From Thraustochytrium sp. TN22 (taxonomy: Eukaryota; Sar; Bigyra; Thraustochytrida; Thraustochytriidae), in the NCBI GenBank assembly GCA_013306675.1, contig JABLUY010000040.1:1-64000 (forward strand): a stretch of 64,000 nt of DNA, in the 5' to 3' direction. Of this stretch, positions 1-64,000 are shown in pieces (position 1 is the first letter of the stretch; every line of letters starts with the position of its first letter). The position numbers and the translations under genes are program-made. The notes under the pieces are model-generated. The model made no database searches, had not been told where the DNA came from, and saw only the letters and a program-made list of their open reading frames with translations.

Positions 1-278
1 ATGTGGTCGTGAGCCCGCTTGCTGCTGGCGGCTTGCCTCGGCGAGGCCCATCTCATTTTGCCAGGCTGGCTGGCCGTCTCTTGTAGTTCTGCAGTTTATG
101 ATTCTGGCTTCTTACTCGAGTTCCATGATTGAGGCGCCATGGCTTTCCAGAACTTGGGCCAGTTCCTTGGCTTCCTCGGGGCCCATCCAAGCACTAGCGA
201 GGCTACATGATTTTCCGTAGCCGAGTTAGTCTTATGCCGTGGCGAGAGCGAGCCCCCTTCTTTTCTGTACCTCCGAAC
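1..278. other. Intergenic, no gene seen
   Basis: No convincing coding frame or RNA gene is visible. The stretch is less GC-rich than the rest of the window and lies 3' of the minus-strand acidic ORF. Confidence 0.5.
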
Positions 279-713
279 TTACTTGACCTTCTCCGCGCCC
301 CCCTTGATCGCCTCGATGGCCCGATTGAAACGTCCCGGATTGAATGCCGTGTCGGCAATTTCTAAGAAATGCTCAAAACCTGAGACGCGGTCGTCCTCGC
401 CTCGTCCCTTGCCCTGTCCCTCCTCTTCCTCATGCTGGACCTCGTCGTCCTTCGCCTCCTCGCCCTCTTCATCACCCTGCTCCAGCCTCGTATCCTGCCC
501 GTCCTCATCTTCCGTCCCAGCGCCTTCACCCTCCTCCTCCTCCCACGCCTCGCCTCCGTCCTCATATCTCGCCTCGCCCTCGCCTTGCTCCTCCTCATCC
601 CTCCCCCCACGTCCATCGTCCATCTCTCCCTCGTCCCTGTCGCGTCGCGCCGCGTCCGCTTCCTGCGCGCGGTTCCCACGGCGCCGCGCCGCTGCCGCGA
701 TCCTGCTCAACAT
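279..713 (-). CDS. Small acidic hypothetical protein
   Basis: A 144-codon minus-strand frame starts at the ATG at 713; the longer open frame upstream has only a GTG. The product has a basic, Ala/Arg-rich N-terminus (about residues 1-25), a long Glu/Asp/Gly-rich low-complexity middle, and an ordered-looking C-terminus with aromatic residues (FEHFLEIADTAF) ending in a lysine-rich helix. I recognise no domain. The frame could be the last exon of a longer gene, because it stays open upstream of the ATG. GC-rich DNA makes long frames by chance, but the structured C-terminal 35 residues argue mildly for a real gene. Function unknown. Confidence 0.35.
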   Translation of the reverse strand: MLSRIAAAARRRGNRAQEADAARRDRDEGEMDDGRGGRDEEEQGEGEARYEDGGEAWEEEEGEGAGTEDEDGQDTRLEQGDEEGEEAKDDEVQHEEEEGQGKGRGEDDRVSGFEHFLEIADTAFNPGRFNRAIEAIKGGAEKVK

Positions 714-2432
714 GGTCCGCTTCGCCGCCCTGCCCTCGCGCCGCGGCCGTGCCCCGTGCTCCGCGTGCTCCGCCGCCTCCGCCGCCTCCGCCGCGCCCTC
801 CCTCGCCGCGCCGATCCCGCGCAGGATCGGGTTCTGCCGCGGCGCCTCGTCGGCCGGCACGTGCACCTGCTACCAGCGCTAGCTGGGCTCTGCTTCCACC
901 TCCTTCCGCGGGCAGGACTCGGAGAACTGGGAGCATGACGTGCATACGTTCAACTCGAAGTCGGCAAGCGAGCGCTCGTCAACGATCGTCGATCAGAGCG
1001 ACCAGGCAACTCCAAGAACTTGAAGCGGCCGCTGGCAGCGCGGCGCGCGCCCCACTGCGCGCGGCGGCGGCCAGGAGCGCCGGCTGGCCGGGCTGCGCTG
1101 CGGCGCGGCCGGCGCGTCGCTCTCCAAGTCGTCGATCCTGGCTCGGCTCGACGAACTGGAACTCGACGCATCGCAACGCAAGGCCTGGCCATGGACCGGG
1201 TTGTCCTGGGCGGGCCGTGGCCCTGGGCCAGTGGGCCTGCGGCCCGCTCGGGCTGGCTGCCGAGATCGTGCATCTTGCCGCGGCGAGGAAGAAGCGGCGG
1301 CGCTCCGCCGACTCGGCACGCGGTCCGAGTCGTGGTCGGCGACTCGGCGGCCCTGACTGGGCCGCAGTGCAGGCAGTTTTGGCCCGGCGGCGGGGGAATT
1401 GCGGAGTCCAGCACGACCAGCTGCGAGTTGACGGCAAGTTGGCAGTGCTCAGGCTCAGGCTGTGTTCAAGTTGCGGCCCGGCGGGCCGCTGCGGCCGCAG
1501 CCGCAGCGCGTGCTCAAGTTGTCATCGGCTGCCTGTAGCCGGCCGGCGGCGGGCCGCGTCACGGCGTGAATGAGCTGGCACGCGGCGCCTGAGGCCCTGT
1601 GCTAGAGCCTCCTCAAGCTGGGGGGCGGAGCAGCCCGAAACAGCCTGGTGTCGGCCACGGACTTGGAAGGCAGGCGAGGGATCGCGCTGCCGATGCTCGA
1701 CCGAGTCGTGTGCTGCAGTCATAGGGCGGGCCTGAACCTTGGCCTGTCTGGCGGCGTCTGCGCGGGCTGGAGCAACCGACGCGGCGCTGGGCGGAACGCA
1801 TTTGATTTTCGCGGGCCGGCCGCGGCCCGCTGGCCCTGGTGGCCCGGACAAAGCCAGACGGCGGCCCGGGAATGCGCGATCTTTTGCGGGTTGGCTCGCA
1901 GCGGTACATTACCTGGAAGTACAGTCAAGTACTTCCCGGCCAGGCCCTTCCAGCCTTGGTATGCGTGCAAGGCTGACGTCGTGTGCAGCGGCTGCAGCCA
2001 CAGTGCGGCCCACGTGCGCAGATGCCGGGCGTGGGTGAAGGGACCCGGAGTCACGCAGCGTTGTGACTCGGAGAGTCTGTAAAAGTTAGGTACCAGGTAG
2101 GCCCACTTCAAGTTGAAACCTGACACGCAGCGGTCGGCGAGCTCTGATCTGATTCATCTGAAGCAAGCAACTATGTCCCTTGTGGTCTCAAGCACGACCA
2201 CTTCTTACACGGCGTCGGCGTACCAGGGCACCAGGTCTACCTGGTACGACTCCGTACGAGTGCCGTGGTACCGGGTACCATAGTACCACTGGGGTACCAC
2301 GCGGTACGACTAACTGTAGCACGCTCTGCTGTATGACGACGGCGAGTCCTCTGACAGGTCTTGGCGTCAAGCTGCTCGCGGCGCAGAACCGCTGACGCGC
2401 GGACGCGCGGGCGGCGGGCGTGCAGCGGCGCG
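714..2432. other. Long GC-rich region without a supported gene
   Basis: Several overlapping frames are open on both strands, but they are Ala/Arg/Pro-rich with no recognisable domain and look like GC-driven chance frames. At about 2222-2315 there is a dense cluster of GGTACC/GGTAC motifs (see findings). The region includes the 5' flank of the ankyrin-SAM gene. Confidence 0.45.
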
Positions 2433-2463
2433 ATGCTCGCGCTTCGCGGCGCGCTAGAGGCCG

Positions 2464-2496
<33 letters not shown>

Positions 2497-3308
2497 CTGG
2501 CGCCGGCGGCGCTGGAGATGGCGCTGGCGCGACGGTTGCGGAGGCCGTGACGTTGGGCGACGTGGACGCCGAGGTGGAGCACGTGCACGGGTGGACGGCG
2601 CTGCACGTGGCGGCGGCGGCGGGGCGAGCGGACGCGGTGCGCGTGCTGCTGGACCACGGCGCGAACCTGGAGGCCAAGGCGCGTCAGTTCGCGCAGACGC
2701 CGCTGCATGTGGCGGCCTGCGTGGGCTCGCAGGCCGTGGTGCGCCTGCTGCTGGAGCGCGGCGCCGTGCTGCACGCGCGCGACGAGCATGGATTCACGCC
2801 GCTGCACTACGCGGCCGCTGAGGGCTACCGCGCCGTGGTGGAGACGCTGCTGGCGTGCATGAAGGAGCGCGGCGCGGTGGAGCTGGTGAACGAGGCTGAC
2901 AGGGACGGGAGCTCCGCCCTGACGCTGGCGCAGCGAGCGCTCAACAGCAAGGTTGCCGAGACGCTGCAGGCCTTCCTCGCGGCGCACCTGGCGCACGACC
3001 TGGCTGACCCCGCCGAGATCGCTGAGCTCAACCGCTGGCTGGCGGACGTGGTGGGCTTGCCACAGTACATTCCGGGCTTCGTCGCGGCGGGCTACACGCG
3101 GCTGCGCTTCTGGGCCTCCACGGGGCTCTCCGCGGACGACTTTCGCGATATTGGCGTACTCCTCCCAGGCCACCAGCGCATCATCTCCCGCTTCCTCGCC
3201 GAATACGGCGACGCTAGCGGCTCCGACGGCGGCTCGGCGGGCTCCGGCTCTGGTTCCGGCTCGGACGACGGCGGCTCGGATGATGGCTCAGATGACTCGG
3301 ACGACTGA
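2433..3308 (+). CDS. Ankyrin-repeat and SAM-domain protein
   Basis: A 291-residue protein read from the ATG at 2433; the in-frame TTG at 2361 was not used because eukaryotes need ATG. After an Ala/Gly-rich N-terminus come about three ankyrin repeats (roughly residues 50-165), recognisable from GWTALHVAAAAGR, QTPLHVAA and GFTPLHYAAAEG. A SAM-like helical domain follows (about 190-255; LPQYIPGFVAAGYTRLRFW, then DDFRDIGVLLPGHQRII). The tail is Gly/Ser/Asp-rich and ends in repeated DDGSDDSDD. This architecture usually makes a cytoplasmic scaffold or adaptor, with SAM giving oligomerisation; the partner is unknown. Diverged copies of the acidic tail-coding sequence continue past the stop codon. 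Confidence 0.85.
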
Positions 3309-3492
3309 TATTCGCAGTCGATAACCGGGACGGACGGCGGCGGCTCGGATGACAGCTCAAAGGACTCGGACGACTTCCGTTCGCAGTCGAAACCACCCCA
3401 GCCAACGTTGCGCACCACGGCCTTGAGAGCGGATCGGCGGGCATCCGACGACCGCGGCTTGAGTGACGGCTCAGACGTCTCGAACGACTGAG
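3265..3492 (+). repeat. Diverged tandem copies of the ankyrin-SAM gene tail
   Basis: The final GGCTCGGATGATGGCTC/GACTCGGACGACT block and the following TTCGCAGTCGA motif recur about 70 bp later (GGCTCGGATGACAGCTC, GACTCGGACGACT, then TTCGCAGTCGA). A more diverged copy ends near 3490. The first copy holds the real stop codon; the others are 3' of it. This looks like local tandem duplication of the gene's 3' end. Confidence 0.65.
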
Positions 3493-4225
3493 CTCGCATG
3501 CCGCGCCCATGTACCTCAAACCACCGAACGCTGCCCACCACGAACCCGGGCTGCTGCATCATCACTGCACCCTGTAACCTAAAGATAGAAAAGTTCAAAC
3601 GGAGACACGAAGCGGCGCGGGATGCGCCGAGCGCTTCCTCCCTCCTTCGCGTCAATCCTCGGGCTTGGAAAACCGCGATGGGTTCCAGCACGAAGTGACG
3701 TGGTCTTCTTGCTCGAACCCATGCAACTTGCGCCTTTGCCGCACACCCTACGTTCGCGGCGCGCTAAACATTTGCGCCATGCGTAGCATCTGTAGCTAAA
3801 CTGCCTCGTCTCTTCGCCCCCGCCAGCGGGATCGTCTCCTCGGACGGCGGCCCACGGACGGGTTCCGGGACATGGCAGCGATGGTCCAGCGATGGCGGCC
3901 CATGGGCAGCCGCGGCGTGCGCAACGCGCCCGGAAAAGTCGGCCTCGGCGCGGCAGGCCCGAGCGCAGACCACCATCACGGCGCGGCGCGGACTCGCGCG
4001 GCGCGGACTCGCGCGGCGGCGCGGCGGCGGGCGGGCGGCGGCGCGGCGGCAGCCGCTTGCGTGCGCAGGCGCGGCGGCCGGTTCGTCGGCCGCGGGCCGC
4101 GGCGGCCGGGGCGGCGCGGGCAGGGGCCGGCTCGCTGGGCCGGGAGACGACGCGGGTCCGGGGCGCGCCTCGCCGGCGGAGCGCAGACCTGCGCTTGCGC
4201 GCGCGGACGGCGCGGCGCGGGCGAG
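3493..4225. other. Intergenic and 5' flank of the BSD gene
   Basis: No independent gene is supported. The open frame upstream of 4226 is Arg/Gly/Ala-rich and probably untranslated leader. The stretch 3980-4210 is extremely GC-rich with GCGCGG repeats, as expected of a promoter or leader here. Confidence 0.4.
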
Positions 4226-5593
4226 ATGTTCTCCGGGCTGCTGGACCAGTACAGGCAGGAGCTGAACGAGTTCGTGACGACCGTGCGCGATGACACGAGC
4301 CACGCGCTGAGCTCGGCGGCCGAGCGGCTGGCGAAGCTCAACGGGGAGGGCGGCGAGGACCGCGACGCGGGCGGCGGCGCGGCGGCGGCCTCGCTGCGGC
4401 TGGCCAAGGTGCAGGACCTGGAGACCTTTCTGGAGGTGGACCTGGAGAGCGGCGAGCAGCTGGCGCCCTTTGAGGACTTTTGCGACTCCTTCCAGCTGGA
4501 CTCGCGCGAGGACCAGATCGAGGCGGCCAGCGAGGCGGTCCGCGACCTGTACGAGTCCTACGTGCCGGAGCGCATGACGCACGAGGACTTTTGGCTGCGC
4601 TACTTTTACTTTCAGCACGTGCAGCGCCGCGCGCGCCTGCTCGCCGGCGACATCAACATGCAGGACGAGGAGGAGATGTCCTGGGGCGATGAGGATGAGG
4701 AGGACGAGGACGAGGCGGTCCGCGCGGAAGCCGCGCGCGCGTCCTCGGCCGACGCCCTGGACGGCGACGCGTCGCGCGATGCAGACAAGGACGAGGACGA
4801 GGACGAGGACGGCGCCGCCGAGGCTGAGGCTGCCGACGACGAGGAGAGCGCGCGGCCTCGCGCGCGCGTCGGCTGCGGCGCGCGCACGCGGGCAGCCGAG
4901 GCAGCCGACGCCGTGCGCGGCCTGGCCGAGGCCAAGACGCGCGCCGCGCTTGCGGAGCGCACCGTAGAGGACCTGCGCACCGAGGTGGAGAAGCTGCAGC
5001 TCCGGGTTGCGGAACTCGAGCGCGACAATGAGCGCCTGCGCCGCGAGCGCGACGCCGCCGCGCCATCGCGCGCCCCTACGCCAATGGGCGCTGTAAACAA
5101 GGAGGACGAGCCGGAGCTGGTGGAGCAGGTGTTGGAGCCGGGGGTCGTCGGGGAGCAGGCGCCGGAGCCGCCAGTGGCGGACGGCCAGTTGCCGGAGCCG
5201 GTGGAGGAGGCGCAGGTGGAGAGCAAGGACGCGGCCGTTGCCATGCGCACGGACTCTGGCCCTGATCTTGAGCGTCTCGAGTCGAGCAGCTGGGAGGTCG
5301 ACGACGTGCCTTCGGACGAGGCTTCCTCCGCGGACAAGCCAGATGCCGCCGCTGGCAACGACGGTGACGCCGCTGACAAGGAGGCTTCTGTCGGCACACC
5401 GGAGGCCGCCGCCAGCGACCAAGATGATGACGACGAAGACGAAGAAGACGACGACGACGTGGACGAGGAGGTCGCTGACCAAGACGAAGACGAGGACGCT
5501 GTCGTCAAGGCCGACGCGCAGAGCGCCGACGCGCAAGACCAGGGCGCTGACAAGGAGGACGATGATGAGGACGGCTGGGGCGCTTGGGAATGA
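4226..5593 (+). CDS. BSD-domain protein with acidic C-terminus
   Basis: A 455-residue protein from the ATG at 4226 (MFSGLLDQYRQELNEF). The N-terminal helix resembles the start of SYAP1/BSD-family proteins. A BSD domain lies at about residues 75-135, with the diagnostic FEDFCDSF and the paired aromatics LYESYVPERMTHEDFWLRYFYF. It is followed by long Asp/Glu runs, a coiled coil (about 240-290, ERTVEDLRTEVEKLQLRVAELE) and an acidic tail ending GWGAWE. BSD domains occur in TFIIH p62 and in synapse-associated proteins; this layout resembles the latter, often linked to membrane trafficking or Akt-type signalling. The role here is inferred only. The next gene, MLH3, starts 127 bp downstream on the same strand. 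Confidence 0.8.
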   Translation: MFSGLLDQYRQELNEFVTTVRDDTSHALSSAAERLAKLNGEGGEDRDAGGGAAAASLRLAKVQDLETFLEVDLESGEQLAPFEDFCDSFQLDSREDQIEAASEAVRDLYESYVPERMTHEDFWLRYFYFQHVQRRARLLAGDINMQDEEEMSWGDEDEEDEDEAVRAEAARASSADALDGDASRDADKDEDEDEDGAAEAEAADDEESARPRARVGCGARTRAAEAADAVRGLAEAKTRAALAERTVEDLRTEVEKLQLRVAELERDNERLRRERDAAAPSRAPTPMGAVNKEDEPELVEQVLEPGVVGEQAPEPPVADGQLPEPVEEAQVESKDAAVAMRTDSGPDLERLESSSWEVDDVPSDEASSADKPDAAAGNDGDAADKEASVGTPEAAASDQDDDDEDEEDDDDVDEEVADQDEDEDAVVKADAQSADAQDQGADKEDDDEDGWGAWE

Positions 5594-5720
5594 CCTTGAC
5601 GAAATGAGAATGCATGCAAAAGCAAGGTGCACTGATGTTGTCTTTTGTTGCGCGCCTGCGCTCGCTTGCTGTGTTTCAAGTTGCCGCGCTGCCTCTAGAG
5701 TCGCGCCCAGAACTGCAACC

Positions 5721-7760
5721 ATGGCCGGGCGGCGCGCGCGTCCTGCGGCCGGCGGTGCCGCGGACGACGCGCGCGTGCGGCGGCTGGCCCTGGGCGTGGG
5801 CGAGACGCTGCGCGCCGGGCGGAACCTGGCCGGGCTGGCGGCCATCGTGGAGGAGCTCGTGGCGAACGCGCTGGATGCGGACGCGAGTAGCGTGCAGGTG
5901 ACGGTGGAGCCGCGGCAGGGCTTCGTGCGCGTGCGCGACAACGGGTCCGGCATGTGCAAGGCGGAGCTGGAGCGCGCCGGCGCGGCCTTCTCCACGAGCA
6001 AGCTGTCCGAGGCCGCGGCCGAGGCGCTGGTGCGCGAGGGCGTCTTGGAGGCCGACAGCAGGGGCTTCCGCGGCGACGCCCTGCACGCCATCTCGCACCT
6101 CGGCACGGTGGAGCTCGTGTCGCGGCCCTGGGCGCTTGCGGGCAGCGAGCCGGCCGAGGAGGCGTGGACGAAAACGCTGCGCCAGGGCGTGGCGGACCGC
6201 GTGGCGCCCGTGCAGCGCCGCGTGGCGCCCGGGACGACCGTCACGGTGCGCGAGGTCTTCGCGCAGCTGCCGGTGCGCCGCACGTGGCTGCAAGCCAACG
6301 CGCGCGAGGCCATGACGCAGGTGCGGCGCCTGCTGGAGCGGACGGCGCTGGGCGCGCCGCGCTGCAGCTTCCGCCTCCTGCGCGGCGGGCCGGACGAGCC
6401 GGGCGCCGCGGCGCCGCTCTGGGAATGCGCAGGCGGAGCCTCGACGCGCGAGGTCTTCGGCCTGCTCTTCGGGCGCGACCTGGGCGATGCGCTCGAGGAC
6501 CGCGCCCTGTCGGCCGCTGGCTTGCAGCTGGAGGCGCTCGTCGCGCCGCCGCGGGCCGCCGCCATGCAGGCGTCGGCGCGCCTGCAGTTCGTCTTTGTCA
6601 ACGGGCGGCCCTTTGCGCGCGTGCGGCGCATCGAGGCGGCCATGAACCGCATGTACCGCTCGCATTTTGAGCGCGTGGGCGGCGGCACGGGGCTCTCGCC
6701 CTGCTTCCCGGCCTTTGTGCTCTCCATCCGCTGCTCGCCGGACGCCGTCGACCTCCTGCACGAGCCCGACCGGACCAACGTCGCCTTTGCGGACTGGCCG
6801 GGCCTGCTCGCCGCGCTCGAGGCCATGATGGCCGGCCTGTTGGCTGCCACGCCATTGCCGGCGGACCTGCTGGACGGCGGCGCCACGCAGGACAGCTTCG
6901 TGTCCCGCGCCAGCTCCTCGTCGACGCAGAGCCGGTACTTTGTGCCGGAGGACGCCGAGGTCGCGCCGGCCTCGCCGGGCCCGCCCGACCCGCCGGCGGC
7001 CTCCGTGCAGGACGCGCACCACGTGCACGACGCGTGGCGCGCCTTTCGGCCGAAGCGGCGGCGCCTGGACGCCGGCGCCGCCGCGCAGGCGGCACCGTGC
7101 GCGTGCGCGCAGGACCAAGACGCGGGCGCGGGCTACACCCAGGGCACGAGTCTGCCGCGCGAGGCGCTGCGCACCTGCAAGGTGATCGCGCAGGTGGGCT
7201 GCAAGTTCATCTTCGTGCAGCACGGCGCGCAGGTGCTCTGCATCGACCAGCACGCGGCGGACGAGCGCGTGCGGCTGGAGGCCTTTGAGGAGGATTTGCG
7301 CGCGCGCCTCGAGTCGGCCTATGTCGAGCGTTACTCGCTGGAGGCGGCGCCGGAGCGCGTGCGTCTGGAGCCGGACCACGTGGCCGCGCTGGAGCGGCTT
7401 CGGGAGGACCTCGACGCTTGGGGCTTTGCGTGGCGGGCGACGCCGCTCGATACGAGCTGCGTGGAGCTCATCAGCGTGCCGGCGGTCTTTGGCGTGCCGC
7501 TCGGTGGCGCGGCGCTCGTCGAGACGCTGGCGGTCGCGGCCGAGAGCCCTGCGCTCATGGACGTCCTCCTGCCGCCGCCAATCCGCGCGGCGGCCGTGGG
7601 CCGTGCGTGCCGCGGCGCCATCAAGTTCGGCGATGAGCTCTCGCATGAGGACTGCCAGGCGCTCGTCCGCAAGCTGGCGCGATGCCGCTTCCCCTTTCAG
7701 TGTGCCCACGGACGGCCCAGTTGCGTGCCGATTGTGGAGATTCAGCATGCCATCATGTAA
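5721..7760 (+). CDS. MLH3: DNA mismatch-repair MutL homologue MLH3
   Basis: A 679-residue MutL-family protein from the ATG at 5721. The GHKL ATPase motifs are all present: EELVANALDA (near residue 43), DNGSGM (about 73), STSKL and FRGDAL (about 118). The C-terminal endonuclease site is intact: DQHAADERVRLE (about 509-520), ACRGAIK (about 630) and FQCAHGRPS (about 659). The C-terminal pattern around GAIKFGDELS and FQCAHGRPS fits MLH3 better than PMS2. In known systems MLH3 pairs with MLH1 as a nicking endonuclease in meiotic crossover resolution and insertion-deletion mismatch repair. Here it is intronless and shorter than animal MLH3, with a short linker (about 385-475). The convergent BART gene ends 130 bp downstream. 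Confidence 0.9.
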   Translation: MAGRRARPAAGGAADDARVRRLALGVGETLRAGRNLAGLAAIVEELVANALDADASSVQVTVEPRQGFVRVRDNGSGMCKAELERAGAAFSTSKLSEAAAEALVREGVLEADSRGFRGDALHAISHLGTVELVSRPWALAGSEPAEEAWTKTLRQGVADRVAPVQRRVAPGTTVTVREVFAQLPVRRTWLQANAREAMTQVRRLLERTALGAPRCSFRLLRGGPDEPGAAAPLWECAGGASTREVFGLLFGRDLGDALEDRALSAAGLQLEALVAPPRAAAMQASARLQFVFVNGRPFARVRRIEAAMNRMYRSHFERVGGGTGLSPCFPAFVLSIRCSPDAVDLLHEPDRTNVAFADWPGLLAALEAMMAGLLAATPLPADLLDGGATQDSFVSRASSSSTQSRYFVPEDAEVAPASPGPPDPPAASVQDAHHVHDAWRAFRPKRRRLDAGAAAQAAPCACAQDQDAGAGYTQGTSLPREALRTCKVIAQVGCKFIFVQHGAQVLCIDQHAADERVRLEAFEEDLRARLESAYVERYSLEAAPERVRLEPDHVAALERLREDLDAWGFAWRATPLDTSCVELISVPAVFGVPLGGAALVETLAVAAESPALMDVLLPPPIRAAAVGRACRGAIKFGDELSHEDCQALVRKLARCRFPFQCAHGRPSCVPIVEIQHAIM

Positions 7761-7889
7761 TCCATTGTAAATTACCAAAGGTCACATTCTACACAGAGAG
7801 CCATGAGTGTTGAGCCTGTCGGAGATCGGGATCTAGGGTACTTCGCTCAGCGAGGAGTCTTGCAAACCTGCCGGAGATCGAGAGCTTGC

Positions 7890-8471
7890 TCATTTCTTGG
7901 AGGCGGCCCGCGGGCGAGCCGAGCAGCCACGGTCGTACTTGGACTCGTAGGAGGACTTTTCCTCCGCGACACAAGTGTCGGCGTACTTGCTCTCGCCCTT
8001 GTTGTTCTCGAGCTGCGCCTGCTCGCGCTCAACGCGCGCGAGCTCTGCCTTGACGATCTCCAGACGTTTGAAGGTCATCATGTTCACCACAAAGGCCTCG
8101 TACTCGGAGGCGGAGATGAGCATGTCGAGCAGTACGCGCGTGAGCGCCGCGCCGCTGGCCAGGTCATCCTCGTCGTCCTCCTCCTCGCGCGCCTCGCAGG
8201 CGCGGTTGCACTCCTCGTAGACCTCCTTGGCCGAGTAGCCGCGGTCGCGGCAGAATTGCTGCATGTGGCCGTCCAGCAGAGCCGTGTACTCCTTGTACAG
8301 CGAGAAGCGCGCCAGGTCCTGCTCGCCAACCAGGTCCGATAGGTCGCCCTCGAACATGTGGCAGTGCTCCTCCAGGAAGCCCTGCAGCTCGCGCGAGACC
8401 TCGTCCGAGGACAGAAAGTAGAAGAGCTCCCGTACCACTTCGTTCTCCACCTGGTCGAAGATGTGCTCCAT
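7890..8471 (-). CDS. BART-domain (ARL2BP-like) protein
   Basis: A 193-residue protein from the ATG at 8471. The open frame extends upstream only to a TTG. Residues about 1-135 match the BART helical fold: a helix with LFYFLSSDEVSRELQGFLEEHCHMF, then LYKEYTALLDGHMQQFCRDRG, then LLDMLISASEYEAFVVNMM. BART domains bind GTP-loaded ARL2/ARL3 small GTPases and are found in ARL2BP and CFAP36, with mitochondrial or ciliary roles. A charged coiled coil follows (about 140-165) and then a basic tail ending AASKK. Whether it acts in cilia, tubulin folding or mitochondria cannot be told from sequence. Confidence 0.75.
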   Translation of the reverse strand: MEHIFDQVENEVVRELFYFLSSDEVSRELQGFLEEHCHMFEGDLSDLVGEQDLARFSLYKEYTALLDGHMQQFCRDRGYSAKEVYEECNRACEAREEEDDEDDLASGAALTRVLLDMLISASEYEAFVVNMMTFKRLEIVKAELARVEREQAQLENNKGESKYADTCVAEEKSSYESKYDRGCSARPRAASKK

Positions 8472-8849
8472 GGCGCTCCGGTGTCCCACCACTAGCGCTG
8501 CTGCCGCCGCCCCCGCGCCAATCGCCTGCAAGAACCCAAGCGAGCACAGAACGCGCGTTGCCGCCGCCGTCGCCGCCGCCGCCGTCGCCGCCGCACCTGC
8601 CTGCCGTGCGAGCGCGCGAGCGAGCGAGCGAGCGAGCGGAACTGGGACTCGGGCGGATTCTGTGTTGACTGACGCGAGAGACTGCGCTCACATGATGGAC
8701 TCGCGTGTGTACCACCCCGCATTTCCTCACATGAGCAAAAGCCCGCCGGCGCTGGAGTCAAGCGCGCGCGCGCAGCCTTGGAGGATGTCAAGTCCGGAAG
8801 CACTGTGCTTCAAAGCAGCGAGAGAGCGAGGTGATGTGTGTCGTTGTTT
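8472..8849. other. Upstream region of the BART gene
   Basis: No gene seen. It contains GCCGCC/GTCGCC trinucleotide runs at about 8555-8600 and a (GAGC)n run at about 8614-8640, close to the BART start and so probably in its leader or promoter. Confidence 0.45.
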
Positions 8850-9737
8850 TTAGTAAGAGAGTACCTGGGGAACTTGGGGCGCAAAGCTGATCCAGGCTCG
8901 GCGGAAGAGGTCAGCCTCCTCTCGAGTGATCCCGCTGCGCGTGTCGTCGCGCCAGATGAAGAAGAGCTCCAGTTGCGCCCTCTGCACGATGTCTACGATG
9001 GTGTGCTCGAGCTGGTGTTCAGAGAGCAGCTGTCTCAAGCCAGCGTGGACCTGAGCCAACATGTCCTCGTAGAGATCCTTGGCGGTGTCGAGCTTGCGCA
9101 GACGCTCGTATTTTCTCCGCGAGAGCGGGCGGTGCTTGGCCTCCGCGCGCAACTTGACAGCCTTGCGCTCTGCTCGGTTGTGGGCGTGGCGGTGGTGGGT
9201 GAGGTCGCCCCGCATCTGGAGCGCGAGGGCGACCTCGTGCAGGTAATTTTCAAAGTAGGTGATGTTGTACACTACATCGGCAAGCTTTTGCAGCTGCTCG
9301 ATGGAATTCTGGAGTTTGGCGTTGCCGTCTCTTCCCTTGGCATACCTTCGGACCAGGCCGAGCGTCACCTTGGCACTCGCATGCTGAGCGAGTGAGTGCT
9401 TTTGCGCCAGCGCCAGGCAGTTGCGCAGTCGCAGGACGCTGTCAAAGTCTCTTGCCAAGGCCTCAGATTCCCCAGCGTCGCTCATGAGATATCGCTGCTT
9501 GAGGGTAAAGAGGCGGGCGACCCGCGAGGGTGGGTCCACGTCGGGTCGCTGCAGGTTCGGCATCTTGTATGCCTTGCTCACCTTCTCGCCAGGGGTCTCG
9601 GGCGCTGGTTTGGTGTTGCGCTGTCGCAGAAAGGGTCTCCGGGCGAGAACGTCTCCAATTCTACAGTAAATGTCGCCCACGTTGGCGCAGATCGCGGCGG
9701 AAAGGTCCACGCATGGACCAAGGGCGTCTTCCGACAT
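8850..9737 (-). CDS. BAR-like coiled-coil protein, tandem paralogue 1
   Basis: A 295-residue protein from the ATG at 9737. It is the shortest of three neighbouring minus-strand paralogues. Shared blocks, in order, are: a proline-containing lead (MPNLQRPDVDPPS), LFTLKQRYL, a long helical region (LRNCLALAQKHSL, YFENYLHEVALALQ), NRAERKAVKLRAE, LSRRKYERLRKL, LLSEHQLEHTIVDIVQRAQ and the C-terminal ADLFRRAWISFAP. The helical, charged pattern with a final Trp/Arg-containing helix is BAR-like (membrane-curving dimer), but no PX or other named domain is present. I know of no characterised family with the RRAW..[FY]AP ending. Function unknown. Confidence 0.7.
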   Translation of the reverse strand: MSEDALGPCVDLSAAICANVGDIYCRIGDVLARRPFLRQRNTKPAPETPGEKVSKAYKMPNLQRPDVDPPSRVARLFTLKQRYLMSDAGESEALARDFDSVLRLRNCLALAQKHSLAQHASAKVTLGLVRRYAKGRDGNAKLQNSIEQLQKLADVVYNITYFENYLHEVALALQMRGDLTHHRHAHNRAERKAVKLRAEAKHRPLSRRKYERLRKLDTAKDLYEDMLAQVHAGLRQLLSEHQLEHTIVDIVQRAQLELFFIWRDDTRSGITREEADLFRRAWISFAPQVPQVLSY

Positions 9738-10499
9738 GCCTGCGCGCCTGGAGGGAGTGGAGCTGCCTGCTCTACTTCGAGCAGCGCGGTGAGGCTGGTC
9801 AATGTTTTCTCCCCCTGATGCGGCCCTCTTCGTCGCGCTCGTCCTCTTTCTTTGATGAGGATTTGCCGTCGCGCGCGGTGGTGGAGCCCAGTTCTCCGCG
9901 TCCCTTGTTCTCCTCGTCGCCGGTGGTCAATCGTGGGACGAGTCAGCTTGTAACGAAAGGCAAGGCAAGCAAAAAGAAGAGATGGCGAACTTGGCGCGAA
10001 CCTGGGTTGCCGTTCTCCAAAGCACGTGGCCTGCCGAACCGTTTGATCGAGCCAGCCTCACCGAGCCTGACGCGCACCCTAGCTTAGGCTAAGCAGGCCT
10101 AGTTCCGTGCGGGTGCCCCATATGATCCTTCGTCGCGTGCCTTCACGTGTGGGTGGGAGGTGCAAATCTCGTGGGTGGTGATGGTGACGCTGGCAAGCTG
10201 CAAGTTGTGACGATGGCCGGCGCCGGCATGGAGGGCAGAGCAGCACGTATCATCGCAGGCGCTGGCTCGTGTTGTGCGGGCCGACAGCAGCTGCGAAAAA
10301 GCACTCTGCACCAGCACTCGTGGCACAAGTCTGCCCTCGACGACGTTACTGCGGAGGGCCTTCAAGTTGCAGTAACGCTAGCGAGCTAGCTAGGGTCACG
10401 TGTGCAAGGCGGACCATGAACGAGGCCTTGTGAGCGCCTTGTACGAACGGGGCTTTGGCGGCTGTGCGCAATGATACAGCAATGAACATATTTCCCTTT
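9738..10499. other. Intergenic between paralogues 1 and 2
   Basis: No supported gene. Short frames here lack any domain. GCTAGC/AGCTAGCTAG motifs occur near 10378-10393. Confidence 0.45.
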
Positions 10500-11447
10500 T
10501 TAGTTGATGGATGCAATCTGGGGCGCAAAGTTAGCAAACGCCCGGCGGTACAGCGCGGCGCCCTGCTTGGCGGCCTCGGAGTGGCTTGCCTCCTGCGCGG
10601 CGCCGTCCGAAGTGGACTCGAACTTGAAGCGCAGCACGTGGCGCCAGCGCCGAAAGAGCTTCTCCTGGGCAGTCTCGAGGGCTTCGAGGATGGCGAGCTC
10701 TGGCTGGTACCTGGAGGTCAGCGTGGACATGAAGTTCTGCACCCCGCTGCGCGCGGTCTCGTACGCCTTTTCCTTGTCCGAGTGCTTGCGCAGGCGATCC
10801 TTCTTGGCGTCGGACAGCTGAGCGCCGCTCTCCTCCTCGTGGCGGAGCTGTGCGATCTTGCGCTCTGCGCGGTTCACGGAGCACCGGTGGTACCTGAGGC
10901 CCTTGCGGGACTCGAGCGCGGTGTCGATCGCGCGCATGTAGGTGTCCATGTATGCGATGCCGCGGACCTGGCCGACAAGCTTCCGCAGCTCATCAACGGC
11001 GGAGCGGAGCTCTGCATCGACATCCCCTGCTTCCTGAACGAACTTCTCCACCATCTGCAGGGTATCCTCTGCGCTCTGGATCTGGGCGCGAGAGCGTACT
11101 TGGTCCTGCTGCAAGCGGGCGCGCAGGTCCTCCAGCTTCTGGAATTCCTTGACCAGGTCCTCGTCCTCCGGGTTGGCGTGCAGGAGCCGCTGCTTGAGAG
11201 TGACGAGGCGCTCGGAGAGGGCTGGCGTGTCCACGTTGGGCCACGTCAGGTTCGCCGGCATCGTGAAGGTGTCTTGCAGCGTCGGGCCCTGCTGCCCACT
11301 GGGCTTGAGCGGCTCCGTGCCGGCCGCCAAGTCCTCCCCGAGATGTACGCGAAAGCTGAAATCGACCGGAGAGAGCTCGGTGCGAGCCGCGCCATGGCGG
11401 CTGGACCGCCGCATGGTCTGCGCCGGGCCGGCGATGCGCACCGACAT
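10500..11447 (-). CDS. BAR-like coiled-coil protein, tandem paralogue 2
   Basis: A 315-residue protein read from the ATG at 11447; the frame is open further upstream only to a GTG. It carries the family blocks: LTWPNVDTPALSERLVTLKQ, LRARLQQDQVRSRAQIQSAE, DAELRSAVDELRKLVGQV, YMDTYMRAIDTALESRK, NRAERKIAQLRHEEE, LSDAKKDRLRKH, LFRRWRHVLRFKFES and the C-terminal ALYRRAFANFAPQ. It is closer to paralogue 3 than to 1 in the central blocks. Probably soluble and dimeric through coiled coils; a BAR-type membrane role is an inference from pattern only. An ATG at about 11408 could be an alternative start. Confidence 0.7.
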   Translation of the reverse strand: MSVRIAGPAQTMRRSSRHGAARTELSPVDFSFRVHLGEDLAAGTEPLKPSGQQGPTLQDTFTMPANLTWPNVDTPALSERLVTLKQRLLHANPEDEDLVKEFQKLEDLRARLQQDQVRSRAQIQSAEDTLQMVEKFVQEAGDVDAELRSAVDELRKLVGQVRGIAYMDTYMRAIDTALESRKGLRYHRCSVNRAERKIAQLRHEEESGAQLSDAKKDRLRKHSDKEKAYETARSGVQNFMSTLTSRYQPELAILEALETAQEKLFRRWRHVLRFKFESTSDGAAQEASHSEAAKQGAALYRRAFANFAPQIASIN

Positions 11448-12465
11448 GGCTTGGCCTCTACGTGCTTGGCGTCCACGTGCGTCCAAGCTTGGCGAGCGTG
11501 CGTCCGAGCTTGCAGTACCTCTCTCCTCGCGTCTGGCTCGTGTTGCTGGTTTGCTTCGCGCCGCTGTCCTGGTGGGCCCGGCCGCAACCCGCGCGTGCCC
11601 AGCGCGGCTGGCGTCCGCTGGGCCGCGTGCCGCTCTCAGACACAAGGGCCCCTTCCATTTCCGCTCTCGGCGCACTCGCTCCTGCGTTCCGCACGATCAG
11701 CGCAACAACAACAGACAGTAAACAGACGCGCGCACGCCCCATCCACGGCACGCGCAGCCTGCAGCCTGAGAGCGCCTGAGAGCGCCTGAGAGCGCCTGAA
11801 AGCGCCTCCGCGCGAGTGCGAGGGCGCTTTCCGTCTGCAGCCTGAGAGCGACGCCTGATCTGAGAGCGGCGAGAGCGCGTGTCAAAGTGAAGATCTCCGC
11901 GATCCGCGCGGGCAACAACTTTTGGCTCGCGCGATCTCAGGCTGCGCCCGCGCAGGCGCCCTGCGCGGCAGTAGTAGTACAGACCGAGCCTGAGCGTAGT
12001 CTATGCGCCTGTGGTGCGACGTCCCGGCCAGAACCAGCGCCGGATGCTGGTCACCGTTCTCCAGCCAAGATGCAGACCGAGGCCGCTCCGTTCCGCACAC
12101 GCGCCGCTGCTGGCTCGGATCGTCACGGGCGGCGGGCGGCCGCCGGGCGCAAGTAGCTTCCAGCCTTCCGCGGCGAGGTTCTTGGGAGCAAGGCTCAGCA
12201 AGTAGCCTGCGCGGCGAGGTTCTTGGAAGGAAAGATACAGTTCTTGGAAGGAAAGATATCCCAATCCCATCGCCCTAGACGGAGTTTAATCAGGATAGCC
12301 ATATTATCCCTAGTAAATCGGCTCTCCTGCTTGCGCTCGACTGACCTGTTGCTATCATGATTCTAATCATTTTTGGAACTTTCAACTACTGGGTTTGTAT
12401 GGAAGCGTAAAGTGTTGGTCACTTCCGACTGGCCTGTGCGGATGCTGAGGCCAACTTGGGCTGCA
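11448..12465. other. Intergenic, repeats then AT-richer flank
   Basis: No gene supported. At 11455-11515 there are imperfect repeats around GTGCGTCCAAGC/GTGCGTCCGAGC. At about 11769-11808 a 10-bp unit (GAGAGCGCCT) is tandem about four times. The stretch 12270-12420 is clearly AT-richer than its surroundings and contains a TTAA near 12286; it borders the piggyBac-like relic and could be that element's terminal non-coding DNA. Confidence 0.4.
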
Positions 12466-14141
12466 TCAAGGGCACGATGGACTCGTGCTGAGGCTGCTGC
12501 GAGAGGATCTTGAACTATGGCTTGATGGGGTGTCGGTGTAGCTGGCTTGGGCTACGTGGTCGTTCCTGCTCTGCGCTGTAGGGGTACCGGACGAGGCACT
12601 GGCGCTGCTCGAATCGACATGATCGAGGCAAATGGGCGAAGGTGTTCCGTTGACGTTTGTCTTGCGCTTCTTGAAGCCTTCGTGAGGCTCGACGCGCACG
12701 CGCGTGTGCCACTTGGAAAAGCAGGTTGTGCGTTCATTCTTTCTCATGAACACGTGCAGAGGCACACCGCAGATGGTGCAACGACGGTGCGTTTGCTTGC
12801 CGCAGATGACGCAGAGCCGCTTGGCGGGAATCCTCTTGTTGTTGGCGTTGAAGGATGCCTTTCCCGCTGCCTCTGAGTCATGTTGCAGTGCGGCATCGAG
12901 GCGGATGTCGCGGGCTTGGCCGTGGTTGAAGAACTTCTGCAACTCGGGGGTTCGCTTGCGCTTACCGGCGGTCACGAGGTCCCTCGCCGCTTCCCTGGTG
13001 AGCCCAGTGGGCTTGGGCATGCTTGGCTGCATGTTGAACTCCACCTGCGCCGTATCGAGCTGCCTGCTCCTGTAGACGTGACGGACCATGTCGACAGTGA
13101 GGCGGAACGAGACAGTGCTGAGCGCTTCAGAGCGGTTCACCTTGTCGCGGAGGGCCTTTAGCCCGTCGCTGTCTTCGAGGTTGCTCTTCCTCGCAGCCTG
13201 TAAGTAGCGGTAGACCACGATGGCGTTGACAACGAGCTGCTTGTACGTGCGCAACGCGATGTTCTGGTCGCAGCTCAGATTCATGCACTGCGTGTTGGTG
13301 ATCTGCTCCACGTACTGTGTGCTTCCGTCGACGCCGCCCTTTGCGACGTTGTATAGCTCCTGCGGTAAGCACTTGATGACATGCACGGGCCGCATGGGCC
13401 CCTTCAGAGCGACAAGCTTGCGCATGGCGCGCCACAGCCGGAAGTGCGAGCTCAGCACCGCCCCCTCCTCCTCGCCGAAGATGGCAGGTGGCTTGGGCGG
13501 CGCACCCGCTGTCGATGCTCTGGTGCGCCCATGTCGTGAGCTTGTCCGCCCACGGTTTCAGAGCGCGCTCCATGGCGAGCCGGGCGTCCGGAGGCACTTC
13601 AACGAGGCAGGCGTACAAACACGAACTCGTGCTGGCAGCAACGTAGAGCACGTGATCGATTTGGAGGACCACAGCTTGGTGCAAGACTTGCGCGCGGTGC
13701 TCGGCAGGTATGGCCTTCCACCAAGTCTCGTCCCCCACGTGTTCATCTGGGTGCTCACGATACGTGCGTCTACCGCGCCTCCAGGCGCGACGCGCGTCTT
13801 GATCTCGACGCTGCATAGTACTGACGATGCGTCGCACTCCGCGCCTGGAAGCCGGACGCGAGCGACTCCATCCGGCGAGACTGCGAGCCCCGGAACGGTC
13901 TTGTGCTGAATGAGGCCGACCTCGAACATGCACTCGCACCACGCGTCGGTTCGTCGACCAACGCAAGTATGTCTTCGAAGTCTTGCTGCGCAGCGGCCTC
14001 AGCACGAGCATCCTCGTCGCCAAGCTCCTCTCCTTCTTCGTCTTCGTCCCCTGTGTCCCGCTTGTCCAGGGGCACGAACTCGCTGTCGCTGTCGCTGTCG
14101 CTGTCGTCCTCCACGCGGTGGTTAGGCCTCGCCGATGCCAT
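12466..14141 (-). mobile_element. Decayed piggyBac-like element with a YqaJ-like nuclease region
   Basis: Minus-strand coding remnants lie in several frames. In order, they are: an acidic N-terminus from the ATG at 14141 (MASARPNHRVEDDSDSD); a nuclease-like block (13929-13700; VSPDGVARV, then SVEIKTRV, like a PD-(D/E)XK/YqaJ core); a block in a third frame (HRAQVLHQAVVLQIDHVLYV, typical YqaJ beta-helix pattern); then a fourth frame to the stop at 12466. The last resembles a piggyBac C-terminus: LYNVAKGGVDG, then a Cys-rich finger (CVICGKQTHRRC, then CFSKWHT). At least three frame changes occur, so it is either inactive or split by introns I cannot define. The aspartate-bearing DDE core was not recognised. 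TTAA, the piggyBac target, occurs near 12286 and 14506, but no terminal inverted repeats were confirmed. Confidence 0.55.
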
Positions 14142-14628
14142 GATGTCGCAGTGCGGGCCCGACTCCACGTCCAAGCGCTGCGGCAGGGGCGTGCGAGCTG
14201 AGAGCAGGCACAAGGCACCCGCCAGGGCCGCCTGCAGCCGCGCGCCGCAGCGCCTGCGGCTCCAGCGCGCTCCGCGACGAAGTCGCGCGCGAGCTCCCCC
14301 CAAAGCCGCTCTGGGCGAACTGCCGAGCTCATCTCATCCTAACCACCACGCCTTCGGCCAAAATGAATAGGGGGCAGGAGCCTTGGGTCGCTTCGAGTGG
14401 GCCTCTTCAAGCTCGGCCCCATCGCTGCGTTTTTGATCGAATGCGGAACTAACTTCGCCAGACTCTAGGCCACTTTTTTGGAGCAAATCGGGAGTAAAGT
14501 ACCCTCTTAATACGCTTTAGTGCCCCCTGTGCCGGGCGTCACCGAGGGACCCCCGCGTGGTAGGCGGATACGAGTAAGCATAGAGGTGTGATTGGGATAT
14601 GATACATGATCAGGTACATGAGACGCCA
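14142..14628. other. Intergenic, AT-richer flank of the transposon relic
   Basis: No gene seen. The stretch 14440-14620 is AT-richer than neighbouring DNA and holds a TTAA near 14506, mirroring the AT-rich block at 12270-12420 on the other side of the relic. Confidence 0.4.
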
Positions 14629-16206
14629 TCAGACAACCGAAGCCATGTTGGGCGCGTAGTTGGTCCAGGCGCGGCGGTACAAGTCGGCGCCCTGGTTGGC
14701 ACGGTCCGGGCTGGAATGCATGTCGACGCGCAGGGCGGCACGCCAGCGGAGGAAGAGCTTGAACTGCACCTCCTGGACCTCGTCAACGATGGTGTGCTCG
14801 AGCTGGCACTCGGAGAGCAGCGTGTCCATAAAGGTGCGGACCTCCTCGACCTTGGCCTCGTAGCGCTCGCTGCCGAGGGTGATCTCGCGCAGGCGCTGCT
14901 GCTTGGCGGCGGAGAGCGGCTGCGTGCTGCGCTCGGCCTCCTCGATGAGCGGCGCGGCCTTGCGCATGAAGCGGTCCCAGGCGCGGCGGTGGTGCTTGAG
15001 GTTCTTGCGCACTTCAAGCGCGCGGTCGGCCTCGCGCATGTAGTCCTCGAAGTAGGTGACGCCGCGCACGAAGCCGACCAGGTCCTGCAGCTCCTCCATG
15101 GCGCTGCGGAGGTCGGCATCCACGGTCTCCGTCCCACCGTACTGGGAGACGCAGGTGAGCGTGTCCTCGGCGCTGGCGACCTGGGCGAGCAGGCGCTGCT
15201 GCGCCTGCGCCAAGCGGGCGCGCAGCTGCGTCACGCGTTCAAACTGGTCGGTCAGGTCCTCGGGCTCGCCCGAGTCGCCGTGCAGCAGGCGCTGCTTGAG
15301 CACGGCCATGCGCGCGGACCACGAGGGCCGCGCCACCTCGGGCCGCTCCAGCGGCGGCATCTGGTAGGTCTCGCGCACCGCCGAGGGGCGCCGCGACCGC
15401 GGCGAGGTCGTCTCCTCGAACAAGACGCCGATCATGCCGCGCAGGTTGCCCAGGCCGGTGGCGAGCGCCGTCGACAAGTCGGTGCTCGGCACGCGCGCGG
15501 CCTCTTCCTTGTCCGCGGAGCTCTGCCGCCGCCGGGTCAGGGGGGTCACCGACTGCCGCGCCGCCTTGGGCGTGCCGCCTGTGCGCGACCGCGCGGCGCG
15601 GCGCGTCGGCTCGCGGCTCTCCGTTGCCATGGGCTCCGGGGTCGGGTCGTAGAACCCAGGCTCCAGCGCGAACGACTGCGACGCGCGCCACGCCTCGCGC
15701 TTGCTCCGCGTCACGCTGCGCGGCCGTACAAGGCTCGCGCGCCGCTCCGTTTTGGCGGCGCTCGTGCTGGCGCGCCGCCGCGCCGCGGGCTGCGGCTGCG
15801 GCTGCGGCTGCTCCTCCTCGGACTCTGACCCGAGAGGCTCGGGCGCGGCCTCCTCCTCCTCCTCGTCCTCCTCCTCGTCCTTGGCCTCTTCTTCCTCCTC
15901 CTCCTCCTGCTTAAACAGCTGCCGCCTTTGCTGCCGCTTTTGCTGCTGCTGCTGCTGCTGCTGCTGTTGCTGCTGGTCAGACGCGGCGCGCTCGCGGCCC
16001 CTCCTGACAAGGCTGGCCACCTCCTTGCGCGTCGCCCTGGGCGGCCGCCTCGACCCGGCGCTGCTCCCGCTCGCGGCGCTGCTCGTCGACCCTGCCCACG
16101 GCCTCTTCTCCAGCTCGCTCGCCCACGCGTCCGTGGACGCAGTCAGGTCCCAGCCTTCCGTCTCGCGCGCGGCCACGGCCGTCGTTGCAGTTCTGCTCCA
16201 CGTCAT
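14629..16206 (-). CDS. BAR-like coiled-coil protein, tandem paralogue 3
   Basis: A 525-residue protein from the ATG at 16206; the frame upstream reaches only a TTG. Compared with its two paralogues it has a long extra N-terminus of about 240 residues: a 12-residue poly-Gln run, poly-Glu blocks, and a basic Ser/Arg-rich section. The C-terminal 285 residues are the shared module: PPLERPEVARPSWSARMAVL, LRARLAQAQQRLLAQVASAE, YFEDYMREADRALEVRKNL, LSAAKQQRLREI, LLSECQLEHTIVDEVQEVQ and ADLYRRAWTNYAP. Function unknown. The extra N-terminus suggests a changed partner or location after duplication. Confidence 0.75.
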   Translation of the reverse strand: MTWSRTATTAVAARETEGWDLTASTDAWASELEKRPWAGSTSSAASGSSAGSRRPPRATRKEVASLVRRGRERAASDQQQQQQQQQQQQKRQQRRQLFKQEEEEEEEAKDEEEDEEEEEAAPEPLGSESEEEQPQPQPQPAARRRASTSAAKTERRASLVRPRSVTRSKREAWRASQSFALEPGFYDPTPEPMATESREPTRRAARSRTGGTPKAARQSVTPLTRRRQSSADKEEAARVPSTDLSTALATGLGNLRGMIGVLFEETTSPRSRRPSAVRETYQMPPLERPEVARPSWSARMAVLKQRLLHGDSGEPEDLTDQFERVTQLRARLAQAQQRLLAQVASAEDTLTCVSQYGGTETVDADLRSAMEELQDLVGFVRGVTYFEDYMREADRALEVRKNLKHHRRAWDRFMRKAAPLIEEAERSTQPLSAAKQQRLREITLGSERYEAKVEEVRTFMDTLLSECQLEHTIVDEVQEVQFKLFLRWRAALRVDMHSSPDRANQGADLYRRAWTNYAPNMASVV

Positions 16207-17703
16207 GCTGGCGCAGGGGCCAACGCTCCGCCCGCCGAGTCGACGCCCGCGACCAAACCCCCGTTCTCCGGGACCGCGTGGCTCCGCTCGCCGCAACGCA
16301 AAGCGCGCCTTTGCGTTGCGCCGCCGCTAGCGGCGGCCTAGACAGGCCTAGTTCCGCGCCCGTCCCGCGTGCGTTCCGGCGCAACCTCGCGAGGCCTGCA
16401 CAGATGCGGAACCCCGGGGGCGTGGTTGCGCGCAGGCGGTGGCGCTGCGCAGCCTGTACTGCGCAGCGGCGGCTGGCTAGGCGGTACGAGCCGGCGAGGT
16501 CGGGTTACGATGCGACGCGGCTCGGTTCGGACGACAACGCGACGCGGGCGATTGGGTTCTGCGCTGCCGGATGCGCGCCGAGGGCCGAGCACCGGGCGGC
16601 TTCTGTGAATGACGCGGCGGCGTTACAGGGATGTACTGGGCTACTCGAAGGCGCGGCAGCAGTTTCTCTATCTGTCTGTCTTGTCTCGCGGCGCAATGCA
16701 CGGCAGTCTGCAGAGCACAGCTTGCTTGGTTGATGGATTGCCGCGTGCGAGCCCCGAGGCGGACCTTGGCTGTCGAGTCGAGACGAGACGAGACGAGACC
16801 GAGACGAGACGAGGCGGCGGGGTTCGGAGTTTGTTGTTGGCCTGGCCGCAGCGCGCCTGCCTTGGCCGCAGATCCGAGCCGGGCTCGCCCAGACGGACCG
16901 CTGACCCTCGCTCGGCTGGCGGCGGCTGCACGTGCGCTGTCCCCTTGCTTGCCTGGAGCCTTGAAGTGGTCGCTCGCGGCTGCGCAGCGCAGGCTGCGGT
17001 CGATGTGCTGCTCGCTCGCCCTCGCTCAGCGACCGGGCCACCGCCGTGCTGCGCGCAACCGACGTTGCACGAATGCAGGAGCGAGGGCCGCGGCGAGGCG
17101 AGGCCAGCGCGGCGCGACGCCGAGCCGGCCGGCAGCCTGCCAGGAGTCGGATGACAGCGCTCGCGCGCCGCGCCGACCCTCCCGCCGCAGCCCGCCTCCC
17201 GTCGGCGCGGCGGCCGCACGCCCGCCCGCGCGTGGGTGTCCCCGCGGTCTGCGCGGACGGCTCCAGCTGCGGGTGCGCGAGCCTGCTTGCTCATGCATCA
17301 CCGCGAGCAACTTGATGTGAATCAAGATCGAGCGCGGCCGGCCGGCGCCGCAGCGGCCGGCTGCAGTGCGGCCGGCGGCTGGCCCGACGAGCTGAGCCGC
17401 AGCGTGGCTCGACTCTCGAGCGAGCGGCGGCGAGCGCCTGGCCGCCTGACCAAAGAAGGTGGGCGCGTGGCGAGCCGGAGCAGTTGCTGAACAGCTCGCC
17501 GACGACCTGCCGCCGTTACTCCAGCGGGCGGTCGAGGGAGGAATTGGAAAACCCAGCCTGGTGGTGCACCTGCGGTGGCGATGTGCAGCAGCGAGGCGGT
17601 CGGGCCAGGGGCCGCGAAGATCACGGCGGAGTGATGAGGGGAAGACAAGACGCAGGCAGGCTGCAAGGCTTTTGGTTGTTTTTACTTTTTACGTTCGATC
17701 AAC
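16207..17703. other. Long intergenic region, no gene supported
   Basis: Overlapping frames are open on both strands, but they are Arg/Ala-rich and show no domain. A (GACGA)n pentanucleotide run lies at about 16777-16816. The part near 16206 is probably the promoter and leader of paralogue 3. Confidence 0.45.
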
Positions 17704-17710
17704 GTCGTGG

Positions 17711-17775
17711 TCTTGTCTTGTCTTGTCTTGTCTTGTCTTGTCTTGTCTGTTGTCTTGTCTTGTCTTGTCTTGTCA
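17711..17775 (+). repeat. (TCTTG)n pentanucleotide microsatellite
   Basis: About 13 copies of TCTTG/TTGTC with one interruption (TCTGT) near 17746. It begins 16 bp 3' of the stop codon of the minus-strand glutamine amidotransferase gene, so it lies in that gene's 3' untranslated region. Confidence 0.95.
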
Positions 17776-17790
17776 GGAGGGTCACCATCA

Positions 17791-18870
17791 TCAGAGGCGC
17801 GAGGAGCCCACGACGGAGCACTCGCGGCGCACCTCGTGGCGGTGGTCAATGTCGGCGTCGCAGCGGTCCGAGAGGCAGTACAGGCGCAGCACGCCCGAGT
17901 CGAGCTCGTACGTGAGCAGCTGGTCCTTGGCGAGCGGGAACCAGCCCGTGGCCTCAAAGTCGCGCGTAAGCGGTTCGGAGGCGACCAGGAGCGAGGTACC
18001 CTCGAGCGCGTCCTTTGCGCGCGGCAGCGCGAGCTCGCGGAACTTTTCCCTGCCCGCATCCCAGTCGGACCCCAGCGTGTAGTACAGCGCGGGCGGGTCC
18101 TCGTCGTTGGTGCGGTAGCGCAGCGCGAGCAGGTGCTTGCCGTCGGACACGGCGAAGTTGAGCGAGGTGGGCGCCTCCGCGTCGTCTGCCATGCGCTGCA
18201 CGTCGCGCACGGTGGCCACCAGCGCGTTTTGAAGCTCCTCCATGGAGTGTTCGGTGCGCTCGCAAATGTCGCCGTCCAGGTGGTGCGCGAACAGGGCCCC
18301 CATGTGCTCCGAGTCCGTCTCGCCTTCAGAGTACTTGTCGAGGCTCACGTTGCGAGCCTCGAGCAGGCCGTCGAGCGCCTCGCGGTCCGGGCAGCCGCCG
18401 TGGTGCATGTACATGAGCTTGCCGAAGGTGAACGGGTGCGCGTTGAGCTCGTCCGGCTCGCCGTCGGAGCTGGCACGAATGTGCGCCATGACCAGGCGCG
18501 AGCTCGTGTTGCGCGCCACGCGCGCCAGCTCCGGGTTGATCTCGTGCGTCGTCTCGTCAGACGCGCTCTCCTTGCTGCGGAAGCGCTCCGGCGCGCCTGT
18601 CCTCAGGTCAAAGGCGCCCACGCCCCAGCCGTCCACGTGCTTCCACTGGTCCGAGAAGATCTTGGTGGCGCTCGGGAACTTGCTCTCCAGCAGCCATGGC
18701 GTGCGCGGCTCATCCCAAGCCTGCCTCGCCAGCCCGTGCGACGTGTTGGAGATGAGCATCTCCGCGGTCATGGGCTCATGCTGCGTCGCCAGGATAGCCC
18801 AGCGGCATGCCACCGCCTCCTGCATGGACAAGACCATCACCATGGCAGCCACCGTCATCGACATCATCAT
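17791..18870 (-). CDS. Secreted/ER class II glutamine amidotransferase (DUG3/YafJ-like)
   Basis: A 359-residue protein from the ATG at 18870; an in-frame ATG at 18951 would add 27 charged residues. The first 21 residues form a signal peptide (hydrophobic core VAAMVMVLSM, then EAVA). The next residues, CRWAILATQ, match the N-terminal nucleophile motif (MCRW) of class II amidotransferases, so signal peptidase would expose the catalytic Cys22. Other family motifs are GWGVGAF, VMAHIRAS (the HVR-like arginine) and NAHPFTFG followed by MHHGG. Relatives hydrolyse glutamine or gamma-glutamyl amides, as Dug3 does in glutathione breakdown. A C-terminal extension contains YYTLGSDWD. Secretory-pathway location is an inference from the leader. 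It is divergent from EMC2. Confidence 0.8.
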   Translation of the reverse strand: MMMSMTVAAMVMVLSMQEAVACRWAILATQHEPMTAEMLISNTSHGLARQAWDEPRTPWLLESKFPSATKIFSDQWKHVDGWGVGAFDLRTGAPERFRSKESASDETTHEINPELARVARNTSSRLVMAHIRASSDGEPDELNAHPFTFGKLMYMHHGGCPDREALDGLLEARNVSLDKYSEGETDSEHMGALFAHHLDGDICERTEHSMEELQNALVATVRDVQRMADDAEAPTSLNFAVSDGKHLLALRYRTNDEDPPALYYTLGSDWDAGREKFRELALPRAKDALEGTSLLVASEPLTRDFEATGWFPLAKDQLLTYELDSGVLRLYCLSDRCDADIDHRHEVRRECSVVGSSRL

Positions 18871-19661
18871 CGTCACCCAGCCACGACGGGCCCAGTCAAC
18901 TCGTTTCCTTCTTTGCGAGTCTGCCGCAGCACCGACCTGGCAGTGAGGCATAGCTCAGGGCTTTGTCCGGCAACTCCAATTGAGGTGAGGCTCAACTGCC
19001 CCGAGCCTCGCGTTGCGTTGAAAGACTTGTGCCTGCACTCTGCGCGCGTGGCAGGGAGTTCAGAGAACCTCTGGTACAGCGCAGCGGTGGCGAGCGGCAC
19101 GCGATGGCAGGTGATGCACATGTCGGTTCACCTCGCATGGCCTGATCTCATGATTCTCATCGACCGACGTGCGAGGTCTTGTCCGATTCAGGTCTTTGGG
19201 AGCAAGCACGATTCCTTCGCCTCATGCTTGTGCGCCTTGCTCCGCGCCAATCCTCGGGCGGCGCCTGCTCCAAGGTGATCCACACGGCGTGTGGCACGCC
19301 ACGCATGATGCCAGGCCCGGCAGGACCTGCCGTGCTTGGCGTACCATGCTCGATGTGAGATGCTTGGCGCTGCACGCTGCACCATGCTCTGATCCTTTTC
19401 TTTCAGGCTACACATGACCACCTCCTCTCGTTGTTGCAAGTTCGCGCTGCCGGCCATGATGATGTCGCTGTAGCTACAGGCCGAGAGGATGATGACCTGG
19501 CCTTCTGGTCTCAAGGCGCTCGTTGCTGGCAAATCAATTGCGCGCGCGCGCGGGCAGCGGGCGGCGGCAGCGAGGGCGGCGGCGGCGGCGGCGCGGCGGC
19601 GGCGGTGGCGGCGGCGGCAAAGGGCGCGGCGGCGCGGCGCGGCGCAGCGCGGCGCAGCAAG
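18871..19661. promoter_or_regulatory. Divergent promoter region, amidotransferase/EMC2
   Basis: No gene supported. The region separates two divergent starts (18870 minus, 19662 plus). The EMC2-proximal 120 bp are almost pure GCGGCG repeats, probably the leader. No specific promoter element was identified. Confidence 0.4.
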
Positions 19662-20573
19662 ATGGAGTACCTGGTGGAGAAGCGCAAGGATCAGTCGCGC
19701 GAGTCGCCGTCGCGCGTGGCGCAGCTCGGCACCGACCTGCTGCGGCGGCGCGGCGCGCGGCTCGGGCTGGAGCAGTGGTCAGTGCGCGAGCAGGTCTTCG
19801 TGGCCGCGCTGGACCTGGCGGACCTGGACGTGGCGGCGTCCATGCTCAAGGAGCTGGAGGCGCAGTTTCCGGGCGCGCAGCGCGTGGCGAGGTTACGCGG
19901 GCTGCTCTGCGAGGCGCGCGGCCAGATCAAGGAGGCGGCGGCCATTTACGATGCGCTCATCGAGGAGAACTCCATCAACATGGTGGCCTATAAGCGCAAG
20001 GTGTGCCTGCTCAAGGCGGCCGGCAAGACGACCGAGGCCGTGGCGCAGCTGACCAAGTACCTGGAGAGCTTCCAGGCCGATACGGAGGGGTGGAAGGAGC
20101 TGGCGCGCCTGCACCTGGAGTGCGGCAGCCTGTCCAACGCCGCCTTTTGCCTGGAGGAGGTCGTGCTGAGCGACCCGCACAGCTACCTCGGGCCCCTGGC
20201 CCTGGCCGAGGCGCGCTACACGCTGGGCGGCGACGTGGCGAACCTGCTGGACGCGCGCAAGTGCTACGCGCACAGCCTGCACCTCAAGGAGGCCCTCGTC
20301 AACCCGCGCGCGGTCTGGGGCCTGCTGGCCACCACCTACCGCCTCGACCAGTGGGCGCGCGAGGCGCAGGGCGGCGACACGGCCGCTGCTGACGCCAAGA
20401 CCAAGGGCAAGAAGAAGGACACCAAGAGCGCCGACGATGTCTCGGGTCTCGTGCAGCGTGATCTCAACGGCGCCATGAACCTCAAGGCGGAGCGCTATCT
20501 GCTGAACATGGAGTACCCGCACGGCATGAAGGAGCTCGTCGAGGCGGCCGCCGCGCGTCTGCGCTGCGCCTAG
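19662..20573 (+). CDS. EMC2: ER membrane protein complex subunit 2
   Basis: A 303-residue TPR protein from the ATG at 19662; animal EMC2 is about 297 residues. Helical repeats run through the protein: LDLADLDVAASMLKELEAQF, EAAAIYDALIEENSINMVAYKRK, GKTTEAVAQLTKYLESFQAD (with the EMC2-typical TEGWKELARLHL), AAFCLEEVVLSDPHSY (with GPLALAEARYTLG) and ARKCYAHSLHL (then NPRAVWGLLATTY). EMC2 is the cytosolic TPR scaffold of the EMC, which inserts tail-anchored and multi-pass membrane proteins into the ER. A Lys/Ala-rich insert (about 238-260) sits before the final helix. The frame upstream of the chosen ATG is Gly/Ala-rich leader. A 16-bp tandem array starts about 70 bp after the stop. Confidence 0.9.
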   Translation: MEYLVEKRKDQSRESPSRVAQLGTDLLRRRGARLGLEQWSVREQVFVAALDLADLDVAASMLKELEAQFPGAQRVARLRGLLCEARGQIKEAAAIYDALIEENSINMVAYKRKVCLLKAAGKTTEAVAQLTKYLESFQADTEGWKELARLHLECGSLSNAAFCLEEVVLSDPHSYLGPLALAEARYTLGGDVANLLDARKCYAHSLHLKEALVNPRAVWGLLATTYRLDQWAREAQGGDTAAADAKTKGKKKDTKSADDVSGLVQRDLNGAMNLKAERYLLNMEYPHGMKELVEAAAARLRCA

Positions 20574-20644
20574 TAATTCAAACCAAAGAGCGAAACCAAG
20601 TTGCGAAAGCGGGGCACTGAACGCCATCGCATTGCTTGTTTCGT

Positions 20645-20930
20645 CTTGCTCACGATGCGTCTTGCTCACGATGCGTCTTGCTCACGATGCGTCTTGCTCA
20701 CGATGCGTCTTGCTCACGATGCGTCTTGCTCACGATGCGTCTTGCTCACGATGCGTCTTGCTCACGATGCGTCTTGCTCACGATGCGTCTTGCTCACGAT
20801 GCGTCTTGCTCACGATGCGTCTTGCTCACGATGCGTCTTGCTCACGATGCGTCTTGCTCACGATGCGTCTTGCTCACGATGCGTCTTGCTCACGATGCGT
20901 CTTGCTCACGATGCGTCTTGCTCACGATGC
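20645..20930 (+). repeat. 16-bp tandem array, about 18 copies
   Basis: The unit CTTGCTCACGATGCGT repeats almost perfectly for about 286 bp; the last copy is cut short. It starts about 70 bp 3' of the EMC2 stop. Because the unit is 16 bp and has no stop codon on the + strand, all three forward frames stay open (repeating LTMRLAHDASCSRCV), which is not evidence of coding. Confidence 0.98.
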
Positions 20931-21245
20931 TCAGGGGAAAGGCGAGTGCTCTTGCCCAGTGCGGCTCAGTGCGCCAAGGAAAAGTTTCTTGCTCATCGTG
21001 CCGAATAGGCTTGTCCCGAGCGAGCTCTGTGGAAAGCCACGCACAGGGCGCCGGGGTCAAGGCGAGTGCTCGCACAGTGCGCCAAGGAAAAGTTTCTTGC
21101 TCATCATGCCGAAGGTGCATGTCCCGCACAGGGCGCCGGAAGCTTCGTGTTTTCGGTATGAGGAATGCGAGCTACGGAAAGCCGCGCACAGGGCGCAGGG
21201 GAAAAGGCTAGTACTCGCACAGTGCGCCAAATAAAAGTGTCTTGA
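20931..21245 (+). repeat. Diverged tandem repeat, about three copies
   Basis: Directly after the 16-bp array, blocks containing GGCGAGTGCTC, CAGTGCGCCAA, GAAAAGTTTCTTGCTCATC and GCACAGGGCGC recur about three times with a period near 110-130 bp. The shared CTTGCTCA suggests that the 16-bp unit arose from this longer repeat. Confidence 0.7.
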
Positions 21246-21631
21246 TCATCAAAGCAAGCCGCCTGACACACATCACAACTAAAATGCACAATCGAAATGC
21301 TGGTTTGATTTCTGCTCACGATGCGAAAAAAAAAGGTGGAGGCAACGTGTTTTCGCGGAGAGGGTTTCGAAGGGGAGTGGAAATCGGAAGGCCATTTCCA
21401 GTTCGGGCCGCGCGCGCGCGCGCGGCAGTTATGGCGCGAAGCGCCGTGCATGGTGGTGACGGAGGTGCGCCAGGCGGCGGCGCTGCTGAGCGCCAGGCGG
21501 CGGCGCTGCTGATATGCAAGCGGAGCGAGAAGATTTAGGGTCACTGTCAGTCAGGCAGGCAGGCAGGTAGGCAAGGCGGGCCCAAAGGAGGCGTGCGGAC
21601 GCGCTGGCGCCCGGCCCTGGCCCGCGGGCCC
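21246..21631. other. Intergenic, no gene seen
   Basis: Holds a duplicated GGCGGCGCTGCTGA block (near 21474 and 21498) and a (GGCA)n run at about 21549-21570, close to the 3' end of the minus-strand gene that follows. Confidence 0.45.
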
Positions 21632-22318
21632 TCAATGGTGGCCCGGATGGTGGCCCGGGTGGTGGTGGTGCGGGTGGTCCATGGGCTGCATCTGCGGGCC
21701 GCCGTGCACGTCGTCGACGTAGGGCGGGCCGCCTCGCCGCGCTTCTGCGAGCGTGACGGCGGCCGCGTCGGCGAGCGATTTGAGCGTCTCGCCCTTGCGG
21801 CCCACCTTTTGGCCCCCGCGCGGGACGCCGTCATCAGGCGGCTGCGGCATGCCGTGGCCCTGGTGCACGGGCATGCCGCCGTGCGGCTGCATGTGCGGTG
21901 GTGGGAGCGAGTGCATGGGCCCCATGTGCGGCGGCGCCGACCCGAGCGGGATGGGCATGGGCCCCGTGAGCGGCGAGCCGCGCACGTCCGTGCGCTGCTT
22001 CTTCTCGGCACGCTGCTTGCGCTTCTTCTCGCGCGCCTTGCGCTTGCGCGACGAGCAAGCCTTGCGGATCACGTTCTTCAGGTATTTGTCCAGCTCGCGC
22101 GCCAGCGCCGTCTTGGCCGGCGTCTGCGTCGCCAGCAGTTCGGCGCACGCCACCGCCAGGCACGGCACGATCATCTCGCCGCCATCCTTGATGAGCGGCT
22201 CCGGGAAGAACTCCTTGCAGGCCTGCGCGCGCTCGTGCGCGTCCGCCTTGACCAGGTTCTTGATCGACTGCCGCGCCTCGTCGATGGCTGTCTCGTCGAT
22301 CGGGCCCTCGTTCATCAT
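21632..22318 (-). CDS. Hypothetical protein, basic motif and His/Pro-rich tail
   Basis: A 228-residue protein from tandem ATGs at 22318 and 22315. Residues 1-90 look like a helical domain (DEARQSIKNLVKADAHERA, then MIVPCLAVACAELLATQ and ALARELDKYLKNVI). Next is a strongly basic stretch (SSRKRKAREKKRKQRAEKKQ, about 93-112) resembling a nuclear localisation signal. The C-terminal half is Pro/Met/Gly/His-rich and ends with a His-Pro run (HPHHHHPGHHPGHH). I do not recognise the family. The composition suggests a nuclear or RNA-binding accessory protein, but that is only inference. The helical N-terminus argues for a real gene. Confidence 0.6.
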   Translation of the reverse strand: MMNEGPIDETAIDEARQSIKNLVKADAHERAQACKEFFPEPLIKDGGEMIVPCLAVACAELLATQTPAKTALARELDKYLKNVIRKACSSRKRKAREKKRKQRAEKKQRTDVRGSPLTGPMPIPLGSAPPHMGPMHSLPPPHMQPHGGMPVHQGHGMPQPPDDGVPRGGQKVGRKGETLKSLADAAAVTLAEARRGGPPYVDDVHGGPQMQPMDHPHHHHPGHHPGHH

Positions 22319-22393
22319 CCTCGCCCGCTGCTTCTGCGCGGCAGGGAAAAAAACGCGCCCCCCTCTTTCACTAGACAGCCGCCGCCGGTCTCC

Positions 22394-22424
<31 letters not shown>

Positions 22425-23855
22425 GGGCGCGCGGGCGCGCTGGCGCGGGCGCTGCGCGCGGGCGCGCGTCCCGCCTCGCCGCCGCCGCCGCGCGCGCGCG
22501 CGCCGGAGGGCGGGGGCGCGGCGCAAGCCGAGGCGGTGGAGCAAGGGAGCTGGCGAGCGCGAGGCCTGCTGCCTCCGCCTCCGCCGCGCGCGCCGCCGCT
22601 GCCGCCGCCGCGGCGGGCGGGCGGGCGGGCGGCGAGGAGGGAGGGGCCGCCGCGCGCGGGCGCCGCGCGAGCGCGAGCCGCCGCCGCGAGCGCGGGCCGC
22701 GCGCGAGGGGCCGAGCGCGGGCGGGCGAACGAACGGGTTTTGCAGGCGCGCCCTGCTTGCGCCTAGTAGTTAGCATGCGCGGGAGAGGCGGGGGCCGTCC
22801 CCTCCCGCGCGCCGGCCCGCGCGCGCGCGCGCGGCGCGGCGGCGGCGCGCCGCGCGGCGGAGGAGGGCGGCGCCGCGCCGCGCCGCGCCGGCGCCGCGCA
22901 CCGCGCCGCCGCCCGCGCGCCCGCGGGGCCGGCCGGGCCGGCGGCGGCCGCGCCGCGGATACGCCGCTTGGCCGCGGCCTATTAGTGGGACACGGTCGAC
23001 GAGGAGGAGGACAACGACGAGGAGGACGACGGGGAGGAGGAGGAGGAGGAGGAGGAGGAGGACAACGACGAGGATGAAAGGGCGAGAAATCGGCGCCGGT
23101 GGACGCGGGGTTTCAAGGCGCTGATGGACGCTGTGGAGATGCAAAGGCGGCGTGGTTTCGGTGGAACTGGGCGATGAGGACGTTTTGGGATGGCAGGCTT
23201 GAGGACTGTTGAGCGAGGAGAGCATATGTCTTGGAGCGGGTTCAAAGGCATGGCCTAGCTATGGGGATTGATATGTCTGGAGCGACCGGGTTTGAGGATG
23301 TGCGCGGGAAGGTCGTGATGCGCAGGAAGGTCTTTCGACGAAGGCAAGCGCACGAGCTCGTGCTAGCCTGCGCTGGCTCGCGCTCAGGACATGAGTCACG
23401 ACGCGTCACGACGGGTCTCTCGGTGTGGGGAAACCGGCCCGGCCACGTCTCTGGGATTGCTGCAAGGCGTTGATCTACAAAGGCGCTGAGCAAGAACGCG
23501 CCACGAGACCGCGACATTTCCCCCTCAAGCCGTGCAGGCTTCAGCCTTGCTGGTATCTGAAAGAAGCTTTTGGTGGCTCGAGTCTGCGCCTCTGGCGAAA
23601 CTGAAGTTCTACATCCAAAGAGACACTTGCAAGTGGTCGCTCGGAGCCATGTAGTTTGAGCGCGACGGCGCACGCTCGGACTATGACCTTCCCAGCAAAT
23701 CCCGATCTAGTCAGCGCGGGCAGCCGGGCGGCAAGGCGCGCGGCGCGGCGAGGCGGCGGACCGAGTCCGCGGCGCGCGCGGCGTCCGCTCAAGCGGCCAG
23801 CCCGAACCTCACAGCCAGACCCCGAACGTCGGCGCGCACCTGCACGGCCGCCACC
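22319..23855. promoter_or_regulatory. Very GC-rich divergent promoter region
   Basis: Between the minus-strand hypothetical gene and the plus-strand ArsS-like gene. The stretch 22380-22980 is nearly all G and C with CGCGCG and GCCGCC runs. A purine tract of GAG/GAC codon-like repeats lies at about 22997-23075. No supported gene: open frames are Arg/Ala/Gly-rich artefacts. Confidence 0.45.
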
Positions 23856-25217
23856 ATGGCGGCGGGCCCGAACTCGGGCGTCATGCTGGCGAGCGTGGCG
23901 CTCGTGGCGCTGGGCGGCGCGCTGCTGGCTGGCGCGCATGTGTACAAGGCGCTGCGCGACCGCGAGGCGCTGGCTGCGCCGACGCCGGCGCCGCAGCCCA
24001 CCAAGGCGACGACAACGACGACGGAGCCCGCGAGTTCCGATACGGACCTCGAGGAGGAGGAGGAGGAGGAGGAGGAGGAAGAGGAGGTGGTGGAAGTGGA
24101 GGAGGAAAAGGGCGTGCCTGACATTGAGGACCTGGTGGTGGGCAAGTCGCTCATCCCGACGACACTGGCGCAGATGAGGACGTCCGGCGTGCGGCCCTAC
24201 ACGGCCGAGGAGAAGCGCGCCAAGGTGGAGGGACTCGAGGCGCTGGAGGCGCCGCCGTTCATGGCGCAGATGCGGCGCCAGGGGTGCTCCCTGACGCGCG
24301 AGCAGACCGAGGTGATGCAGCTCAACATCGGCTTCTACTGCAACCAGGGGTGCTCGCACTGCCACGTGGACAGCTCCCCGCTCCGCAAGGAGATGATGAC
24401 GCGCGAAATCGCGGACAAGTGCATCGAAATCATTCGCAAGTCGCCCAGCGTGCGCGTGGTGGACCTGACGGGTGGCGCGCCGGAGCTGAACCGCGAGTTC
24501 CGCCACCTCGTGGAGACCTGCTCGGCGCTCGGCAAGGAGGTCATCGACCGCTGCAACCTCACCGTGCTGCTGGAGCCGCACCAGGCGGACCTGCCGGCCT
24601 TTCTGGCCAAGCACAAGGTGCGCGTCATCGCCAGCCTGCCCTGCTACCTGGAGGACAACGTCAACAAGCAGCGCGGCGACCGCATCTTCCGCCGCAGCAT
24701 CAAGGGCTTGCAGCTGCTCAACCAGGTTGGCTACGGCAAGCCGGGCACCGGTCTGTACCTGGACCTGGTGTACAACCCCACCGGCGTGCACCTGTCTCCG
24801 GACAAGACCAAGCTCATCGGCGATTACAAGCGCGTGCTCGCGGATAGCTACGGCGTCGTCTTCAACGACCTGCACTGCATCACCAACATGCCCATCAACC
24901 GGTTCTACGACCACCTGGTTGAGATCGGCCGTCTCGAGGAGTACATGGACATCCTCGTCAACGCGTTCAATCCGGCCACCTCGGAAGCGCTCATGTGTCG
25001 CAGGTACATTTCCGTGAACCCGTTTGGCTACATTTTCGACTGCGACTTCAACCAGCAGCTCGACTTGCACCTCCACGGCACCGACGACGTCAACAACAAG
25101 GGCCGTCTCAGTGTCTTCGACCTCGAATGCACCGACGACCTGCGCGACGTGCCCATTGTCACGCGCAAGCACTGCTATGGCTGCACTGCTGGCGCAGGCT
25201 CTTCCTGTCGCCAGTGA
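23856..25217 (+). CDS. ArsS-like radical SAM/Cys-rich protein, membrane-anchored
   Basis: A 453-residue protein from the ATG at 23856 in a strong CCACCATGG context. An N-terminal hydrophobic segment (about 9-30, VMLASVALVALGGALLAG) suggests a membrane anchor or leader; a Thr- and Glu-rich linker follows (about 48-90). The radical SAM core has the [4Fe-4S]-binding CNQGCSHC (CX3CX2C), then DLTGGAPELN. The C-terminal region keeps the family's Cys-rich end (HCYGCTAGAGSSC). This matches the arsenosugar-biosynthesis radical SAM family (ArsS, DUF3641), thought to transfer an adenosyl-derived moiety onto methylated arsenic, although many members are uncharacterised. Some bacterial relatives use selenocysteine; here the C-terminal positions are cysteines. 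The tail after the last Cys is very short (RQ). An AATAAA follows at 25230. Confidence 0.85.
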   Translation: MAAGPNSGVMLASVALVALGGALLAGAHVYKALRDREALAAPTPAPQPTKATTTTTEPASSDTDLEEEEEEEEEEEEVVEVEEEKGVPDIEDLVVGKSLIPTTLAQMRTSGVRPYTAEEKRAKVEGLEALEAPPFMAQMRRQGCSLTREQTEVMQLNIGFYCNQGCSHCHVDSSPLRKEMMTREIADKCIEIIRKSPSVRVVDLTGGAPELNREFRHLVETCSALGKEVIDRCNLTVLLEPHQADLPAFLAKHKVRVIASLPCYLEDNVNKQRGDRIFRRSIKGLQLLNQVGYGKPGTGLYLDLVYNPTGVHLSPDKTKLIGDYKRVLADSYGVVFNDLHCITNMPINRFYDHLVEIGRLEEYMDILVNAFNPATSEALMCRRYISVNPFGYIFDCDFNQQLDLHLHGTDDVNNKGRLSVFDLECTDDLRDVPIVTRKHCYGCTAGAGSSCRQ

Positions 25218-25634
25218 GTATTGCTGGTCAATAAAGTCATACACAAAGTCTCTGTCATGTTCCTCCTGCAATGCACAAAGAAGAAGAAGAAGAAGAAGAA
25301 GGAGGAGAGCAAGGAGAAGAAGAAAAGCGAGCCACCGGCCGAATGTCGCAAGTCAAACCGCAAGCGCGCAGTCAGGCATGCAACATGAAAGCGGCGGTCG
25401 CGCATGAGCTCGCGCATCATGTTTGCCCCGCCAAGGTCTGGTCTGCTTCGCCTGCCGCTGCTCTGCCGAGGAAGGTCCGCCCGCGGCGCGACGCCCGCGA
25501 CGCTCACGACCTGTGTTCCAGCGCCAGTGCGGCCGTGTAAGTGTACACGCCCAGCTCGGCTCGCGCGGCCGAGTTTCACGAAGCAAGCAAACACCTCCGC
25601 GCCGCCCGCGTGCGGCAGAGCGCGCGGCAGGGCG
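25218..25634. other. Intergenic between ArsS-like gene and MOCS2A-like gene
   Basis: Holds a (GAA)n/(GAG) purine run at about 25275-25335, just 3' of the ArsS-like gene. The frame upstream of 25635 is open but has no ATG in a good position and is treated as leader. Confidence 0.5.
25230..25235 (+). terminator. AATAAA polyadenylation signal
   Basis: A canonical hexamer 13 bp after the ArsS-like stop codon, consistent with 3' end processing there. Confidence 0.55.
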
Positions 25635-26009
25635 ATGGAGAGCACAATGGAGGCGGCGCCGGCGCCGGCGCCCGCGGTGGCAGCGCCCGCCGCGAAGACC
25701 GCCGCGGAGACAGCGGCGCCCGTGGAGGAGACGGCGTCCACCCGCCGCCAAAAGGCGGGCGCCGTGCGGCTCAAGGTGCTCTACTTTGCGCGCGCGCGCG
25801 AGGTGAGCGGGCGCGCTCTGGAGACGCTCGACGTGCAGGCTGGCGCGACGCTGGCTGACGTGGAGAAGGTGCTGCTGCAAAAGTACGCTGGCCTTGGGGA
25901 GCTTGTCAAGACGTGCGCATGGGCCGTCAATGAAGAGTACGCCGAGGCGACGCAGGAGGTGGAGGACGGTGATGAGATCGCGCTCATCCCGCCCATTAGC
26001 GGCGGGTAG
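25635..26009 (+). CDS. MOCS2A: Molybdopterin synthase small subunit (MoaD/MOCS2A)
   Basis: A 124-residue protein from the ATG at 25635. The first 40 residues are Ala/Pro-rich and may be a linker. From about residue 44 it is a ubiquitin-like beta-grasp fold: VRLKVLYFARAREVSGRALE, then LADVEKVLLQKYAGL, then CAWAVNEEYA, ending EDGDEIALIPPISGG. The C-terminal Gly-Gly is the site that is adenylated and turned into the thiocarboxylate sulfur donor for molybdopterin. Partners expected elsewhere in the genome are MoaE/MOCS2B and a MOCS3-type activating enzyme. Length is somewhat above the usual 80-90 because of the N-terminal extension. Confidence 0.92.
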   Translation: MESTMEAAPAPAPAVAAPAAKTAAETAAPVEETASTRRQKAGAVRLKVLYFARAREVSGRALETLDVQAGATLADVEKVLLQKYAGLGELVKTCAWAVNEEYAEATQEVEDGDEIALIPPISGG

Positions 26010-26365
26010 CGCTGAGGTAGTTTTTAAATACCAGCTTCTTTTGCATCTTGCGTACGTGCATCTTGCGTACGTGCTTGTTCAAATGCTTGTGTGTCCAAGT
26101 GCGTCCAAGCGCGCCCAAGCTTGTGCGCGAAGCCATGTACGTAAGCTGTACGTACGCAAGCTGCACGCACGCAAGCAAGCTCAGACGCATCTGCACCCTA
26201 GTTCGCACACGCTTGGACGCACTTGGACAAGCTCAGACGCATCGCGCACGCTTGGACAAGCTCAGACGCATCGCGCACGCTTGGACGCAGTTGGATGTGA
26301 CATTCTCTTCAAGCCGCACCCTGATTGTTGCTTTGCACACGAGCTTGGGTTTTCTAACCTTACAT
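26010..26365. repeat. Repeat-filled convergent intergenic region
   Basis: Between two convergent stops. It contains a duplicated CATCTTGCGTACGTG (26044-26074), then imperfect units built on GTCCAAGC and on ACGCTTGGACAAGCTCAGAC, tandem at about 26205-26295 with a period near 30 bp. No gene. Confidence 0.75.
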
Positions 26366-28738
26366 CTACATGAGGGGGCCGGAAGAGCCGTAGGCGTAGG
26401 CCGCAGGTGCCGCTGGTGGCGGCGCTGTGGCATCCTGCAAGGGGTCTGGGAGGTCAGCGACCTGGCTGGCGGCGTCGCCCTCGTCGTCGTACTCGTCGGC
26501 ACCGCCGTCGCCGTCGTTGGGGTAGTCCTGCATGTGCTTGGCGTGCACGCCGTCAGAGCCGGAGGCGCTGGCTCCCGAGGCGCCATCCTCCTCCCCGCCG
26601 GCGGCGCTGCTGAGGCGCGAGCTGACCGGGGAGCTGGGCCCGGAGGAGCCGTAGGCAAAGGGCGCGGCGGGCGACTCGGAGCCGACCGGGCTGGCGACGG
26701 GGCTGGAGAAGCCGTTGTCGACGACCTCGGACGCCTCGGGGCGCTCCCAGGCGTCGTCACCGCCGTCCTCGGGCTCCTCGGACGCCATGTAGGAGAGCGG
26801 CGCAAGGCCAACGGTGCCGTCCGGCGCGCGCACCTCGCACCAGCCGTCGTCACCCGTGACGCGGCGCACGCACTCGACAATGTCGCCCTCGCGCAGGTTG
26901 ACCTCGCCGGTCTCCTCGGCGGCAAAGTCGAAGAGAACGCGCATGCTGGAGCGGTTGCCGGCGCCGTGCGAGAGCGCGTGGGCCGCGACCGGGGCGGCGC
27001 CGTCGCCGACGGGCGAGAGGCCGGTGATGCTGGCGGCAGCGGCCTCGGCGGCCTCGCGCGCCAGCTCCTGGCGCTCCGCGTAGTCCAGGATGCAGGCGAG
27101 CGGCGCGACGGCCGGGAGGCGCTCCGGCAGCGTGGCGAGCGTGCGGCGGCAGAGCTGCACGATGGCGTCCAGGTGGTGCAGCTGGATGTCCGAGAGGCGG
27201 CGCGAGAGCTCGGCGGTGCGCAAGGTGCGCTCGAAGCGGTACTTGTCCATCTCGAAGCGCAGGCCGCGCACCAGGCGCTTGACGTCACCCTGGCGGCCGC
27301 GGATGGAGTCCTGCAGCGTCTCTGCCTTGACCTGCAGGCGCAGGTGCTTCTTGTTGAGGCCGGCCGAGGGCGGCGGCAGGCCGACGGGCGTCGCCGCAGG
27401 CGAGGACGGCGAGTCCGAGAAGCCGTCCGGGATGGCGGCGCCGGCCGGGTCGCCCACCATGGGCGCCGCCGAAATGACGAGCTGCTGCTGCTGCATCTCG
27501 GCGGAGGCCAGCTTGGCGCGCAGGTTGCCGAACTCGCGCATGGAGGCGCGGTGCTTGTGCAGCGCGGCCTTGACGTCCGAGACCAGCGTGGTGAGCTCCT
27601 CCAGCAGGTAGAGCTCGACGGTGAGCGTGGCCTGGATGGCGTGGATGGCCTCGGCGGCCTCCAGGTCGAGCGTCTGCGCGCGGCCCTCGGCCAGCGTCTG
27701 CATGGTGCCCACGATGCCGGGCATGTTGATGAAGTCCTCGCCAAAGCTCCAGGACCCGGTCGGGTCCGAGGCGCGGCCGAAGAGGTGCTTGAACTCCGCC
27801 TCCTTGCTGACCCACTTCTCCCAGATGCGCGCCAGGTCGCGCTGGTCGCGCGCCTGGCGCTGGAAGATCCCGTGCATGCGCGCCACGTTGTCGCGCAGCC
27901 CGCTGTACGCGGCGTGCAGCCCGCTGATCTCGCGCGAGGCCTCCTTGAGGAAGTCATGCACGTTGGGCGGCAGCGGCACGCGGCGCAGCACCTGGGCCCA
28001 CTGGTCCGCGCCCTCGCACTGCGTTGGCAGAGCGCGCACCGTCTCGTCGCCGAACTTGTCCGTGGCGGCCGCGCAAAACACCTCAAACGCCGCATCGCGC
28101 CGGAAGAACGGGTTGCGCCGCACCTCCTGCAGGAACTGCTCCAGGGCCTCGATCATCTTGTCGTCCGTGGCCGCGACGCGCGGCAGCCCCGGCACCAGGG
28201 CACCCACGAAGCGCGTGCGCAGCGCGCTCTGCAGCGCGCGGAACTCCTTCAGCTTGCGCTTCGCGTCCACGTGCGCCCCGCCGTCGTGCTCCATGTTGTT
28301 GCCCTGCACCGCGCCGCCCTGGGCTCCGCCGCGCACCGTGCGCACCGTGTACACCTTTTGCGTCTTGATGAGGTACTTGCGCTTCTTCTCGACCTCCTTT
28401 GCGATGGACACCGGGTTGCCCTCGCCGCCCGCCACGTGCTCGAGCCAGTGCAGCAGCTCGCTGCACGGCCCGCCCTGGGGCCCAGCCGCGGCCGCGTCCA
28501 GAGCCGGGCTCGTCGGGTCTCGCAGCGACTCGTCATCGTGCAGGAACTCGCCCACCGCCTGCGTGCCCTCCACCTCGTCCGAGTGCACTGGCCCGGGCGT
28601 CGGCGACCCTGGCGGCGTCGTCGACCTCGTCGTCGCCGCCAGCGGCCGCGGGCTCGCCTCCTTGCTGCCGCTGCCGCCGAAGCCTGCCCTGTCCAGGCTC
28701 TTGCGCTGCAGCGAGTTCCGCAGGCTCGGCACCCTCAT
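26366..28738 (-). CDS. PX-BAR-SH3 sorting-nexin-like protein
   Basis: A 790-residue protein from the ATG at 28738; the longer open frame upstream starts at a non-ATG codon. A Ser/Pro-rich N-terminus precedes a PX-like domain (about 108-222; KTQKVYTVRTV, then KEFRALQSALRTRFVGALVP and EALEQFLQEVRRNPFFRRD). A long helical BAR-like region (about 235-580) contains coiled-coil stretches such as FLKEASREISGLHAAYSGLR and LYLLEELTTLVSDVKAALHK. An SH3 domain follows at about 598-655 (MRVLFDFAAEETGEVNLREG, then GWCEVRAPDGTVGLAPLSYM). The acidic tail is Ser/Pro/Gly-rich with two AYGSSGP motifs. PX binds phosphoinositides, BAR senses curvature and SH3 recruits proline-rich partners: an endocytic or endosomal coat role is expected. 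Metazoan SNX9 has SH3 first, so the order here is different. Confidence 0.82.
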   Translation of the reverse strand: MRVPSLRNSLQRKSLDRAGFGGSGSKEASPRPLAATTRSTTPPGSPTPGPVHSDEVEGTQAVGEFLHDDESLRDPTSPALDAAAAGPQGGPCSELLHWLEHVAGGEGNPVSIAKEVEKKRKYLIKTQKVYTVRTVRGGAQGGAVQGNNMEHDGGAHVDAKRKLKEFRALQSALRTRFVGALVPGLPRVAATDDKMIEALEQFLQEVRRNPFFRRDAAFEVFCAAATDKFGDETVRALPTQCEGADQWAQVLRRVPLPPNVHDFLKEASREISGLHAAYSGLRDNVARMHGIFQRQARDQRDLARIWEKWVSKEAEFKHLFGRASDPTGSWSFGEDFINMPGIVGTMQTLAEGRAQTLDLEAAEAIHAIQATLTVELYLLEELTTLVSDVKAALHKHRASMREFGNLRAKLASAEMQQQQLVISAAPMVGDPAGAAIPDGFSDSPSSPAATPVGLPPPSAGLNKKHLRLQVKAETLQDSIRGRQGDVKRLVRGLRFEMDKYRFERTLRTAELSRRLSDIQLHHLDAIVQLCRRTLATLPERLPAVAPLACILDYAERQELAREAAEAAAASITGLSPVGDGAAPVAAHALSHGAGNRSSMRVLFDFAAEETGEVNLREGDIVECVRRVTGDDGWCEVRAPDGTVGLAPLSYMASEEPEDGGDDAWERPEASEVVDNGFSSPVASPVGSESPAAPFAYGSSGPSSPVSSRLSSAAGGEEDGASGASASGSDGVHAKHMQDYPNDGDGGADEYDDEGDAASQVADLPDPLQDATAPPPAAPAAYAYGSSGPLM

Positions 28739-28986
28739 TCTCCTCGTACGCGCTCGAGCGCTCGACGGAGGCGCCGACGAAGCTCGTCTGTGTCTGCCGC
28801 CGTGCGCCCTGCCCTTCTCGCCTCGTACTCGGCAGTCTGCGTCACCGTCACGTTCCTGCCAGAGCGGAGCAGCAGCGGCCGGCGTGGGGCGGGGAGCGTT
28901 ACGTCCAATGAGCGGCCGCGCCGTGCCCGCCGCGCTTCCTGGTCGCCGCGCGTGCGTCCGCGCACGCCGCGCACCGCCGCCGCCGC

Positions 28987-29017
<31 letters not shown>

Positions 29018-29871
29018 GCGCGCGAGGGCGGTCGCGTTGGAGAATTGAAATTTCTCCAAGCGCGCGAGTTGTGCTTTTGCTGCGCGCGCGCGCTCTGGCG
29101 ATTTTGAACTTGGCAGAGAGGTCGATACGAAAACGCGGAGCCGGCCAGCGCGGGCTGCGCGGCGGCGCGGCGGCGCGGCGGCGCGCGGGGAGAGGCGCGA
29201 GCGAGCCCGCGCGCCGCGAGCTCGGGTCGAGCCTGCCCGGCCGCGAGCGAGCAGGCCCTGCGCCGGCAGGCGCAGGCAGGCAGTCGCAGGCAAGCAGGCA
29301 GGCAGGCAGGCAGGCGGCAAGTTCCTCCCACCTTGGTCGCGCAGCCCGAGCGCGAGCGGCGCGAGGATGGCGGGCTCGAGCGCGGGCGCTGCGGCGGCGC
29401 GAGGTCGCAGGAGCGGCCCGTGGGCCGGCGCAGACGCAGCCTAGCGAGCAGCCGCGCCGCACTCCGCGCGCCCCTCGCAGGCTCGCCGGCTCAAAGCTGG
29501 CCCTCGCTGTCCCCTCGTGTTCCTCCACCTCGGAACGAGCCCGGCTTGCTCAGCTGGCCGGCGCCCTTCGCGCGCGCGCCACGGCGGGCGCGCAGGCGCG
29601 CAGGCAGGCGGCGGCCGCGGCCGAGGCGAGGACGAGGGCCTGAAGAACGCGAGCTCCAGCGCGCGCGCGCGGGCGCCGAAGGAGCCCGAGGCCAGCCAGG
29701 AGGCGGCGCCGGCAAGCGGCCTAATTGCGCGAAGAATGGGCCCGCGGCGCGGCACCGTCGAGAAGGAGAGAATCCAATCCAGTGGCGATCAAAGCGCGAT
29801 CGAAGCGCGGGCGAACGAGCTCTGGCGGCGCGCGGCGAAGTGCGAGCGGCGGCAGCGGCGGCGGGCGCGAA
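28739..29871. promoter_or_regulatory. Divergent promoter region, sorting nexin/RCC1-like
   Basis: No gene supported; open frames are Arg/Ala artefacts. It holds GCCGCC runs (28975-29020) and a (GGCA)n run at about 29276-29314. Confidence 0.45.
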
Positions 29872-31167
29872 ATGATGCAGGGCGCGGCGAGTGGCGCGTG
29901 GCGCGCCGGCGCGCTGGCGGCGCGGCGGCGGCGGCTGCCCGGCGCGGCGGCCGCGGGCGCGGCCGCGAGGCGCGCGCTCTCGCTGAGCGCGTACTCGTGG
30001 GGCACGGGCGACGAGGGACAGCTGGCGCAGCCGGAGATCGCCAAGGAGGGCCTCATGAACACGTACCGCGAGAAGACGCCGCGGCTGGTGCAGGCGCTCG
30101 AGGGCCAGGGCGTGGCGACGGTGAGCTGCGGGCAGACGCACGCGGCCGTGACGACCGAGGACGGCCGCGTGCTGACGTGGGGCAAGGTCAAGGGCGACGG
30201 CGACGGCGTGCTGGGCATGCTGCCGTTCGGCGGCTCCGTGGAGATGCTGGGCCACGACGGCGGCGACGGCAAGCACTGCCTCTTCCCGCACTGGGTCAGC
30301 GAGGGCCTCGAGGGCGTGCGCGCCAAGGAGGTCTCGTGCGGCATGGCGCACACCGCGGTGCTCAGTGAAACCGGCGGCGTGTACACTTGGGGCCTGGGCA
30401 GCTTCATGGGCAGCGTGGGCGCGCTCGGGCTCGGCTCCAAGGACAACCAGACGCGCCCGCAGCAGGTGCTCTTTGGCGGCTCGGACGAGGTCAAGATCGC
30501 CCAGATCGCCTCGGGCAAGAAGCACATGGTCGCGCTCGGCGTCGAGGGCGAGGTGTGGACCTGGGGCTCCGGCGAGAACGGCCGTCTCGGCAACGGCGGC
30601 ACCGGCAACCAGCTCGAGCCCTACCCGGTGGAGCTCTTCCTCGAGGCCGGCATCAAGATCACCAGCGTCGCCACGGGCAGCTCCTTCTCGCTGGCGCTCT
30701 CCGATGACGGCAAGGTCTACGGCTGGGGCAAGAACGACCAGTCGCAGCTCGGCATCGGCAGCTCCATGTCCATGGAGGTCTACGCCATGGAAGAGATGCC
30801 GCGTCTCATCGACGCGCTCGCCTCCGAGAGGATCGTGCACATCGCCGCTGGCGGCGCGCACGCTCTCGCGGTCAACGACAAGGGCGAGGTCTGGCACTGG
30901 GGCATGCGCCTCTGGGTCGAGCCCCACAAGATGACCGCGCTCCAGCAGAGCCACATCGTCGCGGCCGACTGCGGCGAGAGCTTCTGCGCTGTCCTCTCCG
31001 ACACTGGCGAGGTCTACACCTGGGGCAAGGGCCGCTCCGGCGCCCTTGGCCACGGCGACACCTCGCGCTACGCGCAGCCCACGCTCGTCCAGGCGCTTGC
31101 CAAGCTCCGCACCGAGCAGATCTCTTGCGGTCCTAGCTACATGTTTGCGCTGGCCAGTGCTGCCTGA
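29872..31167 (+). CDS. Mitochondrial RCC1-like beta-propeller protein
   Basis: A 431-residue protein from the ATG at 29872 (MMQGAASGAW). The first 40 residues are Arg/Ala-rich without acidic residues, like a mitochondrial presequence, and run into LSLSAYSWGTGDEGQL. Six to seven RCC1 repeats follow, marked by VSCGQTHAAVTTEDGRVLTW, VSCGMAHTAVLSETGGVYTW, IASGKKHMVALGVEGEVWTW, VATGSSFSLALSDDGKVYGW, IAAGGAHALAVNDKGEVWHW and DCGESFCAVLSDTGEVYTWG. RCC1-fold proteins act as GEFs or scaffolds; the presequence suggests a mitochondrial type such as RCC1L, which supports the mitoribosome. That assignment is inferred, not proven. The gene's last about 110 bp are recopied downstream of the stop. Confidence 0.8.
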   Translation: MMQGAASGAWRAGALAARRRRLPGAAAAGAAARRALSLSAYSWGTGDEGQLAQPEIAKEGLMNTYREKTPRLVQALEGQGVATVSCGQTHAAVTTEDGRVLTWGKVKGDGDGVLGMLPFGGSVEMLGHDGGDGKHCLFPHWVSEGLEGVRAKEVSCGMAHTAVLSETGGVYTWGLGSFMGSVGALGLGSKDNQTRPQQVLFGGSDEVKIAQIASGKKHMVALGVEGEVWTWGSGENGRLGNGGTGNQLEPYPVELFLEAGIKITSVATGSSFSLALSDDGKVYGWGKNDQSQLGIGSSMSMEVYAMEEMPRLIDALASERIVHIAAGGAHALAVNDKGEVWHWGMRLWVEPHKMTALQQSHIVAADCGESFCAVLSDTGEVYTWGKGRSGALGHGDTSRYAQPTLVQALAKLRTEQISCGPSYMFALASAA

Positions 31168-31821
31168 TAAACCAAGCTGGTCATCTCGAAGTTTACTGCG
31201 GACACTTGGAAAGAACGAAGCTAAGAACGAAGCTGCCTTTCGCAAGCACGGCACCAAGCACATCTCTTGCCAAGTCTTGCGGTCCTGATAAACCAAGCTG
31301 GTCATCTCGAAGTTTGCTGCGGACAGTTGGAAAGAACGAAGCTGCATTTCGAGGCCCACCGCTTGCAAGCGAGGACCGCTCCTTGGCCACGGCGACACCT
31401 CGCGCTACGCGCAGCCCACGCTCGTCCAGATTCTTGCAAAGCACGGCAACAAGCAGATCTCTTGCCTAGTCTTGCGGTCCTAGCCCTGGCCAGCGCTGCC
31501 TGATAAACATCTCTGGCTGCGGGCGGTTGACAAGAACGAAGCGGTCTTTCATCCATTTTCTCACCTGACAAACATCTCTGGCTGCGGGCGGTTGACAAGA
31601 ATGAAGCGGTCGTGCATCCCATTTCTCACCTTTCTATCAAAGCCTACCGCTTGGAAGCATCCAGGAGAGACGAGCGTCCGTCCGAACTCACTGACACACA
31701 GCCAGCGGTACTTTCAGACGACGCAATGAGCATTACCAGCGGAGGCGCTGCTTCTTCGTTTTTTCAGACTGTCACAGTCGGCGGCGCCAGGGCTTCCAGG
31801 CAGGCAGTCACTGTGTCACAG
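31168..31821 (+). repeat. Tandem recopies of the RCC1-like gene 3' end
   Basis: A segment starting CCTGATAAACCAAGCTGG recurs at about 31163 and 31285. A near-copy of the final coding stretch (GGCCACGGCGACACCTCGCG) recurs at about 31384, including a CTGCCTGATAAAC stop region at 31498-31508. A further unit starting CATCTCTGGCTGCGGGCGG is tandem at 31507 and 31573. No gene is supported; these are diverged local duplications. Confidence 0.85.
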
Positions 31822-32766
31822 TTAGCGGTGCTTCCAAACCGGGTCACGCCGCTGGAGAAAGGCTGCAATGCCCTCCTGCGCGTCGGCCGTGGCCATGTTC
31901 TGCGTCATGGTCTCCGAGGCAACCTCGTAGGCGCCGGCGAGGTCGAGCTCAATCTGCTTGCGCAAAGTGGACTTGCCCATGCGAACCGCGCAGGCAGATC
32001 GACTTGCGATTTGGCGCGCCAGCGCAAAGGCCTCCTCGTGCAAGTGCGCAGCAATGTCCTCGGCGCTCGAGTCATGCGCCGGCGGCTCCACGGTGCGCGA
32101 GACCAGGCCCATGAGGCGCGCCTCGTTGGCCGGTACGAGCCTGCCGGTAAGCAGCATGTCCATGGCGTTCTTGCGGCCCACGGCCCGGACCAGCGGCACA
32201 GCCGGCGTACTGCAAAAGAGGCCGATGGAGACGCCCGGCGTGGCGAAGAGGCAGGACGCCGAAGCCACGGTGATGTCCGCGGCGGCGGCCAGCTGGCAGC
32301 CCGCGGCCGTGGCGACGCCGTGCGTGGCAGCCACCACGGGCTGCGGGATGTCCTCCACGAGCTGCATGACGCGGCTGCAGAGCTCGAAGAGCTCGCGGCG
32401 GCGCTCCTCGGTGGCGTTCTCCGGGCGCATGATCTCCTTGAGGTCATGGCCCGAGCAGAAGGCCATGCCGCTGCCCTTGATGAGCACGCAGCGCACGTCA
32501 GCAGCCTCGGTGGTCTTGAGCGCGCTCAGCTCGCGCTCCAGCGCCGACAGCAGCTCCATGGACAGCGCGTTCCTCTGGCGCGGGCGGTTCAACGTCAGCG
32601 TCAGCACCGCATCGCGGCGCTCCGCCAGCAGCGGCGGCAGCCCGTCGCCGCCCGGCAGCCCGTCCCCGGCGGCCGCCGCCGCCGTGGTCGCCAGCGTCCG
32701 CCTCGCGCCGGCCAGCGCCACCCGCGCGGGCGCCGCCGCGCGCGCCGCCGCCGCCGCCGCCAGCAT
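31822..32766 (-). CDS. Mitochondrial enoyl-CoA hydratase/isomerase family protein (ECHDC3-like)
   Basis: A 314-residue crotonase-fold protein from the ATG at 32766. The first about 35 residues (Ala/Arg-rich, ending ARRTLATTAAAAA) look like a mitochondrial presequence. Crotonase motifs: LTLTLNRPRQRNALSMELL, FCSGHDLKEIM (oxyanion-hole Gly), PQPVVAATHGVATAAGCQLA (second oxyanion loop), FATPGVSIGLFCSTPAVPL and LTGRLVPANEARLMGLVSR. The residue pattern around CSTPAVPLVRAVG, without the usual Glu pair of true hydratases, resembles ECHDC3, whose reaction is unclear. Role in acyl-CoA metabolism inferred. It is divergent from PEX10 across a 260-bp gap. Confidence 0.85.
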   Translation of the reverse strand: MLAAAAAARAAAPARVALAGARRTLATTAAAAAGDGLPGGDGLPPLLAERRDAVLTLTLNRPRQRNALSMELLSALERELSALKTTEAADVRCVLIKGSGMAFCSGHDLKEIMRPENATEERRRELFELCSRVMQLVEDIPQPVVAATHGVATAAGCQLAAAADITVASASCLFATPGVSIGLFCSTPAVPLVRAVGRKNAMDMLLTGRLVPANEARLMGLVSRTVEPPAHDSSAEDIAAHLHEEAFALARQIASRSACAVRMGKSTLRKQIELDLAGAYEVASETMTQNMATADAQEGIAAFLQRRDPVWKHR

Positions 32767-33026
32767 CGGTCCTGCTGCGCCGCTGCGCCTGCGCCTGCTG
32801 CGCCTGCGCGCGGTGCGAGCGCGAGAGCGAGAAGCACGCGCGCGCGCGGGGCCTCCGCGCGTTGAACTTGCGGCTGAAGCGCTCAAGAACTGCTCCGCCA
32901 GGGATCGGATGGGGATGAGATGGACGACGATGATGGTTTGACGCCGCTGGGATGCGGCGCGCTCCCAGGCGCGGCGGCGCGGCGCGCGGCGGCAGAGCAG
33001 AGCGGAGAGCAGCGCGGGCCGCGGCC
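32767..33026. promoter_or_regulatory. Short bidirectional promoter, hydratase/PEX10
   Basis: A 260-bp GC-rich gap between two divergent start codons must hold both promoters and leaders. No specific element was identified. Confidence 0.5.
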
Positions 33027-34205
33027 ATGGCGGCGCGCGGCGAGGGCGGGGCCGGCGAGGCGTGGCCGCCGGCGCTGGCGCCGGCCGGCCAAGCCGAGCT
33101 TGTGCTGGCGGCGCAGAAGGACGCGTACTACAGGCAGCAGGTGCGCGAGCAGTTCGTGGCCGGCGCAGACGTGCTGCTGGAGGCGTACCAGTCCGTGGCG
33201 GTGGTGCCGGAGGTGAAGCTGCTGGCGGACGTGGCGTACTTTCTGCTCACGACCGGACGCGGCAGGCAGACGCTGGGCGAGGAGTACTGCGATGTGCTGC
33301 CCGTGGCGGAGGCTGGCGGCGCGGGCCGATGGGGGGAGCCCAGCCGCCTGCAGCGCCTCGCGCTGCTGATGCTGGGCGTCGTGGCGCCCTACGTGAGCAA
33401 GCGCATCGAGCAGGGCGGCTGGAAGTCGCTCAATGTGCTCTTCCAGAAGCCCATGACCGCCGCGGAGCGCGCCGCCGAGATGCGCCGCCGCATGCTCGAG
33501 CGCGCGCGCCAGGGCGCCGGCGGCGCCGGCGCCAAACAGGTCGATGTGGACGCCCCGCAGCAGTCGCTCAAGCAGCGCCTGGCCGCGTGGTGGGCCGCCA
33601 ACCGCGACCGCGTGCTCTGGCTGCTGTCCTGGTCAGGCTTTCTCTACAAGGCGCACCTCGCCGTCTTTTACCTGCGCGGCACCTACTACGAGTGGCCGCG
33701 GCGCCTCTCCGGCTACCGCTTCGTCTTCACGCGCACGCCCAAGTCCGAGCGGCCCTCGTACCGCATTTTGGGCTGGTTCCTGCTTGCGCAGCTCGTCATC
33801 GAGGCGGCGCCGGCCGTGCGCCAGGCGCTGCGCACCCTGCTCTTCTCCTGGGGGCTGCTGGCGAAGCGCCCGTACGGCGACAAGGGCGGCAGCGACGCCG
33901 ACGGCTCTCGCGACGCGAGCCACGCCGACGACGTCGTCCCGTCGCTGCCCACGGCCGACACGGCCTCGCAGGACCTCGAGGACCTCGACCTCGTCGTCTT
34001 GCGAGACAAGAATCACGAGCGCGGCATGGAGACCATCAAGTGCGGCATTTGCCTCAGCCCCGTCGAGAATGGCGCCTGCCCGCCCTGCGGCCACATGTAC
34101 TGCTACGAGCACATTGTTGAGGCGGCCGCCGCCAAGCACGAGTGTCCGCTTTGCAGGCAGCCCTGCGACCCGGCCGACGTCATGTGCGTGTACTTTTCAT
34201 TATGA
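33027..34205 (+). CDS. PEX10: Peroxisome biogenesis factor 10 (RING E3)
   Basis: A 392-residue protein from the ATG at 33027. The N-terminal Pex2_Pex12-type region is seen as YYRQQVREQFVAGADVLLEA and DVAYFLLTTGRGRQTLGEEY. Hydrophobic segments follow (LWLLSWSGFLYKAHLAVFYL; GWFLLAQLVIEAAP), then an acidic linker. The C-terminal RING at about 338-382 is complete: CGICLSPVENGACPPCGHMY, then CYEHIVE and CPLCRQPC. PEX10 forms, with PEX2 and PEX12, the peroxisomal membrane ubiquitin ligase that recycles the PTS1 receptor PEX5. Assignment over PEX2/PEX12 rests on the full RING and the TTGRGRQTLGEEY motif. Two other genes in this window encode proteins ending in PTS1-like tripeptides. Confidence 0.9.
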   Translation: MAARGEGGAGEAWPPALAPAGQAELVLAAQKDAYYRQQVREQFVAGADVLLEAYQSVAVVPEVKLLADVAYFLLTTGRGRQTLGEEYCDVLPVAEAGGAGRWGEPSRLQRLALLMLGVVAPYVSKRIEQGGWKSLNVLFQKPMTAAERAAEMRRRMLERARQGAGGAGAKQVDVDAPQQSLKQRLAAWWAANRDRVLWLLSWSGFLYKAHLAVFYLRGTYYEWPRRLSGYRFVFTRTPKSERPSYRILGWFLLAQLVIEAAPAVRQALRTLLFSWGLLAKRPYGDKGGSDADGSRDASHADDVVPSLPTADTASQDLEDLDLVVLRDKNHERGMETIKCGICLSPVENGACPPCGHMYCYEHIVEAAAAKHECPLCRQPCDPADVMCVYFSL

Positions 34206-34386
34206 GCTGAGGACACAGCAACCAAAAAGGCAAACTCTTTTCTTCTGCGACTTGCAGACACTGGAAGACACACAACAAAGTTCTTCTTCTTTTCACTCTC
34301 GCTTGACAGATCCATCATCCGTCGAGGCGCTTCACAAACAGCTAGTTTCGCCAGTCTACCCGGTATCACCTCGTTGCTGTTGAGGT

Positions 34387-35703
34387 TCAGGAAGCCATGT
34401 CCATGCCTTCCTTTTTGGACGCGTTTGGTTGACGGCTGTGCGCTGTAGCGCGAGAGACCTTGGTAGGTGTCATTGTGGGCTGCTGCTGCTGCTGCTGCTG
34501 CTGCAGGTGAAGCGGGGGCATGGGCACCGGGCTGACCGCCGGGCCAAGCGGGGGCGACGGGTAGCCCTGCATCATGTGCGGCACGACGTAGGCACCCTGG
34601 GCGTACAAAAAGGGCGCAGCAGCCTGCGGCGGCGTGGAGCTAAAGCCCGCGTAGGCCGCGGGCGCTGCGGGGCCCGATGCTGGCGAGCTGGGCATGTGCG
34701 GTGGCGAGTTGCCCTGCATGCCGAGTTGCGGCGGCAGCATGGCCGGCTGCGCGTGTGGCGGCGACATGGCCGCTGGCGTCATGGACGCTGGCGTCATGTA
34801 AAAGAGCTGGCCCGGCGGGTACATGAGCTGCGCGGCAGCGCCAGCGGCATAGCCGCTCATGGACAGCATCTGCATGCTGGCCACGAGGTCGGCCTGCTGC
34901 TGCGGGGTCAGGTAGCCGGCGCCGGCCAGCGCGTCCTCCGCGGCCTTGCCCCACGGGCACTGCTGGAACCAGTGCGACTCCAGCTCACCGCCGTGCTGGC
35001 CGCAAACCTTGCACACATAGCCGGCCTTGGGCGGCTGGTACGCCTTGCGGCCGCGCCGGCGATTGTTGAAGAGGCCGTCGCCCTCCGCACTGCCGCGAGA
35101 CCGTGGCGGGCGCTGCATGTGCTGCTGCGGGTACTGCATGTACTGCTGCTGCTGCTGCGTGTCGGGGAACTGCTGATGGTGCTGCGCATTGCGGTGACTG
35201 CGCGGAGGCGGCGTCGAGATCGCGCCCCGGTCCGGGCCCCACCCCAGCGGCGTGGCGCCTTGGCGCCGCGGGCACAACTGGAACCAGTGCGAGTCGGGCT
35301 GGCCGCCGGGCTTGCCACAGATCTTGCACGTGTAGCCCGTCCTGGGACGTGCGCTGCGGCGCTCGGGCGCCACGCCGCGCCGACGGCCCTGCTCGAAGCT
35401 GTCGCCGCTCACCCCGTGTTCCTCTTCCGGCTCGTCCTGGTCCTCCTCGCGCTTCTCGTGCTCATGCTCGGAGTCGAGGTCGTGCTCGCACCCGTGCACC
35501 TGGCCGTTCACCTGCTCGACCGCGGGCGCCTGATCGTCCTGCTCCTCGGTGGCACTGACACCGCCCGTGCTGCACACGGACGCGGTCGAGTCGAAGTCGC
35601 GCTCCTCCTTGCCCCGGAACATGGGGTCGTTCGTATCGATCGACGAGCGCCCGGACGCCGACTTGGACTCCAGCTTATCCAAGGTGGTCCTCCGCACGTC
35701 CAT
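34387..35703 (-). CDS. Double zinc-knuckle, Pro/Gln-rich protein
   Basis: A 438-residue protein from the ATG at 35703. After an acidic N-terminus it has two copies of a compact finger: GYTCKICGKPGGQPDSHWFQ followed by LCP, and GYVCKVCGQHGGELESHWFQ followed by QCP. Each is CX2CX9HX4C, a CCHC knuckle with a longer loop than the retroviral-type CX2CX4HX4C. They are separated by a Gln/His/Pro-rich spacer. The C-terminal half is Met/Pro/Ala/Gln-rich and ends with an 8-Gln run and a basic tail. RNA binding is the likely role by analogy with zinc knuckles; no named orthologue recognised. It converges with PEX10 (181-bp gap). Confidence 0.72.
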   Translation of the reverse strand: MDVRRTTLDKLESKSASGRSSIDTNDPMFRGKEERDFDSTASVCSTGGVSATEEQDDQAPAVEQVNGQVHGCEHDLDSEHEHEKREEDQDEPEEEHGVSGDSFEQGRRRGVAPERRSARPRTGYTCKICGKPGGQPDSHWFQLCPRRQGATPLGWGPDRGAISTPPPRSHRNAQHHQQFPDTQQQQQYMQYPQQHMQRPPRSRGSAEGDGLFNNRRRGRKAYQPPKAGYVCKVCGQHGGELESHWFQQCPWGKAAEDALAGAGYLTPQQQADLVASMQMLSMSGYAAGAAAQLMYPPGQLFYMTPASMTPAAMSPPHAQPAMLPPQLGMQGNSPPHMPSSPASGPAAPAAYAGFSSTPPQAAAPFLYAQGAYVVPHMMQGYPSPPLGPAVSPVPMPPLHLQQQQQQQQPTMTPTKVSRATAHSRQPNASKKEGMDMAS

Positions 35704-38155
35704 CGTCCTAGCTCGGACGAGCCCGAGCCCGAGCTCGAGCCCGAGCCCGAGAGAGGCGACCTCTCGAGTCGAGAGCTCGAGCGCCCTTCTCCTCTCCTCG
35801 CCCGCCTCGCCTCGCCTCGCCTCGCCTCGCCTCGCCTTGCCTCGCCTCTCCTCTTCTCTTCGCCGCGACAGAGGTCTGCCTCGGTTGCCTTGCCAGGCTT
35901 GCCTCGCCTCGCCTCGCCTTCTTGGTGGTGGCTTGCACCCCACCGCGCTGCACAAGTCACGCCCTCGGGCCCTCCTCGCCACGCGCCTGCTCGCCTTTTC
36001 AAGTTGCTTTGCCTTGCCTTGCCCCGGCCGCTCGCGCCGCGCTCTGCACTGCACGCTCGCTCGCCGCGCCGCGCTTGCTTGGTGACTGCCGCGCGCGCGA
36101 AGTCGGGTCGAGCGGGTCGAGCGGGTCGGGTCGAGTCGAGGGGAGTCGAGGCGCGACGAGACGAGACGAGACGAGACGACGACGAGTCGGAGAGCGAGGT
36201 GCCGAGTCGAGGCGCCACAGCACGAGACGCTGAGCTTGAGTTGGCCGCCGAACAAGCCAGCCAGCTTTGCCGCCCTCCGCCGAGCGTGGGCGCGAGCCTG
36301 GCCGCGCGATGAAAGCTGCCTCTGGCAGACTGGCCGCCGCTCAGCCCGTGCAGCTAGCTAGCTAGCTAGCTAGCTGCAGCGAGCGCGCGCACCTCTGCTT
36401 TTCGCCCTTTGCGGCTCGCTGGGCTCCTCGCGCTCGGCGCGCTCGGCGCGCTCGTCGCCGCTCTGCTCGCTCTGCTCTGGTCTGCTCCGCGCTGCGTGTG
36501 CAGCCAGCCGGCCGTGGGCGGCCTGCCTGCCTGCCGGCGCGCCTGGCAGCCCGCGCGCCGCGAGCGGCAGCCGGCGAGTTGAGTTGAGCGCTTGCCGCTA
36601 CCAGGTGCTCGCCTGCACCTGCCTGGTCCCGGTTACGCAGCTATTGCAGGCTCTCGCGTGCACAAGGACCCCGCTCGGCGCGGGCTCGGCCCGGGCCGGC
36701 CGGCCCGTGGCGCTGCGCTGCGCGGCGCGGCGCGGGCGCCTCGGCGCGCGCTGCGAGCGAGCGAGCGGGCGGGCGGCGCGGCGCGGCGCGGCGCGGAGCG
36801 AAGGGAGCTTGCCGGAGGGGATGAATCGCTGGGACGAGCCGCGGCGCCGCGCCGGCGAGCCTCGCGGCTCCCCTCGATGGCCTGGAAGGGGAGGCGCAAG
36901 GGAGGGAGCAGGCCGGCGCGGGGCCGGCCGCCAGGCAGGCGCTCCCGCTCCCGCCGCGCGCTCGCACGCACGCCGGCGAGCGCGGCGCAGGCCGAGCTGA
37001 TGCACAAGCGCCGCCAACTGCCGGCACCCATGCACAAGCGGGGCGCTGAGCACGGCCAGGAGGGAGGCGCCCGAGGATCTTTTCTTTTCTTTCCTTTCCT
37101 TTCCTTTCCTTTCTTCCTGCAGGCGCGGCGCTGGGCGGGAGGCGGCGGCGAGGCCCGCGGGAGGCGCGGCCGCGGCGGCGAGGCTGGCAGGCCGGCGGCG
37201 GCAGCGGCGGGCGGGCAGGCACGGGCAGTGGTGGTTAGTAGTAGTGGTTGATTGGTTGGTTGATTGGCGCGAGATCCCACGAGTTCTGGCCTCTGCCCGC
37301 AGCCCTCCCCCCGGCGGCTGGAGAACCGGCCCGCAGCGGGGAGGAGGGGCGGCGCTGCGGGCCGGCGCAGGCACGGGGAAACCTCCGGAAGGGGAAATCC
37401 GCGCGAGGCTGGTCCCGCAGCAGCAGCGGGAGGGAGGGAGGCTGACCCCGGCTGCGGGTAAACGGTGGCGCCGGGGGATGTGAGGTTCTGCCGGCGGGCG
37501 CGGCGCCGAGATGCGCCTCCGTGCGGCGTGAAGAGTCAACGGTCTAATCGCGCGGGAGGACCGTGACGAGCGCGGCCGAGCTGCGGCAAGTGACTTGGGC
37601 GGGCGGGACGTTGGATACGAGGAATTGCACCTTGGCCTCCAGCAAAGCAAGGCTCGCTTCGTGGCTGAGGCGAGCGATCAGAGTCTTGAGGCGAGGGGAA
37701 AGCGCGTGCGTGAAGGGTATGTATAACTCGCGCATCAACTCACCACCCTCGCTTCACACCTGGCAGCCAGCTAACTTGCGAGCCTTAAAGAGTAGGTAGG
37801 CTCCTAGGAGGCAGACAGTCAGTCAGTCAGTCGCCCGTCATTGGCAAGCAAGCGGTCACAGCTCGAGGCGGCTCAACGGGTCCCTGGACCTCGCTCGCAC
37901 GATCGCAGGCACGTTGCGTCCAAAGCAAGGTCGCGGCGGCGACGCTCGCGGCGGCGGCGGCCGGGCCGTGCCGCGAGTGGACGAGGCCAGGCGCGGCCGG
38001 GCGTGGCCCGTGACGAGGAGGCCGAGGCGAAAGCCAAGGCGAAGCCGAGCCTCCGGCCTCGGCCGGCGGAGCTGGCGAGGCAGCGCGGCCGTGGGGGCCG
38101 TGCGCGCTCGGGCTCGGCCGACAGGCCGCAGCGGTACTTTTGACTGGGCAAGGAG
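35704..38155. promoter_or_regulatory. Long divergent promoter region, zinc-knuckle/NCKX genes
   Basis: About 2.45 kb without a supported gene. It contains a (CTCGC)n run at about 35796-35850, (GACGA)n at about 36146-36182, a perfect AGCT-rich palindrome at 36349-36378, (TTTCC)n at about 37080-37117 and TCAGTCAGTCAG near 37818. Open frames are Arg/Ala-rich artefacts. Confidence 0.45.
36349..36378. repeat. Perfect 30-bp palindrome of AGCT units
   Basis: TGC-(AGCT)6-GCA reads the same on both strands over 30 bp, with no spacer. It could extrude as a cruciform or form a hairpin if transcribed. Confidence 0.95.
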
Positions 38156-39801
38156 ATGAAGGCGCGCAGCGCGGGCTCCGCGGGCGGCGCCCGCGTGTCG
38201 CCCTCGTTGAGCCTAGGAGGACTAGCTCGCGGCGACTCGCGTAATGGGCGGCTGCGCCGCAGCGGGCGGTCCTGGTCCGAGGGCAAGCGGAGGCGCCACG
38301 CACACTATCGATTCTCAAGAAAGCGGCTGCTGCGGGTCCAGCTGCTGCTCTTCTTGGCGCTGGGCGCCTACGCGATGCTCGCGAACCACTTCGCATTCTC
38401 GTTGCCGCCGCTGGGCGTGGATTTCCAGCTCTTGAGCTTCGCCGGCGCAGATGCGGGCAGCCCGGGCATTGGCGGCGGCGGCGGCGGCGGCGGTGATGGT
38501 CTCATCGCACGGCTCCTGTCCGAGGACCCGATGGACGACACGGTGACCGAGGCGCCCTCGTGCCCAGCAGACCAGGCGATGGACCCAAACGCGACGAGCG
38601 CGGGCCAGTTCCCAGACGACTTCTTCGACGAGGAGCAGAAGAAGCGCGGCGGCATCATCGTGCACATCTTCCTCATATTCTACATGTTCATGGGGCTGGC
38701 GATCGTGTGCGACGAATACTTTGAGTCGTCGCTAGAGGCGCTCTGCGAGGACCTGCACCTCAAGGAAGACGTTGCGGGCGCGACGTTCATGGCCGCGGGG
38801 GGGTCCGCACCGGAGCTCTTCTCCAGTATCATCGGTGTCTTTGTGGCGCAAAGCGACATCGGCTTTGGCACCATTGTCGGCTCGGCCACCTTCAACGTCC
38901 TCTTTGTCATTGCGGCCTGCGCCTTCGTCACGGACAACCTCACGCTGAGCTGGTGGCCGCTGACGCGCGACTGCGTCTTCTACTGTGTCTCCATCGTGGT
39001 GCTGGTCTCGTGCATCATCGACCAGGAGGTGGCGGCGCCAGACGCCATCCTCCTGCTCATCATGTACGCGCTATACATCACCGTCATGTACTTTAACGAG
39101 GCGCTAGAACGCTGGGTCGGCCGCCAGATGGAGAACGCGCAGACGCCGCGCAAGGGCTGGCGTGCCGCGCTCGAGTGGGCGCTCAACCACAACTACTTCA
39201 ACTACTTCATCTACGCGGTGATCGTCGGCAACATCACCGTCATCGTGTACGAGGTGACCAAGGGCGAGACGCCCATCACCTCGGGGTTCAACGCAGCCTT
39301 CTCCGCGATCTTCATCGCGGAGATGCTTCTGAAAATGGCGGCGCTCTCCTTCTTCGGCTACTGGCACAGTCCGCTCAACGCCTTCGACGGCACGCTGGTC
39401 ATCCTCATCCTGCTCGAGCTCGTGCTGTCCTCGTCCAGCTTCTCTGGCGGCCTGCGCGCGCTGCGCGCGGTCCGATTTCTGCGCATTGCGCGCGTCTTCC
39501 GCCTCTACATGGCCTCATTCGTGGAGAAGGTCGAGGCGGAGACGCAGACCACCAAGGAGGACTGGATCATGCTCGAGACCGCCGAGACGATGACTCTCGA
39601 GGAGGCCGCGCGCCACGCGCTGCCCATCCAGACGCGCACCGCCGCGGCTGTGGCGCCCGCGCGCCTCTCGCTTCGCAGCTCCTCGCTGCAGGACGACCCG
39701 AAGCTTGAGGCGCTCATCCGCGAGGCCGAGGAGGCGCGCAAGGCCGCCGAGGCTAGGGGTGAGCATCAGCGCGGTCTCGACAGCAATAGCGACGGCGACA
39801 G

Positions 39802-39832
<31 letters not shown>

Positions 39833-40432
39833 AGCAACCCATTTGCCATCCCGGACGGCGGCATCATCGATCTCATCCTCTGGGCCGTCGCCTTCCCTCT
39901 CAGCCTCGGCATGTTCCTCACCATTCCGGACTGCCGCCGCCCCATCTTTAAGCGCTTCTACATGGTCACCTTCCTCATGTGCATCGTCTGGATTGCGATG
40001 CTCGCCTACGTCATGGTGTGGATGGCCACCATCTTTGGCGAATTCGCCGGCATCTCTGAGCCCATCATGGGCCTCACGCTGCTCGCCGCCGGCACCAGCA
40101 TCCCGGACCTGCTCTCCAGCGTCGCCGTCGCCAAGCGCGGCTTCGGCGACATGGCCGTCTCCAGCTCAATCGGCTCCAACATCTTTGACATCCTCATCGG
40201 CCTGCCGGTGCCCTGGTTCATCTTCACCGCCATCGTCAATCCGGGCTGCACCGTAACTATTCACTCCGAGGGACTCACAATTATGGTCCTCACGCTCTTC
40301 ATCATGGTCGCCGCCGTGGTTTCCATTATCCACTGGTGCAACTGGATCATGTCCAAGAAGCTCGGTCTCGCCATGCTCTTCCTGTACTTTGGCTTTGTCA
40401 TTGAGAGCCTCCTCCTGGAGGGCTCCTCATGA
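38156..40432 (+). CDS. K+-dependent Na+/Ca2+ exchanger with an internal voltage-sensor domain
   Basis: A 758-residue membrane protein from the ATG at 38156. A basic N-terminus and one hydrophobic segment (about 62-85) precede the first exchanger half. Alpha-1 repeat is at about 205-255 (GATFMAAGGSAPELFSS, then GTIVGSATFNVLFVI). Alpha-2 repeat is at about 635-690 (LLAAGTSIPDLLSSVAVAKR, then MAVSSSIGSNIFDILIGLPV). Both match SLC24/NCKX. Between them, at about 340-450, lies a complete four-helix voltage sensor: S1 about 346-366; S2 about 378-400 with IFIAEMLLK; S3 about 405-427 with NAFDGTLVI; S4 with Arg434, 437, 440, 443, 446 and 449 at every third position. No S5-pore-S6 follows; instead there is an acidic cytosolic linker. 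Expected function: Ca2+ extrusion in exchange for Na+ with K+ cotransport, possibly gated by membrane potential. Confidence 0.9.
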
Positions 40433-41492
40433 GCAGCACGGAGAAGACGGTCAAAAGGCGACCTTGGACGATCACGACGCGAAGCGAAGCTTGACCAGCT
40501 TCCCTCGCCACCTGCAGAAGCCCAAACAAAGCCTCGCTGCCGGGTGACGTTTACCCGGGTGCACGGGCCCTGGTGTTACCAGGCAGGGTAACAGGGCGCC
40601 CGCCCGAAACACCAACAACAAGAACCCATCCTAAACACCTTCTTTTGTTCCATTTCGCTCCCGGTTTCTCTCTTTCCAGAGCAGCAAACTTGCGTCCGTG
40701 GCGCTCAAGCCAGCTAGCGCCAGGCGCCAAGCGTATCCAAAGAGGACTGGTCGCGATGGCCTTCTCGCAGGGCAGGCCCAAAGGCGGCTGCAAGCCTCTA
40801 CGACGTGGCGTCCGGCGCTTGTTCCCTCATCTCCATCTTGACAAAAATCTCTCACGCACAGTAACAGCCATCTTGAATGATCTCTCACGCAGGCCTCGCT
40901 CGTCGCAGCTTCACGACATCACGCACCTCGCAGGCCTCGCAGTGCCAGCTAACGGGCAGGTCGGCCCGGTTCTCCGAGGCCGCCTCGTCGAAGCGGTGAT
41001 GTCCCAGCAAGATCCCCCCCATCCAGGCTAGCTAGCTAGGCCTGGAGCACCGAGGCAAGCTCGCTCGCATCCTAAGGCACGAGGGTCTCCTCGTCGTGGC
41101 GTGGAGTGGGTCCTGGACTGCGGAAAGGGATTGCCTTCAAGTTGGGATCATCTCCAAGGGAAAAGGAAAGCGAGCTAACTGGCGGCGATAGGCCGCGGCG
41201 AGGCGGCCTCGTCCAACGACGGGGCCGCGGCGGCGGCGCGCGGCGCCAGAGCCGTGTCGGCTGCGCAGCGCGGCGCGGCGGCGCGGCGCGGCGCGGCGGC
41301 GGCGGCGGCGGCGGCGGGCGCGGCGGGCGGCCCTGCCAGCGGCGGGTGCGTCGCGGGCGGCGCGGCGCGGGCGGCGGCGGCGGTTTCCCTGGCGCATCCG
41401 CGGCGGGTAAGGGCACAGCGCCGCGAGGCGGAGCGCGACGGCGCGGAGGCGCGGCGAGAAAGGCGAGGGGGAGGCGAGGCGAGGCAGGCACG
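40433..41492. other. Intergenic, NCKX 3' flank to importin leader
   Basis: No gene supported. Short inverted repeats at about 40541-40590 (CGGGTGACGTTTACCCG; CTGGTGTTACCAG) could form hairpins near the NCKX 3' end. GCTAGCTAGCTAGG occurs near 41030. The final 280 bp before 41493 are GCGGCG-rich leader. Confidence 0.45.
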
Positions 41493-44400
41493 ATGGCCAG
41501 CGCGGAGGAGGTGCAGCAGGCGATCCAGGTCGCGTACCAGAGCGTTGGCACGGAGAATGCGAGGCGAGAGGCCATCGGATGGCTGCAGAGCTTCGCGGCG
41601 ACGAGCGAGGCGTGGGCCACATGGCTCGAGCTGGCGGCGTCGCCGTCGCAGCACACGCAGTTCTACGCGGCCAACATGCTCTTCACCAAGGTGCAGAAGG
41701 AGTGGCTGGACCAGTCGGAGGCGGTCAAGGGCGACATCCTCCAACGCGTCCTGCAGGCGGTGCGCGACTATGTGCGCGACGACTCCCAGCGGCTGTGGAC
41801 CAAGAGCCTGCGGCGGCTGTGCCTGGCGCTTGCGCGCATGACGGTGCAGACGCCCTCGCTTCTCGAGGTGTATCTGGGCGAGGTCTGGGCGCTGCTCCAG
41901 GCCGGCGTGGAGCAGGCGGCGCAGCTCGCACCCAGCGCGTCGCTCGGCGTTTCGCAGGCCGGACGCGCCCTTTTCGTAGCAACCGAGCTTCTCATTGTGC
42001 TGCCCGAGGAGAAGGAGGCCGAGGAGCAGCACGAGCGCTCCGTCATGCCGGAGGCGGACCCTGCCGGCATTCATATGCGGATGCGAGGTGTGCTGGCGCA
42101 GGTCGTGGATGCCGTCACGCAGCTCATGATGAAGTTCGAGCAGTCCGCCGTGCACGCGCGTGCGCTTGAGTGCCTGCACGCCTGGGCGCCCCTTGGCGTT
42201 GACGTGCTAACGCTGGCGCGCTGCAGCCTGCTCTTGCCCCTGCTGCGCGCGCTCGTCTCGTGTCAGGAGCTCCCGGTGCTGGAGATGGCCTCGCAGGCGC
42301 TCGTGGCCTGCGTGCGGGCCACCGGGCTGGCGGCCGCTGCGGCGGGCACCTCCGCCGCCGGCGCCGACTCACCCGAGGCGGCGGCCGCCAACGACGAGCT
42401 CGTCGATGGCGTGCTCGCCACGCGCGCGCGCGTGGCCGATGCGGCCGCCGCGAGCGGCGGCCCGCTCGAGCGCGACGACAGCACACGCGCCGAGGTGGCG
42501 CTCTGCCTCTGTCGTGTGGCCGTGGCAGTGGCCGAGGCGCAGATCGACCGCGTCGTGGCCGGCGCCTCGCCCTCGCTGCTGGCGCTCGGTGACTTCGTGC
42601 TCTCGCTCACCGCGCACCCTGACTTGACCGTGGCAATACACACGCTCAACTTCTGGCATCTGGTGCAGGACTTTGAGCTCGCGCAGCGCCATGAGTCTCT
42701 GCGCGAGCCGGGCTTCCTCAAGCTGCTCGAGGTGCTGCTGCGCCAGTCGCGCCTCAACCCAGGCGCAAGCTCGGGCTACGAAGAGGACGTGCAGGACGAG
42801 ATCCAGAGCTTCCGCAACAGCGGCGACGGCGTCAAGGAGCTCTTCTACGTCATCACCTACGTGCTGGGTCCGCGCTACGTGGAGTGCATGCTGGCCGTCA
42901 TGCGCTCCACGCAGGACTGGCGCGAGTTCGAGGCCGCCATGTTCGCACTCTGCGCGGCCGCGCGCGTCATTGCCGAGCAGGCCGCCAAGCCCGACCCGCG
43001 CAGCGCTGCGCTGCGCGCGCACGTCGAAACCGTTCTGCAGGAGCTCTCCTCATGGAGCCTGCTGGGCGCCAACGGCGCCACACTGCGCTCCGGCGTGCAG
43101 ATGATCGGCCACTTCGCCAGCTTCTTGGCGCGCATGGACCGCGCCGTCATCGAGCGCAACCTCAACTACGTCATCTTTGCGCTGCCCTTCTCCGACCCGG
43201 TCAGCCGGACGGCCGCCGACGCCTTTTGCCGCGTCTGTATCGCCAGCCGCCTCGAGCTTGCCATGCAGACGGACGGTGTCAAGTCGCTCGCGCAGGGCAT
43301 CGAAACCGCCGTGCAGCGCTTCCCCACGGACCCGGCCAGCCGCGGCGAGGAGGGCACCTTCGCGGCCGCCAAGTCCGTCACCTTCCCGATCGAGGCGCGC
43401 TTGCGCGCCGTCGAGGGCATCACGCGCGTGGCGGCCTGCATGAAGCTGCCGGCGTGCCGCGAGACCCTTGCGGTGCTCCTCAACCCGGGCCTGGAGCGCT
43501 TGGCCAAGGCCGTGGACGCCGGCGCGGACGGGTCCATCGCCGCGCAGGAGCTCCAAGTGCTCTGCTGTGCCGTCAAGTACGTCGATGTCAACCTCAAGAA
43601 CCTCGAGACGCCGCTCGACCACCCGGTTGCCGCCATCCTTAGCGAGATCCTCCCGCTGCTCGAGAAGATCACTGCGGCACCTGCGCTGCAGCGCGACACC
43701 GAGGTGGTCGACGCGCTCTATTCGCTCATCTCCGCCTCCTTCTTCTCCGCCAAGGCTGTGCTGGGCCAGCACCTCGAGACGCTGCTCACCGCCGCCGTGG
43801 CGCAGTTTCGTATCACCTGGACTCCGACCTGCGTCGACTGCCTGGGCAAGGCTGTGGAAGTCTTCGCGCCCTCGCAGCCCGGCGCCGAGGCCGGCTTTCA
43901 GACGCTCTTCGCGCGCCTTACCGACAGCATGATCGTCTGCATTCAGGAGGGCCACGTCGCCAATGACCCGCGCATCGTGTCCACCTTCTTCGATGCCGCA
44001 CTCACCGTGCTCATCTTCTGCCCCGGCGCGCTCTTCTCCCCGGACCCGCGACCGGGCACGGCCGCGCCGGCGGGCGCCACGGGCGCCAACGGCGGCGATT
44101 CTGCCGCCAGCGTCGCCATCGCGCCAGAGACAACCCTCGACGCCTTCATCCAGATTCTCTGCCGTTGCGTAGCGAGCGACGAGGTCGAGTCGCTGCGCTC
44201 CGTCGCCGTCTTCCTCACCTCGCTTATGAGCCGCCTCGGCGGCGACGCCTCGGCCGCCGCCGCCGCCGTCGGCAAAATCGACGCCGCCGCCAAGGCGCGT
44301 GCCATCTCGCAGTATCGTCCCGTCTTTGACCAGGTGCTCGCGCGCAACGGCACGCTGCTCGTCGGCGCAATCATGCGTGCCCTTGCCGCCACGTGCCCGC

Positions 44401-44702
44401 CGGCGCCGCTGCCCAAGCTCGCCCAGGGCATGGCCGACCTCACCGTGGGCTACCCACAGCTCGTGCAGCAGGCCGTCTACGAGACGTTTGTCCAGGACCC
44501 CGCTTCCTTCTCGCGCCTCTCCGACGCCGACAAGGAGGCGCTCGTCACTACCGTGCCCCACATGTCTCAGGGCGTTGGCACAAAGGCTAAGGAGGCCTTT
44601 CAGGAGTTCGCTCGCCTCTGCCGCAAGCAGACCTCCTCCGAAAAGTACCAGCAGCTCCTCGCTGCGATGCGCGCTCCCCCCGAGGTCATCGAAATTGCCT
44701 AA
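41493..44702 (+). CDS. Importin-beta family karyopherin (importin-13/transportin-3 type)
   Basis: A 1069-residue HEAT-repeat protein from the ATG at 41493; the leader frame upstream is Gly/Arg-rich. The N-terminal importin-beta domain is clear: NARREAIGWLQSFAATSEAW, then YAANMLFTKVQKEW and the XPO1/importin-beta-like segment LRRLCLALARMTVQTPSLLE. Helical repeats continue to the C-terminus (LLLPLLRALVSCQELPVLEM; FFDAALTVLIFCPGALF; QYRPVFDQVLARNGTLLVGA). The combination resembles TNPO3/IPO13, which import SR splicing factors or RCC1-type and other cargos under RanGTP control; both are about 920-960 residues, so this one is longer, with Ala/Gly-rich inserts near 285-320 and 850-870. The exact orthologue is not certain. 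Confidence 0.82.
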   Translation: MASAEEVQQAIQVAYQSVGTENARREAIGWLQSFAATSEAWATWLELAASPSQHTQFYAANMLFTKVQKEWLDQSEAVKGDILQRVLQAVRDYVRDDSQRLWTKSLRRLCLALARMTVQTPSLLEVYLGEVWALLQAGVEQAAQLAPSASLGVSQAGRALFVATELLIVLPEEKEAEEQHERSVMPEADPAGIHMRMRGVLAQVVDAVTQLMMKFEQSAVHARALECLHAWAPLGVDVLTLARCSLLLPLLRALVSCQELPVLEMASQALVACVRATGLAAAAAGTSAAGADSPEAAAANDELVDGVLATRARVADAAAASGGPLERDDSTRAEVALCLCRVAVAVAEAQIDRVVAGASPSLLALGDFVLSLTAHPDLTVAIHTLNFWHLVQDFELAQRHESLREPGFLKLLEVLLRQSRLNPGASSGYEEDVQDEIQSFRNSGDGVKELFYVITYVLGPRYVECMLAVMRSTQDWREFEAAMFALCAAARVIAEQAAKPDPRSAALRAHVETVLQELSSWSLLGANGATLRSGVQMIGHFASFLARMDRAVIERNLNYVIFALPFSDPVSRTAADAFCRVCIASRLELAMQTDGVKSLAQGIETAVQRFPTDPASRGEEGTFAAAKSVTFPIEARLRAVEGITRVAACMKLPACRETLAVLLNPGLERLAKAVDAGADGSIAAQELQVLCCAVKYVDVNLKNLETPLDHPVAAILSEILPLLEKITAAPALQRDTEVVDALYSLISASFFSAKAVLGQHLETLLTAAVAQFRITWTPTCVDCLGKAVEVFAPSQPGAEAGFQTLFARLTDSMIVCIQEGHVANDPRIVSTFFDAALTVLIFCPGALFSPDPRPGTAAPAGATGANGGDSAASVAIAPETTLDAFIQILCRCVASDEVESLRSVAVFLTSLMSRLGGDASAAAAAVGKIDAAAKARAISQYRPVFDQVLARNGTLLVGAIMRALAATCPPAPLPKLAQGMADLTVGYPQLVQQAVYETFVQDPASFSRLSDADKEALVTTVPHMSQGVGTKAKEAFQEFARLCRKQTSSEKYQQLLAAMRAPPEVIEIA

Positions 44703-44967
44703 TCGCCGCACCGCGCCGCACCGCGCCGCGCCGCGCCGTGCGGCTGAAAAAAAACAACCAGCCAAATGAGAGCTGAGCGGCTAACACGCTTGCTTGCCCA
44801 CATCCTGCACTGCAATCCACACAAACGCACACAAACAAGGAAGGTTGTCGCGCAACGCCAGGTGAATTCTTCAAAACCGCATCGGCGTATGTAAGGACAG
44901 TACCTATGAAGTAAAACGTGTACTCTCGTGACGCAACCCGCCCCACGCCGCCACGCCTTGCACCTCT
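44703..44967. repeat. GC tandem repeat after the karyopherin stop, convergent gap
   Basis: From 44703 to about 44740, CGCCGCACCGCG-type units repeat directly after the stop codon. The rest of the short convergent gap holds no gene. Confidence 0.65.
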
Positions 44968-47900
44968 TCATCGCGGCGACTCATCCTCCTCGTCGTCCTC
45001 ATCTTGCTCATCCTCGCGCCCTCGCCGCGAGCCCGATCTCGACGCAGACGACCGCGCCTCGACCAGATCATCGCTTGAGCGCGAGTCTTCCCTGGCGTCC
45101 TCGTCACTTCCGTCCTCGTCCTCGCTGTTGTTCTCCTCGCCGCTACTGCCTTCCCCTTCAGAGCCGTGCTTTTCGTTCGAGCTTCCAGCATCTTTTTCGT
45201 CATCTTCGCTGCTACCACTGCCCTCGTCCTCTTCTCCACTTTCCTCCCTGTCCTCGTCCTCCTCGTCCTCCTCCTCGTCTTGGCCATCGTGACTTTGGTC
45301 GCTTCGGCCGTGCGAGTCCTCCTTGACGGAGGCGCGGCGGCTTAGATCACCGTCCTTGGCCTCGCTGTCTTTCGCGTCGGAGGACGCTTTCGCGCTCGCC
45401 GCGAGCTCTTCCTCTCGCTTCTTGTCCTCCAGTCGAGCGCGGATCTCCTCGTTGCGGCGCATGAGCAAGTCGCGGCCCTCCTTGCCAATAACCTTGAGCG
45501 TCGTCAGCTCCCTCTCGAGCTGCTCCAGCACCTCCTTTGGCCGCGCGCGCTCCTGCTGGCCCTCTGCCGACTGCAAGACCTTGTGCATCAGCCGCAGCAC
45601 GCATCGCTCAAACGTAGAGGCGAGCTCCGCCATGAGGTCGGTCTTGGCCAGCACGTCTGCGATGTACTTGTCCGGGAATAGGCCTTGCAGATAGTGCTCC
45701 AGACCCCGGTGTTGAATGGCTGGCGGGCCGTCCTCGTCCTCGCGCGTGTCTTCGCCTTGCGTGTTGGACTCGCCCTGGGAATCTGCGTCGCCACCGGTCT
45801 CATGCGCAGTGGTGCCCTCCGAGGTGGCACGCGGCGACAGCTGGGATCTAGTTCTGCTGTCTGGCACATTTTGCTCGGAGACGTCCGCGCCTGGGCCGTC
45901 GGGCGCTATCTTGTTCTGAGGCTTGCGCCCGAACCACCCGAAGCGGCGCTTCGGCTCCGCTTTGAAGGCCTCCGCGGCGGCCGCCAAGGCTGCGCGGTCT
46001 GCTTCGCTAATCGATTCCCTCGGGTTTGAGCCGCGGCGCCCTGCGCGGAGACTGCTTCTCCGGTCACGGCCCACATCCGCGTCCGGCGCCTTCAGGTAGG
46101 CGGCTGCCGCGAGCCCTTGCTCCGGCCCGCCTACTGCCTGGCGCAAGAGCACGTAGAAGATCGTGGCGACCATGGTGAGGTTGTTTTGGAGACGCTTGTC
46201 CGGCGCGTGCGATGCGAGAAGTTCCCAGGGACGACACACCACGGGCACGAGACAGCGCAGGACGAAGAAGTTTGCGACCATGAGCTTGGCCCGGTCCAGG
46301 TTGAAGTGAGGCTGCTGACTTTGCTTTTCCTCCTCCCCAAGATCATCACCATCATTCTCTCCCCCCTCGTTCGCGGCCGTGGCTGCACCAGAAGTCGCAT
46401 TTGTAACCTTGTCCTCGCTCGTTTCAGGCCGAATCATCCACCGCGTGTGGCCGGACCGCGAAAACTCCAGCTCGCTCGCTTCGTGCGCAAAGAGGAAGGA
46501 GTCTGGGAAGACGCTTCCATCGAGGGCAAGTTTGCAGAGGAAGCTCGCAATAGGGCCCGGGAAGGGCGGCTTGCCGTCCTCGAGCGAACGCAAGATGCCC
46601 TCGAGCATGCCGCGGACGCGGACCTTGAGACGCAAAAGCAGCAGTGCGGCCTCGTCCAGCCCGCTGTCGGCCACCTTTGGTGGTTTGGACCGCCAGCGCG
46701 AGGCGCGAAAGGCACCACGACCAGCGCCGCCAGGGTCCAGATTAATGTCCTTCTTGGTGATGAGGTCGGTGAGCGGCAGAGCGAGCACCTGTGCCAGCCA
46801 GTTGCGGATGGTGTCACCATACCACACAATGGCCTTGTCCATCTCCTTGAGGTCCTCCTTGGCCATTGCCGCCTTTCTCACCTCGGCGTCGGTCCGCATG
46901 CGTCTGAGAGCCACGAAGACCGAGGCGATGGCCCTGAAGAGGGGCTTGCCCTTGAGGATTTGGTCGGCGGGGGGCGCGTCGATGCCTTCCCGCCGCCAGC
47001 GGTACATGGGCCGCCCGCTGCCGTAGACAATGACCTTGATGGTCTTATTGCGTTTGCGCTCCTCTTCCTTGGCCTCTGTGCTGTCGTCCTTGCGCTCGGT
47101 CTCATCGTCGCTCATCTGTAACAGGTCGGAGTCCCCGTCCAGCAGCTTGTCCCAGATGCTGCGCGGCTCCGCGTCCTCCGCATGCGTCACAGCCCCCGCT
47201 TTCTTCGCACCCTCCACGCTGTTAGAATCTTGCTTCTCCCGAGGTCTTTCGCTGGTCTTTGAGCTTGCCTCTACCGCCCCTGCGCGCGTCTCTGGCGCGT
47301 TCGCGGGTGGTGGTGGCGATTGGAGGGGCGGGGAAACAGGCATCGGAGACAAGCGAGTCGATCCGTGCCGCAGCTGCTCTTGCGGGAAAGGCGAAAGCGC
47401 GTGGGTGGGAATGGTTGCCGGGTGGTGAACGAGGCGACGTTCGATGAGGTCCGAGAGCGCCCTGTTGCTCTCCGCAATGTGTGCTTCGATTCTTCGCTCG
47501 AAGGTCTCTCGCTGCCGCTGCTCCACTTGCTGACGTAACTGCTCGTCCAAGCCGCCCAAAACCTCCAGCATCGTGGCCTGCTGCGCCCGCAGCTGCGCGT
47601 GCACCCTGCTCACGGCGTCCGCGTGTGACCTGTCGGGGCGCGGAGGTGGTCGCTTCCGTCGGTGGTGACGTCGACGATGTCGATGCCACTTGCTGTGGCG
47701 ACTTTCCTGTCTGTGCCTGCGGCTCCGTCGTGAGCGGTGTCGTTCTATGCGGCGCTCCAGCTGCCCACTCTTGGTGCCGTCGTCGCTGCCTTCTTCGGAC
47801 TCGTCGTCCTCGGTGCTGGCCTGCGAGTCGGCCGAGGGCTCCGGCGAGGCCTCTGCCGACTCGTTCAAGGCGAGGCGATTTCCGGCCTTGAGTGCGCCTG

Positions 47901-48081
47901 CAGCGACAGCACCGCCGGCGCTCCCTGTGCTACCACGACTTCGGCGGCCGCTGCTGCGCGCGCTGGCCTCGCGCGAGGCGCCTTGGTCTGCCGGAGCGGC
48001 CCCAAGGCGCTCACGCTCCAGGCGCATGCGCTCACGGGCCAAGCCGGTCCGTACGCGGAGCAGCCGCTCGTGCGGCTGCAT
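44968..48081 (-). CDS. RasGAP-like protein with Arg/Ser-rich N-terminus and acidic C-terminus
   Basis: A 1037-residue protein from the ATG at 48081; upstream the frame reaches only a GTG. The N-terminus has coiled-coil and Arg/His-rich segments (about 105-150) and another coiled coil near 165-215. In the centre, at about 480-680, are helices resembling a RasGAP domain, best seen in AKLMVANFFVLRCLVPVVCR followed by PDKRLQNNLTMVATIFYVLL, which fits the conserved FLR..PA and R..L.L..K.LQ pattern. An arginine finger could not be confirmed, so GAP activity is doubtful. The last 160 residues are Glu/Asp/Ser-rich. A signalling role for a Ras/Rap-type GTPase is only inferred. Confidence 0.6.
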   Translation of the reverse strand: MQPHERLLRVRTGLARERMRLERERLGAAPADQGASREASARSSGRRSRGSTGSAGGAVAAGALKAGNRLALNESAEASPEPSADSQASTEDDESEEGSDDGTKSGQLERRIERHRSRRSRRHRQESRHSKWHRHRRRHHRRKRPPPRPDRSHADAVSRVHAQLRAQQATMLEVLGGLDEQLRQQVEQRQRETFERRIEAHIAESNRALSDLIERRLVHHPATIPTHALSPFPQEQLRHGSTRLSPMPVSPPLQSPPPPANAPETRAGAVEASSKTSERPREKQDSNSVEGAKKAGAVTHAEDAEPRSIWDKLLDGDSDLLQMSDDETERKDDSTEAKEEERKRNKTIKVIVYGSGRPMYRWRREGIDAPPADQILKGKPLFRAIASVFVALRRMRTDAEVRKAAMAKEDLKEMDKAIVWYGDTIRNWLAQVLALPLTDLITKKDINLDPGGAGRGAFRASRWRSKPPKVADSGLDEAALLLLRLKVRVRGMLEGILRSLEDGKPPFPGPIASFLCKLALDGSVFPDSFLFAHEASELEFSRSGHTRWMIRPETSEDKVTNATSGAATAANEGGENDGDDLGEEEKQSQQPHFNLDRAKLMVANFFVLRCLVPVVCRPWELLASHAPDKRLQNNLTMVATIFYVLLRQAVGGPEQGLAAAAYLKAPDADVGRDRRSSLRAGRRGSNPRESISEADRAALAAAAEAFKAEPKRRFGWFGRKPQNKIAPDGPGADVSEQNVPDSRTRSQLSPRATSEGTTAHETGGDADSQGESNTQGEDTREDEDGPPAIQHRGLEHYLQGLFPDKYIADVLAKTDLMAELASTFERCVLRLMHKVLQSAEGQQERARPKEVLEQLERELTTLKVIGKEGRDLLMRRNEEIRARLEDKKREEELAASAKASSDAKDSEAKDGDLSRRASVKEDSHGRSDQSHDGQDEEEDEEDEDREESGEEDEGSGSSEDDEKDAGSSNEKHGSEGEGSSGEENNSEDEDGSDEDAREDSRSSDDLVEARSSASRSGSRRGREDEQDEDDEEDESPR

Positions 48082-48538
48082 GGTGGCGGCGCCGCGCCGC
48101 GCCGCGCCGCGCCGCAGCACGGGCCCACGCCGCGCTCGCGCGCGCAGGTCTGCGTGCAGCCAGTGCGCAGGTCCAGGATTACGAAAAGAGGAGACCGTTT
48201 CCGAGAGCGTGGTTCGCTTTTGAGGGCCACTGGGCTCTCTGGGGCGCGTTCTGGGAGGTTAGTCCGGCATGAGGAATCATTGAATTCACTGTCAGAAGTT
48301 CGTTCATTTGAGTGCCGGACTGCGGGCCCCTGCCTCGCTTCTGCAAGAGGGTCGCTCACAGTCCGGGCTCGTTCTACTACAGGGTGCGGCTGTTCCCGCC
48401 CGATTCGGCGAGCACCGTGACAGGAGAGAGTCAATCATCAACAGCGTGGCATGAGCGGGCGGCACTCCAAGCGGGCTCAGAGCGTCCATGATCAACTGCA
48501 TGCCGTGGCTGTGGCTGGCCAGCGGGGCGACTCGCGGG
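48082..48538. other. Intergenic, no gene seen
   Basis: Promoter side of the RasGAP-like gene and 3' flank of SPRYD7. No supported coding frame. Confidence 0.45.
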
Positions 48539-49281
48539 CTACACGAGGGCTCGCGACGGGATGAAGCCCTGGACGTGACCCTCGGGCGGGTAGTGCATGT
48601 CGTCGTTGTCCATGGCAAAGTTCGCTCGCAGCGTGCAGCCCGAGGTAATCTCTGGGGCGAAGGTCAGGAGTCATTCCAAGTTGTGTGGCGGGGGCGGCAA
48701 ACGTAACGTACCGACGGCGGGGAAGACGGTCCCTCGGAAGCCGCGCACCTCGGTGCCAGGTGGAAGCGCGACGCCATTGAGCTTGATGGAGAGCGTGGGC
48801 CTGCCCGAGCTCTGATCAAAGAGGCAGCCAACGATGTCGCCAGCGGAAAAGGCTTCGGTGCTGGTGGAGCTCTTGAAGGCCCAGCTGTGCTTGTTGTCGC
48901 CGAGGGGGGCTGCCAGAACCTCCTTGGCGCGGTGCGCGACGCCGATCGCGAAGGCTGCGTCCTCCCCCTGCCACTCCACGACTTCGAACTCGAAGTAGCA
49001 CTTGTCCTGGTGCAGAGCGGCGTCAATGAAGCAGACGCCTTGGCCCTTGGCAAGGCAGCCGGCCTCCTCGAGCTCCACGGTGTCCTGCTTCATGGTCTTG
49101 TCTGCGTGCGGGGAGCGTTAGCGCGACGGGCCGAGCCGAGCCGGGCCGGGCCGAGCCGGACAGGGCGAGGTTGACCTACCGAAGCGTGCACAGTCCAGGC
49201 TGGGCTCCACCTCGCGCTCGGCGCTGCGTGCGTGCGAGGTCGTGGCGAGCGCCGCGCGCGCCTCGGTCGTGTCATGTGAGT
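48539..49281 (-). CDS. SPRYD7: SPRY-domain protein (SPRYD7-like), spliced
   Basis: At least three exons: 49180-49281, 48712-49101 and 48539-48651, separated by introns of 78 nt (49102-49179, GTAGGT...GCAG) and 60 nt (48652-48711, GTACGT...CCAG). Splicing gives a continuous frame: EVEPSLDCARF-DKTMKQDTV, then the SPRY core (ALHQDKCYFEFEVVE, IGVAHRAKEV, PLGDNKHSWAFKSS, GDIVGCLFDQSSG, LSIKLNGV, VRGFRGTVFPAV), then EITSGCTLRANFAMD and the tail PSRALV. The 3' junction was chosen because it restores the family-like end. A further 5' exon is likely: ATG at 49406 (MGQICDC, a possible myristoylation/palmitoylation start like SPRYD7's Cys-rich N-terminus), with an acceptor at 49282, but its donor is unclear. 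Protein-interaction adaptor; function poorly known. Confidence 0.75.
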
Positions 49282-49492
49282 CTAACGAAGGAAAACGCGC
49301 CGTGAACGCGCCGACGGCGCCGCGGCGGCGGCGCTGGGCTGCCCGGCGGCGGCGGCCCGCGGCAGCAGCCCCGACGCACGTACAAGCAGTCGCAAATCTG
49401 GCCCATGGCGGCCGGCCTGGCGGTGGCGGCGTCCTCCGGGTCTGCCGCCAGCCTGAGCTCGCACGTGCTCGAGTCCGCGCATACCTGCAACG

Positions 49493-51061
49493 ATGAGGCG
49501 ATCAACGGCCCGGCGCGCGCGCGGGCAGCCAGGGCGGCAGCCGCGGGCGGCCGTGGTCCTGCTCACCGGCCTCGTCGTGGTCCTGGCGCTGGCAGGCTGG
49601 GCCTGGAGCTCGGCCCTGAGACGGCTGCACAGCAAGGACAAGCTCGAGTTGGCAAGAGTTGCAGTCCGAGTCGAAGTGGCGGCAGGCGACGACGCAGGCC
49701 GTCTTGTAGGCCGTCGCAATGCAGCGACGCCCGTCTTGCGGGCTGCTGGAGGGCGACCGCCAGCTGAAGACCTTCAAGTTCTTGTGGTGGGCTATTGCCC
49801 CGGCGACAATCTGGAGCGATTCGCACGCGAAGTGGGCGCGGTTGTGGCGGCGCGGCGCGGGCAGCAGCTGGTGGCCAAGGCCGTGCGTCAGGTGGGCGAC
49901 GAGGACAAGGTTGACGTGGTCATGTGCGAGCGAGGGTCCACCGCCATGGTGGCGCGCAAGCGGGAGCGGCTAGGGCTCGCGCCCCGCACGGCGACGCCGC
50001 CGTTCGCAGAAGGTTGGCACGGCCTGATCCGGTGGCCAAAGTCGGCACGCGTGCTGGCTGCGGCGGACGGCTCCACGGGCCACAAGCCGCTCATTGTGCG
50101 CTACAACATGGAGCCGTGGCCCACGCGCGTCGCGACGGGCGTGGACGTGGCGATCGACTGCAAGCGCGCCATGGTGCCGCACGAGCAGGTGGTGCTGCAC
50201 GTGCCGTACGCCTACATGAGCTTTACCCATAGGCCCTCGGAGCTGCACCCCGAGCTGCTGGTTGCGTCAGACGCCTCGGCAGGCGTGCGGGTCGGCCCTC
50301 TCAAGTTCACGACGGCGGGCCGCGAGACGGAGGCGCTGGCGGCGGCGGCGGCGAGCGCACAGCAGCGGGGATTTATGGGTTTCCTCGCCAGCTACTGCAG
50401 CTCGCGCGTCGCGAGCAGCATCTTGCGCGTGATGTTCTTCAATGCAGTCTTTGAGCACTTCGCGCCTCTGGGCCGCGTGCCGACGGCGCTGGGCAACTGC
50501 CAACCACGCACGGTTCGCGACGAGACGCCGGCTCTGCGCCTGGTCGCGGCGGCCAACCTCGTGAGCCCGGACATGTTCGCGGACGCGGTGAGCGCGTTTT
50601 CTCGGTTCAAGTTCGGGCTCGCGTTTGAGAACAGCGGCGTTGCCGGATACGTGACGGAGAAAGTGGTCAACGTGAAGCTGGCGGGCGCCGTTCCCGTGGT
50701 ATGGGGCCCGCCGGACCTTGACGAAATGCTCAACCTGCAGGCCGTGGTGTGGTGCAACGTGAGTACACGGGACGTCCCTTGGGAACAGCTCCTGCAGGAG
50801 GCGGGCGATGTCGGGGCGAGCCCAGCGATCGACCATGTGGAGCGAGCGGCGTGGCCTCTGCTCGGCGGGGCTCGACGCGCCTTTGGCGACTGCATGGACC
50901 AAATCGCCTACCTGGACACGCACGCTGAGGCGTACGAGAAGGTGCGTCGTGCGCCACTGCTGCGGCGGCTTCAAGGCTCCATCGCGGACACGGCGGCGTA
51001 CGCCGCCGCGCTGGACGAGGCGCTGGCCGCGGCGGAGGATGGGCGTTGGCGCGTGGAGTAG
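49493..51061 (+). CDS. GT10-family alpha-1,3-fucosyltransferase-like protein
   Basis: A 522-residue type II membrane protein from the ATG at 49493. A short basic cytosolic tail is followed by a signal anchor (about 20-41, AVVLLTGLVVVLALAGWAW). The catalytic C-terminal half contains the GT10 signature at about 370-404: FKFGLAFENSGVAGYVTEKV, then LAGAVPVVWG. Upstream, FMGFLASYCSSRVAS and the VRYNMEPWP segment fit the acceptor-side domain. The expected reaction is transfer of fucose from GDP-fucose to GlcNAc or a similar acceptor in the Golgi lumen; acceptor specificity cannot be read from sequence. The start lies fewer than 90 bp from the putative SPRYD7 first exon on the opposite strand. Confidence 0.85.
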   Translation: MRRSTARRARGQPGRQPRAAVVLLTGLVVVLALAGWAWSSALRRLHSKDKLELARVAVRVEVAAGDDAGRLVGRRNAATPVLRAAGGRPPAEDLQVLVVGYCPGDNLERFAREVGAVVAARRGQQLVAKAVRQVGDEDKVDVVMCERGSTAMVARKRERLGLAPRTATPPFAEGWHGLIRWPKSARVLAAADGSTGHKPLIVRYNMEPWPTRVATGVDVAIDCKRAMVPHEQVVLHVPYAYMSFTHRPSELHPELLVASDASAGVRVGPLKFTTAGRETEALAAAAASAQQRGFMGFLASYCSSRVASSILRVMFFNAVFEHFAPLGRVPTALGNCQPRTVRDETPALRLVAAANLVSPDMFADAVSAFSRFKFGLAFENSGVAGYVTEKVVNVKLAGAVPVVWGPPDLDEMLNLQAVVWCNVSTRDVPWEQLLQEAGDVGASPAIDHVERAAWPLLGGARRAFGDCMDQIAYLDTHAEAYEKVRRAPLLRRLQGSIADTAAYAAALDEALAAAEDGRWRVE

Positions 51062-51062
51062 C

Positions 51063-51118
51063 ACCACCACCACCACCACCACCACCACCACCACCACCAC
51101 CACCACCACCACCACCAC
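51063..51118 (+). repeat. (CAC)n trinucleotide run
   Basis: About 18 CAC copies beginning 2 bp after the fucosyltransferase stop codon. It is 3' untranslated for that gene. Confidence 0.97.
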
Positions 51119-51237
51119 TCACATCAACGATGGAAAGGATAGAAAGGAAGCAAGGGGAAATCCTGAGCATGATCATCGTGTTTGTCAACCAGTGTGTGAT
51201 TTTGAAAAGGAAAAAAAAGGGTAAAGTCTGTGATAGC

Positions 51238-52155
51238 CTACATCTCCATGACGGACTGATCCTGGTCCTGGTCCTGGTCAAAGTACGGGTGGCGCAGCGC
51301 AGTGCGCGCGGAGATGCGGGTGGCCGGGTCATAGATGAGGCACTGGCGCAGGAGGTCGAGGCCCTCGGCGCTGAGGCCGGGCACGGCGGAGTCAAGCGGC
51401 TGTGGCCTCCACTGCGGGAAGGACTCCTGGAAGTCAGGCAGCGAGGTGACGCCGGGCCAGGTCTCCTCGGTGGGCGTGCCAAGCAGGCGGAAGATGCGGA
51501 AGATCTCGTCGATCTCGCAGTCGGCGGGCCAGAGCGGGCGGCGCGTGACCATCTCTGCGAAGATGGTGCCGACGGACCACATGTCGACCGGGAGCGCGTA
51601 GCGGCGCTGGCCGAGCAGGATCTCGGGAGCGCGGTACCAGAGCGTGACGACCTCGTGCGTGTAGGTGCGAAAGGGCAGCGAGAAGGCGCGCGCGAGGCCG
51701 AAATCGGCGACCTTGAGCGTGCCGTGCTGGTCAATGAGCAGGTTCTGCGGCTTGAGGTCGCGGTGGAAAATGCCGATGGCGTGGCAGTGCTCGAGGCCGA
51801 GCAGCATCTGCGACATGTAGGAGCGCACGAGGTCGGCGTCCATGGGGCCGTCCATGTTGTCCATGTACTTGCGCAGGTCCTGGTCGAGCCACTCGAAGAC
51901 CAGGTACAGGCGCGGCGGCGACTGCTGGTGCTCGACGTCGCGCAGGCGGACGATGTTGGGGTGGTCGAGCTCCTTGAGCAGGCTGATCTCGCGCAGCGCC
52001 GTGCTCGGCACGCCCTCGTCCTCCACCTCGAGGCGGATCTTCTTGAGCGCCACCACCTCGCCGCTCGTCTTATGCTTGGCCTTGTACACGACACCGTAGG
52101 TGCCCTCACCCACGGGCTTCTCCACCTTGATGTACTTTTGCATGATGGACGTCAT
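51238..52155 (-). CDS. Cyclin-dependent kinase, CDK1/CDKA-like with PSTALRE helix
   Basis: A 305-residue kinase from the ATG at 52155 (a second ATG at 52143 would give [10 protein letters not shown]). Motifs: glycine loop GEGTYGVV with inhibitory Thr19-Tyr20, catalytic VALKK (Lys38), cyclin-binding helix PSTALRE (50-56) instead of [27 protein letters not shown], the activating Thr in [16 protein letters not shown], and CDK-typical [12 protein letters not shown]. Length is normal for CDK1/2. A short Asp-Gln repeat (DQDQDQDQ) marks the C-terminus. Expected to drive the cell cycle with a mitotic or S-phase cyclin; PSTALRE variants occur in some protist and algal CDKA proteins. It converges with the fucosyltransferase gene. 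Confidence 0.92.
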
Positions 52156-53284
52156 CGTTTGCGGCCGCTGGCGCAGAGCGCTTGCCCTGCTGCTGCTGCT
52201 GCTGCTGCTGCTGTCGCTGCTGCTGTCGCTCGCTGCACTGCTGCCGCTGGGGCTGTCTGCTCGGCGGCGGCGGCGGCGGCGGCGGTGGGCCGGCCGGCCT
52301 CGCTCCAGGGGCTGCTGTTCTCTCTCTCTAACCGCGAGATGCGCGGCCTGCTGCACGCCCTCGAGCACGCGGCCTGCGGCGGCGGCGGCCTGCGGAGCGC
52401 GGCCTGCGGAGCGAGCGCGGGCTGACGGCGCCGGCACGCGGTCGCCGAGCTCGGTCGGGTCTGCCCGCCTGGGCTGGGGCGCCTGCTCGCCTGGGCCCGT
52501 GGCGGTTTTACTTGCTCGAGAGAGAGAGGAGCCTGAGTCGAGCACAGCGCGCACTCCTAACGGGAGCTTGCGAGAACACCGCGGGCTCGTTCGCGGACCC
52601 ATTGTGCGGCATTGTGCGCCGTGCTCGCATCTGCTCACTTCACAGTGATGATCATGATGCCATGATGATGGTGGTTACGGTGGCCATGGCACATGATGGC
52701 AGTAGGCGCCTGTCCGCCTGACTCTGGCACGACTGCATGGCCAAACCTTGCAAGTGCTCACAGTTCACTGACTGAGATGCCAGAGGTCACTGCATGTCAC
52801 CAGTGCATGAACTTTGGCAATCGGAACTTGGCAAAGCGTTGGCTCTTCGGCTTTGCTGGCAGCGGCCAGCACTGCACTGCACAGCGAACGAGGGTTGTAC
52901 GAGCGATCGACATCGGTCGCAGGCTTTGCACCGAGACCAGTCTGGGAGGCAGCCTCAGTGAGTCATGCATGAGTCATGCGGCTCAGCCGGCGCCACCACC
53001 ACGGAGGCAGGGTCGCCTGGGTCGTAACCCAGGCTCAATGGCAGCCTCGCACAAGCTCGCAAGTGCCGCCGATTTGGCGGGGTGGACTGGAACTGCGCTC
53101 TGCGTCTGGTGCGCGATGCACCGGCAAGCCAAAGGGCCTCGGGCGCACAAGACTGCGCGCGAGCAAGGTTGCCGTCATGAGGTCACGATCACTCGAGGGC
53201 GGAGTCGGGCTGAGTCGGCGCGGCGCGCAGGGCGGGCAGAACCGCAAAGCGCGCGCGAGAGGGTACGAGAAAGAGGGCGGCAGG
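52156..53284. promoter_or_regulatory. Divergent promoter region, CDK/kappa GST
   Basis: No gene supported. CTG and GGC trinucleotide runs occur at 52190-52290 near the CDK start. The part 52640-53000 is less GC-rich. Confidence 0.45.
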
Positions 53285-53998
53285 ATGCGCGTGCAGTACT
53301 ACTTCGACGTGATCTCGCCGTACTCGGCGCTGGCGCTCAAGGTGCTGCAAAGGTACCAGGGCATCTGGGGCGTGGAGCTGTCGCTGCGGCCCATGTTTCT
53401 TGGCGGCGTCATGCAGACGACGGGCAACAAACCGCCGGCGATGCTGCCGTCGCGCGGCGTGAACCAGGCGGTTGATATGGAGCGCAACAGGGCGTTCTTC
53501 GACGTGCCCATGCTGCCCACGCCGACCAACTTCTTCACTGAGGTGGCGCGGTCGGTGATCGACTGCCAGCGCGTCCTGGTGGCGGCGCAGGCCATGGCGC
53601 AGAGCGATCCGGAGATCGACATGCTGAAGCTGGTGAATGCCTTCACGGAGGCTGTGCACATGGACCCGGCGCTGCGCACTTCGAACAATGACCTCAAGAT
53701 TGACGAGAGCTTTCTGCTGGAGTGCTGCAAGCGCGGCGGCCTGAGCGACGCGCTGGCCCGCAAGGTGATGGACGCGCGAGGCAGCCCCGAGGCCAAGGCG
53801 GGGCTGCAGGCTAACACGAAGGAAGCCGTGGACGAGGGCGCCTACGGCGCGCCATTCATGATCGTGGAGGGCGGCTTGCCGCCCTTTGACGCGCCCATGA
53901 AGTTTTTTGGCTCGGACCGCTTCGAGCAGATGGCCTATCTGTGCGGCAAACCCTGGTACGGCCCGCAGCCGAGCCGCAACCCGGCGGCCAAGCTCTGA
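53285..53998 (+). CDS. GSTK1: Kappa-class glutathione S-transferase (DsbA fold), PTS1-like end
   Basis: A 237-residue protein from the ATG at 53285, close to the 226 residues of human GSTK1. The start RVQYYFDVISPYSALALKVL gives the SPYS motif with the catalytic Ser; VELSLRPMFLGGVMQ, NKPPAML and the helical insertion follow, and GAYGAPFMIV then FFGSDRFEQMAYL complete the thioredoxin-like fold. The C-terminus is AKL, a PTS1-type peroxisome signal; human GSTK1 ends ARL and is peroxisomal and mitochondrial. Expected to conjugate glutathione or reduce lipid peroxides in peroxisomes. It converges with the PP2C gene with a 164-bp gap. Confidence 0.88.
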   Translation: MRVQYYFDVISPYSALALKVLQRYQGIWGVELSLRPMFLGGVMQTTGNKPPAMLPSRGVNQAVDMERNRAFFDVPMLPTPTNFFTEVARSVIDCQRVLVAAQAMAQSDPEIDMLKLVNAFTEAVHMDPALRTSNNDLKIDESFLLECCKRGGLSDALARKVMDARGSPEAKAGLQANTKEAVDEGAYGAPFMIVEGGLPPFDAPMKFFGSDRFEQMAYLCGKPWYGPQPSRNPAAKL

Positions 53999-54162
53999 GT
54001 AAGTAATCGATTTTTAAATAAGTGCACGTGCAATGATTCTCTGACCTTTGTTGATTCAACTCCTCGGGCTGGGCAGAGGCGGCGTTAACTCCGTCTCCTT
54101 CTTCGTAAGAGTCTTTTCTTTCGAGTTACTTACTAGGTTATACAGGATGGTGCGGATCATCT

Positions 54163-55371
54163 TCAGCGGGCGAGCTGGAGGAGGACAGCGCTGACATTGT
54201 CGCTGGAGCCGGCTTGCAGGGCGTGGGCGACCAAGGCGCTGGCGGCCTGGCTCGGCGAGGCGCCACGAGAGAGACGCGCGTGGCAAAAGGCCACGGCTGA
54301 GTCGTTGTCGACAAAGTCCCACACGCCGTCGGAGGCAACGAGAAGGAATTGGTCGTCGGGCGTGACCTCGAAACAGTCCGTGTCCGGGACCGGCGAGAGC
54401 GGGTTGGTGGCCTGCATGTCGCGGTCCGCGTCGCGGCCAGCGCTGGCGCTGGCGAGGTCGTGCAGCTTGTGCTTGAAGCTGCCGAGCGCGCGGGAGACCT
54501 CGAGGTCGTGGTTGAGGCGGCCAGACGGGCTCACCAGGGCGCCGGCCTCAAGGATACGCGCGCGCTCGGCCGGGTCCGAGGCGCGGTGGTCGCGCGTGAG
54601 TTGCACGGCGACGCCGTCGCGGCAGAGGACGACGCGAGAGTCGCCGACGCAGGCAAGCGCAACGTGCGTGGGCGCTGCGGCGGGCCCGAGGACGGCGACG
54701 ACCGAGGCGGTTGAGCCTGGGTCCTCGTGCGGAGCACGGAAGGAGCTGGAGCCGCCCGCCTTGCAGCGGCGGAGGCGCCAGCTGGCGTGCGAGCCGGCGG
54801 CGGCGGGCAGGCCGTCGTGGGCCACCGCCGCCGCGGCGACATGCGCGTCGTGCAGCATCTGGCGCGCCTGCTGCAAGAGGTCGAGGTCGGCGTCCAAGAA
54901 GCAGGCGCGCAGCAGACCCTCGGCCTCGTCGGCGGGCACGCCGGCCAGCGCGTCGAGCACGCGCGCGCAGAGGTTATCGCGCAGCCAGAGGCTGGCGCCG
55001 TCGCCGCCGTGGCCGTCGAAGACGCCCGCCACGGTGGCGTGCGGGCCTGCGTGCATGCAGACTTGGTCCTCCATCTCGTCGCGCTCGCCCCTGGCGGCCG
55101 CCAGCCCGTGCGGCACGGCATGTTGCGCGCCGTGCGTGGGTGTCTGCCTGCCGGACGACCCTCGCCGCGAGAGCCGCGACTTGAGCTTCTTCTTCTTGTG
55201 CACGTGCCTGAAGAGCCCGGCCGTGTGCGCCGTCAGCGACGCCCCGCCGCCGCTGCTGCCGCCGCTGCTGCCGTCGCTCCCTGCGTTCAGCCCGAGCGAG
55301 GCGTCCAGCGCCGTGTCGTCCCCCAGCGAGCTCACCACGGACGCCACCTCGTCCTCGTCCATGGCCGCCAT
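54163..55371 (-). CDS. PP2C-type Ser/Thr protein phosphatase
   Basis: A 402-residue PPM-family phosphatase from the ATG at 55371 (a second ATG at 55362). A Ser/Gly-rich N-terminus and a basic KKKKLKSRLSRRG patch (about 58-70) precede the catalytic domain. Metal and phosphate motifs are intact: GERDEMEDQVC, VFDGHGGDGAS, CVGDSRVVLCRDG, LTRDHRASDPAERARI, VSRALGSFKHK, FLLVASDGVWDFVDN and SSDNVSAVLL. An insert between the DGHGG and GDSR motifs (about 150-205) is larger than usual. Substrates unknown; such enzymes act in stress and growth signalling and need Mn2+ or Mg2+. Confidence 0.9.
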   Translation of the reverse strand: MAAMDEDEVASVVSSLGDDTALDASLGLNAGSDGSSGGSSGGGASLTAHTAGLFRHVHKKKKLKSRLSRRGSSGRQTPTHGAQHAVPHGLAAARGERDEMEDQVCMHAGPHATVAGVFDGHGGDGASLWLRDNLCARVLDALAGVPADEAEGLLRACFLDADLDLLQQARQMLHDAHVAAAAVAHDGLPAAAGSHASWRLRRCKAGGSSSFRAPHEDPGSTASVVAVLGPAAAPTHVALACVGDSRVVLCRDGVAVQLTRDHRASDPAERARILEAGALVSPSGRLNHDLEVSRALGSFKHKLHDLASASAGRDADRDMQATNPLSPVPDTDCFEVTPDDQFLLVASDGVWDFVDNDSAVAFCHARLSRGASPSQAASALVAHALQAGSSDNVSAVLLQLAR

Positions 55372-57339
55372 GACGGCGCCGCGCGCCTCGACCTCCCGAC
55401 CTCGACCTCGACCTCGACCCGGCCAGCAGGTCTCTGCGCGGCGCGGCGCTGGCTGGCGCGGAGCGAGCGGAGCGGAGTAGGCCGCGTGCGGTGTCGTCTG
55501 CGAGCCGTGAGCGAGCCCTCCTTCCTTCGCCTCAGCTGCCTGGAGCCCTCCGGTCCGAGCCCGCGCGCCGGCGCCGGGCGCTCCGCGCTCGAGTGCCTGC
55601 CTGCCTGCCTGCCTGCTGCCGCCCGCGGCCCGCGCTGGGCGCCGCGCGCAGGGCTGGCCGCAGCCCGCGCACACGCCTCGCCTCGGGCTCTGCTCAGGCC
55701 GGCCGGCGGCCAGCTCGGTCCGAGTCAGGCGGGCTCGCTCGCGCCTCGCGGCCGTGCGCGCAGGCCGCCGCGCGCGTCGCGGCGAGGCGGGCGCGAGGCT
55801 GCGGCGCGCCGCGGCCGGAGAGCGCGGCGGGCGGGCTCGCGGCTGTCGGGCCGCCCGGCGCCAGGGTTGCAGGATGCGCGTCTGCTGGCTGCTGCGCTGC
55901 TACTGCGACGAGCAGAAGAGCTGCCAAAGCCTGAACTCGGGCGCGCCTGACAGACGCGCGAGCGGTGGCGGGCCCCGAACCCCCAGGGGAAGCGCCGGCG
56001 GAGACCGCGGCGCGCGAGGCGCCCGTTTGCCTGGAGAGGCCTGAACTTGAAGAGGCCGCCTGAAGCCTGAAGAGGCTAAAGCCTGAGCTGAGCTGAGGCG
56101 AGCTGAGGACTGAGGAGGTGGAGGACGTGGTCCCGCCCGGCCGCCAGCTTGTGCACGCGCGGACACTGGCGTCCCTGTTGTCAGAGAAGATTGGAGAAGA
56201 GGCCGCTCGAATGAAGTTCGTTGGATCGTCGATTGCGGGTCTGCCCTGCGCGCGCGGCGAGGCGACTCGGCAGCGCCACGCGATACGACGCAACGCGACG
56301 CGACGCGACGCAGCGCGAATCTGACGCGAGAGGTCTCCACGCGACCGCCCGCGACGCGCAGCGACCTCGCCGTCGCCGTCGCCGCGCGACGCGCAGACTC
56401 CGGCACGGGCAGCAGCCTGAGGCAGCTTGTAGGAAGTCAGCAGCACGGGGCCCGTGCGCGCGCGCGCACTGTGCACGGCCACTATTGCGGGCCACTTCGG
56501 GCGCCACCAGGCGCGGTCCGGGGGCGCGCGCACACGTTGGGGGAGTCGTGCACGGTGGCGACACCGTGCACGGTGGCGTTGGGGCGGTCGGTGGGTTCTT
56601 TCCGCCGGAGCGGAGGCCCATTTCATCGTTCAAAGTTTCATCTTGATGTCAAATTCGATTTCGAGGCAGCCGCAGGCCCGGGGCGGCCGTCTCTCGGTGG
56701 CGGCGCAGCGCGGCGCCGGTCGCGGTCGCCACCGCGCGGCGCGAGCTGCTCGCACTGCCTCGCAGGACTCGGCTCGGAGCGAGCGCGACGGAGCGCACTG
56801 CGAGGATGATGATTTCAGGCGGGAGATGCAATAGCCGCCGTCTGATGTCATCAGCGAGCCTGCGCGTCCCAGGTCCCGCGGCGGCAGCCTCCTGCACCCG
56901 CCGCGCTCGGCGTCATCGGCGCCACGCTGCTCGTCACGACTCGGAGGCTCGCGCGGCGCCGGTACTAGCCGCCGTGCGTGGCCGCCGCGCGCCCTCGCCG
57001 CGCCGCGCCGCGCAGCGCCGCGACCAGCGCGCGATTTTGAAAAAAGGCTGTGATGTCTCTTTTCGAAACGCGGCGAGGTCTGGCTGGTGGCGGCGAGGCG
57101 CGGCGCGGCGGCCAGCCAGGCGCGAGGCGCCGTGAGGTGGATTGGCCAGCCTCGCGCGACGCCCCCGCTCGCTCTGACTCGGTGGAATGTACGTGAACAT
57201 CGGTTACGAGGCGCTGGCGGCGCATTGCACTGCTCCGCGCACTGCGTGGCTCAGCAAGCCTGCGCGCGCGAGAGGCGGCAGAACAGAATCGCGGCCAAGA
57301 AGACAGCAGCAGCATCAGCAGCGCGGCGGCAGCAGCAAG
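55372..57339. promoter_or_regulatory. Divergent promoter region, PP2C/acyl-CoA dehydrogenase
   Basis: Nearly 2 kb without a supported gene. It holds a (CCTG)n run at about 55592-55615, GCCTGA/GAGCTGAG repeats at 56040-56115, (GACGC)n near 56285-56320 and GTGCACGGTGGCG duplicates near 56548-56580. Open frames on both strands look like GC-rich artefacts. Confidence 0.45.
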
Positions 57340-58914
57340 ATGACGGCGACGGTGAGCAGCAAGGAGCTGGCGGCGCACGCGAGCAAGGAGAGCAAGCCGT
57401 GGGTGGTGATCGACGGGAATGTGTACGATATCAGCAAGTTCGCGATGATGCACCCCGGCGGCGAGGAGATTTTGTACGAGTACGCCGGCCAGGACGTGAC
57501 GGAGGTGTTCTACGGCCTGCACCGCGGTGAGGTGCTGGAGAAGTACGGGCCGAAGCTGCTGGTGGGCCGGCTCGAGGGCGCCGGCGATGCGGCGGAGACC
57601 GCGCCCGTTGGGCGGTCGGAGCTGAGCATCATGCCGTTCGGCGAGAACGTGGCGTTCCAGGGCTTCGACTCGCCGTACTGGAATGATTCGCACAAGGAGT
57701 TCCGGCGCAACGTGCGCAAGTGGCTGCACGAGAACGTCCGCGAGGAGGCCGAGGCCGGCGAGCTGAGCGGCAAGGCTCCGACCAAGGAGCTCTTCCAGCT
57801 CATGGGCGAGGTGGGCCTGCTGGCCGGCCGCATGGGCCCCGGCGCCGCCATGAAGTTTGCGCCCAAGGAGCTCTTTGGCCTGCCCAAGGAGAAGTTTGAC
57901 TACTTCTACGAGATGATTCTGCACGAGGAGGTGGGCCGCCTGGCCTGCCCTGGCTTCGTGGACGGCATCGGCTCCGGTATGGCCATTGGCCTGCCGCCCG
58001 TGCTCCAGTTCGGCCCTGACTGGATGAAGGACAAGATCGGCAAGGAGGTGCTCTCGGGTGAGAAGCGCATCTGCCTGGCCATCACCGAGGCCTTCGCCGG
58101 CTCGGACGTCGCCCACGTCAAGACGCGCGCCGAGCTCTCTGCCGACGGCACGCACTACATCGTCAACGGCACCAAGAAGTGGATCACCAACGGCCACGAC
58201 TCGCACTACTTCACCACGCTCGTGCGCACCGGCGGCGAGGGCCACGGCGGCCTCTCCTTCATGCTCATCGAGCGCGGCGAGGGCGTGGAGACCAAGAAGA
58301 TCAAGACCTCCTACTCGCCCTCGGCCGGTACCGCCTACATCACTTTCGAGAATGTCAAGGTGCCCCGCGAGAACCTCATCGGCGGCGAGAACATGGGCTT
58401 TTTGCTCAGCATGTACAACTTCGTACACGAGCGCTGGATGATCTGCGCCTACATCATTGCCGGCTCGCGCGGCATGATTGACGAGTGCCTCCGCTGGGCG
58501 CAGCAGCGCAAGGCCTTCGGCAAGCCGCTCCTCTCGCGGCCTGTCGTGCGCAAGCAGATCGGGGAGATGATCTCGCGCGTCGAGGCCGTCTCTGCCTGGT
58601 GCGAGGGCATTACCTACCGGATGTGCAACATGCCCTACCACGAGATGTCCTCCAAGCTCGCCGGCCAGATCTGCCTCCTCAAGTACGAGGCCACTCGCGT
58701 CGCGCATGATGTCTCTGATATGTCTGTGCAGATCTTCGGCGGCCGCGGCATCACTCAGGGCGGCATGGGCAAGTACGTCGAGCGCTTCATGCGCACCTAC
58801 AAGTTCGCCTCCATCCTCGGCGGCAGTGAGGACATTCTCATTGATGCTGGCATGCGTCTTGCGCTCGCCAACGCTGCCAAGGAGGCTGGCGACCTCTCCC
58901 GTGCGCGTCTCTAA
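57340..58914 (+). CDS. Cytochrome b5-acyl-CoA dehydrogenase fusion, PTS1-like end
   Basis: A 524-residue protein from the ATG at 57340. Residues about 1-85 are a cytochrome b5 domain (VVIDGNVYDISKFAMMHPGG, with the heme His in HPGGEE and the second in FYGLHRG). Residues about 105-515 are a full acyl-CoA dehydrogenase: GDGIGSGMAIG-like FVDGIGSGMAIGLPPVLQFG, ITEAFAGSDVAHVKTRAE, KKWITNGHDSHYFTTLVRTG, SYSPSAGTAYITFENVKVPR, QQRKAFGKPLLSRPVVRKQI and QIFGGRGITQGGMGKYVERF. The C-terminus SRARL ends in ARL, a PTS1-like tripeptide. Fungal and some protist relatives share the b5 fusion; the b5 part may pass electrons from FAD. Probable role: peroxisomal acyl-CoA oxidation, inferred. The gene's end is part of a 44-bp tandem array. 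Confidence 0.9.
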   Translation: MTATVSSKELAAHASKESKPWVVIDGNVYDISKFAMMHPGGEEILYEYAGQDVTEVFYGLHRGEVLEKYGPKLLVGRLEGAGDAAETAPVGRSELSIMPFGENVAFQGFDSPYWNDSHKEFRRNVRKWLHENVREEAEAGELSGKAPTKELFQLMGEVGLLAGRMGPGAAMKFAPKELFGLPKEKFDYFYEMILHEEVGRLACPGFVDGIGSGMAIGLPPVLQFGPDWMKDKIGKEVLSGEKRICLAITEAFAGSDVAHVKTRAELSADGTHYIVNGTKKWITNGHDSHYFTTLVRTGGEGHGGLSFMLIERGEGVETKKIKTSYSPSAGTAYITFENVKVPRENLIGGENMGFLLSMYNFVHERWMICAYIIAGSRGMIDECLRWAQQRKAFGKPLLSRPVVRKQIGEMISRVEAVSAWCEGITYRMCNMPYHEMSSKLAGQICLLKYEATRVAHDVSDMSVQIFGGRGITQGGMGKYVERFMRTYKFASILGGSEDILIDAGMRLALANAAKEAGDLSRARL

Positions 58915-59123
58915 ACTTTGCCGGCCGCCGTGGCGACCTCTGCCGTTTGCCGGCCGCCGTGGCGACCTCTCCCGTGCGCGTCTCTAAACTTTGCCGGCCG
59001 CCGTGGCGACCTCTCCCGTGCGCGTCTCTAAACTTTGCCGGCCGCCGTGGCGACGCGTCTCTAAACTTTGCCGGCCGCCGTGGCGACCTCTCCCGTGCGC
59101 GTCTCTAAACTTTGCCGGCCGCC
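58888..59123 (+). repeat. 44-bp tandem array containing the acyl-CoA dehydrogenase C-terminus
   Basis: Six units, four of 42-44 bp and two shortened to 29 and 33 bp. Unit 1 is the live gene end (codons for GDLSRARL and the stop at 58912). Later full units repeat that coding end, stop and downstream CTTTGCCGGCCGCCGTG almost exactly. Confidence 0.97.
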
Positions 59124-59432
59124 GGAGCTCTTGAGACAAGTCACGTCTCGCCACCAATTTACCTGACCTTGGTCCCTTTGTCCCGTCAGACACGCTAACT
59201 TATCTTTGACCTTTTCAATCATTCATAGTTTGCCAAGGAAAGCCTTTGGGGCGCATTTTCTGACAAATCCAAACCCAAGTCCCGCGAGTTCTCGAAATAA
59301 AAATTGCTGGTGGGATGCCAAGTAGTATGGGCGATAATAGAAAGCTGATACCCTGCCCGAGCTCTTCAAAATTTGGGTGGTAGACCGGAGTGGTCTTGGA
59401 GCTTGAGGGTCTTGAGTTTAAAGTCAGGCTGG

Positions 59433-59597
59433 CTAGCGCCCGCTGCGCGGCGGCTCACGATCATGCGTCTCGTGCTCCTTGAGCACGCCTGCGCTTGGCA
59501 CATAAGACGGCAGTACGTCCATCGTCTCGAGTCTCGGCCTGGGGCACTGCGGCGTGGGGATGACAGTAAAGATTACGCGGCTGATGGTGCCCGTCAT
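59433..59597 (-). CDS. Small ORF with RPRLETMDVLPSYV core
   Basis: A 54-codon minus-strand frame from the ATG at 59597: MTGTISRVIFTVIPTPQC, then PRPRLETMDVLPSYVPSAG and a charged tail. Its core is clearly similar to the small ORF at 60561-60758 on the same strand. I do not recognise a family. It could be a micro-gene, an exon, or a degraded duplicate. Confidence 0.3.
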   Translation of the reverse strand: MTGTISRVIFTVIPTPQCPRPRLETMDVLPSYVPSAGVLKEHETHDREPPRSGR

Positions 59598-60560
59598 TGC
59601 TGCGGCGCGCGAGGAGAGATCTTGATGGCGCTGATGGCTTGACTTTGGGTTTGGGGTTTGCTCGATGCGATGCGATGCGATGGGGGGTGGAAGCTGCAGC
59701 CTTCAGCAAACGCGCTTTTGAGGGGGTCCATTTCTGAACAATGCCGGGCTTGGGCTTCGGCTTTGGTTGCTGCGGGCCGCAGTCCAGGAGAGCCGTGAAC
59801 GCAATTTATGTGCACTGAGCGCAGGAGCCGGCCGCGATTTCGTCACCACCTCTCCCCCCGAAATATCGTGGCATGGGACAGCAGAAGAGAGGCTGCTGCA
59901 CTGTGGTGTCCATGAGCAGCTGAGCGACCAGCCTCCGAAGCAAACAGTGAGTCGAATCGTTGGGGCCGGGGGTGGACGCGCACACACCATAGCTGTGGGG
60001 CCAGGTCACTCCATGGAAAAATAGCTTGCTTTTCTGTCAGGGGCGAGAAGTCCGTATCTCTCACTCGAGCCGAGAAAGAAGCCTGCGTGCGGCTGACGTG
60101 CGTTAGTAAGTGTAGGTTTCGCTGGTACAATTTGCCTAGATCAAGACGCGAGGTCCGGTTTGCGGGGTTGAGCGGCGTTCCAAGAGGCGCCTCGGGACGC
60201 GCTTCAACGCGTTCGGGACAAGTCAGTCCGCAGAAAGGAACAGCTACTCGTTGCTTCACGAATTGTCAGCCTCGCGGTTGCGGTCGTGGAGGTAACGGCT
60301 CTTCGGAAAAGCTGGCTAACCTAACCTAGCAGCACCAAACGCGAAACTCCAAAAGCAAGAACGCACAGGCCAGCCGCAAGACAGCCATTGCGCACATCGC
60401 GTCTCTTGAAGTGAAATTTGAGCATTCATCGTAATAGTGATCGTAATAGTGTCGTGAAATGCTCTGCCCCTGCAGAGCTTTTCAGATGCAGCGCGCTCCT
60501 GCCCAGATGCTCGCCCAATTTCTATCGGAGCACTTCTGAACGAGTTTGCGTGCGTGTAGG

Positions 60561-60758
60561 TCAATGCTTTGCCTTCAAAAGGGCGGCTGCGCTCTTCTCC
60601 TCCTGCTCAGCGTCGGTCTGTGGCTTCGCGTCTGGGCTCACGTAGATGGGGAGAACATCGACGGTCTCGAGGCGGGGCCGGTACACGCCTTGGCGGCTGT
60701 GATCGCGGTCGTCGGCCGGAGACAGGCGACGAGGCAAAGACACAGTGTTGGAGCCCAT
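60561..60758 (-). CDS. Small ORF with RPRLETVDVLPIYV core
   Basis: A 65-codon minus-strand frame from the ATG at 60758: MGSNTVSLPRRLSPADD, then YRPRLETVDVLPIYVSPDA and a Gln/Glu-rich tail ending in KAKH. The shared RPRLET[VM]DVLP.YV block with the ORF at 59433-59597 suggests that at least one is, or was, protein-coding. Function unknown. Confidence 0.35.
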   Translation of the reverse strand: MGSNTVSLPRRLSPADDRDHSRQGVYRPRLETVDVLPIYVSPDAKPQTDAEQEEKSAAALLKAKH

Positions 60759-61572
60759 CTTGCTTTGTGGTGTGGCGTGCGCTTTCTTGCTCTGCTCGCT
60801 TGTGCTTTCTTGCTCTTGGCGTTTCGTGTTTGGTGCTGCCCAGGACCAAAGCTAGTAGCTCCTCGACAGCTTTTCCGAAGAGCCTGCTCAGGAGCCTGCG
60901 CGAGTGCTGCGCAAGCTAGCTAGCCACCCAATCGCTCCAGGCTCCTGAGCCAGGGCCAGAAGATGAAGCCAGTAGGACTTCGACCGCTTTTTCGGTGGGC
61001 ACTCGAAAGATATGTTCAGCGCGGATTCGCCCGCCGGGGCGCCTCGTCGCGCCTCTGCGTGAGAAAGTCAAACGAGCCTTGACTTGGGCTTTGAGTAACG
61101 CCATCCATCCAGTCTTCCAGCGTGCAGGCTCGCATGCAGGCGAGCGACCAGGCCCTTTGAAAGCCGGGGAATCTCGCGGGCTAGTATGGGATTCCTGACT
61201 ATAAGCTGCCCTCTTGACGCAAGACAAGAGAATACCGAGACGAGACGGCGAAAGGCTCACTGCGACTCACTGGCACTGGCAGACTGGCACTGTCTGGCCT
61301 GTCTGAGTGCCAGTGCCAGGTCGTGCCAGGTCGTGCCAGTCGCCCAGTGTGCGCGCCAGTTCCAAGTTCCAAGTTCCAGGTTCGAGTTTGTACACACCCC
61401 ATCAGAAAAACGAATCTTCGAATCTCGTCCGAGTCCGAGTCCGAGTCGCTCCGAGTCGCATCGCGAGACACACACGTCAAGTTATCCGACCTTGCTTCAA
61501 GCTCAGGTACGCGCCTTGTGCGTGGCGCGCAGCCGAGCAAGCGGCCTGCCGGGCCGGGCCGGCTCGGCGGGC

Positions 61573-63210
61573 ATGGCGGCTGCGGCGTCTCGGCGCGCCC
61601 TCTTTGCACGCGTGGAGCGCGAAGAGGCGGCGCTGCAGGCGCTGGTGGCGCGACGCGCGTCCGTGGCTGCGAATGTCTCCAACCAGCACCCGGCCGACTT
61701 GACGGGCGCCGACATGACGGTGACCGCGAGAGCGAGAGCGAGACCAGCACCCGCCCCTCGGCGGCTATCCACGTACGTGCGCGAGAGCTACCTAGCGCAG
61801 GGCGTGGAGCAGGGCGCTCCTACGATGCGCGTGGACGACGCTGTGTGGAAGCTCATCGCAGCAGGAGAGAACGAGGTTGCTCGAATCGTTGCGCTGGGCG
61901 ACGTGCGGCCCGCGAGTGTCGATACAGACGCGGGTGACGCAGAAGACAGGCCCGAAAAAGGCATCCTTGCCTTGGCCAGCGTCCAGGAGCGTGAGGACCC
62001 GGACTGGGCCAAGGCTGCCTGGCAGGCGAGCGTGCGGCGTCAGCACATTCGCGAGTGCCAGCTAGGCATGGCGCTGCGCAACGCCAGGTTCGACGCGCAG
62101 GAAGCCATGCCAGCCTGGGTGCACAAGTTGAGCGATGCAGTTTTTCTGCTGGATCACTTTGGGCTCAGGGCCTCGACATGGTGGCGGCCTCGCTTCCTTG
62201 CAGAGCTTGACGACGTCGCTGCGCAGCTTCGTGACGATGTCGATGGTGGCGACAACGACAACGACAACGACTCAGGCTCAGGCTCACGTGGCGTGAGTCG
62301 TGGGGCACGCACGCCTGCGGTGGCGCGGCTCTTGCGCGAGATGGACTCGTGCAAGGCTGACATCAACGTCTGCTCAGCGCGACAGCTCATTGAACGCGTG
62401 CACAAGCTTCTCCTCCTGGCCGAGGAGGTGGACAACACGTGGGGAGCGCGCATGCGCGCGCACCGACGCTTGCAGGAGGAATGGCTGGCATCCCGGCGCA
62501 CGCAACGCGCTGACTTGCACAGCCTCGCAACGAAGCGCGCGGGGCTGCGTCGGGACAGGCGCACAAAGGCCAAGAGCGACCGCTGGGGCTTCTACAAGGC
62601 TACGGCGGCGCCCCTATTGCCACAGCCAGCGCGCGGATCGCCCGAGGCACGCAAGTTGGCGGCTGCCACCACCATTCTCGCCGCCCTGGATAAGCTCGAG
62701 CTCCTGCCCGTGAATCAGCTCACGGTTAGCCAAGTGCACACCGAGTACCTCTTGCTACTTGCGGCTTGCGCCCACCAAGGGCTCTGGCACATCTCCGCGG
62801 CAATTTACCAGTCAATGCGCGGCCGCCTGCGGCGTAAGATCAACCTCGACACATACCGTCTGCTCGTGACTGCCTGCAAGCACGCCAACCCTTCGGACTC
62901 TCTTCAGGCTCTGCACGTACTCGCGGAGCTACGACGGCGCGGCTTCACGCCATCCGTGGCCATAATGAACGCCGTTATTGACGCTTGCGTTGCAGGCGCC
63001 GAGTGGCGCCGCGCCGCGCGGTTGCTCCTGCTCATGGGCCAGCTCGGCATCGACGCCACCCCGGTCACATACGATACGCTCTACCGCGTTTGTGCGGGCG
63101 CGCGCGCCGAGCACGCCCCACTCATCTACGAAACGCTCAAGTTGGCTGGCGCTCCCGAGACGATCGCCTTCGCCTGCGCAAGGGCCAACCGTTACTTGTT
63201 ACATGACTAA
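61573..63210 (+). CDS. Pentatricopeptide-repeat protein
   Basis: A 545-residue protein from the ATG at 61573. The N-terminal two thirds are helical and charged with no recognised domain, including a basic segment (SLATKRAGLRRDRRTKAKSD) and an Asp/Asn run (about 222-235). The C-terminal part (about 380-545) has PPR-type helix pairs: LLLLAACAHQGLWHISAAIY, TYRLLVTACKHANPSDSLQA (then LHVLAELRRRGFTPSVAI), MNAVIDACVAGAEWRRAARL (then LLLMGQLGIDATPVTYDTLY). PPR proteins bind organellar RNA; the Arg-rich N-terminus (MAAAASRRALFARVE) could be an organellar presequence. Target RNA unknown. The stop is 67 bp from the convergent Fanzor-like stop. Confidence 0.78.
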   Translation: MAAAASRRALFARVEREEAALQALVARRASVAANVSNQHPADLTGADMTVTARARARPAPAPRRLSTYVRESYLAQGVEQGAPTMRVDDAVWKLIAAGENEVARIVALGDVRPASVDTDAGDAEDRPEKGILALASVQEREDPDWAKAAWQASVRRQHIRECQLGMALRNARFDAQEAMPAWVHKLSDAVFLLDHFGLRASTWWRPRFLAELDDVAAQLRDDVDGGDNDNDNDSGSGSRGVSRGARTPAVARLLREMDSCKADINVCSARQLIERVHKLLLLAEEVDNTWGARMRAHRRLQEEWLASRRTQRADLHSLATKRAGLRRDRRTKAKSDRWGFYKATAAPLLPQPARGSPEARKLAAATTILAALDKLELLPVNQLTVSQVHTEYLLLLAACAHQGLWHISAAIYQSMRGRLRRKINLDTYRLLVTACKHANPSDSLQALHVLAELRRRGFTPSVAIMNAVIDACVAGAEWRRAARLLLLMGQLGIDATPVTYDTLYRVCAGARAEHAPLIYETLKLAGAPETIAFACARANRYLLHD

Positions 63211-63277
63211 TCAAAGTCAGAGGTCCGAGCCGTAACTAGCTATGTATTGCTCGAAGAGAATGTCACTCTCACCAACG

Positions 63278-64000
63278 TTAACCATTGGCGATGGACTTGA
63301 GGTAGATGTTTCGCGCACCGTTGACGTCGCGACCGAGCTGGAGGCCGCAGCGAGTGCAGTTGTAGATCTCGGCGGATCCGAGATCTGTCTTGATTTCGCC
63401 GCACTTGGTGCATGTCTTGGAGGTGTACTCTTCGGGCACGGCCAGCGTGGTTCTTGCCTGACCATGGTCTTTGATGAGTCTGTCGCGAAAGCGACAGTGT
63501 GAGAGCATCGCGAGCGCTCTCTTGGACTTCTTGTTGATGTGCCTGGATCGCATGACGCTCTTGATGTCGATCGCGCCTACCCGAACCTCCCGGAAGTTGT
63601 CGACCAGGAAACGTAGGGTTTTGTCGTGCGTGTCCTTGACTTTGTTCTTGATCTTGGCCCAGAGCATCTGCTCCGCGTACTTGGATTTGGCTAGGATTTT
63701 GCGTCTGGTCTCGGAGTCAAGCTCAGGACGCGTCGCGAGTGTCATGGCGGCCGCGCTACGTGTCGAGTCGATCTTGTTGAGCAGGCCTCCGATGCTGTAC
63801 TGCTTGACCGTGCCGTTGCTGCGCGACCTGATCGTGCGGAGCATGGGATTGATGGTCCCGGTCATCTTCGCGTCGTTGGAGTAAAAGGTCTGGAACGTGC
63901 GACCTCCCGGATCGAGCGTGACGTCTCTGAATGCAGGCTGTGTCTCGCGGCGGGTCTTGGTGTATGGCACGACCATGTACCAGCGCCCGGGCTCTTCGTA
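63278..64000 (-). CDS. Fanzor/TnpB-type RNA-guided nuclease, 3' part
   Basis: The frame is open to the window edge, so the 5' part lies beyond 64000; the last 241 codons are present. Visible motifs, N- to C-terminal: a PGRWYMVVPY lead, RuvC-I with LDPGGRTFQTFYS (catalytic Asp), a helical region (LLNKIDSTRSAAAMTLATRP, KYAEQMLWAKIKNKVKDTHD), RVGAIDIKSVM at the RuvC-II strand, LSHCRFRDRLI, VPEEYTSKTCTKCGE and YNCTRCGLQLGRDVNGARN. The last two give a four-cysteine zinc ribbon and the RuvC-III Asp. The RuvC-II strand lacks the usual bacterial TnpB Glu; the Glu pair in PEEYTSKTC may serve instead, as reported for eukaryotic Fanzors. Fanzors cut DNA guided by an omega RNA made from the element's 3' end. 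No stop or frameshift is seen within this part. Confidence 0.85.
   Translation of the reverse strand, partial: YEEPGRWYMVVPYTKTRRETQPAFRDVTLDPGGRTFQTFYSNDAKMTGTINPMLRTIRSRSNGTVKQYSIGGLLNKIDSTRSAAAMTLATRPELDSETRRKILAKSKYAEQMLWAKIKNKVKDTHDKTLRFLVDNFREVRVGAIDIKSVMRSRHINKKSKRALAMLSHCRFRDRLIKDHGQARTTLAVPEEYTSKTCTKCGEIKTDLGSAEIYNCTRCGLQLGRDVNGARNIYLKSIANG

Follow-up and report, generated by a model that had tools for sequence, protein, structure and literature searches.

A voltage-sensor segment between the halves of a Na+/Ca2+ exchanger

The window, the whole stretch of 64,000 nucleotides analysed here from a contig of Thraustochytrium sp. TN22, encodes a 758-amino-acid protein, VSD-NCKX, with the following layout.

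38156..40432, plus strand: VSD-NCKX gene, a single uninterrupted ORF with an ATG start, 758 amino acids
38297..38401, plus strand: N-terminal hydrophobic helix, residues 48-82 (AlphaFold2 helix and hydropathy)
38666..39091, plus strand: first Na_Ca_ex half, alpha-1, residues 171-312, with GGSAPE220 (six-frame genome profile search)
39095..39187, plus strand: helical connector from TM5 to S1, about residues 314-344 (AlphaFold2 model, alignment)
39188..39508, plus strand: voltage-sensor domain S1-S4 (Ion_trans profile positions 1-109 of 241)
39191..39262, plus strand: S1, residues 346-369, with conserved N359 (alignment, AlphaFold2)
39272..39346, plus strand: S2, residues 373-397, with F386-x-x-E389 and K393 (alignment, AlphaFold2)
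39371..39433, plus strand: S3, residues 406-426, with D411 (alignment, AlphaFold2)
39452..39520, plus strand: S4, residues 433-455, with six Arg at i+3 spacing (434-449) (alignment, AlphaFold2)
39521..39862, plus strand: linker after S4, residues 456-569, of variable length, with an acidic run and TQT at 463-465
39863..39922, plus strand: hydrophobic helix 570-589 preceding the second half (hydropathy, AlphaFold2)
39959..40402, plus strand: second Na_Ca_ex half, alpha-2, residues 602-749, with GTSIPD651 and GSNIFD678

Two Pfam families match the 758-residue protein above their cut-offs: Na_Ca_ex, in two stretches (E = 1.2e-51), and Ion_trans, at residues 345-451 (E = 7.7e-18). The sole further family listed, p53-inducible11, falls below its cut-off. 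This domain search and the genome coordinates bear out the original prediction that two NCKX alpha-repeats bracket an S1-S4 sensor. Because the Ion_trans match is confined to profile positions 1-109 of 241, the segment comprises S1-S4 without pore helices, as had been proposed, and no S5-S6 helices were found after S4 in the Pfam Ion_trans match of the window protein. Only one hydrophobic helix, 570-589, lies between S4 and the second Na_Ca_ex half, and similar stretches also precede the second half in three sensor-less paralogs of the same genome (on contigs C17, C410 and C441).

In the AlphaFold2 model, the anticipated four-helix sensor forms, with helices at residues 346-369, 373-397 and 406-426 and an S4 split into 433-442 and 445-455. 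Averaged over ten residues, pLDDT is 89-96 across residues 341-420, 77 across 421-430 and 60-76 across 431-460, the range that covers S4. Further upstream, the N-terminal helix (48-82) is followed by a low-confidence segment (82-124). Profiles, relatives and the structure model together confirm the architecture: a poreless S1-S4 sensor inserted into an NCKX.

Neighbouring plus-strand ORFs show no evident link to the exchanger: 41106-44702 has a weak transportin-3/importin-13-type match, 49493-51061 a glycosyltransferase family 10 match and 61186-63210 weak PPR matches.

A conserved family of sensor-bearing exchangers

Public records already hold both domains, under plain exchanger names: both are precomputed by Pfam in 92 of the best 120 matches to the whole protein. 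A sensor profile, built from 20 sensors that are themselves counted among its positives, matches 108 of 175 sequences, made up of the query, 107 of the 169 listed relatives and none of the five NCKX-like paralogs from the same genome; the fusion is therefore not an ORF accident. The sensor sits between both alpha-repeat motifs in 107 of these 108 proteins, the second motif not being found in P0084. When the sensor region of a central member (P0078) served as the query, 48 proteins were retrieved, 46 with both domains and two (P0186 and P0187) with Ion_trans alone. All 19 proteins new to this search match the sensor profile; most are short, 17 lacking the first alpha-repeat motif and 4 the second.

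Among the listed matches that bear a species name, the closest are a protein of Hondaea fermentalgiana, with 75% identity over 81%, and one of Mucochytrium quahogii, with 56% identity over 95%; we take both species to be thraustochytrids. Beyond these, the sensor is borne by a transcriptome sequence from Cercozoa (P0083, taxid 136419), whereas among the relatives listed the profile found none in animal-named matches. Twenty-one matches to two peptide patterns in viral_contigs included no relative by tblastn. The original prediction had pointed to protist genomes as a place to seek the same domain order; judged from the relatives found, the NCKX-sensor fusion is a large conserved family and not a one-off.

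The prediction had also held that a fusion in one frame was no gene-model error. An artefact of gene modelling or assembly, in which two adjacent genes were joined or an intron misread, now has a negligible chance of being the explanation: the frame is open throughout in the window, and the same architecture recurs in the 107 listed relatives, six of which (P0004, P0012, P0025, P0054, P0083 and P0094) have transcriptome-assembly-style names. It is the names of these six, read as transcriptome assemblies, that speak for a single transcript.

The exchanger core fits the K+-dependent class

The two exchanger halves have the predicted fold of the Na+/Ca2+ exchanger superfamily, and their best solved relatives by sequence are NCLX and NCX. 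In the alignment of sensor-bearing members, E220, D651, S674, N675 and D678 are kept in 108/108, S648 in 107/108 and G216 in 97/108; all of these residues are identical in crocodile NCKX2 (P0120). The K+ dependence of NCKX2 is carried by D575, the putative counterpart of D678. By motif and spacing, we likewise equate E220, D651, S674 and N675 with human NCKX2 E188, D548, S571 and N572, and by motif S648 and G216 with S545 and G184. In the portion of the NCKX2 study available to us, cysteine replacements at G184, E188, S545, D548 and S571 abolished measurable transport, and D575 belongs to the cation site (PMC12150658). With its ion-site residues kept throughout the family and matching crocodile NCKX2, the window protein fits, by motif, the K+-dependent class to which it had been assigned.

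Sensor residues are under constraint

By sequence, the best solved relatives of the sensor are T-type Cav channels. The signatures read from the DNA at the outset are present as described: FIAEMLLK in S2 (E389, K393), NAFDG in S3 (D411) and six S4 arginines at three-residue spacing (R434, R437, R440, R443, R446 and R449), so that the window sensor has the S2 Glu, the S3 Asp and the S4 i+3 basic run. Over the 108 members, 17 sensor columns show at least 90% identity, including N359, N379, K393, E421, R434, R437 and R446 as well as E389 and D411, each invariant in 108/108. At least five consecutive i+3 basic residues occur in the S4 of 105 of the 108 members, the other three having runs of 3, 3 and 1; the commonest run is 7 or 8 and the longest 11, against six in the window protein. 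At 39485-39520, S4 has six basic triplets in the window protein, the Hondaea protein and P0002, against seven in P0003-P0005, the difference being in register. The sensor is under constraint.

Constraint of this kind bears on what the domain does. It might be a module for structure, targeting or the docking of partners that has lost useful voltage sensing, which we regard as unlikely. Columns with at least 90% identity number 53/158 and 46/180 in the exchanger halves and 0/109 in the linker after S4; by this comparison conservation is weaker in the sensor than across the whole transporter, and both this and the unconserved linker to TM6 agree with a module of that sort. So does a TQx motif within 60 residues past the sensor end in 56/108 members (TQT in 39/108), which could be a docking site, LC8-like. 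In the window protein, TQT lies at 39542-39550 (residues 463-465), just past S4. Against such a module, K393 and the six S4 positions 434, 437, 440, 443, 446 and 449 are the only sensor columns that are at least 85% Arg or Lys, E389 and D411 do not vary and S4 runs are commonly 7-8 long, which is more than a pure anchor would need.

A second alternative, that the sensor is an Hv1-like, voltage-gated pathway of its own for protons or cations, attached to the exchanger and not its gate, seems highly unlikely. The same genome does encode S1-S4-only proteins, two of 322 amino acids (L045 on C393 and L046 on C196) whose sole domain match is an S1-S4-type Ion_trans, and L045 looks like an Hv1-like proton channel by its sequence. 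At the position of N359 in S1, however, L045 has an Asp, presumably the proton-selectivity residue, where 107/108 family members have Asn; the Hv1-type S1 selectivity Asp is not present in the window sensor in this 108-member alignment. Isolated voltage-sensor domains are able to conduct (parts of PMC10651576), but the arginines of S4 normally bar ions from the gating pore (parts of PMC13095418).

The sensor occupies a regulatory loop

Profile searches of the 37.9-Mb genome (453 contigs) returned 25 Na_Ca_ex and 90 Ion_trans matches, and only at the window locus does Ion_trans lie between exchanger halves. Two other exchangers of this genome carry other modules at this place. Pfam finds EF-hand pairs between the halves of an NCKX-like paralog (L020, C17:57000-62500, ORF 1545-4454, minus strand), a possible Ca2+-sensing counterpart of the voltage-sensing exchanger, and Calx-beta between those of an NCX-like protein (L024, C258:18000-23500, ORF 879-3806, plus strand), as in animal NCX; in the exchanger on C55 it finds no extra module between the halves. 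Elsewhere in the genome, a 1,476-amino-acid protein (L047, C31:14000-22000, ORF 3155-7585, plus strand) joins an S1-S4-like Ion_trans segment to a cyclic-nucleotide phosphodiesterase domain; its voltage sensing is doubtful because the S4-like helix has few basic residues.

The two ends of the inserted sensor differ in how they are tethered. The connector from TM5 to S1 (N314 to F348) spans 30-42 residues in the 108 members (5-95% range, 32-39) and presumably occupies the position at which the autoinhibitory XIP segment of NCX1 lies. The linker after S4 (R449 to P581) can be anything between 56 and 276 residues long, and its ten-residue pLDDT means are mostly 37-77 over residues 456-569. In NCX, the cytosolic TM5-TM6 loop is regulatory and runs at its end into TM6, a helix that slides together with TM1 during transport (parts of PMC9820601); the sensor therefore sits at the superfamily's known control point.

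This placement also bears on whether the sensor moves with voltage but has its output on another protein, the exchanger merely giving location or Ca2+ context. The 56-276-residue linker past S4 has space for partners, yet the insertion falls within the very loop that regulates NCX (PMC9820601, in part) and the TM5-S1 connector is near-constant in length; we give this arrangement only a very slim chance.

Origin of the sensor

The family sensors fall on one side of a branch (SH-aLRT 89) from the 16 best channel sensors of the same genome, in a weak tree that used 35 of the 108 family sensors and has 26 of its 48 inner branches open and one starred. Of the genome's own channels, the one that matches best is a four-domain channel on C87, through its second domain.

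For the exchanger cores, a strict single clade of sensor-bearing members with P0127 outside was rejected (p-AU 0.0011). The same test with the sensor-less P0127 included, a grouping picked after the tree was seen, was borderline (p-AU 0.046). The two tests were run on a quick tree of 52 sequences hand-picked from 175, with own_C183, own_C410, P0099 and P0106 among those omitted. Three changes of sensor label are needed on the 52-sequence tree, three being forced by starred branches, and six on the 175-sequence tree, one being forced; the latter tree labelled 109 sequences as sensor-bearing, one too many because P0103, wrongly included, is without a sensor by profile and Pfam.

Together, the sensor tree and the exchanger-core tests favour one sensor origin, while the pattern in the exchanger tree may reflect either gain or loss. 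One acquisition with later losses would be the simplest reading, and one or two apparent losses are seen among the relatives. We suggest, tentatively and at somewhat less than even confidence, that voltage-gated Ca2+ exchangers of this kind are ancient and widespread in marine protists and that a single acquisition, from a source resembling a four-domain channel, gave them their sensor; the sensor may have predated the split of the NCKX1/2-like from the NCKX3/4-like branch and may have been lost in animals.

A proposed model for voltage-gated Ca2+ extrusion

We think it probable, with some confidence, that the gene product is a K+-dependent Na+/Ca2+ exchanger gated by voltage, with a Cav/Nav-type S1-S4 sensor in the TM5-TM6 loop. 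That membrane potential directly controls Ca2+ extrusion would be the likeliest reading, because the acidic residues of S2 and S3 and the charges of S4 are conserved. As more than 100 relatives keep the fusion with its charges largely intact, cells may switch Ca2+ extrusion by voltage.

Having four membrane helices, the sensor could have both ends facing the cytosol, and the exchanger topology would not need to change. Membrane potential would move S4, and the moved S4 would alter the exchange rate via the cytosolic side. Because the connector is near-constant in length and the S4-TM6 linker long and variable, coupling through packing of the sensor core and the cytosolic connector, with the sensor body near TM5, is likelier than a taut pull from S4 on TM6. 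A direct pull of that kind is weakened by the 56-276-residue variation.

The stoichiometry given for NCKX is 4 Na+ exchanged for 1 Ca2+ plus 1 K+ (PMC9820825, in part), so depolarisation weakens or can reverse it. In the favoured scheme, the sensor would gate the electrogenic exchanger to permit Ca2+ extrusion at suitable potentials, and a gate closing on depolarisation would stop reverse Ca2+ entry. With the opposite sign, a gate opening on depolarisation would speed clearance after Ca2+ influx. The gating sign is not readable from sequence; we lean towards closing on depolarisation by analogy with SLC9C1, which is hyperpolarisation-activated (PMC13095418, in part).

If such a widespread class of voltage-gated exchangers exists, Ca2+ extrusion itself would be electrically gated, and electrically active protists could reset Ca2+ by voltage; in marine protists, VSD-NCKX would couple Ca2+ clearance directly to membrane potential. 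It would also allow a test of the way in which S4 movement can govern alternating access, and the five sensor-less own NCKX-like paralogs and the one or two apparent losses are the family's natural controls.

Comparison with known systems

Keyword searches of the literature, run outside most subscription papers and bioRxiv, gave no voltage-sensor-bearing NCKX or NCX among the matches listed, and the available part of a review of NCKX regulation (PMC9820825) contains no word starting with "voltage"; a prior mention elsewhere is possible. In the parts seen of two voltage-sensor reviews, SLC9C1 (sNHE) is the only transporter named with an S4 sensor (PMC13095418, PMC10651576). A second, unrelated transporter superfamily with a sensor between inverted repeats would show sensors to be portable modules for transporters.

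VSD-NCKX shares with NCKX/SLC24 proteins the two Na_Ca_ex halves, the NCKX motif residues including Asp678 and an acidic run in the TM5-TM6 loop, but has a full sensor in that loop where animal-named matches are listed without one. NCX1/SLC8 (CBD1-CBD2) and the EF-hand paralog on C17 likewise have a regulatory domain in the TM5-TM6 loop, with Ca2+-binding domains in place of the membrane voltage sensor. Four-domain Cav/Nav channels include the best sensor relatives, T-type Cav among solved structures and the second domain of the C87 channel in the same genome; unlike them, the window protein is without an S5-S6 pore. In Ci-VSP and other voltage-sensing phosphatases the effector is a phosphatase, whereas here it is a transporter. 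Proteins of stramenopiles and alveolates, related protists, similarly couple a sensor-like Ion_trans segment to a non-channel effector, in their case a nucleotide cyclase and not an exchanger (parts of PMC12223298).

SLC9C1 resembles VSD-NCKX in joining a secondary transporter to an S1-S4 sensor and in having an aromatic residue and a Glu in S2, an Asp in S3 and a run of basic residues in S4 (parts of PMC13095418). It belongs to another transporter superfamily with another substrate (Na+/H+) and has a CNBD, whereas the window protein, in which only Na_Ca_ex and Ion_trans exceed the Pfam cut-offs, has neither a CNBD nor the SLC9C1-type order of Na+/H+ exchanger domain, VSD and CNBD. The SLC9C1 sensor comes after the transporter domain (parts of PMC13095418 and PMC10651576); that of VSD-NCKX lies between the two halves of its exchanger.
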